Source: Microscillaceae bacterium
Lineage (GTDB): Bacteria; Bacteroidota; Bacteroidia; Cytophagales; Microscillaceae
Assembly: GCA_011390205.1 (NCBI GenBank)
Contig: JAABSX010000044.1
Span: forward strand, 1 to 36,100
Reading direction: 5' to 3'
Length of the DNA: 36,100 bases
Below are positions 1-36,100 of this stretch, piece by piece; position 1 is the first letter of the stretch; every line of letters begins with the position of its first letter. The translations under genes and the position numbers were made by a program. The notes under the pieces are model-generated. The model had not been told where the DNA came from. It saw nothing but the letters and a program-made list of their open reading frames with translations, and made no database searches.

Positions 1-200
1 CGGAAACTCTCTACGGTGAGCTTTTATGAATTTATAGATTTCGGTTCGTTCTTGGAGAAGATGTGCACTGCTTTTTTAAGATATCCCGTTCTAATTGCGC
101 ATCTGCTAAGGCTTTTTCTAATTCTCGGATACGGTTTTCTTGCTCAGTCAGTTTTGGCTGACCTGGACACGCAAACCAGTTCTTTGCATAAGACAAAGAT
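1..200 (-). pseudogene. IS3-family transposase relic (end of OrfA, start of OrfB), cut by the window edge
   Basis: Read on the minus strand, about 178 down to 100 encodes GQPKLTEQENRIRELEKALA followed by DAQLERDILKK, the leucine-zipper end of IS3-family OrfA. After the KK codons the frame goes wrong. The run at 74-79 has six A's on the minus strand; a seventh would restore the usual AVHIFSK ending. As it stands the frame reads QCTSSPRTN and stops. The OrfB start (EIYKFIKAHRREFP) follows in another frame and leaves the window at base 1. The N-terminal half of OrfA is missing: the frame meets a stop just upstream and has no start codon. Whether OrfB is intact outside the window cannot be seen. 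The plus-strand ORF over the same bases is only its shadow. Confidence 0.8.
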
Positions 201-331
201 ACAAAAAAGTTAGTTTAATTGTTTCTGATTACTTACCCCCCCTATTTTTGTACAGACAGGGGTAGGGCGATACTGATACTGCAATATGATACTTTAATAT
301 ACAGTACTCTAATCACAGCCAAGCCCTATTT

Positions 332-1747
332 TTAACACTCAATCACATTAATTGGCACTTTGACGGCAAGCCCCCCTTCAGAAGTCTCCTTGTATTTTTC
401 GCTCATGTCGAGAGCTGTTTGCATCATGGTTTCTATCACTTTGTCTAAGCTGACCTTTGCATGGGCAGGGTCTGACTCTAGGGCTATGTTGGCTGCGGTG
501 ATGGCTTTGATTGCTCCCATAGAGTTGCGTTCTATACAAGGAATCTGCACCAAACCCCCGATGGGGTCACAGGTAAGCCCTAAGTGATGCTCCATGGCTA
601 TCTCAGCAGCCATCACAGCCTGGGCAGGTGAGCCACCCAAGCCTTGTGTCAAGGCAGCAGCAGCCATTGCAGAAGAAACGCCTATCTCTGCTTGGCAGCC
701 TCCCATGGCAGCCGAAATTGTAGCTCCTTTTTTGAAAATGCTTCCTATTTCGCCCGCTACCAGCAGAAAATCCACAATATCATCTTCACTTACTTCTCCA
801 CAAAAACAAACATAATACATCAATACGGCAGGGATGACACCTGCTGCACCATTGGTCGGGGCAGTAACGACTCGCCCAAAGGCGGCATTTTCTTCATTGA
901 CGGCAAGGGCAAAGCAGCTTAGCCACTTAGAGGTTTTTTGAAAATCTACCATGCTGCCACGCACTGCTTGAAACCAATCTTCATCATTCTCAAATTTATT
1001 CGTGCCCAAGAGGCGTTGGTTCAGTTGAAATGCTCTGCGTTTTACTTGTAGCCCTCCCGGAAGTTCCCCTTCTAGTTGTGTTCCCTTAAACATACAGGCA
1101 CGCATGGTATGCCATATTTTTAACAAACCTGCTTTGATTTCGGATTCACTACGCCAGTATTTTTCATTTTCTAAGACCACCCCAGAGATTGATTTTTGTA
1201 ACTCTCCACACCAATAGAGTAAATCTTCGGCTTTTTGGGTAGGGTAGGGGATTTCTCCTTTTTGGGTTTGGGTTTTGTTTTCACCTTCTTTGATGATAAA
1301 GCCGCCCCCGATAGAGAAGTAATTTTGCTCGAAAGTTTGGTTTTCTCCATAACTCGCCCTAAACTTCATCCCGTTGGGGTGAAAAGCAAGGCTTTCAGAG
1401 TTTAAAAATACCAGGTCTTTGGCATACTCAAAGGAGATTTCTTGTTTGCCAGACAGCAGCAGTTTTTGAGTTGTTTTGATGGCATTTATTTTCGAGTGAA
1501 TCAGGTTTGTATCTATTACCTCAGCATTTTCTCCACTTAGGCCCAGCAAGATGGCAATGTCAGTGCCGTGCCCTTTGCCAGTCTTGGCAAGTGAGCCATA
1601 GAGAAAGGTCTGTACTTTGTGCACCTCCTTCAAGGTAGTTTCTTTTTGAATGTCTAACAAAAACTGCTGGGCAGCCTTCCAAGGGCCCATGGTATGTGAG
1701 CTAGAAGGGCCAATACCTATCTTAAAGATATCAAATACACTGACCAT
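332..1747 (-). CDS. sdaA: L-serine ammonia-lyase (single-chain, iron-sulfur)
   Basis: Deaminates L-serine to pyruvate and ammonia in the cytoplasm, using a [4Fe-4S] cluster as Lewis acid. The N-terminus has the family signature [20 protein letters not shown], with SSHT in the substrate site. The C-terminal catalytic domain has the cysteines expected for the cluster, in YYVCFCGE and in [13 protein letters not shown]. The chain ends exactly on Cys (PINVIEC), as in type II serine dehydratases, where the terminal Cys folds back into the active site. I chose the ATG at 1747 (471 aa) because homologues begin at M-[VI]-SVFD. An in-frame ATG at 1771 would add eight residues, but a -7 box at 1787-1794 predicts transcription starting only about 10 nt before it. 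It is a single gene transcribed away from the secreted-protein gene. Confidence 0.95.
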
Positions 1748-1786
1748 TTCAAGAGTACGAGGTTTTAGCATTGTGTTTTTTTATTA

Positions 1787-1794
1787 CAAAAATA
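1787..1794 (-). promoter_or_regulatory. Putative -7 element of sdaA
   Basis: TATTTTTG on the minus strand is an exact match to the Bacteroidota -7 consensus TAnnTTTG. Transcription would begin near 1780, giving a leader of about 33 nt to the preferred ATG at 1747. No clear TTG -33 element is present at the right distance, so this is tentative. Confidence 0.5.
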
Positions 1795-2152
1795 CGATAT
1801 TGTTGTATCTTTTTGAGAAATAAGCCCTTATTTTTTTGAGTAGAAAATTTACTCCCTTGGTAATCCTGTAAGCGGGCATTGGTCTGCCACTGTTGGGCCT
1901 AGCCTCCTACAAATCTGCAAACAGCCCCTCTGCCCCGTAGTTTGGAATTTCGTGTTGTGAAGACGACAAACAGGAAATAAAATAAAACTTCCCCCAGTGT
2001 ATCAAACCAAAAAATACTCCCTTCCTGAACCACATCGCTTATCTCATTAAATAATAAAGTTGTTTCAAGAAACAAAGAGGATTTCTAGATAATCTCACCG
2101 TATTATCAGGTAAGTTATTATTTATTCATATTTAACTAAATCAATATTTGTA
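1795..2152. other. Intergenic region between sdaA and the secreted-protein gene
   Basis: No convincing ORF or RNA is visible in this stretch between two divergent genes. An imperfect palindrome GTTGTGAAGACGACAAAC lies near 1953-1970. The last 100 bases are very AT-rich and must hold the promoter of the gene starting at 2153, but I find no exact TAnnTTTG box there. Confidence 0.5.
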
Positions 2153-3265
2153 ATGAAAAAGAACACAATTTTCTTATTTGTAATTATGCTTAGCTTATTA
2201 TTTGCATTCCCTGCACAAGCACAATTAGGTGGAATAGGAGGTAAAATCAAAGATAAGATAAAAGGCAACAAAGGGCAGAAACAAGAAACAGAATCTGCTC
2301 CACAAGAAGTAAACCCTAAAAAACTAAAAGTATATGGCGAAAACGAAGTTGGCAATGAGTTCCAAGAAGATGAATATGGCATTGCAGGTGTATATTACTA
2401 CTCCAAAGTAAATGAACCCAATGCCCGCTACAAAGCCCTCGTAAAAAGCTTGACTTTCTGCGAAGATTTTGCCAAAAAAGTAGTCCATAAAAAAGTACCT
2501 TCGTGCTTTACCATGGCAATGGAATACAGTGCTCACAACAGTAGCGGGACTATCAGAACACACGAGTACGAATACAATGCCACTAACTATAATGAGGTAG
2601 GGAATCTGATAGACAATAAAATGCTCGTCATTAGCACTTACAGAGGCTCATGGCTACAGCTTGCACCCGGTGTACTCTTTACTCCGCCTAGCAACGCTGC
2701 GTTTGGAACATCTGAAGCTCCCGAAGAAGCAATTACCGACTATGTTTTCAGTTCGGGCTTTATCTATGCCAAAAACCAAGACGACATTGCCGAATGGTCT
2801 GACATAGAGAAGATAAGAGAAGCCTATAAAAAAGCCTCCGAAGCTTACAAAGCCATCAGAACAGAGTATGAAGGTGCACAAACAGCAAGTGTAGAAATGC
2901 CTAGCATTAGCACGCTCAATACCAAGGCAATACAAGAGCAAGCCCTCAAAGCCTACAATGCCAAATACAACAGTGTAAACAAAGGCTGGACATCTAACTA
3001 TATGTATGTGTATGGCGATAAATGGGCTACCATCACGCACAAAGTACACGGGCATATCTTGTACCGACAAATTGCAGTAGTCATTGCACGCACCAACCCT
3101 GAGGGCAAATGCAAAGCTGACCTTATGAACTTTGTCGAGCCTTACGAAAACGGACAGTATGTAGCTTCTAAGGGCTATATCAGTGGTCCCATTTCTTATG
3201 TAGGAATGCCCGGCGGCTATTTGCCTTGTGAGAAGATGGACGCCTTCAAGAGTAAGCTGAAATAA
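2153..3265 (+). CDS. Secreted protein of unknown function
   Basis: I do not recognise the family. The 370-residue product starts with a clear Sec signal peptide (basic MKKN, a hydrophobic core to about residue 20, then FPAQAQ with likely cleavage after AQA). The mature start is Gly/Lys-rich (LGGIGGKIKDKIKG) and is followed by a charged linker. The rest looks like a soluble alpha/beta protein with no membrane segment. Four cysteines in the mature part (near FCEDF, SCFTM, GKCKAD and LPCEK) could form disulfides in the periplasm or outside the cell. There is no lipobox and no obvious type IX sorting domain at the C-terminus. The gene stands alone, with a terminator immediately downstream. Function is unknown; export is the only firm inference. 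Confidence 0.85.
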   Translation: MKKNTIFLFVIMLSLLFAFPAQAQLGGIGGKIKDKIKGNKGQKQETESAPQEVNPKKLKVYGENEVGNEFQEDEYGIAGVYYYSKVNEPNARYKALVKSLTFCEDFAKKVVHKKVPSCFTMAMEYSAHNSSGTIRTHEYEYNATNYNEVGNLIDNKMLVISTYRGSWLQLAPGVLFTPPSNAAFGTSEAPEEAITDYVFSSGFIYAKNQDDIAEWSDIEKIREAYKKASEAYKAIRTEYEGAQTASVEMPSISTLNTKAIQEQALKAYNAKYNSVNKGWTSNYMYVYGDKWATITHKVHGHILYRQIAVVIARTNPEGKCKADLMNFVEPYENGQYVASKGYISGPISYVGMPGGYLPCEKMDAFKSKLK

Positions 3266-3326
3266 ACCTCTTTTGTAGATAGATAAAAACAACTGACTAG
3301 ACAGTAAGCAGCAGTGTTTTCATAAG

Positions 3327-3362
3327 AGCCCAGACGTTTTGCTTAAACGTTTGGGCTTTTTT
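3327..3362 (+). terminator. Rho-independent terminator of the secreted-protein gene
   Basis: A 13-bp stem with one G-T wobble (AGCCCAGACGTTT at 3327-3339 with AAACGTTTGGGCT at 3345-3357), a five-base TGCTT loop and a run of six T's. It begins about 60 bases after the stop codon. Confidence 0.9.
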
Positions 3363-3721
3363 ATGAAGTACCACTTGTTTTGCCAAACACGAACATAGCT
3401 ATCTGTCAAATTCTCATGTTTAACTTTTCACACCAGCACCAGCACTACAATCAACCTCCTTAGGAAATTGTATGACTCCGAAAAAAAGACAAAGCAAGCT
3501 TTCAATCAGCCCCATATTGTGGCTTTCATAGCATCACAACAGACTTTTAATCTATTGACAGCATAAAATAATGGAAAAATGGGCAAGAGGTGTTTCAAAG
3601 CATTGTATATCTTTTTATTTAATGATGAATATCATTTTATAAATAAAATTTTGTCTTTAACTTGTAACCCAATATTTAACCTTAAATCAATCTTTCTAAA
3701 ATTTAATGAATCAATACGATT
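3363..3721. other. AT-rich upstream region of acs
   Basis: No gene is visible. The last 120 bases are strongly AT-rich and should contain the acs promoter, but there is no exact TAnnTTTG match; the nearest candidate is the AAATTTTG stretch near 3648-3655. I see no riboswitch or RNA gene. Confidence 0.4.
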
Positions 3722-5632
3722 ATGGCTTTAAAAATCAATAGTCTCGGAGGATATATCCACGAGTATCAAAAAAGTGTAAACACGCCCGAGAAGTTTTGGG
3801 CAGAAATCGCAGACAACTTTTACTGGCGTAAAAAATGGGACAAAGTCGTAGAGTGGAACTTTGAAGAACCCCGTGTAGAGTGGTTCAAGAATGCAAAGCT
3901 CAATATTACGGAGAATATCTTTGAGCGAAATTTATTCACCCATGCAGATAAACCTGCCATCATTTGGGAGCCCAATGACCCCAACGAAGCACACATCACA
4001 CTCACCTACAAAGAACTCTACGAAAAGGTCTGCCAATTTGCCAATGTACTCAAAGGCAAGGGCATCGAGAAAGGTGACAGAGTCATTATCTACATGCCTA
4101 TGGTGCCTGAGGCAGCCATTGCGATGCTTGCCTGTGCTAGAGTAGGGGCTGTGCATTCCATTGTTTTTGCGGGTTTTTCTTCTAGTGCATTGGCTGACCG
4201 CATAGAAGATTGCAAAGCTAAAATGGTCATTACCTCTGATGGTAATTTTAGGGGAACTAAAAAAATCCCTGTGAAGGCAGTCGTGGATGAAGCCCTAGAA
4301 GCAAAAAGCAGCATAGAAAACGTCATTGTATTGCAAAGAACCAAGCAAGATGTAACGATGACAGCAGGGCGAGATACTTGGTGGCACGAAGCCTGCGAGG
4401 GTGTTTCTACTGAAAACAAAGCCGAAGAGATGGACTCCGAAGATATGCTCTTTATCCTCTATACTTCTGGCTCTACAGGCAAGCCCAAAGGCGTAGTGCA
4501 TACCTGCGGCGGCTACATGGTCTATACTGCCTATACTTTTCAGAATGTTTTTCACTATAATCCTGGGGATATTTACTGGTGTACAGCAGATGTCGGCTGG
4601 ATTACAGGGCATTCATACATCGTCTATGGCCCCCTTGTTTCTGGTGCTACTTCTATGATGTTTGAGGGAGTGCCTACCTTCCCTGACGCAGGGCGGTTTT
4701 GGGAAGTAGTAGCCAAGCACAAGGTCAATCAATTTTATACTGCTCCTACAGCCATTCGTGCTTTGCAAGCTTACGGCCTAGACCCTGTTACCAAGCACGA
4801 CCTAAGCTCTCTCAAAGTGCTGGGCTCAGTAGGTGAGCCTATCAATGAAGAAGCTTGGCACTGGTACCATACACACATCGGCAAAGGCAAGTGCCCCATT
4901 GTGGATACTTGGTGGCAAACAGAAACGGGAGGCATCTTGATTTCTCCTTTGCCAGGCATCACCCCCACAAAGCCCTCTTATGCTACACTGCCTCTGCCAG
5001 GTGTGCAGCCTGTAATAGTAGATAGTGAAGGCAAAGAACTCAAAGGAAATAGCGTAGAAGGAAATCTTTGTATTAAGTTTCCTTGGCCGTCTATGATACG
5101 AACTACTTATGGCGACCACGAGCGCTGCCGCACTACCTACTTCTCTACTTACCCAGGAATGTACTTTACGGGAGATGGTGTAAAACGTGATGAAGATGGC
5201 TACTATCGTATTTTAGGGCGAGTAGATGATGTCATCAATGTATCTGGGCACCGAATGGGCACTGCCGAGGTAGAAAATGCCATCAATGAGCATCCGCTTG
5301 TCATAGAATCCGCAGTGGTAGGCTATCCACACGACATCAAAGGGCAAGGAATCTATGCCTATGTGATTGCTGATATGAGTGCAAGTGAAACCGATACAGA
5401 AGAAGAACTTGCCAAGGAAATTATCCTTACAGTGAGCAAAATCATAGGGCCTATCGCAAAGCCTGACAAAGTGCAGATAGTAAGCGGATTGCCTAAGACT
5501 CGCTCAGGCAAGATTATGAGGCGTATCTTACGCAAAGTAGCCGAAGGAGATATTTCTAATCTAGGAGATACAAGCACACTGCTTAATCCTGAAATAGTAG
5601 ATGAGCTTATAGCCAAAGCAGGGCTGGCATAA
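3722..5632 (+). CDS. acs: Acetyl-CoA synthetase (acetate--CoA ligase, AMP-forming)
   Basis: Activates acetate to acetyl-CoA through acetyl-AMP in the cytoplasm, feeding the TCA cycle and lipid synthesis. It has 636 residues, close to the usual 640-650. The N-terminal ACAS domain leads into the AMP-binding core with the P-loop-like motif YTSGSTGKPKG (about 247-257), VDTWWQTETGG (A5 region), YFTGDGVKRDEDGYY (A7) and GRVDDVINVSGHR (hinge). The C-terminal lid carries PKTRSGKIMRR, with Lys597 as the catalytic lysine normally controlled by reversible acetylation. MALKINSLGGYIHEYQ is a typical family start. The gene is monocistronic, with a hairpin terminator 18 bases after the stop. No acetyltransferase or deacetylase partner is adjacent. 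Confidence 0.97.
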   Translation: MALKINSLGGYIHEYQKSVNTPEKFWAEIADNFYWRKKWDKVVEWNFEEPRVEWFKNAKLNITENIFERNLFTHADKPAIIWEPNDPNEAHITLTYKELYEKVCQFANVLKGKGIEKGDRVIIYMPMVPEAAIAMLACARVGAVHSIVFAGFSSSALADRIEDCKAKMVITSDGNFRGTKKIPVKAVVDEALEAKSSIENVIVLQRTKQDVTMTAGRDTWWHEACEGVSTENKAEEMDSEDMLFILYTSGSTGKPKGVVHTCGGYMVYTAYTFQNVFHYNPGDIYWCTADVGWITGHSYIVYGPLVSGATSMMFEGVPTFPDAGRFWEVVAKHKVNQFYTAPTAIRALQAYGLDPVTKHDLSSLKVLGSVGEPINEEAWHWYHTHIGKGKCPIVDTWWQTETGGILISPLPGITPTKPSYATLPLPGVQPVIVDSEGKELKGNSVEGNLCIKFPWPSMIRTTYGDHERCRTTYFSTYPGMYFTGDGVKRDEDGYYRILGRVDDVINVSGHRMGTAEVENAINEHPLVIESAVVGYPHDIKGQGIYAYVIADMSASETDTEEELAKEIILTVSKIIGPIAKPDKVQIVSGLPKTRSGKIMRRILRKVAEGDISNLGDTSTLLNPEIVDELIAKAGLA

Positions 5633-5650
5633 GTACTTATGTTGTTCAAT

Positions 5651-5690
5651 AAAAAAAGATGACTTTCTAAGAAGAAAGCCATCTTTTTTA
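5651..5690 (+). terminator. Terminator of acs
   Basis: An 18-bp stem (5651-5668 with 5673-5690) containing a single A/C mismatch and an AAGA loop. The descending arm ends in a T-run at 5683-5689 (CATCTTTTTTTA), so the A/T base of the stem also provides the U-tract. Confidence 0.9.
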
Positions 5691-5739
5691 TCTCCCTATT
5701 GGTCGCAGTGTCTTGACCCGCAACCGCCACTGTTTTGAG

Positions 5740-5775
5740 CGTCTCGCTCAGAACAAACTTTCACGAATCATTTAA
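5740..5775. repeat. 36-bp direct repeat, copy 1
   Basis: Identical over 36 bases to 5877-5912. It starts CGTCTCGCTCAGAACAAACT and ends CACGAATCATTTAA. Its first bases are the right arm of a small palindrome, TGAGCG-TCT-CGCTCA, at 5736-5750. Confidence 0.9.
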
Positions 5776-5876
5776 ACTCAAATTTAAAATAAAATTTTGA
5801 AATAAACTCAAATAAATAGCAAAAACCTTTGATATGAGCGAGATGCTCATACCAGTTTGTGGTATAAAAAGTAAGT

Positions 5877-5912
5877 CGTCTCGCTCAGAACAAACTTTCA
5901 CGAATCATTTAA
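5877..5912. repeat. 36-bp direct repeat, copy 2
   Basis: Exact second copy of 5740-5775, 101 bases downstream. Its last two bases overlap the terminal-repeat-like box at 5911-5928. Between the copies lie two hairpins: TATGAGC-GAGAT-GCTCATA (5833-5851) and ATACCA-GTTTG-TGGTAT (5849-5865). Confidence 0.9.
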
Positions 5913-6162
5913 CCCACTTTCCGCACCCTCTTTTTATGAATGAATGATTTACAAGTAAAACGATACAAGATTTCACACCTACGGTGTTTCTGTTTCTTGA
6001 CATGACATTTTCTACAAAGATTTCAGTCCTAACGGACTTAAAAAAGCCGTAGGCTTGTCATCTTTGTAGCCTAAGAGAGCAAAAAATATGTCCACCACCT
6101 TTAGGTGTGGTATCTTTGACCTAAATCAAGGAATAGTTAAGAAAAAGTGCGGAAGGAGGGGT
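5911..6162. mobile_element. Possible miniature (MITE-like) element with internal hairpins
   Basis: The block is bounded by AACCCACTTTCCGCACCC (5911-5928) and, in inverse orientation, AGTGCGGAAGGAGGGGT (6146-6162); the two share the CTTCCGCAC/GTGCGGAAG core and CCC/GGG ends. Inside are four short hairpins: ACACC-TAC-GGTGT (5975-5987), AGTCC-TAAC-GGACT (6025-6038), AAGCC-GTA-GGCTT (6044-6056) and CCACCACCT-TT-AGGTGTGG (6092-6110). The middle two are enclosed by a 10-bp inverted repeat, CTACAAAGAT/ATCTTTGTAG (6012-6021/6060-6069). No coding potential and no clear target duplication are seen. The mobile origin is inferred from the match of the left box to the box beside the transposase relic near 29345; a cluster of REP-like repeats is the alternative. 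Confidence 0.45.
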
Positions 6163-6183
6163 CTAGCATAGTCTTTCATTAAT

Positions 6184-6224
6184 ATTAAACTATGATTTTC
6201 GGATACTGAAAACCATAGTTTAAT
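6184..6224 (-). terminator. Hairpin downstream of the acidic-protein gene, possible terminator
   Basis: A 17-bp stem (6184-6200 with 6208-6224) with one A/C mismatch and a GGATACT loop, lying 10 bases beyond the stop codon at 6234. On the minus strand there is no real U-tract after the stem, so it may protect the 3' end rather than terminate. Confidence 0.55.
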
Positions 6225-6233
6225 CTCAATATA

Positions 6234-6755
6234 TTAAGCTAGCATCAAAGTATCTAAGCAAGATTTAATGACTACAAACATCATAGCCAACTCTTCGGGC
6301 TCGTAAATCATCTCACCAACCTCATCAGAGTCATCATCTTCGTCATATTCTCCTTCTTCTTGGCATATCGTAATATAAATAAACTGCAGGAGGTCTCCTT
6401 GTGGGTGCTCTTCCGAAAGCTTTGCAATGGCTTCCTCTTGCCCCTCATAATCTTCGTCTTCTAAAAAGGCAAGTTTCTCGGCATTGTCAGTATCGGCTAC
6501 ACCGATTTGCTCCTCACTTACTTCTGCCACTGCACCTTTTTTCTTTTTAATCATATGCCAGAGCTCTACACTGACTCCTAGGATGAGGTCAGACATATCC
6601 TCTGTAAATTCGTCTTCATCTACTTCAAGTAAATAAGCTGTGAGATGTGGCTGCTCAGTGATAAACTGCTCCACCATTAAGTCATAAGCATCTTGTGAAA
6701 GATCTCTTAGCTCATCGATATCTCTTTCAATCTCTGCAAAAGTGATTAGTTCCAT
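6234..6755 (-). CDS. Acidic hypothetical protein
   Basis: I do not recognise this 173-residue protein. It is extremely rich in Asp and Glu, with runs such as EYDEDDDSDEVGE near the C-terminus, and is predicted to be cytoplasmic: no signal peptide or transmembrane stretch. Much of it looks helical, with a short basic patch (IKKKK) in the middle. The central part (VADTDNAEKLAFLEDEDYEG) is probably a disordered linker between two helical lobes. The ORF is clean, starts with ATG, and is followed by a long hairpin. It is transcribed away from the sigma-like gene at 7035, and the 279-base gap between them must contain both promoters. No functional call can be made. Confidence 0.75.
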   Translation of the reverse strand: MELITFAEIERDIDELRDLSQDAYDLMVEQFITEQPHLTAYLLEVDEDEFTEDMSDLILGVSVELWHMIKKKKGAVAEVSEEQIGVADTDNAEKLAFLEDEDYEGQEEAIAKLSEEHPQGDLLQFIYITICQEEGEYDEDDDSDEVGEMIYEPEELAMMFVVIKSCLDTLMLA

Positions 6756-6993
6756 AAAAATAAAATTAGAATTATAATTGTGCGAAAATCCACTTTTTTA
6801 TTCAGAATACCTTAGAAAGCCTTGAATATTATTTTTAATCAGCACCTGCCCTTAGGATGTATTTTTATTCAAAAGGCTACTAAACCGTATTTTACCCATG
6901 CCCAAAGCTTCATATAGAGAAGAAAACAGAGGCTACACGAAAAAAAATTAAAATAATCTCTACTCTCCAGCAGTTTTTGAGTATATTCATCAA

Positions 6994-7028
6994 AAGTGTT
7001 ATAAAGTGTTTAAAAACCCAGAAGTGTT
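6994..7028 (+). promoter_or_regulatory. Three AAGTGTT repeats just upstream of the sigma-like gene
   Basis: AAGTGTT occurs at 6994-7000, 7004-7010 and 7022-7028, that is, at spacings of 10 and 18 bases, ending six bases before the ATG at 7035. Spacings close to one and two helical turns suggest a binding site for a regulator, or a leader element. The function is inference. Confidence 0.35.
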
Positions 7029-7034
7029 TGAGAT

Positions 7035-8024
7035 ATGGGATTAAAATCAAACTCCTTGTTTGCCGATGCAGTGTATCTGCAATTATTAGAAGAAAAAAAA
7101 TATGAAGAAGTCTTTTTAAGTTGCAAAGATTATACCCGACAAAAGGTAAATCAACACCTCAAAGACTTCAAATATTACCATCAATTCAGTGATGACTTCT
7201 ACCATGAGGTCTGCATACATATCTACAGCAGAGCCTTGCCGAGTAGGGCATTTTTAGAAGCCCTCAAAAATGGAAACTCATTTAGGTTTTACCTTGCCAA
7301 AACCATCCGAAATACACTCAATACACTCCTGACAAGAGAAAAAAACAAAAGGGAGAATGTCTGTAATTTTGATGAGCTAATACCCACAAACCGAGGTGAG
7401 TATGACATAGAAGAAAAATCTATGACGTTTACGGACAAATCTTATCACCAACAAACAGACTCTCAAGACCTGCTAGAGCAGGTAAAGGATAAGTTTGATA
7501 GGTTTTTACTCAATTTCCAAAAAGTATTTCCTAAAATAGCTGGCAAACTGATTTTACTCTTAAAACTGCAAGCCCGCATACAGATTCAGGAAAGTGACCT
7601 AGATGTCTGCTTTGGTAAAATCTCCCAAAGAGACAAGCAGCATATCCTAGAATCACTTGGGCAAAGAACTGCTTATTTAGAAAAAGATGACAAGGAGATT
7701 TACAGCCTTATGCAGCCTTATTTTGTGAGCTACCGACAAGAAAAAGGGCAGCCATCAGCCCTACAGCGCTGGCTCAATCAGCATATCAATGGAGATAAAT
7801 ACACCAAGGGAATCTTAGATAAATTAGAAATTAAAGACACACAAAGTACTTTTAGGATTGCAGACAAAAAAATGTTTGCAGACTTCTTGTATGTGTTCTT
7901 TGATGAAAAAGCCAAAAAAGAACCAACAAATGCTGGCAAACAGGTGAGCAAAGAAACAGAAACTGTCTTTGTGCTAAAACCCCTGACAGCAAACGAGTGG
8001 ATGCCTTCTGTAAGTCATTCATAA
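7035..8024 (+). CDS. Probable divergent sigma factor (region 2-like N-terminus)
   Basis: A 329-residue cytoplasmic protein. Residues about 50-107 resemble sigma-70 region 2: FSDDFYHEVCIHIY corresponds to the core-binding helix, and SFRFYLAKTIRNTLNTLL followed by TREKNKRE to the -10-recognition helix with its basic end. After an acidic linker (DIEEKSMTFTDKSYHQQTDS) comes a helical C-terminal part in which I cannot find the region 4 helix-turn-helix. It may be too diverged, or replaced. The assignment leans on context: 40 bases downstream lies a membrane protein starting with a zinc-type anti-sigma motif, the normal partner arrangement for ECF sigma factors. Three AAGTGTT repeats precede the start. 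Alternatively it is a non-sigma regulatory protein; confidence in the sigma role is moderate. Confidence 0.6.
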   Translation: MGLKSNSLFADAVYLQLLEEKKYEEVFLSCKDYTRQKVNQHLKDFKYYHQFSDDFYHEVCIHIYSRALPSRAFLEALKNGNSFRFYLAKTIRNTLNTLLTREKNKRENVCNFDELIPTNRGEYDIEEKSMTFTDKSYHQQTDSQDLLEQVKDKFDRFLLNFQKVFPKIAGKLILLLKLQARIQIQESDLDVCFGKISQRDKQHILESLGQRTAYLEKDDKEIYSLMQPYFVSYRQEKGQPSALQRWLNQHINGDKYTKGILDKLEIKDTQSTFRIADKKMFADFLYVFFDEKAKKEPTNAGKQVSKETETVFVLKPLTANEWMPSVSHS

Positions 8025-8064
8025 AAAATAAAGAAACTAAAACTTAACTAAAAAAGGAAGACCT

Positions 8065-10983
8065 ATGAGCAAGGTTTTACCATTTCATAAAGAACCATCT
8101 CCCAAAAAAGAGAAACACACCGCACTGAGCAAGGCTTTTTTTGACCCAAAAGGGCATCTAAACCAATCAGGCATTTCTCTTTATGTAGAAGCCCGTATTT
8201 TGGACAGAGAGGATGAGCTGCCACAAAAAATAATACAGCACCTCGGCCAATGTGCCAAATGCCAACAAGAGGCATTGGATTTTTATGAGTTTATGAGAGA
8301 GGAAGATACTTCTTGTTTGACTCCACATCCTTTTTTGGATAGAAAAAATACCCTAACTGGCTTACAAAAGATATGGAGTTTGACTTCTTCTGCCAGCAGA
8401 GTAGCAGCCGTTATTTTGCTGACAGTAGCTTCTTGCCTGGGATATTTGCTAGTCAGTGAGCCTTACACAAGGGCAAACTCAGCACTGAACCCTCCCTTCA
8501 CAAACCCAGACATCAATGTTACTTATCAAGAATGGAGCATAGAAGCCTCCAAAAATCAATCTTTGCTCACCCCCAATGGCGCTTACATTCATATCCCGAG
8601 TTCTATTTTCGTAGATGAGCAAGGAGTCGATATTCAAGGGCAAATAACTATCAAATACCGTGAGCTGCGCCGTGCCTCAGAACTCATCGCAAGTGGTATC
8701 CCGCTTGGGCTAGAGGATGCAGGGCAGATGCAGGCACTTGAAAATGCAGGTACTTTTGAAATTAGAGGCTTTCAAAACGGAAAAACAATCTATATCAAAG
8801 ATGGCAAATCACTGAGTGTCAATATGTCTTCAGATTTTACTGAAGAAGGCTTTGCCCATTATTATTTGGATGAGCAGCCCACCCAAGTACTTACCCTTAG
8901 CAGCCCTTTGGCAAGCAATGCCCAAGCAGACAATGCCCCACAAGCAAAATGGATTTACCAGCAAAAATCCAAAAGTTTTTACAGCACCAACCTTGCCGAG
9001 CAAAACAAACAAAGGCTAGCCTCTCACAAAAAATTACTAGACTCCCTCAGCAAAGAAATACAACTGCTAGAAAACGAAGACAGACAAAATACGCATCACA
9101 GCAATCATCAGCGCCTTGTAGAAGATAACAAGCCGTTTTTCAAACTTAGCTTTGATGCCTTCGAAAACCCTAAAATGCTCGGGCAGCAAGACAAAATATG
9201 GGAGTATGTGGGCAAAAACAAAAGCATTAGCCCCACACAAGACAATCAATGGGTGCTCAACCAAAAATGGGAAAGTATGCAGCTTACCCCCCAAAAATAC
9301 AAAGACCTGAGCCTCAAAGGACACCTAGGCCCTGTCAATGATGCACAATTCTCCTACGATGGCACTAAAATTCTCACTGCCTCAGATGACCAAACCGCCA
9401 AAGTATGGTCTCACGAAGCACAGTATCTTTTTACACTCAAAGGGCACAAAGGGGCAGTCAATACAGCGGTCTTCTCTCCCAAAAATGATGCGTATATCTT
9501 GACATCTTCCGATGACCAAAGTGCAAAAATATGGTCTGAAAAAGGAAACATCATCACCACACTTCAGGGACACAATGCAAGGGTAAAGTCTGCAGTATTT
9601 TCTCCTGATGGAAACTATATCTTGACCTGTGCCGATGACAATACGGCAAGATTGTGGAACTACAGAGGGCAGTCTTTGCATAGTTTTTCACATTTGAGCA
9701 CTGCCGATGATGCCAAAATATCACCCAACAATCGTATGGTATTGTGCATCAGCTCTGATAGCACATTGCAGCTATGGAGCATTCAAGGAGAAAAACTTGC
9801 ACAGATACAGGGGCAGTTTAAAAGTGCCAAGTTTTCCAATGACGGGCGATACATCCTCACTACTTCTGCACACCCTTATCATGGGCAAGCCAAACTATGG
9901 ACTACCCGTGGAGAGCTTCTTAAGAGTTTTAATATTCATGATAAAAACATTGTCTTCTCTCCTGATGACAGACACCTAATGTCTGTGGCAGGAAACAAGG
10001 CAAGGCTGTGGTACCTGAACCCTAAAAAATCGTACAATACCGTCCTTATCCGAAATATGTATAACCAAGAAAATGACTACAGGCATGCACACACCAGACA
10101 GATTACCTACCTTGAGTATGCTAAGCAAAATGGAGAAGACCTTATCCTGACTGCGTCTGAAGATTATACAGCCAAGATATGGAGCAGCAACGGCGGGCTG
10201 CTTCATACGCTGCGTGAGCACACAGGCAAGATTAATAAAATAAGTATCTCTGCCAGCAATGACCAGATTTTGACTGCTTCTGATGATTTTACGGCAAAAC
10301 TCTGGGTGGAGCGTGAAATCCAAGATGTATTTGAAATGTATCTGTTCAAAGATTCAAGACTGCTGCAAAATGAAGATGGAAGCACTGTCAAAATTAAAGG
10401 AAAAAGATTCTACACCAGTGTCAAAGAAGCAGACATCAACAAGCTAGATGATACTTGGCAAAGCATAGAAACTCCACAACTCCACGACAATCCGCTAAAT
10501 GGAATACTTCAGCAATACGAAAAAACCCTTGCTGAGATTAAATTCTTAGAATCTCAGACGCCCCCCAAGCTACAGACACTGATGAGGGGCTTCAAGGTCA
10601 GTCAATTTGGGTATTATGCCTGCCAGCGTCTTTTTAGAGATACAAAAGCCATTGAATGCCAAAGCTCATTTAGTTTTGAGAAAAATATACACACAGACAA
10701 GGTCAAGCTGTATCACATCACAGGTGGGCAAGAAACGGTCATCATTCCGATAAGGCACGAAGCTGGCAAAGCTACAAAGCTGTATTTTAGTGCCAATCTA
10801 CCCAATAAGATTTTGGCAGTCTTGCCCAATGACCGTGTAGCTATGTTTGGAAAAGAGAAGTTTAGCCAGATTAATATACACAAACTCAAACATGAAAAGC
10901 AGCTTAATTTCAAACTACGTCCTTCTTTCCCTGTTAAAAACCTAGAAGAATTTGATACCTTTTTGAGTAGATTCGGAAGTTAA
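8065..10983 (+). CDS. Transmembrane zinc-type anti-sigma factor with WD40 beta-propeller
   Basis: A 972-residue protein. The cytoplasmic N-terminus has the HxxxCxxC motif of zinc-binding anti-sigma domains (His59, Cys63, Cys66 in QHLGQCAKCQQE). One transmembrane helix follows (about 111-131, AAVILLTVASCLGYLLV), so the rest should be periplasmic. Residues about 145-280 form a beta-rich domain (PSSIFVDEQG, ITIKYRELRRASELIASGIP, GTFEIRGFQNGK) seen in other Bacteroidota envelope proteins. Residues about 415-750 hold eight WD40 repeats with GH...D..A..W spacing, for example LKGHKGAVNTAVFSP and ILTASDDFTAKLW; repeats 4-6 are the most diverged. A C-terminal beta-rich domain (FGYYACQRLF, AVLPNDRVAMFGKEKF) ends the chain. 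It forms an operon with the sigma-like gene (40-base gap). Likely job: hold the sigma factor until the outer part senses a partner or stress. Confidence 0.8.
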   Translation: MSKVLPFHKEPSPKKEKHTALSKAFFDPKGHLNQSGISLYVEARILDREDELPQKIIQHLGQCAKCQQEALDFYEFMREEDTSCLTPHPFLDRKNTLTGLQKIWSLTSSASRVAAVILLTVASCLGYLLVSEPYTRANSALNPPFTNPDINVTYQEWSIEASKNQSLLTPNGAYIHIPSSIFVDEQGVDIQGQITIKYRELRRASELIASGIPLGLEDAGQMQALENAGTFEIRGFQNGKTIYIKDGKSLSVNMSSDFTEEGFAHYYLDEQPTQVLTLSSPLASNAQADNAPQAKWIYQQKSKSFYSTNLAEQNKQRLASHKKLLDSLSKEIQLLENEDRQNTHHSNHQRLVEDNKPFFKLSFDAFENPKMLGQQDKIWEYVGKNKSISPTQDNQWVLNQKWESMQLTPQKYKDLSLKGHLGPVNDAQFSYDGTKILTASDDQTAKVWSHEAQYLFTLKGHKGAVNTAVFSPKNDAYILTSSDDQSAKIWSEKGNIITTLQGHNARVKSAVFSPDGNYILTCADDNTARLWNYRGQSLHSFSHLSTADDAKISPNNRMVLCISSDSTLQLWSIQGEKLAQIQGQFKSAKFSNDGRYILTTSAHPYHGQAKLWTTRGELLKSFNIHDKNIVFSPDDRHLMSVAGNKARLWYLNPKKSYNTVLIRNMYNQENDYRHAHTRQITYLEYAKQNGEDLILTASEDYTAKIWSSNGGLLHTLREHTGKINKISISASNDQILTASDDFTAKLWVEREIQDVFEMYLFKDSRLLQNEDGSTVKIKGKRFYTSVKEADINKLDDTWQSIETPQLHDNPLNGILQQYEKTLAEIKFLESQTPPKLQTLMRGFKVSQFGYYACQRLFRDTKAIECQSSFSFEKNIHTDKVKLYHITGGQETVIIPIRHEAGKATKLYFSANLPNKILAVLPNDRVAMFGKEKFSQINIHKLKHEKQLNFKLRPSFPVKNLEEFDTFLSRFGS

Positions 10984-11508
10984 TCTTGCTTGTCTGATAG
11001 CTTTTGCGCCGGGTCTGTGATTGTGGGCTTTAGCCTGCCAAGTTTAGCTTCCAAGACATTCAGTTTTGCCCCCACAGCAATTATCAAAGAAGCTTCCTTT
11101 TTATACAGTTTGGTCAGTTGGCAAGCCCCTTTTTTTTAACACTTCATTAGAACAGCTTTTGAATAAAAATACAGAAATTTGGGAACTTGGCAAATAAGCA
11201 AGCGTATAGACTGAATTTTAGTCCATATACTTCATAAATCACACATGGCAGCAGAAAGCACTGTCATAAAAATGAGGAGCAACATTCGTTGTCTTAGAAG
11301 ACAAATACTCCCCCTTTTCATAAGTACTATTTTAAGAAAAATCTGCGTAGATATGGTATTTTAGTGTTTGGCAGCGTTTATTAAGTGGATTACATTAAAC
11401 TAAGCCTTCATTTTATGAGTTATGTAACAGGCAGTCAGTTGTATTCTAAAAATATAATTGATAACTTAACCGATTGAATTTAGAAAAATAATCAAACCGA
11501 ATTTTTTT
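10984..11508. other. Intergenic region between the WD40 anti-sigma gene and prc
   Basis: No gene is seen in these 525 bases. A T8 run at 11131-11138 after GGCAAGCCCC may mark the end of the upstream transcript. TTGTCTT-AG-AAGACAA at 11289-11304 is a perfect 7-bp palindrome. TATAATTG at 11453-11460, 49 bases before the prc ATG, is one base from the TAnnTTTG consensus. Confidence 0.45.
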
Positions 11509-13593
11509 ATGAAGAAAGCACTTTATATACTTCCTCTTCCTATTTTGCTACTTATATTTTGGAGTTTTTCGGCAGGATATGCCCCCAAAAAGACCAGTGT
11601 AAGTATTGATTTTGAATACACCCTAGCAGATACCTCCCTGATTAAGCCCGAGGCAGTACACTTCAAAAAAGCGGTATTGCTTGCCAACCTGATTATGCAC
11701 AATCATTACAGCAAAAAAGTACTCTCTGATGAGATTTCTCAAAAAATGTTTGACAAATATCTCAAAGATTTAGACGCTACACACGTTTATTTTATGCATG
11801 AAGATATTGAAAAATTTATACCCTACAGAGCACAGTTAGATGATATGCTACAAGAGGGAAACCTTGACCTTGCCTATGCTATCTTTAATATCTACAAACA
11901 AAGGGTGCTAGACAGGATGAAAGAAAACATTGAATTTCTGAGCAGTGATAAGGAGTATGACTTCAGCAAAGATGAATTTTTGGACACTGACAGAGAAAAT
12001 GCTGGCTGGGCAAAAAATAAAGCTGAGCTAGACGATTTGTGGAGAAAACAAATTAAAAACAGTGTGCTAGGGCTGATACTCAGCGGCAAGACCCAAGCCG
12101 AAAGCAAAGAAATCATCAAAACTCGCTTTGAGACTTACCAAAGAAACATCTTGCAGATGAAAAGCGAAGATGTATTTGAAACCTACATGAATGCCCTCAC
12201 CGAAACTTATGACCCACATACGGCTTATTTTTCGCCCATTAATTCACAAAACTTTCAAATGAACATCAACAAGTCTTTTGAAGGAATAGGTGCTAGATTA
12301 CAAACCCAAAGCGATTACACAGTCATCACAGAGGTAATGCCCGGAGGCCCTGCATTCAGAGACAAAATACTCAAAGCAAACGACAAAATCATAGGCGTGG
12401 GGCAGGGAGACAATGGAGAAATCAGGGATGTAATCGGCTGGCGCATAGATGATGTAGTGGCACTTATCCGTGGTGAAAAAGGCTCAATAGTCCGTTTACA
12501 GATTATCCCTGCCAGTGCAGGGGCAAACGAGCCGCCCAAAGTGGTGAGGCTTGTCCGTGATAAAATAAATATAGAAGACCAGTCTGCTTCCAAAAAACTC
12601 TATGAGATAGAAGAAAAAGGCAAAAAACTCAAGGTAGGAGTCATCACGATTCCCTCTTTTTATATCAATTTTGAGGAATACCGACAGCGGAAACCTGATT
12701 ACAAGGGCACGACCAATGATGTCAAAAAACTTATCAAAGAACTCCAAGACGAAGGCATGGATGCCCTCGTCATAGACCTCAGATACAATGGTGGGGGTGC
12801 TTTGCAAGAAGCTATAGACCTCACTGGCTTATTCATCAAGACAGGGCCCGTGGTGCAAGTACGCAATACAAAAGGAGAAATAGAAGTAAATTCAGATGAA
12901 AACCCTGAACTGGCCTATGATGGGCCTCTGGCAGTGATGGTCAATTCTTTCAGTGCCTCAGCCTCCGAAATCTTTGCGGGTGCTATCCAAGATTATAAAA
13001 GAGGCCTCATCATAGGTGAGCAGACCTTCGGAAAAGGAACTGTGCAAAGCCAGATAGACCTCAATAAATATGTACGGGATACAGATGAAGACCTCGGGCA
13101 GCTAAATCTTACGCTTTCTAAGTTTTATAGAATTACGGGCAGTAGCACACAGCATCAAGGTGTAATCCCTGATATACAGCTTCCTTCTATTTATGGCAAA
13201 GACAAAGTAGGAGAGAGTGCACAGCCCAATGCCCTCCCTTGGGATGAAATCAAATCTGCAAAATTCTCCGAAGTAAATCAAGTGAACTCTAGCCTTGTGA
13301 GTAAACTCAAAAAATCTTATGAAAAACGTACAGTATCAGACCCCTCTCTCAAAAACCTTTTGGCTATGATAGAAGAAGCCCAAGAACTTCAAGAACGCTC
13401 AAAAATCTCTCTCAACCTAGAAAAAAGACGTGTAGAGAATGAAGAGTATGAAAGCAAAAGCAAAAAACGAGAAGAAATCTTGGCCCAAAATGCAGAGAGT
13501 GAAGGCAGCTACAAAGACATCAAAGATGCTTACTTGAAGAATGCCCTTCACATCATTGCTGAAATGAATGCGGAAAGTAAAAAGAAAAAATAA
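11509..13593 (+). CDS. prc: Tail-specific (carboxy-terminal processing) protease, S41A family
   Basis: A periplasmic serine protease that degrades or trims proteins from exposed C-termini. It has 694 residues, similar to E. coli Tsp/Prc. An N-terminal hydrophobic segment (ALYILPLPILLLIFWSFSAG) is a signal peptide or anchor. An N-terminal helical domain precedes a PDZ domain at about 250-345 (SFEGIGARLQTQSDYTVITE, AFRDKILKANDKIIGVGQ), then the S41 catalytic domain. NSFSASASEIFAGAIQDY and TFGKGTVQ give the catalytic Ser484 and Lys509 and Asp495, at the same 11- and 14-residue spacings as Ser430, Asp441 and Lys455 in Tsp. The C-terminus is a long charged helical region as in Tsp. Single gene with a bidirectional terminator shared with punA. 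Confidence 0.96.
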   Translation: MKKALYILPLPILLLIFWSFSAGYAPKKTSVSIDFEYTLADTSLIKPEAVHFKKAVLLANLIMHNHYSKKVLSDEISQKMFDKYLKDLDATHVYFMHEDIEKFIPYRAQLDDMLQEGNLDLAYAIFNIYKQRVLDRMKENIEFLSSDKEYDFSKDEFLDTDRENAGWAKNKAELDDLWRKQIKNSVLGLILSGKTQAESKEIIKTRFETYQRNILQMKSEDVFETYMNALTETYDPHTAYFSPINSQNFQMNINKSFEGIGARLQTQSDYTVITEVMPGGPAFRDKILKANDKIIGVGQGDNGEIRDVIGWRIDDVVALIRGEKGSIVRLQIIPASAGANEPPKVVRLVRDKINIEDQSASKKLYEIEEKGKKLKVGVITIPSFYINFEEYRQRKPDYKGTTNDVKKLIKELQDEGMDALVIDLRYNGGGALQEAIDLTGLFIKTGPVVQVRNTKGEIEVNSDENPELAYDGPLAVMVNSFSASASEIFAGAIQDYKRGLIIGEQTFGKGTVQSQIDLNKYVRDTDEDLGQLNLTLSKFYRITGSSTQHQGVIPDIQLPSIYGKDKVGESAQPNALPWDEIKSAKFSEVNQVNSSLVSKLKKSYEKRTVSDPSLKNLLAMIEEAQELQERSKISLNLEKRRVENEEYESKSKKREEILAQNAESEGSYKDIKDAYLKNALHIIAEMNAESKKKK

Positions 13594-13617
13594 GCTCAAA
13601 AAAGCCTTTTAAACCAC

Positions 13618-13656
13618 AAAAAAAGCCAAGCACTCTTCCGAGCACTTGGCTTTTTT
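13618..13656. terminator. Bidirectional terminator between prc and punA
   Basis: AAAAAAAGCCAAG pairs with CTTGGCTTTTTT; a 2x2 internal loop and a CTC/GAG pair lie above, closed by TTCC. It is A/T-tailed on both sides, so it suits both convergent genes. Confidence 0.9.
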
Positions 13657-13673
13657 ATGTCAGAAATATTTCC

Positions 13674-14486
13674 CTAAAAGCTTTTGACCAGTTCCTTCAT
13701 CAGTAAGGTAAGGCTTGGCTCTGCTTTTTGGGCAGCGGCAATGACCTCCTCTACAGTAACGTGCTTGAGCTGCCCTTCAAAACAAAGGTCTGTAATCACC
13801 GAAATGGCAAAGACAGGAATATCCATTTGCCGAGCCACAATGACCTCTGGCACAGTGGACATGCCCACGGCGTCAGCCCCGATGATACTCAAAAATTTAT
13901 ATTCGGCAGGTGTCTCTAAGTTGGGGCCAGATACACTCACATACACCCCTTCGTGCACATTGAGTTGTTTTTCTTTGGCTATTTCTAAGGCTTTCTTGCG
14001 CATCTCTGGGTCATAAGCTTCTAGCATATCAGGGAAACGCACTCCGAAAGAATCCAAGTTAGGGCCCGTCAGAGGGTTTTCGGGCAATAAGTTGATATGA
14101 TCACCCAAAACCATCAACTCACTGATTTTGTAGCCCTTGTTCAGACCACCAGCGGCATTAGACACGAGCAGGCGTTTTATCCCAAGCAGCTTTAGCACCC
14201 TCACAGGGAAAGTAACCTGTGCCATCGTGTAGCCCTCATAATAGTGAAACCTGCCTTGCATCGCTACTACTTTGCGCCCCGCCAAAAGCCCAAAAATAAG
14301 CCTGCCTTGATGAGATTCTACCGTAGAAACAGGAAAATGAGGAATATCTCCGTAGTTAATTTCTTTTTGTATCTCTATTTCTTGGATAAGCCCGCCCAGC
14401 CCTGTGCCGAGTATGATACCAAACTCAGGACTAAAATCGGTCTGCCCTTGAATGTAAGAAGTGGCTTCATTAATTTTTTCAATCAC
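13674..14486 (-). CDS. punA: Purine nucleoside phosphorylase (trimeric, PNP-I type)
   Basis: Splits inosine, guanosine and related nucleosides with phosphate, releasing base and ribose 1-phosphate, in cytoplasmic purine salvage. Family signatures in order: FGIILGTGLGGL (phosphate-binding start), VSTVESHQGRLIFG, MQGRFHYYEGYTMAQVTFPVRV (PNP signature with the phosphate Arg and His), LLVSNAAGGLN, GVYVSVSGPNLETPAEYK (contains the base-site Glu) and GADAVGMSTVPEVIVARQ, then FAISVITDL where classical enzymes have the base-contacting Asn. I place the start at the GTG at 14486 (270 aa, starting MIEKINEATSYIQ), the length and start usual for the family. An in-frame ATG at 14522 would add 12 low-complexity residues. 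The gene diverges from recX and shares a terminator with prc. Confidence 0.94.
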   Translation of the reverse strand: MIEKINEATSYIQGQTDFSPEFGIILGTGLGGLIQEIEIQKEINYGDIPHFPVSTVESHQGRLIFGLLAGRKVVAMQGRFHYYEGYTMAQVTFPVRVLKLLGIKRLLVSNAAGGLNKGYKISELMVLGDHINLLPENPLTGPNLDSFGVRFPDMLEAYDPEMRKKALEIAKEKQLNVHEGVYVSVSGPNLETPAEYKFLSIIGADAVGMSTVPEVIVARQMDIPVFAISVITDLCFEGQLKHVTVEEVIAAAQKAEPSLTLLMKELVKSF

Positions 14487-14560
14487 GATTATTTTATTAT
14501 TTTTAGTGGATAAATGAATCAAACAACCAATTTAAGGTTTCTTAAAATAAACAAAGCATT

Positions 14561-15031
14561 TTGACAAAAAAAGTTTACACCATACAGCAAGGTTTTGTAA
14601 AAGCCGCCAAATTTTGTGCCTACCAAGAGCGCACACAAGCAGAGGTAAAACAAAGACTCTATGAATATGGGCTTTGGGGTGATGATGCCGAACAGGTAAT
14701 CACGAAGCTCATAGAAGAAAATTTTATCAATGAAGAAAGGTTTGCAAGAACGTATGCAGGGAGTAAATTTAGGCTCAAACACTGGGGCAGGCTCAAAATA
14801 GAATACGCCCTTAAGCAAAAGGGGCTTAGCCCTTACTGTGTGAAGGCAGGACTAGAAGAAATCACCGACGAGGATTATGAAGCTACCCTCAGAAGCCTCC
14901 TCAATAAAAAAATACCGCAAATCAAAGCAGAAGATACATTCAGCCTCAAAAAAAAACTAGCCAACTACGCCCACTCAAAAGGATATGAAAATGAATGGAT
15001 ATGGCTCATTATCAAAGAGATAATCCCATGA
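14561..15031 (+). CDS. recX: RecX family regulator of RecA
   Basis: RecX proteins bind RecA filaments and limit recombinase activity. The 156-residue product matches the family across its length: KAAKFCAYQERTQAEVKQRL (repeat 1, with the typical YCAYQER motif), LIEENFINEERFARTYAGSK (repeat 2) and KHWGRLKIEYALKQKGLS, a basic three-helix tandem-repeat protein. The start is TTG at 14561. The in-frame stop at 14543 leaves no ATG or GTG upstream, and later ATGs would remove the first repeat, so the unusual start is well supported. recA is not in the window. The gap to punA is only 38-74 bases, so the two divergent promoters are tightly packed. Confidence 0.9.
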   Translation: MTKKVYTIQQGFVKAAKFCAYQERTQAEVKQRLYEYGLWGDDAEQVITKLIEENFINEERFARTYAGSKFRLKHWGRLKIEYALKQKGLSPYCVKAGLEEITDEDYEATLRSLLNKKIPQIKAEDTFSLKKKLANYAHSKGYENEWIWLIIKEIIP

Positions 15032-15083
15032 TAAAAAAGTATTTTCTGTAAAATACATAGCTACTTCCTGACTTGGTATTCTA

Positions 15084-15117
15084 TTTGTTTTATAAGAGTT
15101 ATCAACACTTAGTTTTG
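15084..15117 (+). promoter_or_regulatory. Promoter of the GAF/PP2C operon
   Basis: TTTG at 15084-15087, a 22-base spacer and TAGTTTTG at 15110-15117 match the Bacteroidota -33/-7 promoter. Transcription would begin near 15124, about 42 bases before the ATG at 15166. With the tRNA promoter it is one of the two most complete promoters in the window. Confidence 0.7.
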
Positions 15118-15165
15118 AGCAAATCAATGTGTCAAAAAGTTGAAGTCTTTTAAATCAATGCAAAA

Positions 15166-18100
15166 ATGAGCCACCCAAACCTACAAAATAGTCTATCCAT
15201 GGAAAAGGAAAAGTTAGCCACACAAAATACTGAGGAAGTACAAAAAGCATCGCCTGATCAAGAGCATACAGATGACAAGCAGCCCAGCACTGTGCCTTAT
15301 GCCCAATACCAAGCCTTACAAAATCAACTCTTGGAAGAAAAAAAGAAAATGGAGGAGCAAATATGGCTTGACCAAACACTCCTCAACTATGAGGTAATGC
15401 TCCGAGAAAACACACAAAAAAATATACACGAACTCTCCGAAATTATCCTGAGCCACATCGCCAAAGTCATCAAGGCTGTCTATGGAGCGTTTTTTATCCT
15501 AGACCCTGAGCAGCAAACAGTAAATGCCATAGCTGGCTACGCTTGCACCTTAGAAACAATGCAAAGAACACAATTCAAAGTGGGGGAAGGACTCATAGGG
15601 CAGGTAGCAAAGACCAAAGAAATACTCTATTTAGAAAATATAGAAACACAGCTAGACTCTTCGCTAGGAAGAATCAGCAGCACTACACTCATCATCGCTC
15701 CCATCATATTAGAACAAAAAATACTCGGAATCATAGAGCTAAACACGCTCTCCAAAGCACATCAGAAGGTCATCTTACTACTCCAAAAGATGAGCTACCA
15801 GACAGCACTCTCCGTCCATAACTTGCAATATGCCCAAACCGCACACAATGGCGCAACAGAGCAAGCACTCAACCAACTACAAGAAAAACTAGAAGAAAAA
15901 GAAAACCAATTAAAGCACCTTAAACAACAACTTGAACAAAAACAAGAAGAAACAGCACAGGCTTCCACACTTGAAAAAGCAACACAAGAGGCGTTCTTAG
16001 AAATACAGCTCCAGCAGCTCCAAAATAAACTACAAGAAAAAGAAACCAAGCTCCAGTGGCTACAAGAAAACCAAGGCAACACCGCAGAAAATCACCTGCC
16101 TGAGCTAGAAGAACTTGCCCAACAACTCATACAAACTCAGACAGCACTTGCACACACTCAAGCAGAACTTGCACAAAAAGAAAATGACTGGCAAGAAGCA
16201 CAAGAGCAGCTCGCACAACTGAGAATACAAGAAATACAAGAAAAAAACCCCAAAACAGAAGAAATCCAACACTGGCACGAAGAAATGGAGGAGGCTGAAA
16301 AACAAATACAGGCACTCAACACTAAAAACGAAGCCCTAGAAATAGAACTTAACAAAAGAGCCAATGACTATGAAATGCTCAAAGAAACCATCAAATGGAA
16401 AGATGCTGAAATAGACAGGCAAGATGATGCCATCCTCGAAAAGAAAAAAATAACACAAAACCTAGAAAAAGAACTTGCACTTATACAAGCCGAAAACCTC
16501 AAGGGTGTAGAGGAAATTATCAAACAAGGGAAAATTATCAAAAGCAAAGAAGAAGAAATCACCTCCCTTAAGCAACAAATAGAACAAGCACCTGAGATAA
16601 ATATAGACGAACTCAATGAACTCAAACAAGCACTTACACAAAAAGAAAGTGAAATAGACGAACTCAAAATATACCTCCAAGAAAGCAAACAAGCCCTTGA
16701 AAAAGCAAGCAATACCCTCGAAGGGCTTGAGCAAGCTATTGAGCAAAAAAATCAAGAAATTAGCCAATTACAGCAGCAAGTACACCAAAACCAAGAACAG
16801 CTCACCCAACAAACACAGCAGCTCAATCAACACACTGCCTTGCTCCGCAAAAAAGAGGACGAACTCCTCGTGTCACAGTATCTGCTGAATCAAAAACAAG
16901 AGGACGAAACAGAAAATAACCCTATCACGGATGCACTCAAAGAAGAAATAAAAATACTTAAAGAGCAAATAAAACAAACCAAAGAACAAGCTGCACTCCA
17001 GCAGGAAAAGGCTCAGAAAAGCCAGCAAGAGCTGCAAACACAGCTAGAAGCACAAAATAATACCAACATCGATGCCCTATATGCAGAGATACAAGCACTC
17101 AACAATCAACTCAAACAGCAAGAAACAGCAAACAAAGAGGATGAAGTGAAAGAAATTCGGGCACAGCTCGAGCAAAAAGAAAATGAAATAAAAAGTATTA
17201 AAGATGAAAACTTGATGCAAAACGAGGCAATAGAAAGCCTCAAAGAAGGAGTATTTCAAAAAGAAAAACAAATAGAACAACTCCACGCAATACAAACGCA
17301 GCAAAACCCTTACCAAGACAAACAAGACAAACAAGACAAACAAGAGGAACTAGAAAATACCCTCGAGGAACTAAGACGAAAAGAACACGAACTCCTCCAG
17401 CAGACCGATGCCCTGAGCAACCTCAGAACACAACTCCTAGAAAAAGAAAAACAAATAGAACAACTCAAAAAAGAAAGGAAAAATCAAGGAGAAGTACCCG
17501 ACTTAGAGGAGGTGAATCAGAAAATTAGCCAACTCGAAGATATTCAAAATGAACTCACACAAAAAGAACACGAAATAGAAAAACAAAACCAAACTATCAA
17601 AAACCAAAAAAGTGAAATCTTAGAAAAACACCTACAACTAGAGATTTTAAAAGATGCCATTGGTATCAAAGAACAAGAAAACAAACAACAAAACGCACAA
17701 ATAAAGAGCCAACAAGAGCAGCTCCTTGCAAGACAAGAAGAACTCAGCCAAAAAGAAGAAGAACTTACTTCACTCTTCAATAAAATCAACAGTGCATTCG
17801 CCGCACTAGAATTTGACATGAATGGAAAAATCCTGAGCATCAATAATAAATTCTTAATGCTGCTCGGACGCAAAATACAAGAAATGGAAACCCAGCCCAT
17901 TGAAATGATTTTTCCTGAAGAATTTTATAAATCAATGGAATACATCCTACTCTGGGAAGGATTAAAAATGGGGGTAACTCAGACCACAGAGCAGTTTACC
18001 TGTATCGGAAGCAAAGGCAGAGAAATTAAAATGAGTGTTACTTTTATACCCATACTAGACAAACAAGGAAAACCCTACGAAGTAGTGCAGCTCGTCAATC

Positions 18101-18501
18101 AGGTCTATGCAGAACCCAAAGAAAATAACTCCACACAAAACAATACAAGCCAAGAAGGAAAACAAAAACTCGATGCTTTCAATAATTCTTTTATCCTTGC
18201 AGAGCTTAACCTAAAAGGAATCATTACTGCCACCAATCATAATTTCTCTATCAATCTAGGATATGATGACAATGAAGCCCTAGGAAAACACCACAGAGAA
18301 TTTATAGACATTACTGACCGTAACTCTCCACAATATGAAAACATCATACAGCAGCTCAACACAGAAAAATACAGCACAGGAGTATTCAAATACTTGGGAA
18401 AAGAAGGGGAAATAGTAAGGCTCAGAAGTCACTTTCACCCTATCTTAGACCAAGAACAAAACCCAAGCAAAATTCTTGTCATTTCTCAGTTGCTCAATTA
18501 A
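15166..18501 (+). CDS. GAF / long coiled-coil / tandem PAS signalling scaffold
   Basis: A cytoplasmic protein of 1111 residues. Residues about 78-230 form a GAF domain (VYGAFFILDPEQQTVNAIAG, FKVGEGLIGQVAKTKEILYL, APIILEQKILGIIELN). Residues about 230-870 are an almost unbroken Gln/Glu/Lys coiled coil, roughly 640 residues and potentially many tens of nanometres long. Two PAS domains follow, about 874-985 (FDMNGKILSINNKFLMLLGR) and 1003-1110 (LNLKGIITATNHNFSINLGY). There is no kinase, phosphatase, cyclase or DNA-binding output and no membrane segment, so it must act through partners. Thirteen bases after its stop begins a GAF/PAS/PP2C protein with a closely similar GAF domain; the two surely form an operon. 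The coiled coil includes a 9-base tandem repeat (17317-17343). Family-level function is unknown. Confidence 0.88.
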   Translation: MSHPNLQNSLSMEKEKLATQNTEEVQKASPDQEHTDDKQPSTVPYAQYQALQNQLLEEKKKMEEQIWLDQTLLNYEVMLRENTQKNIHELSEIILSHIAKVIKAVYGAFFILDPEQQTVNAIAGYACTLETMQRTQFKVGEGLIGQVAKTKEILYLENIETQLDSSLGRISSTTLIIAPIILEQKILGIIELNTLSKAHQKVILLLQKMSYQTALSVHNLQYAQTAHNGATEQALNQLQEKLEEKENQLKHLKQQLEQKQEETAQASTLEKATQEAFLEIQLQQLQNKLQEKETKLQWLQENQGNTAENHLPELEELAQQLIQTQTALAHTQAELAQKENDWQEAQEQLAQLRIQEIQEKNPKTEEIQHWHEEMEEAEKQIQALNTKNEALEIELNKRANDYEMLKETIKWKDAEIDRQDDAILEKKKITQNLEKELALIQAENLKGVEEIIKQGKIIKSKEEEITSLKQQIEQAPEINIDELNELKQALTQKESEIDELKIYLQESKQALEKASNTLEGLEQAIEQKNQEISQLQQQVHQNQEQLTQQTQQLNQHTALLRKKEDELLVSQYLLNQKQEDETENNPITDALKEEIKILKEQIKQTKEQAALQQEKAQKSQQELQTQLEAQNNTNIDALYAEIQALNNQLKQQETANKEDEVKEIRAQLEQKENEIKSIKDENLMQNEAIESLKEGVFQKEKQIEQLHAIQTQQNPYQDKQDKQDKQEELENTLEELRRKEHELLQQTDALSNLRTQLLEKEKQIEQLKKERKNQGEVPDLEEVNQKISQLEDIQNELTQKEHEIEKQNQTIKNQKSEILEKHLQLEILKDAIGIKEQENKQQNAQIKSQQEQLLARQEELSQKEEELTSLFNKINSAFAALEFDMNGKILSINNKFLMLLGRKIQEMETQPIEMIFPEEFYKSMEYILLWEGLKMGVTQTTEQFTCIGSKGREIKMSVTFIPILDKQGKPYEVVQLVNQVYAEPKENNSTQNNTSQEGKQKLDAFNNSFILAELNLKGIITATNHNFSINLGYDDNEALGKHHREFIDITDRNSPQYENIIQQLNTEKYSTGVFKYLGKEGEIVRLRSHFHPILDQEQNPSKILVISQLLN
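17317..17343 (+). repeat. Three tandem 9-base repeats inside the coiled-coil gene
   Basis: GACAAACAA repeated three times without error, encoding DKQDKQDKQ. The unit keeps frame, so copy-number change would lengthen or shorten the coiled coil by three residues per unit. Confidence 0.9.
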
Positions 18502-18514
18502 TAACACAGAACAA

Positions 18515-20365
18515 ATGAATCTATCTACAAGCACTGACAGCAGCCAAAATAACCAAACCATGACTACTCCCTCAGCCAATGGAAACCAAGAGGGTTATTT
18601 TCAGGCACAAGCCCTCCACAAACTAAGAAAAATATTGGAGTGGAAACAAGAAAATACTGATCTAAAAAAATGGACGGAAAACATCCTTAGTGAGTTAGTG
18701 CCTTTTTTGGGTGGACTACAAGGCACATTCTTTGCCTACCAAGATGTCAACCATTTACTTGTCTTCAAAGGTGGTTTTGCCCTTGACTTCACAGAAGATG
18801 TCAAAAAAGAATACAGAATAGGAGAAGGTTTTATAGGGCAAGTAGCCAAAAATAGAGAAATACTTTTACTTGATAATAACGAAGCTTTTACAGCCCTCAC
18901 CTCCTCCAAAAAAATTCGCCTCAAGACAATCATCATTGCACCACTTATTTATAAAGATTCACTACTTGGTATCATCGAAATTAATTTTCCCCAAAACCCT
19001 CCCAAATATGTCTGTGATTTTTTGAAAATAGCCATCGAAGGGTTGAGTGCCAATCTATACGCCTCTCCTCCCCAACAATACACCGCACAAAACCAACATA
19101 CAGAAGCCCAAATTCATCAAGAAAATATAGAAATACTCCATACAGAAATACCTCAAGAGGACTCCCCAGAAAAACCAAACGAATGGAGAAGCCTCGCTAT
19201 GATGGTCTCTGAAAGTATCGTATTCGTAAACCCGCAATGGGACATCCTAGACCATAACCCCGCATTCGAGGCACTCTTTGGGGATAGCAATCACAAAGGA
19301 AATAACCTAAAAGCCTACCTCAACATTATGTCTTATGATGTCAGTAGTATCAAAGAAAAACTACAGAATGGGGCTGCCTGCGAAAGCATAGGCATACACA
19401 AAACAGGGGAAACATTCAGAATAAGCCTCCAAAGTTACCAAAGTAAAGGAGATGAAAGGGGAATCATCCTAAAGCCCCTCGAGAGCCAAACAGAGCTATT
19501 AAATAATCCTAGTGCGAATGAAAGCAGCCAACAAGCCCAAGCACTGGAAGAGGTAAATTCAGCACTTCACAAAATCAAAAAAGAACTTCAAAAGAAGGAC
19601 AAACAACTTAAAATACAAGCAGAAACTGCCCAAACCATACAAGACTTGCTTCTAGTGCCTATACAAAGCCTACAAGAAGTGTATCAAAATCTGTTCGTGT
19701 TTTATAAATCAGTAGAGCAAACAGGGGGAGACCTCTACTGGATAAGAAAAGAAAACCAAAAAACCATCATGGCAAGTATAGACTGTACAGGCAAAGGCAC
19801 AGCAGGGGCAATGATGTGTATGATGGTCAATAACCTGATGACACAGATTGTCAGTGTACAACAAATGACCTCACCCGAAAAAATACTCTCACAGCTCCAC
19901 CAATACATCCTGTATGCCAGCAAAACCAACAGTGCACTGTCTTACAAAGGAATCAAAGCAAGCATCGTTGTCTTAGATGAGCAAAAACACACAATGGAGT
20001 TTGCAGGTGCAAAGCAATCTTTGATTTACTTCCAAAACAAAGAATTACACGAAATACCAGGAGACACCATGTCGGTAGGGGGCTTTTCTAGTAACTATGA
20101 AGGAAAAAGAACTTTCCAAAAACACAGCATACAGCTCAACAGTGGACTAAAAACTACGGCATACCTCCCCACAGATGGCTATGAAAGCCAGTTTGGGGGA
20201 GATAGAGGAAGAAAATTTTTGAAAAATAACCTCCGAAAAGTCTTACAAGAAATCCATACACAGCCCATAGACAAGCAAGCCGGGATACTAGACGAAATCA
20301 TCCAAGAGTGGAAAAAAGATGAAAATCAGACAGATGATATGCTCATCATTGGGCTTCAAGTATGA
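18515..20365 (+). CDS. GAF/PAS protein with SpoIIE-type PP2C phosphatase output
   Basis: A predicted cytoplasmic serine/threonine phosphatase. Start at ATG 18515 gives 616 residues; an upstream TTG at 18476 in the same frame would overlap the previous gene and is not needed. Residues about 30-185 are a GAF domain (YRIGEGFIGQVAKNREILLL, APLIYKDSLLGIIEINF) closely resembling that of the upstream gene. Residues about 225-320 are PAS-like, followed by a short coiled coil (about 345-385). The C-terminal PP2C domain has the metal-site motifs GGDLYW (Asp406), DCTGKGTAGAM (Asp423), AGAKQSLI, PTDGYESQFGG (Asp554) and QTDDMLIIGL (Asp608), so it should be active. Close relatives dephosphorylate anti-sigma antagonists or other Ser/Thr phosphoproteins; here the target is unknown. 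It is co-transcribed with the upstream scaffold. Confidence 0.92.
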   Translation: MNLSTSTDSSQNNQTMTTPSANGNQEGYFQAQALHKLRKILEWKQENTDLKKWTENILSELVPFLGGLQGTFFAYQDVNHLLVFKGGFALDFTEDVKKEYRIGEGFIGQVAKNREILLLDNNEAFTALTSSKKIRLKTIIIAPLIYKDSLLGIIEINFPQNPPKYVCDFLKIAIEGLSANLYASPPQQYTAQNQHTEAQIHQENIEILHTEIPQEDSPEKPNEWRSLAMMVSESIVFVNPQWDILDHNPAFEALFGDSNHKGNNLKAYLNIMSYDVSSIKEKLQNGAACESIGIHKTGETFRISLQSYQSKGDERGIILKPLESQTELLNNPSANESSQQAQALEEVNSALHKIKKELQKKDKQLKIQAETAQTIQDLLLVPIQSLQEVYQNLFVFYKSVEQTGGDLYWIRKENQKTIMASIDCTGKGTAGAMMCMMVNNLMTQIVSVQQMTSPEKILSQLHQYILYASKTNSALSYKGIKASIVVLDEQKHTMEFAGAKQSLIYFQNKELHEIPGDTMSVGGFSSNYEGKRTFQKHSIQLNSGLKTTAYLPTDGYESQFGGDRGRKFLKNNLRKVLQEIHTQPIDKQAGILDEIIQEWKKDENQTDDMLIIGLQV

Positions 20366-20518
20366 CACAAAAAAATTCTGCTCATCTAAAAGATAAACAG
20401 AATCCGAAGTTACTAATTTACAAAATTTATTATTACAAACGATTTTTAAAGTATTTTGATGCAACTTGCCAAAGAAATCATAAATAAAACCAATAATATA
20501 CCAAATCTAAGCAAATAA
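20366..20518. other. AT-rich spacer after the PP2C gene
   Basis: No terminator hairpin is evident. A 19-codon ORF, 20459-20518 (MQLAKEIINKTNNIPNLSK), ends in TAA directly before the ATG of the next small ORF and in the same frame. Confidence 0.4.
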
Positions 20519-20704
20519 ATGTCTCGGCGAAGTCTTTGGTCTAAATCATCCCGAATTGCGTTTATACATAAAGCACTGATAAACAATGATTTACAAAAAA
20601 AACATCCCATAATTAAAGACCTGTTACAAGTTATGAGAAATAAAGTAAGCCTACTTACGAAGCTTTCAAGCAAAGAGTTGTCTTTTCTAAGAACATCTTT
20701 TTAA
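20519..20704 (+). CDS. Small hypothetical ORF, possibly the remainder of a nonsense-broken gene
   Basis: 61 codons from ATG, basic and mostly helical in appearance (SRIAFIHKALINNDLQ, DLLQVMRNKVSLLTKLSS). I recognise no family. The reading frame continues upstream across one TAA (20516-20518) into MQLAKEIINKTNNIPNLSK, so a former 81-residue gene with a nonsense codon is possible; so is translational coupling across TAA-ATG. It may also be a chance ORF: an overlapping minus-strand ORF of 75 codons exists (20446-20673) and I cannot decide between them on composition. Confidence 0.3.
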   Translation: MSRRSLWSKSSRIAFIHKALINNDLQKKHPIIKDLLQVMRNKVSLLTKLSSKELSFLRTSF

Positions 20705-20741
20705 TTCCTAAAAAATCATCCTACCTTGCCGTTTTATATCC

Positions 20742-20749
20742 TAAATTTG
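20742..20749 (+). promoter_or_regulatory. Putative -7 element of the 73-residue ORF
   Basis: TAAATTTG fits TAnnTTTG exactly and lies 28 bases before the ATG at 20778, giving a leader of about 22 bases. The nearest TTG (20726-20728) is only 13 bases away, shorter than the usual 17-23. Confidence 0.45.
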
Positions 20750-20777
20750 CAACCAATTAGCAAACCATAAAAGACAG

Positions 20778-20999
20778 ATGAAATACGAAATAAAAGAATT
20801 TATGCAAAGGCTCATGATTTTTGAGGCAAATGTAGTAGAAGATGACTTCATAAGGATGTTTGGAAGGCTCAAAGGAGCAGATTTATGGATAGATTTTAAA
20901 GGGAAATGTAGCCGAAATACCACCATTTTTTATAGAATATTAGATGAATCGGAGCAAGAACAGTTTCACGAATACCTCGCCAAAAACGCTTGGATATGA
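20778..20999 (+). CDS. Small hypothetical protein
   Basis: 73 residues, no signal peptide and no membrane helix. The sequence begins with a helical stretch (MKYEIKEFMQRLMIFEANV) and has a likely beta section (LKGADLWIDFKGKCSRNTTIFYRIL) and a second helix (SEQEQFHEYLAKNAWI). No family is recognised. A consensus -7 box 28 bases upstream and the clean start and stop support it being a real gene. It stands alone, with no terminator seen. Confidence 0.55.
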   Translation: MKYEIKEFMQRLMIFEANVVEDDFIRMFGRLKGADLWIDFKGKCSRNTTIFYRILDESEQEQFHEYLAKNAWI

Positions 21000-21104
21000 T
21001 GAATGCTATCTTCATTCATATCACTGCCCAATCACCCATATGTGCATACATAAAACAATTCAATTATGTACCTGCACACACCTAGTTTATACGATTCTTT
21101 TTAC

Positions 21105-21156
21105 AATATACTGATAATTAACACATCACCAGAGCCAATAAATTAGCAGATTTACT
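21105..21156. repeat. Degenerate 52-base repeat, copy A
   Basis: About 41 of 52 positions match 35298-35348 with one gap. Shared segments are AATATACTGAT, ATAAATTAGC and ATTTACT. Both copies precede a gene; the other ends two bases before an ATG. Confidence 0.5.
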
Positions 21157-21230
21157 CCCCTCAGAAAAGATCTAATATGCCTTTTAGCACTTTATTTTCG
21201 CAAAATAAGTGTAAAAAACCTCATTTATCG

Positions 21231-21238
21231 TATTTTTG
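21231..21238 (+). promoter_or_regulatory. Putative -7 element of the M1 peptidase gene
   Basis: TATTTTTG is an exact TAnnTTTG match, 25 bases before the ATG at 21264. No TTG element is found at the expected distance. Confidence 0.5.
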
Positions 21239-21263
21239 TACCCATTACAAAAAAGCATAGCTT

Positions 21264-23444
21264 ATGAAAAATTACCTCTTTATTTTACTTTATTTGTTGG
21301 GTTGTACTGCATTGCTTGCACAGACACCTACTCCACCTTACACTAGCTCTAAATTTGAGCAGTTAGGAGAAGAACTTCCTACCCCCAATATGTACCGAAG
21401 CGGCTCGGGTGAGCCTGGTCCTGAGTATTGGCAACAGCAGGCCGATTACAAAATCAAAGTAGCACTAGATGATGCCACACAATCTATCAAAGGCTCTGAG
21501 ACCATCACCTACACCAATAACTCCCCCAATGACATCCTGTTTTTATGGGTTCAGCTAGACCAAAACAGGTTTGACAAAGAAGCCGAAGAACTCAATACCA
21601 TGAATTTTTCTCTTGAATCACCTTATAGCTGGTACTTGCTCAATGGAATGCTCAGTGGCTTGGCTTCTGAGGGAGGCTACACCATCAGTAATGTAAAAGA
21701 TGCACAAGGCAAAGAACTCAAGCACGTCATCAACAAAACCATGATGCGCATAGATTTGCCCACACCACTCAAAGCCAAAGGTGGCAAAGTTACTTTCTCA
21801 CTTGACTGGAGCTACAAAATCGTAGATGGTGTAGGCGGATTGAGTGCTCGCAGTGGATATGAGCATTTTGCTAAAGATGACAACTATGTCTATGAAATCG
21901 CCCAATGGTATCCTCGTATGGCTGTCTATGATGATGTGAATGGCTGGCAAAACAAACAATTCTTAGGAAGAGGTGAGTTTGCCCTTACCTTCGGAGATTA
22001 TGAAGTAGAAATCACCGTACCTTCTGACCACATCGTAGGAGCTACTGGTGAGCTGCAGAATGCCTCCAAAGTACTCAGTGCTACACACTTAGCTCGCCTA
22101 GAAGAAGCCAAAAAAGCAAAAGAGCCCGTAAAAATCGTCACCGAAGAAGAAGCCATTAAAGCTGAAAAGAAAAAAGCAAACGACCAAAAAACGTGGGTTT
22201 ACAAAGCAGAAAATATCAGGGATTTTGCCTGGGCAAGCTCTCGTAAATTTATCTGGGATGCCCAACAAACCGAAGTAGAAGGTAAAAAAATCATGGCAAT
22301 GTCATTCTACCCCAAAGAAGGAAACCCTCTCTGGGAGCGTGTCTCTACCAAGTCTATAGTCCATACACTTCAGGTATATTCTAAGCATACCATTGCCTAT
22401 CCTTACCCCACAGCCATCTCCGTGCATGGTGCTGTAGGCGGTATGGAGTACCCCATGATTAGCTTTAACAACCAAGGCCGCCCCGATGCCAAAGGAAACT
22501 ACTCTAAAGATGTAGAGTTTCAGACCATTTCTGTCATCATCCACGAAGTAGGGCATAATTTCTTCCCGATGATTATCAACTCTGACGAACGCCAATGGAC
22601 TTGGATGGATGAAGGCTTAAATACTTTTTGCCAATATCTTGCAGAGCGTGAGTGGGACGAAAATTTCCCCTTCTATGGTGGTCCTCCCTCTTCTGTCATT
22701 CCGTATATGAAAGGAGACCCCAAGACACTCGTGCCTATCATGACCACCTCTGACAATATCAATGTATTCCAGTTTGGTCCCAATGCCTATGGCAAGCCCG
22801 CTACAGCACTCAATATTTTGCGTGAGACGGTGATGGGTCCCGAACTTTTTGATTTTGCTTTTAAAGAATATGCACGCCGCTGGGCTTTCCGTCATCCTAA
22901 GCCCGCTGACTTTTTCCGTACTATGGAGAATGCCTCCGCCGTAGATTTAGATTGGTTTTGGAGGGGTTGGTTTTATGGCACAGAGCCTGTAGATGTCTCA
23001 CTCGAGAAAGTAACCCTCTATAAAATGCCCAAACAAAAACTGAGCATTTCAGCTGAAAACCCCTTTGAAACAGCCGACTACAACGCTGGGATGTACAACT
23101 ACATGAAAGGACAAATGGGGCGTGATGCTGATAAAATCATCGCAAATGCAGAAAGTAAATACTTCTATAACCTTGATTTCAAAAATGTAGGTGGATTGCT
23201 TAGCCCTCTATTGATTCAGATTAACTACAAAGACGGCACTAGCGAAATGAAATATGTCTCTGCTGAAATATGGAGACTTGACCCTAACGAAGCTCATAAA
23301 ATCATCTTGACTAGCAAAGAGGTAGCCTCTTTTGTGCTTGACCCTGAAGCTCAGACAGCAGATATAGACACAAGCAACAATGCCATGCCTCGCAAGGAGA
23401 GCAAAAGTAAATTTGATGAAATGAAAGAAGGAGATGGTGAGTAA
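21264..23444 (+). CDS. Exported M1-family zinc aminopeptidase
   Basis: A metallopeptidase of 726 residues, exported by an N-terminal signal (NYLFILLYLLGCTALLAQ). Cleavage after LLAQ is likely; LLGC could also be read as a weak lipobox, so a lipoprotein is possible. The N-terminal beta-sandwich (about 45-290: YKIKVALDDATQSIKGSETI) is followed by the thermolysin-like domain. GGMEYP (392-397) is the substrate N-terminus-binding motif in its Y form. HEVGH (427-431) and Glu450, 19 residues after the second His, complete the HExxH-x18-E zinc site. The C-terminal part is shorter than in full-length M1 enzymes. It probably trims peptides in the periplasm or at the outer membrane. Single gene with a strong terminator. 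Confidence 0.93.
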   Translation: MKNYLFILLYLLGCTALLAQTPTPPYTSSKFEQLGEELPTPNMYRSGSGEPGPEYWQQQADYKIKVALDDATQSIKGSETITYTNNSPNDILFLWVQLDQNRFDKEAEELNTMNFSLESPYSWYLLNGMLSGLASEGGYTISNVKDAQGKELKHVINKTMMRIDLPTPLKAKGGKVTFSLDWSYKIVDGVGGLSARSGYEHFAKDDNYVYEIAQWYPRMAVYDDVNGWQNKQFLGRGEFALTFGDYEVEITVPSDHIVGATGELQNASKVLSATHLARLEEAKKAKEPVKIVTEEEAIKAEKKKANDQKTWVYKAENIRDFAWASSRKFIWDAQQTEVEGKKIMAMSFYPKEGNPLWERVSTKSIVHTLQVYSKHTIAYPYPTAISVHGAVGGMEYPMISFNNQGRPDAKGNYSKDVEFQTISVIIHEVGHNFFPMIINSDERQWTWMDEGLNTFCQYLAEREWDENFPFYGGPPSSVIPYMKGDPKTLVPIMTTSDNINVFQFGPNAYGKPATALNILRETVMGPELFDFAFKEYARRWAFRHPKPADFFRTMENASAVDLDWFWRGWFYGTEPVDVSLEKVTLYKMPKQKLSISAENPFETADYNAGMYNYMKGQMGRDADKIIANAESKYFYNLDFKNVGGLLSPLLIQINYKDGTSEMKYVSAEIWRLDPNEAHKIILTSKEVASFVLDPEAQTADIDTSNNAMPRKESKSKFDEMKEGDGE

Positions 23445-23517
23445 CCACTTTCTTTATTGTATGTACTCTTCTATGAGGTATTAGAGTACTTACTTTCAAA
23501 TAAATGACTTATTTTTG

Positions 23518-23550
23518 GGTGCAGATGAAATTCATCTGCACCTTTTTTTT
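23518..23550 (+). terminator. Terminator of the M1 peptidase gene
   Basis: GGTGCAGATGA pairs perfectly with TCATCTGCACC around an AAT loop (23518-23542) and is followed by eight T's. A TATTTTTG at 23510-23517 touches it but would start transcription inside the hairpin. Confidence 0.95.
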
Positions 23551-23576
23551 AGATTAAATCAAGACTAATACTGCTC

Positions 23577-24260
23577 ATGATACAATATATTCTCACCGAC
23601 ATTGAAGGCACGACCACCTCTGTAAGCTTTGTTTATGATACCTTATTCCCTTATTTTAAAGAAAACCTTGCCGAATTTGTAAGGAATCATTCTGACAAAA
23701 CCGAAGTGAAAAACCAGCTTGAGAAAATAAAAGAGTGGGCTAAAAAAGAAGAAAACTTACACTTAGACCATCAAGGAGTGATAGATTTGCTACTTGACTG
23801 GACTGCCCAAGATGTAAAAAACGCCCTACTCAAAGATATGCAAGGGCTTGTCTGGGCACAAGGCTATGCCGAAGGCACATTACTGGGGCATGTCTATGAA
23901 GATGTGCTACCCAAACTCAAAGCATGGAAAGAAAAAGGCTTGACAATGGGAGTTTATTCCTCTGGCTCAGTCGCAGCACAAAAACTCATTTTCGGAAAAT
24001 CTGTCTTGGGAGATTTGAATCACTATTTCTCTCATAATTTTGATACTGCCATCGGGCATAAAAGAGAAGTAAAAGCTTACCGAAATATCATTCAAGAAAT
24101 AGATATGGATGCCGAAGAAATCTTATTCTTATCTGATGTAGAGGCAGAGCTAGAGGCAGCAAAAGAAGCAGGAATCCAGACCATACAACTCGTCAGAGAA
24201 GGCACAGAGGCAAGTAAAAAGCATAAAACCGTAAGTAGTTTTGAAGAAATCACATTCTAA
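23577..24260 (+). CDS. mtnC: Enolase-phosphatase E1 (methionine salvage)
   Basis: A bifunctional HAD-family enzyme that enolises 2,3-diketo-5-methylthiopentyl-1-phosphate and then removes the phosphate, giving the substrate of acireductone dioxygenase. At 227 residues it has the usual length. Motif I is DIEGTTTSVSFVYDTLFPYF (Asp8 nucleophile, Glu10), the hallmark of E1. Motif II is VYSSGSVAAQKLIFG, and motif IV is ILFLSDVEAELEAAKEAG with the conserved acidic pair; HNFDTAIGHKREVKAY supplies the motif III lysine. The ATG gives the exact family start MIQYILTDIEGT. No other mtn gene is in the window, so the gene is separated from the pathway or the pathway is split in this genome. Confidence 0.94.
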   Translation: MIQYILTDIEGTTTSVSFVYDTLFPYFKENLAEFVRNHSDKTEVKNQLEKIKEWAKKEENLHLDHQGVIDLLLDWTAQDVKNALLKDMQGLVWAQGYAEGTLLGHVYEDVLPKLKAWKEKGLTMGVYSSGSVAAQKLIFGKSVLGDLNHYFSHNFDTAIGHKREVKAYRNIIQEIDMDAEEILFLSDVEAELEAAKEAGIQTIQLVREGTEASKKHKTVSSFEEITF

Positions 24261-24468
24261 AACAACCAACTTACTCATACAGATGGCAAGATAAAACAAG
24301 ATATTTTGGTCTGGGTAATTCTTTCACAAAAATAAATTTTTAGCCAAATCAGTATTTTATTCGGTAATTATCGAACTTTTATAAATTTTGAAGGTTGTAA
24401 ATATGTATAAATATCTAAAATCAAAATATTGATGATATTTTATGTTGAACCCTCTTAAAATGAAGGAA

Positions 24469-24876
24469 ATGAATATAGAACTACGTACTGACAAAGTTTT
24501 AGACAAAGAACAACTCATAGAACTCTATGCGAGCAATGAGTGGTCATCTGCCAAAAAACCTGATTTGCTCTACAAAGCACTGCTAAACTCACATACACTC
24601 GTAACTGCCTATGCAGATGGTGTGCTGGTAGGGCTCGGAAGTGCGATTTCGGATGGGTACTTGGTGGTATATTACCCTCATTTTATTGTTCATCCCGATT
24701 ATCAAGGCAATGGCATTGGCAAAATGATTTTGGATAAGATGCAAGAAAAATATGGAGACTTTCACATGCAAAGCCTTACGGCTGATGGCAAAGCCATTGA
24801 ATTTTATAAGAAAAATGGTTTTGAACGTGCTGGTGAAACCCAACCCATGTGGATTTATGAAGGTGATGAGCATTGA
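24469..24876 (+). CDS. GNAT family N-acetyltransferase
   Basis: A small acetyl-CoA-dependent acetyltransferase, 135 residues from ATG 24469. The acetyl-CoA signature is HPDYQGNGIGKMIL (Q-x-x-G-x-G), followed by a typical motif B with AIEFYKKNGFERAG. The start is uncertain: ATGs at 24442 and 24460 in the same frame would add up to nine residues. I prefer MNIELRTDKVLDKEQLIELY because members of this single-domain subfamily commonly start there. Substrate cannot be inferred. A near-perfect terminator follows. The spacing from mtnC (over 200 bases) suggests a separate promoter. Confidence 0.88.
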   Translation: MNIELRTDKVLDKEQLIELYASNEWSSAKKPDLLYKALLNSHTLVTAYADGVLVGLGSAISDGYLVVYYPHFIVHPDYQGNGIGKMILDKMQEKYGDFHMQSLTADGKAIEFYKKNGFERAGETQPMWIYEGDEH

Positions 24877-24899
24877 TGAGCATTTTTTTGCAGGAAAAT

Positions 24900-24940
24900 A
24901 AAAAAAGGAAAATACACAATCAGCGTATTTTCCTTTTTTT
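24900..24940. terminator. Terminator after the acetyltransferase gene
   Basis: A 16-bp perfect stem, AAAAAAAGGAAAATAC (24900-24915) with GTATTTTCCTTTTTTT (24925-24940), and a nine-base loop. A/T runs at both ends let it also serve pyrG, which ends at 24988 on the other strand. Confidence 0.95.
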
Positions 24941-24987
24941 GTTATGGAGCTTTCCTAAGAAGCACAGTATCAGTAAAACACAAGTTT

Positions 24988-26628
24988 TCAGTTATCTTCT
25001 ACATACGCTGCTTTTTGGGGTGTATTGGCATATTTGATAATAGCCCCCACAAAACTCACAAAAAGCGGATGAGGATTCTCTACAGTACTTTTTAATTCGG
25101 GGTGAAACTGTGTCCCTACAAACCAAGGGTGATCTTTCAATTCTACAATCTCTACCAATTTAGAATCAGGATTAATGCCCGAACAAAGCATCCCTGCCTG
25201 CTCAAACTGCTCAAGGTATTCATTGTTAAACTCATATCTATGGCGGTGCCGCTCAAAAATCTCATCAGCTTGGTAGGCTTCATAGACCCTTGTATCACCT
25301 TTGAGCTTGCAGGGGTAAGCCCCTAGACGCATAGTCCCCCCCATATTTTTAAGATTCTTTTGGCTCTCCATCAGCCCTATCACAGGGTGTTCGGTCTGGG
25401 GGTTTAGCTCTGTAGAGGCAGCATCTAAGCCTAGCACATTGCGAGCAAACTCTACTGTAGCACACTGCATCCCGAGACAAATCCCTAGAAAAGGAATCTT
25501 TTGTTCTCGGGCATATTTGATGGCATGCAGCTTTCCTTCCACCCCTCTATCTCCAAAACCTGGTGCTACCAGAATGCCCTCTAGCCCCTCTAGCAGGTGC
25601 ATGTTTTTGCCGTGCTCTAATCTTTCTGACTGAATCCATTTGATATGGACACGGCACTCATGCACTGTGCCAGCATGGATAAACGACTCTGCGATAGATT
25701 TATACGCATCGTGCAGCTCTACATATTTGCCCACCAAGCCAATGGTTATTTCTTTTTTGGGGTTTTTAACTTTGTGCACAAATTCTTTCCAGCGGGTCAG
25801 GTCAGGTGGCGTATCTATAGGCAGCCGCAGCTTTTCAAGCACACGCTCATCTAATTTTTCGGCTTGCATAAGCAGTGGCACATCATAGATTGTCTCAGCA
25901 TCTAGAGCTTCTATCACAGAGTCTTGATCTACATTGCAGAAGAGGGCTAATTTTTTGCGTACATCTCTAGGGAGTGAATGCTCTGCCCTACATATCAGGA
26001 TATCAGGCTGCACACCTGCCTCAGAGAGTTGCTTTACGGAGTGCTGCGAAGGTTTGGTTTTGAGCTCTCCAGCAGATTTTAAGTAAGGCACCAAGGTAAG
26101 GTGCAGCACGATGGCGTTTCCGCTGCCCAAATCCCACTTTGCTTGTCTGACTGCCTCTATGAAAGGCAAAGATTCTATATCACCCACACAGCCCCCTATC
26201 TCTGTGATGACGATGTCATAATTGCCTTTTTCGTCTAGTAATAAAAAATTTCGTTTGATTTCATCAGTGATGTGAGGAATCACCTGTACAGTTTTGCCCA
26301 AGAATGCGCCTTGCCGCTCTTTGGTGATTACGTTGTAGTAAATCCGCCCTGTCGTTACGTTATTGGCTTGGGAAGTAGGCGTATTCAGAAAACGCTCATA
26401 ATGCCCCAAGTCTAGGTCTGTTTCTGCACCATCATCCGTTACGTAGCATTCGCCATGCTCGTAGGGATTGAGTGTGCCAGGGTCAATATTAAGGTAAGGG
26501 TCAAACTTCTGGATAGAAACCGAGAAGCCTCGTGCTTGTAAGAGTTTTGCCAACGAAGAAGCGATGATGCCTTTGCCGAGTGAGGAGGTAACACCTCCAG
26601 TTACAAAAATGTGCTTTGCTTGAGCCAT
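24988..26628 (-). CDS. pyrG: CTP synthase
   Basis: Makes CTP from UTP with ATP and glutamine in the cytoplasm. From ATG 26628 it is 546 residues. The amidoligase domain starts [17 protein letters not shown] (P-loop) and contains [20 protein letters not shown] and [17 protein letters not shown]. The glutamine amidotransferase domain has the oxyanion loop [13 protein letters not shown], the nucleophile elbow GICLGMQ and the His/Glu pair in [12 protein letters not shown]. An in-frame ATG at 26667 would add [13 protein letters not shown], but a -7 box at 26665-26672 overlaps it, so transcription would start inside that extension. All catalytic residues are present. Feedback by CTP is expected from the family. 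Confidence 0.97.
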
Positions 26629-26664
26629 AAGTATTGGTGGTAATTTTATTAGACTTATGGGATA

Positions 26665-26672
26665 CAAAGTTA
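26665..26672 (-). promoter_or_regulatory. Putative -7 element of pyrG
   Basis: TAACTTTG on the minus strand matches TAnnTTTG. A start site near 26658 gives a 30-base leader to the ATG at 26628 and rules out the upstream ATG at 26667. Confidence 0.55.
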
Positions 26673-26731
26673 CGATTAAATCGGTGAACTGCCTAAAAAA
26701 ACGTCTTTGAAATATTTTTAAATGCTCAAAG

Positions 26732-28066
26732 CTAATCTCTGCGGTCTAGGGCATCTTTGAGAGAGAAGATATAAGCATTGGCAGACCAGATATGCCAGGG
26801 CCAGGCACGCATTCTTACTTTTTTTAAGTCTTTTCTGACCAAAGTAATCCTAGGAAAAGGGGCAAAACAGACTCCTGCAAAGCCCAATAAAAACAACCCT
26901 ATGACAAAGCCAATCCAGTGGAATAAAAACCAAACGACCAATAAAGTCAAGGTCAAAAATACAAGACCGCTGATAATCTCTCTGTGTGTGTCTATCTCTG
27001 CCGAGATAAGGAGCTTTAGGGCTATCTCCGAAGGTTCTCCTTTTTCAAACAAATCTCTGCCCCTATAAAAAGATACTTTTTGGTTGGTGATATGCCCAAA
27101 CTGATTATCAAAGAGTAAATACTCAGGCTTTGCCTCCAGAAGCTCGGGTTCACTGTCTTTGGGCAGCGGCTCATGCCCATTTTTTAGGGGCTGTATAATC
27201 CACTCTACTGTGGGGCTAGGCCGTTGTATATTTTGGTTAAACTCACTAAGCTGCCTAAGGGCTTCTTGAAATGCCTCAATGCTCTGAAAACGCTCTGTGG
27301 GGTTCTTGGCAGTTGCTTTATTGATGATTTTCTGGATTCGCTCACTGGCTTTCGGATAAAACTTACGCAGAGAGGGCAGCGGCTCATGGACTATTTTTTG
27401 GCTGATGTCAAATTCAGAATTTTCATTGATGTAAGGGTTTTGGGCGGCAATCATCTCAAAAAGACAAATCCCGAGGCTATAAATATCACTGCGTTGGTCT
27501 AGTTCTCTAGCCCTGATTTGCTCAGGCGACATATAGTAGATTGTGCCCATACGCATCCCTATTTGGGTAAGCTGCGTGTCTGTTTTGTCATAAATATTCT
27601 TGGCTATCCCAAAGTCAAGCACCTTGATATTGCCGATGGGGCTAATCATGATATTGGCAGGCTTCAAATCTCTGTGCACGATTCCCCTTTGGTGGGCATA
27701 GCCTACGGCATCTAATATCTTGCTAAAGACTTCTATGGCCCTTTCTTCGGGGATGGCTCCAGATACACTATGGATGTAGTAATCCAATGTAATCCCCTCT
27801 ATATATTCTAAGATGATGTAAATGGCTTCTGCTGTCTCCAGATAATCATACAGTGCCACTATGTTGGGGTGGCTGAGGTTGGCCATGAGTGCAGCTTCCT
27901 TCTGAAAGCGAGAGCGAATCAGCGGGTCTTTTGCAAACTGTGGTTTGAGCTCTTTGATGGCTACTTTGTGTCCTAGCTGCTTGTGCTTGGCAAGATATAC
28001 CGTACCCATGCCTCCTTTGCCCAAGATGCGTAATACTTGATAATCTGCAATAGAAGATTGGCTCAT
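26732..28066 (-). CDS. Hanks-type serine/threonine protein kinase with C-terminal membrane segments
   Basis: A protein kinase of 444 residues. The kinase domain (about 9-270) is complete: glycine loop [12 protein letters not shown] (16-27), Lys38 in VAIKELK, catalytic loop [10 protein letters not shown] (Asp133, Asn138), DFGIAK (Asp151), activation segment with [20 protein letters not shown] and [13 protein letters not shown] linker follows, and then two hydrophobic stretches ([17 protein letters not shown] and [20 protein letters not shown], about 367-405) that should form a membrane hairpin, leaving both ends inside the cell. There are no PASTA or other outside sensor domains. The PP2C protein 6 kb away is a possible antagonist, but this is only proximity. 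Not obviously in an operon. Confidence 0.95.
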
Positions 28067-28104
28067 TCTGTTTGGCTAAGGCTTGATTAGGGTTTATTGA
28101 AAGA

Positions 28105-28112
28105 CAAAAATA
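28105..28112 (-). promoter_or_regulatory. Putative -7 element of the kinase gene
   Basis: TATTTTTG on the minus strand, 39 bases upstream of the ATG at 28066, gives a leader of about 31 bases. No TTG element is seen at the expected distance. Confidence 0.45.
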
Positions 28113-28196
28113 CTATTTTTCCTAAAATTGAAAAAATTAAGTTAATTCAATAGTCAATATTTCATATTTACTGTTTTGGTATCAAACAACGAAAAT

Positions 28197-28844
28197 TCAC
28201 CCTCTGGGGCTGAGGGGGCTTCTAATTACATAATTGCCATTCTTGTCTTTTTCAAAAAAATCGATGACATTTTGCTTACCTACCATTAAATAAAAACTAG
28301 AAATACCCAAAGATTGTGCTGTCTGTACATTTTCTATATTATCATCTATAAAAAGGGTTTCTTCTGTGATAAGTTGCATTTCTTGGATGACTTGCTGATA
28401 AATATCTTTGTCAGGTTTGCGTTTGTCCATATCACAAGAGTAATAAACTTTTTCTACCCACTCCGCCAACGGATAGTTCTCTTCGATGGCTTTTACATGA
28501 ATCACATTGGTATTGCTCAAAATAAAAGTTCTGTATCTGTTCTTAATATTTTTCAGTAAATCTATTCTTTCCTGAGGAATCGTGAGGAGCAGGGCATTCC
28601 AAGCATCTTTGATTTGAGCATCACTGAGCTGACTACCTACTTGCTGCCTGATGCCCTCATTAAACTCAGAAATACGGATGCGTCCTTTTTCAAAATCACG
28701 GAAAAAATCAGTATTTAGGAACTTTTGCCGTATGATTTCTTCGTTTTGTGGGGCAAAACGGGCAAATGCCTCTATGCTTAAAGATACATCTATGTCAATG
28801 ATGACTGCCCCTAAGTCAAAGATAATATTTTTTATGCGATTCAT
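28197..28844 (-). CDS. HAD-superfamily phosphatase (YihX-like)
   Basis: A cytoplasmic hydrolase of 215 residues. Motif I is NIIFDLGAVIIDIDVSLS, with nucleophile Asp10 and the DLGxVxxD pattern of YihX-type sugar-phosphate phosphatases rather than the common DxDGT. Motif II is TFILSNTN, motif III is the Lys in DKRKPDKDIYQQV, and motif IV is TLFIDDNIENVQTAQSLG. The helical cap (about 15-85) is of C1 type. Substrate unknown; glucose 1-phosphate or a related sugar phosphate is the closest analogy. The last residues (RSPLSPRG) are encoded by a GC-rich palindrome unlike the rest of the gene, suggesting the original stop was lost or replaced there. Confidence 0.88.
   Translation of the reverse strand: MNRIKNIIFDLGAVIIDIDVSLSIEAFARFAPQNEEIIRQKFLNTDFFRDFEKGRIRISEFNEGIRQQVGSQLSDAQIKDAWNALLLTIPQERIDLLKNIKNRYRTFILSNTNVIHVKAIEENYPLAEWVEKVYYSCDMDKRKPDKDIYQQVIQEMQLITEETLFIDDNIENVQTAQSLGISSFYLMVGKQNVIDFFEKDKNGNYVIRSPLSPRG
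28200..28218 (-). repeat. GC-rich palindrome at the end of the HAD gene
   Basis: CCCTC and GAGGG surround a TGGGGCT core, just before and over the stop codon. It could act as a weak terminator (followed on the minus strand by AATTTTCG) and resembles a short dispersed repeat. Confidence 0.4.
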
Positions 28845-28867
28845 TTTTTAAAATTATAATAAAACCC

Positions 28868-28898
28868 TTGCAAATCTAAGTGAAAATAACTACTTTTG
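28868..28898 (+). promoter_or_regulatory. Promoter of the tRNA gene
   Basis: TTG at 28868-28870, a 20-base spacer and TACTTTTG at 28891-28898 match the TTG-N17-23-TAnnTTTG consensus well. Transcription would begin near 28905, about 27 bases before the tRNA. Confidence 0.7.
28871..28878 (-). promoter_or_regulatory. Putative -7 element of the HAD gene
   Basis: TAGATTTG on the minus strand, 27 bases upstream of the ATG at 28844. It lies within the spacer of the divergent tRNA promoter, so the two promoters overlap. Confidence 0.5.
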
Positions 28899-28931
28899 CA
28901 TTCCAAAACTGTGATAAAATACCATCACATT

Positions 28932-29005
28932 GGGCCTATAGCTCAGTTGGTTAGAGCATCTGACTCATAATCAGGAGGTGCGGGGTTCGAGTCCCTGTGG
29001 GCCCA
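28932..29005 (+). tRNA. tRNA with anticodon CAU (elongator Met or Ile2)
   Basis: A 74-base cloverleaf. Acceptor stem GGGCCTA/TGGGCCC with one G-T pair; D arm GCTC..GAGC; anticodon stem TCTGA/TCAGG with loop CTCATAA (anticodon CAT); variable loop AGGTG; T arm CGGGG-TTCGAGT-CCCTG; discriminator A. CCA is not encoded. The anticodon is read either as methionine or, after lysidine modification of the C, as isoleucine AUA; I cannot decide from sequence alone. It is not an initiator, since the acceptor stem starts with a G-C pair. Confidence 0.95.
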
Positions 29006-29023
29006 CTTGATAATCAAGCACTT

Positions 29024-29051
29024 AGCACTCAAAAAGCTGAGTGCTTTTTTT
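29024..29051 (+). terminator. Terminator of the tRNA gene
   Basis: AGCACTCA (29024-29031) pairs perfectly with TGAGTGCT (29038-29045) around an AAAAGC loop, followed by a T-run to 29051. It starts 19 bases after the tRNA. Confidence 0.95.
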
Positions 29052-29090
29052 GTTGCATATATTTTGGTTTATTTCTAGCAGAAAAAATAT

Positions 29091-29288
29091 TTAGTTTTTT
29101 CTGCCAAGTAAGTTTTTTTGAGAAATTCCTAAGCCATTCAAAATGAAGGCTTTCACTCAAACACCTATACTGGCCTTGCGTTCTGGATTATCACTAGGAA
29201 GTAAAGTATCTATCAGAGAAACAAGCCCTAAGTCATCACACATCCCTGACACTAAACCCAAATGATCTAAATTTTTACTCTCGTGCAT
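29091..29288 (-). pseudogene. Transposase relic, IS1634-like (DUF4277 N-terminus)
   Basis: On the minus strand an ATG at 29288 opens 43 codons, MHESKNLDHLGLVSGM and onward to CDDLGLVSLIDTLLPSDN and PERKASIGV. They end in TGA (29157-29159) and continue in the same frame with VKAFILNGLGISQKNL before a second stop at 29091. LDHLGLVaGmcDelG..eiId.llp and vs.GqaVKAMiLNGLGf are the N-terminal (DUF4277) signature of IS1634-type transposases. The stop replaces the codon just before VKA, and everything beyond about residue 60 is gone, including the DDE catalytic domain. A -7 box (29316-29323) and a terminal-repeat-like box (29345-29362) remain upstream. Dead fragment of an insertion sequence. Confidence 0.8.
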
Positions 29289-29315
29289 AGGTTAAAATTA
29301 AATCTATAATCTTAT

Positions 29316-29323
29316 CAAAGATA
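29316..29323 (-). promoter_or_regulatory. Remnant promoter of the transposase relic
   Basis: TATCTTTG on the minus strand, 28 bases before the relic's ATG, inside an inverted repeat CTATAAT (29304-29310) / ATTATAG (29324-29330). Confidence 0.45.
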
Positions 29324-29344
29324 ATTATAGTTTTCTAAATTATG

Positions 29345-29362
29345 GGGTGCGGAATGTGGGAT
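29345..29362 (-). repeat. Probable terminal inverted repeat of the decayed insertion sequence
   Basis: GGGTGCGGAATGTGGGAT. Its reverse complement, ATCCCACATTCCGCACCC, matches the box at 5911-5928 at 16 of 18 positions. It sits 57 bases outside the relic transposase start, where an insertion-sequence end would be expected. Confidence 0.55.
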
Positions 29363-29404
29363 AAAAAAAGACAAGCACATCATAAAAAAAGTAAAAAAAT
29401 TATC

Positions 29405-29412
29405 TATTTTTG
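29405..29412 (+). promoter_or_regulatory. Possible -7 element of the response-regulator gene
   Basis: TATTTTTG, 78 bases before the ATG at 29491. It matches the consensus, but no -33 element is clear. Confidence 0.35.
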
Positions 29413-29490
29413 TTTTTGACCGTATAATAGCTATTAAGAGTTACGGAAAGCAAGTTATTTGCTAATTTACAAAATTGACACAATTTATTT

Positions 29491-30657
29491 ATGGCAAAGA
29501 TTCTCATTATTGACGACGAAAAAAGTATTCGCTATACCCTGCGAGACATCCTAGAGTATGAAAACTATGAGGTGGACGAAGCACAAGACGGCGAAGAAGG
29601 CTACGAAAAAATCAAAAAAAATAAATATGATGTAGCCCTGTGTGATATCAAAATGCCTAAAATGGATGGAATGGAAGTGCTTGAAAAAGTAGCAGAACTA
29701 GGCAAAGACACGCAGTTCATTATGATTTCGGCACATGGCACTATCAAGACCGCCGTAGAAGCTACCAAAAAAGGAGCATTTGATTTTATCCAAAAACCAC
29801 CCGACCTCAACCGACTCCTCCTCTGTGTACGCAATGCCTTAGACAAATCTCACCTCGTAACTGAAACCAAAGTACTTCGCAAAAAAATTAGCCGTACTTT
29901 TGACATCGTGGGCGAGTCCGAAGCCATCCATAGAGTAAAGTCTGACATAGAAAAAGTAGCCCCAACAGACGCAAGGGTGCTTATCACAGGCCCTAATGGC
30001 TCAGGCAAAGAACTGGTCTGTAAGTGGCTGCACACCAAAAGTTTTCGTGCGGATAAGCCTCTCATAGAAGTAAACTGTGCCGCCATCCCGAGTGAACTCA
30101 TAGAAAGTGAGCTGTTCGGACACGAAAAAGGCTCTTTTACCTCTGCCATCAAGCAGCGAATCGGCAAATTTGAACAAGCCAATGGAGGTACACTTTTCTT
30201 AGATGAAATCGGTGATATGAGCCTCTCAGCACAAGCAAAAGTACTAAGGGCTTTGCAAGAAGGCAAAATTACCCGTGTAGGTGGTGATAAAGAAATCAGT
30301 GTCAATGTGCGTGTCATTGCAGCCACCAACAAAAATCTCCGTACTGAAATAGAAGACAATAAATTTCGTGAAGACCTTTACCACCGTATTGGAGTAATCC
30401 TGATTCATGTGCCACCTCTTAATGAGCGCAGAGAGGACATTCCTTTGCTGGTCAATAAGTTTTTGAATGACATCGCAGAAGAATATGGAGACGCACCCAA
30501 AGAAATAGAAGAAAAAGCCATGGCTTATCTCCAAAAACTAAGCTGGTCTGGTAATATTCGTGAGCTCCGAAATGTAGTGGAGCGGCTCATCATCATGAGC
30601 GAAGAAAAAATTACTGAAGACGACGCCAAGATTTATACCGCCGTAGGCAGTAGGTAA
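29491..30657 (+). CDS. NtrC-like response regulator (receiver + AAA+) lacking a DNA-binding domain
   Basis: 388 residues. The receiver domain (1-120) has the acidic pair in LIIDDEKS, phospho-acceptor Asp52 in CDIKMPKMDG and Lys in FIQKPPD. The AAA+ domain (about 140-370) has Walker A GPNGSGKE (167-174), Walker B GGTLFLDEIGDMS and the arginine-finger region FREDLYHRIGVI. In typical sigma-54 activators a loop reads GAFTGA; here it is GSFTSA (214-219). The protein stops at RELRNVVERLIIMSEEKITE plus a few residues, so the C-terminal Fis-type helix-turn-helix is absent. It could act on RNA polymerase without binding an enhancer, or have a non-transcriptional role. No histidine kinase is adjacent. 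A strong terminator follows 20 bases after the stop. Confidence 0.93.
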   Translation: MAKILIIDDEKSIRYTLRDILEYENYEVDEAQDGEEGYEKIKKNKYDVALCDIKMPKMDGMEVLEKVAELGKDTQFIMISAHGTIKTAVEATKKGAFDFIQKPPDLNRLLLCVRNALDKSHLVTETKVLRKKISRTFDIVGESEAIHRVKSDIEKVAPTDARVLITGPNGSGKELVCKWLHTKSFRADKPLIEVNCAAIPSELIESELFGHEKGSFTSAIKQRIGKFEQANGGTLFLDEIGDMSLSAQAKVLRALQEGKITRVGGDKEISVNVRVIAATNKNLRTEIEDNKFREDLYHRIGVILIHVPPLNERREDIPLLVNKFLNDIAEEYGDAPKEIEEKAMAYLQKLSWSGNIRELRNVVERLIIMSEEKITEDDAKIYTAVGSR

Positions 30658-30677
30658 TTAGATACAAAAAAAATCAC

Positions 30678-30711
30678 AAAGCCCTTTAGAGAATCACCTT
30701 TAGAGGGCTTT
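30678..30711. terminator. Bidirectional terminator between the response regulator and the aspartyl protease gene
   Basis: A 14-bp stem with two G-T wobbles (AAAGCCCTTTAGAG, 30678-30691, with CTTTAGAGGGCTTT, 30698-30711) and an AATCAC loop; T-run to 30118 bases beyond is at 30713-30718. On the minus strand it overlaps the stop codon of the convergent gene by two bases. Confidence 0.9.
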
Positions 30712-31948
30712 ATTTTTTGCCAAGCAGCATGGCCCTCTCAAGCCTTACTTCTCTCACCTCTCCGCCCTGCCCCACAGTGAGCAGCATTTCTTCTGCCAAA
30801 CGTTGTATTTCAAAGAATTTCCAAAAAAGCGTACACCGATTATCTGGACGAATATCTCGCAGTGAAAGTCCATTGACCTCTAGTATCCTATCTCCTAAGC
30901 GAAGCCCAGCCCTCGAAGCAGGTGAATTTTCTACCAAGTAGCTTACCTTTAAATCATTCTCCTCCAGATAGCCCGAAAACCCGAAGCCCTCCCAATTTTG
31001 GGCATAGGCTGTGTTTTTGAGTGGGCTAAGCCATATCTTGTTTTTCTTGAAATCTATGGTAGTCAAGTACAAATCAAGCCACTCTACTCCAAATTTAGAG
31101 CCATTGTCTAAGTCAATCTGTACCATTGGGTTTTTAATCATTTGCTTGCCATAAGTAATCTCTTGAAGATTCATTCGGTAAGTAGCAGAGTCTAAATCTT
31201 TGCCAAAAATACTCTCTACACTTGAGCCATAGCCCACACAGAGTGTGGTAGTGTCTATCATATTGCGTGCTCGGGCTTGCAAAAAAGTATTCCGTGACCA
31301 CGTAAAAAAACCAGCAAAACCCGTATCAATCAAAATGGTTTCTGTAATTTGTCTATTAACTTTGACAGTCAGCAGGGGGGAGCGTTGCCAGCCAAACAAG
31401 CGGATGGGCAGCACCTCTGTCTGCCTAGGTTTGGAGAGCTTTTTTGGCTGGTCTGTGATGCTTATTTTGCGAGCCTGCCTATCAAACTGCCAAATGGCTG
31501 TGCTCATGAGGTTAGCCCCGATGATGCCATCTATGCCCAAGCATTTCATGACTTCTCCTTGGTTAAAGGGGGCAATGATGCAAGTAATCTGAGTGAAAGT
31601 AAGATTTCCAATCTTGACCGTGTCCAGAAGCCCTATCTGTAGGCTGTCTTTTTGTGAGCCTCCCGAGCTAACCATCTCGCTACGCCCTAGCTTGCTTTGC
31701 ACCAGTGTGGCCGCCCTTGGTGAGATGACAGTGGGTGCACCTGTATCTACCAAAAACTTAAATCGTTGGGAGTATCCGTTTAACCTTACTTCCAGAAACA
31801 TCAGCCCGAGATTTTCTTCGTAGCTCAGTTCTTCTATGAATTTTTTGTTGAGGAGCTGCGGCTTTATGTCATTGAGCTGAATGCGTTGGGCAAAACAGGG
31901 CATCGCCAGAAAAATAAAAGCTGCTATCCAGTAAAAAGATGTACGCAT
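30710..31948 (-). CDS. Exported retropepsin-like aspartyl protease with C-terminal PDZ domain
   Basis: 412 residues. A signal peptide (SFYWIAAFIFLAMPCFAQ) directs it to the periplasm or surface. Two retropepsin-like halves are visible: the first has FLVDTGAPTVIS (Asp68) and the downstream GIDGIIGANLM; the second has ILIDTGFAGFF (Asp208) and LYLTTIDFKKNKIW. Two DTG motifs in one chain suggest that the active site is formed within a single polypeptide, as in pepsins, whereas classical retropepsins dimerise. Residues about 325-400 form a PDZ domain (YLVENSPASRAGLRLGDRILEVNG). Bacteroidota have many aspartyl-protease/PDZ proteins of unknown substrate. It is convergent with the response regulator gene and shares its terminator. 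Confidence 0.9.
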   Translation of the reverse strand: MRTSFYWIAAFIFLAMPCFAQRIQLNDIKPQLLNKKFIEELSYEENLGLMFLEVRLNGYSQRFKFLVDTGAPTVISPRAATLVQSKLGRSEMVSSGGSQKDSLQIGLLDTVKIGNLTFTQITCIIAPFNQGEVMKCLGIDGIIGANLMSTAIWQFDRQARKISITDQPKKLSKPRQTEVLPIRLFGWQRSPLLTVKVNRQITETILIDTGFAGFFTWSRNTFLQARARNMIDTTTLCVGYGSSVESIFGKDLDSATYRMNLQEITYGKQMIKNPMVQIDLDNGSKFGVEWLDLYLTTIDFKKNKIWLSPLKNTAYAQNWEGFGFSGYLEENDLKVSYLVENSPASRAGLRLGDRILEVNGLSLRDIRPDNRCTLFWKFFEIQRLAEEMLLTVGQGGEVREVRLERAMLLGKK

Positions 31949-32086
31949 AAATAATTTGTGTGTAGTTATGAAAATTACGCTTTTTATGCTTAAAATTCTC
32001 GTGAATGAATGTCTTTTGTGTTTTAGAGAAATATTCTTGCTTAGTGCTTTTGAATCACTTATGTTTTATGGTGCTTACAAAATACA

Positions 32087-32120
32087 AAAAAGAGAAAACC
32101 AATCCTGATTTTCTCTTTTT
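32087..32120 (-). terminator. Terminator of the acyl-CoA ligase gene
   Basis: AAAAAGAGAAAA (32087-32098) pairs with TTTTCTCTTTTT (32109-32120) around a ten-base loop, 10 bases after the stop codon at 32130 on the minus strand, and runs into a T-rich end. Confidence 0.85.
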
Positions 32121-32129
32121 CATTTCTGC

Positions 32130-33755
32130 TTAGTCCTCTATCTTATGATTGCTAAACTGCTGTCTGAGTGTAAGTTTGCTAAACTTACCCGTGGCAGTCA
32201 TCGGGATTTCATCCACAAAGACCACGTCATCGGGCAGTTGCCACTTCGCAAACTCTGAGGAGAGATAGTCTATGATGCTTTGTTTGTCTGGAGTCTTCCC
32301 TGCCTTGGGCACTACCACGAGCAAGGGTCTTTCGCTCCATTTTTCATCAGGAATGCCGATGGCAGCCGCTAGAGATACATCAGGATGCCCCATGGCTTTG
32401 TTTTCCATATCTACAGAGCTAATCCACTCACCGCCTGATTTGATTAAATCTTTAGCCCTATCTACGATTTCCATGTATCCAAACTCATCAATGGTTGCCA
32501 TATCACCCGTATCAAACCAACCTTCAGCATTGACTGCAGGCTTGTCATCTCCGTAATAAGTATGCACTACCCAGTTGCCTTTCACGAGTAAATGCCCTAC
32601 GGTTTTGCCATCACGAGGGAGTTCTTTGCCATCTTCGTCGGTGATTTTAATATCCACACCAAATACAGGGCGGCCTTGTTTGATTCTGTAGCGAAACTGT
32701 TCCTCTTCGCTCATATTCTTAAGCTGAGGCACGGCACGGTTGATAGTGCCTAGAGGACTCATTTCGGTCATCCCCCAAGCATGAAGGAGGTCGGCATCGT
32801 GCTTGGCTTTGAATGCTTTGAGCATAGAAGGAGGTGCTGCTGAGCCCCCCACCACTACATCACGCAAAGAGGTCATTTTTTTATTGTGCGTATCTGCATA
32901 TTCTAGCAAGGCAGTCCAGACAGTAGGCACACCTGCAGCAAGGCTTACCTCGTAATTATCCACCAATTCAAAAATAGCTTCTCCATCCATTCGTTTGCCA
33001 GGGAAAATAATCGTAGCACCAATGATAGGGCCAAGGTAAGAAATTCCCCAAGAGTTGGCATGAAACAAGGGCACAACCACCAGCACAGTATCAGCACTTG
33101 TCATCCCGAATACATCTGCAAGCCCACAGGCATAAGAGTGAATCAGGTTAGATTTATGGGTATAAAGCACCCCCTTGGGGTTGCCAGTAGTGCCAGAGGT
33201 ATAGCAAAGTGAAGAGCCGCTGTTTTCGTCAAATTCAGGCCAGACAAACTCAGCGCTTTCTGCCGCTAGGAGTGTTTCGTAGCAGTGCACATTGGGGAGG
33301 GCGGTTTTGGGCATAAAAGCCTCTTCGGTAAGCACAATATATCCTTTTACATTCGGAAACAGCTTGTGCAGCCCTTCTATCAATGGCCAAAAAATAGGGT
33401 CAATCAAGATATACTGGTCATCTGCATGGTTGATGATGTATTCTAGCTGGTGGTGGGCTAGGCGTGGGTTAATGGTGTGGCAGATAGCACCCTGCCCCGA
33501 GATAGCGTACCAAGCCTCCAAATGTCGGTGTGTGTTTAGTCCGATAGTACCGATGCACTCTCCGTGCTTGACACCTAATTTTTTGAGTGCATTGGCAAAC
33601 TGCCTGACTCTGAGTAGAATATCGTGGTAGCTATGCTCTACGATTTTATCATCTTCTACACGGCGTGTGATGACCTTCTGCTGGCTGTGGTATTTCCCTG
33701 CAAACTCAATACAACTGGCAAGATTGAAGGGGGTGTTTTGCATACTCATGCGCAT
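32130..33755 (-). CDS. Medium/long-chain fatty-acyl-CoA ligase (AMP-forming)
   Basis: Activates free fatty acids to acyl-CoA through acyl-adenylates. 541 residues. Adenylate-forming motifs: [20 protein letters not shown] (P-loop), [16 protein letters not shown] (fatty-acid site region), [14 protein letters not shown] (A5), [21 protein letters not shown] (A7/A8) and the C-terminal lid with [14 protein letters not shown] (catalytic Lys). The pattern is that of AlkK-type medium- or long-chain ligases, not acetyl-CoA synthetase. The exact start is uncertain; ATGs occur at codons 1, 3 and 5, and [14 protein letters not shown] (33743) is equally plausible. Single gene with its own terminator; no beta-oxidation genes nearby. 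Confidence 0.93.
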
Positions 33756-33972
33756 CTTAATAAGGGTTTAATGGTAAATAAAAATTTAATTCATGAAATT
33801 AAGCCTGATTTGAGTTTTTGATAAACTCAGACATATTTTAAAAAGAATGTGAAAATTAATGAATAATCTTGAAATTATTTTACTTTCATTAAAATATTGA
33901 CAGATTTTTACTTGGAGCCAAGAAAGACTTTGATTGCTTTGTGGGCAAGGCGGTGCTTTGAGGTAAATTTTC

Positions 33973-33980
33973 TAATTTTG
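33973..33980 (+). promoter_or_regulatory. Consensus -7 box immediately before waaA
   Basis: TAATTTTG lies only four bases before the ATG at 33985. If used, the transcript would begin at or just inside the start codon, making it leaderless or nearly so. It may be a chance match in AT-rich DNA. Confidence 0.3.
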
Positions 33981-33984
33981 TGGT

Positions 33985-35256
33985 ATGCAAAGAGTCTATA
34001 CACTACTCATACACAGCTACGGAATAATGATGCGAACAGCAAGCAAGCTGCACCCCAAAGCCAAGAAATGGCAAGACGGACGGCTGCATTGGCAAGAAAA
34101 ACTCCGAAAAGATTTGGATACGAACGCACTGCCCGTCATTTGGTTTCATGCGGCTTCTTTAGGTGAGTTTGAGCAAGGGCGCCCTGTGCTAGAAGCCATC
34201 AAAGCCAAGCTAGATGCACTAGGGCAGCCACACAAAGTACTGCTCACTTTTTTTTCACCCTCTGGCTACGAAGTCCGCAAGGATTACCCCAAAGCAGATT
34301 TTGTGCATTATCTGCCCTTGGATACCCCCCAAAATGCCCGCTTGTTTTTAGACATTGTGAAGCCCGTAGCAGCTTTTTTTATCAAGTATGAATTTTGGGT
34401 GAATTTTATTTCCGAAATTCAAAAAAGAAAAATCAAGCTGATTCTTTTTTCTGCTTTATTTCGTGAAGAGCAGTTGTTTTTCAAACCCTACGGAGCTCTG
34501 TTTAGAAATTTACTCAAAGGTTACACACAGATTTTTGTGCAAAATGAGGCTTCGCTTGCTGCCCTGAAGCCCTTAGGCCTTGGCAATGTATCACAGGCAG
34601 GAGATACCCGCTTTGACCGTGTGTCTGCCAATGCTGAGGGCACATATCACAATGCCACCGTGGCACAGTTTAAGGCAGGGCAGCCTCTCTTGGTGGTGGG
34701 CAGTTGCTGGGGAAAAGATTTAGACCTTTTGCTTCCCTTTCTGCAATCATTGGATGTGCCACTACGGACACTCATTGCACCCCATGAGATTCACGAAAGC
34801 ACCCTCAAACGCATAGAAAAAGCATTGCCCAGCAAAGTACTTAGATATTCACAAGCACGGCAAGTCATCGGCAATGACCTAGACCAGTATTCGGTGCTTT
34901 TGATAGACAATGTGGGCTTGCTTGCCAAAATTTACCGTTATGCTGATTTTGCCTATGTGGGAGGTGCTTTTGGGGAGGGTCTGCACAATATTTTAGAGCC
35001 AACAGCCTTTGGCGTACCTGTTCTTTTTGGCAAAAACTACAGTAAATTTCCCGAGGCCAAAGAGCTCATTCAGGCAGGAGGCGCATTTTCTCTCACAGAC
35101 AGCAGCCAGTTGATACTTTGCTTTGACCGCCTCTACCACAATGAAGCCATGAGAGATAAAATACGTGAAATAAATCAAAATTATATCCAAAAAAATGCCC
35201 ACAGCACTCAGAAAATAGTAGATTATTTCTTTGAATACGTGTACAAAGCCCTCTAA
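33985..35256 (+). CDS. waaA: 3-deoxy-D-manno-octulosonic-acid (Kdo) transferase
   Basis: Transfers Kdo from CMP-Kdo to lipid IVA at the inner membrane, the first step of lipopolysaccharide core assembly. 423 residues, the usual length. The N-terminus (YTLLIHSYGIMMRTASKLHP) is the membrane-associating segment. WFHAASLGEFEQGRPVLEAI carries the acceptor-site Glu. FFSPSGYEVRKDYPKADFVHYLPLDTP, FFIKYEFWVNF and FVQNEASLAALKPLGLGNVSQAGDTRFDR are typical GT30 blocks. VVGSCWGKDLDLLLPFL, APHEIHES and FAYVGGAFGEGLHNILEPTAFGVPVLFGKNYSKFPEA form the nucleotide-sugar half. Presence of this gene indicates a Gram-negative envelope. It is followed after 93 bases by a Nudix gene on the same strand. Confidence 0.96.
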   Translation: MQRVYTLLIHSYGIMMRTASKLHPKAKKWQDGRLHWQEKLRKDLDTNALPVIWFHAASLGEFEQGRPVLEAIKAKLDALGQPHKVLLTFFSPSGYEVRKDYPKADFVHYLPLDTPQNARLFLDIVKPVAAFFIKYEFWVNFISEIQKRKIKLILFSALFREEQLFFKPYGALFRNLLKGYTQIFVQNEASLAALKPLGLGNVSQAGDTRFDRVSANAEGTYHNATVAQFKAGQPLLVVGSCWGKDLDLLLPFLQSLDVPLRTLIAPHEIHESTLKRIEKALPSKVLRYSQARQVIGNDLDQYSVLLIDNVGLLAKIYRYADFAYVGGAFGEGLHNILEPTAFGVPVLFGKNYSKFPEAKELIQAGGAFSLTDSSQLILCFDRLYHNEAMRDKIREINQNYIQKNAHSTQKIVDYFFEYVYKAL

Positions 35257-35297
35257 ACTCAAGTCTATTCTTAAAATTAGGCTGTGTTTTTTTGCAG

Positions 35298-35348
35298 AAT
35301 ATACTGATTATTAGCACATTGGCAGATTGATAAATTAGCCTATTTACT
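35298..35348. repeat. Degenerate 52-base repeat, copy B
   Basis: Matches 21105-21156 at about 41 positions with one gap. It ends one base before the ATG of the Nudix gene, so in this copy it forms the 5' leader or promoter region. Confidence 0.5.
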
Positions 35349-35349
35349 T

Positions 35350-35877
35350 ATGAACCAAGAATTTAGATTTTGTCCTGTCTGTGGAGCAGATTTAGACATT
35401 CAGCTCATCCATACTGAAAAAAGACTTGCCTGCACCTTAGATAAGAGGCATTATATCCACTATGATAACCCCAAACCCGTAGTGGCTGCCATTGTGGAGT
35501 ATGAAGGTGAAATCTTGCTGGCACGCAATGCACGCTGGCCTGCCGGCTGGTTTGCACTGATTACGGGTTTTTTGGAAAGGGGTGAAACACCCGAAGAAGG
35601 AATCATCCGTGAGGTAAAAGAAGAGATAGGACTCGATGCCAGAGTGCAAGACCTCGTGGGGGTATATCCTTTTTTGATGCGCAATGAGCTTATCATTGCT
35701 TACCACGTGATAGCCACTGGAGAGATAGTATTAGAAGATGAAATCGCAGAGGTCAAAAAAGTAGCCAAAAACAAACTTGTGCCTTGGCCTTATGCCACAG
35801 GAGATGCAGTGAGGGATTGGCTTCGAAAAATCGGCATACACGATAACATTGACAAGACCATTCAGTTTGATAAGTAG
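35350..35877 (+). CDS. Nudix hydrolase with N-terminal zinc-ribbon-like segment
   Basis: 175 residues. The Nudix box is intact: GFLERGETPEEGIIREVKEEIGL with Gly73, Glu79, Arg87, Glu88, Glu91 and Glu92, fitting G-x5-E-x7-REUxEExGU. It should hydrolyse a nucleoside diphosphate linked to another moiety, with Mg2+ or Mn2+. The N-terminal FCPVCGADL and ACTLDKRHYIHYDNPKP resemble the zinc ribbon and linker of NudC-type NADH pyrophosphatases, but only three of the four cysteines are present (Cys8, Cys11, Cys28), so zinc binding is doubtful. The SQPWPFP motif of true NADH pyrophosphatases is absent. Substrate unknown. Probably independent of waaA, given the intervening repeat. Confidence 0.92.
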   Translation: MNQEFRFCPVCGADLDIQLIHTEKRLACTLDKRHYIHYDNPKPVVAAIVEYEGEILLARNARWPAGWFALITGFLERGETPEEGIIREVKEEIGLDARVQDLVGVYPFLMRNELIIAYHVIATGEIVLEDEIAEVKKVAKNKLVPWPYATGDAVRDWLRKIGIHDNIDKTIQFDK

Positions 35878-35912
35878 TATTATTTCATTAACTTTTATAA
35901 ATAAACTTAATT

Positions 35913-36100
35913 ATGAGCGAAACAACGCAAGACTACGCCAATTTTTTAAAGAAAGAGGCCACCCAGAAAATCAGCCAACTTGAAGCCGATGCCAAAGCCA
36001 ACTTTGGGATAATGAGCCCACAGCACATGGTGGAGCATTTGATTAAAACCATCAAATTTTCTATCAAAACCTACGGAGAAGCACCTGCAGAGCCTGCAGA
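35913..36100 (+). CDS. Partial gene, hypothetical protein cut by the right window edge
   Basis: An open frame of 62 complete codons from ATG 35913 to the end of the window without a stop: MSETTQDYANFLKKEATQ, then FGIMSPQHMVEHLIKTIKF. The pattern FGxMxPQHMVEHL resembles the start of DinB-like/DUF1569-type four-helix proteins (GKMTPQQMIEHL), where the His contributes to a metal site. Assignment is tentative, since most of the gene lies outside. It begins 35 bases after the Nudix stop and could be co-transcribed with it. Confidence 0.65.
   Translation, partial: MSETTQDYANFLKKEATQKISQLEADAKANFGIMSPQHMVEHLIKTIKFSIKTYGEAPAEPA

Follow-up and report, generated by a model that had tools for sequence, protein, structure and literature searches.

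The window analysed here, a stretch of 36,100 nucleotides from a Microscillaceae bacterium, contains two open reading frames on the same strand with a 40-base gap between them: 7035-8024 (329 amino acids) and 8065-10983 (972 amino acids). This bears out the layout described in an earlier note, a region 2-like protein followed after 40 bases by a 972-residue protein. The longer protein consists, in order, of a zinc anti-sigma-like domain, a membrane helix, a ZU5-like beta domain, the WD40 blades and a second beta domain. The features are:

7001..7009, + strand: conserved upstream element ATAAAGTGT, candidate autoregulatory promoter element
7035..8024, + strand: predicted ECF-like sigma factor, 329 aa (TIGR02937, AF2 model, VIA fold match)
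8065..10983, + strand: predicted membrane anti-sigma factor with extracytoplasmic WD40 propeller, 972 aa (domains, zinc ligands, helix)
8125..8388, + strand: class I zinc anti-sigma-like domain, residues about 21-108, putative ligands H31, H59, C63 and C66
8401..8457, + strand: single transmembrane helix, residues 113-131, positive side N-terminal (hydropathy 2.33)
8506..8880, + strand: ZU5-like juxtamembrane beta domain, fold tentative (profile match, VIA)
9301..10323, + strand: predicted eight-bladed WD40 propeller, residues about 413-753 (Pfam WD40, eight blade strands)
10573..10965, + strand: C-terminal beta domain, partner of the ZU5-like domain in lipoprotein-like relatives (E 6.2e-13)

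In both the sigma-like and the anti-sigma-like regions of the window, Pfam gives no domain above its cut-off; the two predicted functions are based on relatives and on predicted folds. In the sigma-like protein, Pfam gave no credible match (best E 0.056, to unrelated eukaryotic families), and a search of the PDB sequences with the sigma-family profile returned nothing at E up to 1. TIGR02937 matched it with an E value of 3.3e-4 and 20.3 bits, under the curated cut-off of 42.9, and for this reason we call the protein ECF-like. With E values of 0.1 or lower, down to 1.4e-6, the same model matched 10 of the 11 members of the sigma family. Foldseek alone found nothing significant for the AF2 model (pLDDT 73.5; best E 0.49). 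VIA matched the model to sigma-S at Z 10.6 (94 residues, 2.7 A, within residues 1-103) and to E. coli sigma-E at Z 9.0. Nearly all of ranks 1-44 were sigma factors or transcription-complex chains (Z 10.6 to 5.4), mostly aligned over region 2, and the first clearly unrelated row appeared at Z 5.1. Structure prediction thus shows the sigma-2 fold proposed for the first protein, with region 2 at residues about 11-107. A second helical part of the AF2 model, residues 136-295, is a probable divergent region 4 plus extension; on this question, a few of the VIA alignments extend over residues 1-270, with an rmsd of 16-18 A.

The strong divergence of the protein, the lack of a credible Pfam match and a region 4 that is not clearly recognised might indicate a degenerate region 2 protein that is no longer a functional sigma factor, with the pair acting through some other protein-protein route. 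However, the region 2 fold match lies far above the unrelated rows, TIGR02937 recurs in all but one of the family members, and the partner is conserved and anti-sigma-like; we regard a degenerate protein as quite improbable. Judged by its relatives and predicted fold, the product of 7035-8024 is a divergent ECF-like sigma factor, with a predicted role in promoter direction.

The N-terminal domain of the second protein carries His59, Cys63 and Cys66 as HxxxCxxC, at the positions claimed earlier. No aligned WD40 copy lacks His31 either (8 of 8), and the same holds for a second set (7 of 7), in which the ninth, truncated copy is included; H31, H59, C63 and C66 are present in all nine. Among 13 related domains, four have lost zinc ligands other than the helix-2 His. 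In a model of residues 1-412 (mean pLDDT 58.9, which is low), helices are predicted before the membrane at 34-45, 54-62 and 64-78, and the Hx3Cx2C residues lie in or between the last two. An anti-sigma-like fold had been expected before the membrane helix, and the top structural match in VIA was ChrR (first of 995 chains; 67 residues, 4.6 A), at a Z of only 5.3, a range that is common according to the tool, and with low model confidence. Foldseek alone gave no significant match to this model (best E 0.09, a single-stranded DNA-binding protein), and a PDB profile search placed RsiW first (E 0.58) and 3hug_B seventh of eight matches, with unrelated proteins intermixed at similar E values. In a search against zinc anti-sigma profiles, as proposed in the earlier note, zf-HC2 matched five of the 13 related segments with E values of 1 or lower (best 0.003), but not the window protein itself, in whose N-terminus Pfam found no domain above cut-off.

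The domain resembles those of the class I zinc anti-sigma factors ChrR (PDB 2z2s), RsiW (5wuq) and 3hug, which we take to be RslA, in that Hx3Cx2C extends across helices 2 and 3 and the sigma gene is adjacent. Class I zinc anti-sigma factors also have an upstream His ligand, and H31 would be its counterpart here, as in ChrR, RsiW and RslA. These proteins differ in their outer parts, and their sequence similarity to the window domain is nearly undetectable. In Bacteroidetes, only 6% of ECF sigma factors are associated with a class I zinc anti-sigma domain (PMC7406223).

The 972-residue protein has one hydrophobic helix only, residues 113-131, in agreement with the single transmembrane helix described earlier. 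Four K/R residues occur in the 20 residues before it and one in the 20 residues after it, and an excess before the helix is found in all nine WD40 copies. In the WD40 twin (L060/L061), the beta-WD40-beta block stands behind an export-signal-like start, and WD40-less relatives of the outer part start likewise. Of these proteins, L060, L061 and L065 have starts that pass the hydropathy threshold used; those of L062, L063, L064 and L066 do not, and export was assigned to these four by eye, on a hydrophobic N-terminal stretch with Cys at its end. The charge bias and the exported-looking relatives, with and without WD40, support a predicted topology with the N-terminus inside and the C-terminus outside, and uphold the claim that the propeller lies on the far side of the membrane; on the same grounds, a cytoplasmic propeller was rejected.

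WD40 domains are mostly cytoplasmic, and one may thus envisage an inverted topology with the N-terminus outside, in which a cytoplasmic propeller would regulate the sigma factor as an ordinary WD40 scaffold. Such a role has been suggested for sigma factors with WD40-like extensions, and ECF57 bears WD40-like repeats on the sigma factor itself (PMC8999054). The positive-inside signal, the presence of a zinc domain of Hx3Cx2C type N-terminal to the helix and next to the sigma gene, and the export-signal-like start of L060/L061 all argue against this topology, which we consider extremely unlikely.

For the outer part, Pfam WD40 (PF00400) gave an E value of 4.7e-46 (153.7 bits versus a gathering threshold of 27), with four stretches significant singly. 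Eight xxW blade strands, at residues 446, 488, 529, 569, 610, 647, 704 and 745, are spaced 37-42 residues apart with one exception of 57. The eight WD40 repeats reported earlier were thus recovered; eight is a ring-forming number, which would fit a closed propeller. Matches to a profile of WD40-less relatives flank the block, at 8506-9288 (E 2.3e-41) and 10573-10965 (E 6.2e-13). The two beta domains co-occur in the lipoprotein-like proteins L062-L065 inside Microscillaceae and, judged by eye, in L110 and L113 outside it. This agrees with the earlier claim that the WD40 block stands between two beta domains found together elsewhere.

VIA matched the juxtamembrane domain to ankyrin ZU5 (Z 4.9), GAIN (4.6) and ZO1 ZU5 (4.5), with low model confidence, and ZU5 was absent among the Pfam matches listed for the 972-residue protein and its relatives. 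The autocatalytic ZU5 cleavage motif is H-F/L-S/T; none was seen by eye in residues 150-270. A FecR-type anti-sigma factor was rejected: segments 1-132, 136-412 and 753-972 had no FecR match in Pfam at E up to 1, and FecR was absent among the matches listed for the full-length protein (best 25 of 34 families).

The occurrence of the two beta domains without WD40 in exported-looking relatives would also fit a genuine sigma/anti-sigma switch with a propeller that has a structural role, as a scaffold or as an anchor to the cell wall, while perception of the signal falls to something else, for example to the beta domains or to cytoplasmic zinc and redox state. However, none of the eight blade positions is lost in the window protein, in the five other orthologues of full length or in either second copy (partly by eye). 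Because these positions are conserved across orthologues and second copies, an importance of the propeller itself is suggested, and we think the scaffold explanation unlikely, if still the most serious competitor to a sensing propeller.

Relatives of the sigma factor were found in 7 of 291 genomes of the order that were searched, all of them Microscillaceae (7 of 15 of that family). The neighbourhood survey proposed in the earlier note revealed a conserved two-gene module: sigma and WD40 anti-sigma genes are adjacent and in the same order in eight of nine copies, the other (L059) being a WD40 copy without a neighbouring sigma gene. A chance pairing of reading frames was rejected because the pair is kept in seven genomes of several genera. 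Among six more distant sigma relatives, four (L018, L019, L022 and L023) are directly followed by this N-terminal domain joined to another outer part (cf. L067-L069); for L020 and L021, no anti-sigma domain was found within about 1.4 kb and 0.3 kb downstream, respectively. A scan of named genomes with the sigma alignment gave six loci, and one with the full anti-sigma protein gave none. When 395 genomes of the class were searched by profile, the window genome alone matched; this sample tells little about the family because it lists no other member.

The genes around the pair mostly differ between genera. Outside the pair, the families that recur between any of the nine loci are limited to a NUDIX-like gene, acyl-CoA synthetases, one mixed signalling cluster and a TonB-receptor-like cluster (named by eye; recurrence between the closely related genomes G031 and G088 at matching loci was not counted), and this neighbourhood gave no clue to the signal. 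One relative, L055, has a TonB receptor by Pfam about 5 kb upstream of the sigma gene. In FecI/FecR systems of Bacteroidota, cell-surface signalling runs through a membrane anti-sigma factor whose outer part is the sensor. The window protein is likewise a predicted membrane anti-sigma factor with an outer part, here a predicted sensor; it differs in having no FecR among the Pfam matches listed and no TonB receptor recognised directly beside the pair in the window, where neighbours are only partly classified. The window gene after the anti-sigma gene encodes a tail-specific protease, a plausible site-1 protease candidate, on which we do not build because it is absent from the other loci.

Positions 7001-7009 are the window's only exact match to ATAARGTGT. 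The element was chosen by eye and then tested without preselection on seven upstream regions, leaving out those of the more distant sigma genes; G088, which also carries it, was omitted as nearly identical there to G031. Once patterns containing only one fixed G or C, or none, had been removed, ATAARGTGT was the best shared 9-mer, upstream of six of the seven sigma loci, versus a best of 4/7, reached once, in 200 shuffled sets. It is absent upstream of the second Microscilla copy. A Shine-Dalgarno function is unlikely because the distance to the start codon ranges from 4 to about 190 bases. Because it precedes six of seven sigma genes, we view ATAARGTGT as a new element suggesting autoregulation of the sigma operon. 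Genome-wide, TAATAARGTGT had 39 matches in four genomes versus 26 for a reversed control, without clear enrichment; we name no regulon targets because this difference is too weak.

TolB proteins are a beta-propeller family. In Thermoanaerobacter tengcongensis, Tt-TolB, the partner of Tt-RpoE1, has been shown by two-hybrid assays, EMSA and in vitro transcription to be a membrane anti-sigma factor, and its outer part is of TolB type (PMC3397946). As here, its gene lies immediately downstream of that of the ECF sigma factor, and it has a short N-terminal part for the sigma factor (binding shown for Tt-TolB, predicted here), one predicted membrane helix and a large C-terminal part, which in Tt-TolB is annotated as TolB. 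It differs in that the sigma-binding part is only 39 residues, the outer part is TolB-type and not WD40, and the phylum is another; in the main text of PMC3397946, the words zinc, propeller and WD40 are absent. The earlier concept of an envelope-sensing switch is supported as regards the folds, topology, pairing and insertion, but its newness is less than suggested. None of the three refuting conditions named in the earlier note was observed, although the anti-sigma part was judged on a model of low confidence. Because of the Tt-TolB precedent, the system is not new in kind; what is new is a true WD40 propeller on a predicted membrane anti-sigma factor. Other links between sigma factors and WD40 repeats are described: ECF57 and other sigma factors carry WD40-like extensions (PMC8999054, PMC11119718), and in Planctomycetes WD40 genes stand beside sigma-70 genes (PMC5587647). 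In the former the repeats are fused to the sigma factor and in the latter they are merely nearby, whereas in the window pair they are the outer part of the predicted anti-sigma factor.

We consider it likely that the pair is a two-gene envelope-signalling module, an ECF-like sigma factor plus its membrane-bound anti-sigma factor bearing a WD40 propeller outside, and that it probably turns an envelope event into a change in gene activity. The first gene would supply the sigma factor, which the cytoplasmic zinc anti-sigma domain would bind, blocking access to RNA polymerase, as homology, domain order and conserved pairing suggest. The inner-membrane protein from the second gene would cross the membrane by one helix and display outside the ZU5-like beta domain, a long helix, the eight-bladed propeller and the second beta domain. 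A protein or peptide, either of the envelope or secreted, is probably what the propeller docks, and binding or loss of this partner may change the juxtamembrane region or make it accessible, freeing the sigma factor through a conformational change or regulated proteolysis. The freed sigma factor would probably activate its own operon via ATAARGTGT.

GAIN and FIIND, structural cousins of ZU5, act as release switches in eukaryotic receptors. A more elaborate reading, which we hold to be rather doubtful, is that a eukaryotic-style WD40 docking propeller was captured by an exported two-beta-domain protein and joined to a zinc anti-sigma domain to give a periplasmic receptor for proteins with control over transcription. 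The ZU5-like juxtamembrane domain would then be the release switch, by analogy with GAIN and FIIND, and the seven-bladed, lipoprotein-like twin in Microscilla, which lacks the anti-sigma part, might compete for or present the same ligand.

Membrane anti-sigma factors couple one simple inner switch to many kinds of outer sensor. If the WD40 propeller is the sensor, it adds to these a type of protein-docking receptor known mainly from the eukaryotic cytoplasm. The questions of ligand and sigma release are approachable because the family supplies natural controls: the same sigma and anti-sigma core combined with different outer parts, the same outer block on its own, and a single orphan copy.

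Sequence and prediction support an arrangement in which a protein with sigma region 2 is encoded next to a membrane protein with a zinc anti-sigma-like domain, one helix and an outer propeller, in a conserved pairing. The genes concerned are:

7035-8024, same strand as the second gene: first gene, predicted ECF-like sigma factor, 329 aa
8065-10983, same strand as the first gene and 40 bases after it: second gene, predicted membrane anti-sigma factor with an outer WD40 propeller, 972 aa
11509-13593, same strand, directly downstream of the anti-sigma gene: tail-specific protease with TSP_NTD, PDZ, Peptidase_S41 and DUF3340

An earlier note had described the pair with His59, Cys63 and Cys66, a single helix and eight WD40 repeats; on re-reading of the window, these features and its coordinates and lengths were all correct. 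The eight blade strands ending in xxW are at residues 446, 488, 529, 569, 610, 647, 704 and 745, and Pfam WD40 matches the second protein with E = 4.7e-46. Alignment against this blade list placed eight blades also in five other full-length orthologues and in two second copies, with some blades that depart from the strict pattern (for example F or Y for W) assigned by eye.

For the first protein, TIGR02937 (sigma70-ECF) matched at E = 3.3e-4, under the curated cut-off, and no credible Pfam family was found (best E = 0.056). TIGR02937 was found in 10 of the 11 members of the sigma family scanned (best 1.4e-6), and Pfam Sigma70_r2 was seen for one member (E = 0.09). The AlphaFold2 model (pLDDT 73.5) gave no significant Foldseek match, the best being AlgU at E = 0.49. 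A structural aligner working on Foldseek's candidates placed sigma-S first (Z = 10.6, model residues 1-103). Sigma factors and transcription-complex chains made up nearly all of the first 44 rows, and the first clearly unrelated row appeared at Z = 5.1, so the predicted sigma region 2 is well supported by the model. The second half of the protein (136-295) is helical and may hold a region 4.

In the second protein, helices are predicted at residues 34-45, 54-62 and 64-78, before the membrane helix at 109-130. H31, H59, C63, C66 and Q67 are invariant in all eight aligned WD40 copies and in 7/7 of another set, which includes a ninth copy cut short by the end of its contig. The ligand spacing agrees with Hx3Cx2C across helices 2 and 3, the pattern published for class I anti-sigma domains of the zinc type (PMC7406223). 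Among 13 related segments, zf-HC2 was found in five (best E = 0.003) and RsrA in one (E = 0.011, amid unrelated matches). A PDB profile search returned eight matches, with RsiW first (E = 0.58) and 3hug_B, which we take to be RslA, seventh (E = 1.5), the rest being unrelated at similar E-values. The top structural match of the domain was ChrR (Z = 5.3 over 67 residues), from a low-confidence model (pLDDT 58.9). Each of these lines is weak alone, and all point to a zinc anti-sigma domain. Four of the 13 related domains, which come from two genomes closely related to each other, have lost H31 and both cysteines together; this would be expected of residues that make up a single metal site. Short stand-alone copies of the domain (about 83 aa), lacking the membrane helix and the Cys ligands, occur at L070 3481-3732, at L071 2810-3064 and as similar matches in two Microscilla genomes; by eye, one of these copies has a transposase-like gene close by.

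In all nine copies the K/R count is higher before the membrane helix than after it. In structural alignment, the domain that follows is similar to the ZU5 domain of ankyrin (Z = 4.9) and to GAIN domains, and no Pfam support for this likeness was found among the matches listed. Some relatives of the outer part lack the anti-sigma domain, and their first residues form a hydrophobic segment with Cys at its end:

L060 and L061: 743 aa, beta-WD40-beta, no anti-sigma domain
L062-L065: about 500 aa, beta-beta, no anti-sigma domain

Only L060, L061 and L065 reached the hydropathy threshold at this start, and for L065 the Pfam model of the lipoprotein attachment site gave E = 0.0023, slightly below the cut-off. 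The WD40 block of L060 and L061 has seven blades. This exported-looking twin is present in both Microscilla genomes (L060 5650-7878, L061 6690-8921). A profile of the WD40-less relatives, which carry both beta domains, has two matches in the window protein, one before the WD40 block (E = 2.3e-41) and one after it (E = 6.2e-13); therefore the earlier proposal that the block is inserted between two co-occurring beta domains holds. When 345 genomes sampled from the phylum were searched, five, including the window genome, matched this profile at E = 1e-10 or better. Loci from two of the other four (L110 and L113) encode lipoprotein-like proteins with both beta domains by eye.

Relatives of the sigma factor were found in 7 of 291 genomes searched in the order. 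All seven belong to the same family as the window, which contributed 15 genomes to the search. These seven genomes hold nine WD40 anti-sigma proteins, and a sigma gene lies immediately upstream of eight of the nine genes. At the ninth (L059), it is absent at the position where the close relative L058 has it. This orphan gene spans L059 7606-10536 (contig 8 of G088), and the larger of the surrounding blocks that match L058 are 80-95% identical. The seven pairs with clear starts have gaps of 40, 258, 28, 28, 129, 98 and 9 bases, and the flanking genes mostly differ from genus to genus. At L072 9010-9050 (G153), an in-frame start is not evident for the anti-sigma orthologue, and the upstream ATG is out of frame across an A run, possibly an assembly error.

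Six more distant sigma relatives were all found in the closely related genomes G031 and G088. Directly downstream of four of them (L018, L019, L022 and L023) is the same N-terminal domain with another, shorter outer part (see also L067-L069), so the sigma factor tends to be tracked by the N-terminal domain more than by the outer part. For the other two (L020 and L021), no such domain was found within about 1.4 and 0.3 kb downstream. L020 1165-1938 and its L021 counterpart encode a further sigma factor of the same family, with a histidine-kinase-like gene upstream in L020 (by eye).

We searched seven upstream regions of 220 bases for shared 9-mers with one two-fold position, using 200 shuffled sets as control. 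The most widely shared, ATAARGTGT, occurs in six of the seven regions; the best shuffled result, 4/7, was reached once. It occurs once in each of the long orthologous loci (L052-L057), always upstream of the sigma gene, and once in the window (7001-7009); of 100 shuffles of the window, 40 contained it one or more times. Among the second-copy loci, L058 has two matches and L059 four, none upstream of the pair. A longer form showed no clear enrichment in four genomes (39 matches vs 26 for the reversed pattern). Common descent may explain part of the sharing; autoregulation through this element would be the natural reading. Separately, the stretch of about 45 bases that precedes the start codon of the sigma gene (6990-7034) contains AGTGTT three times.

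In the mechanism we propose, the anti-sigma-like domain would bind and inhibit the sigma factor, the propeller would dock a ligand, and the sigma factor would be released through conformational change or proteolysis. Proteases of the tail-specific type act on anti-sigma factors, and the one at 11509-13593 is a candidate for this role; at the other loci it does not neighbour the pair.

One membrane anti-sigma factor, Tt-TolB, is already known to have a TolB-type outer part (PMC3397946), whereas that of the window protein is WD40. WD40 repeats carried by a sigma factor or encoded close to one are likewise described (PMC8999054, PMC11119718, PMC5587647). The main text of a review (PMC8103513) mentions neither WD40 nor a propeller, and no WD40 membrane anti-sigma factor appeared in titles or displayed abstracts among the matches listed from one open-access literature collection.

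A gene resembling acetyl-CoA synthetase is found close to the window's pair (3722-5632) and also close to the second copy in Microscilla (L058 2939-4855, L059 4008-5924), reflecting ancestral linkage or chance. Two adjoining genes at 15166-20365 are possibly a separate signalling pair: by eye, one product (1111 aa) is a coiled-coil protein with GAF/PAS-like ends, and the other (629 aa) has a PP2C-like end.
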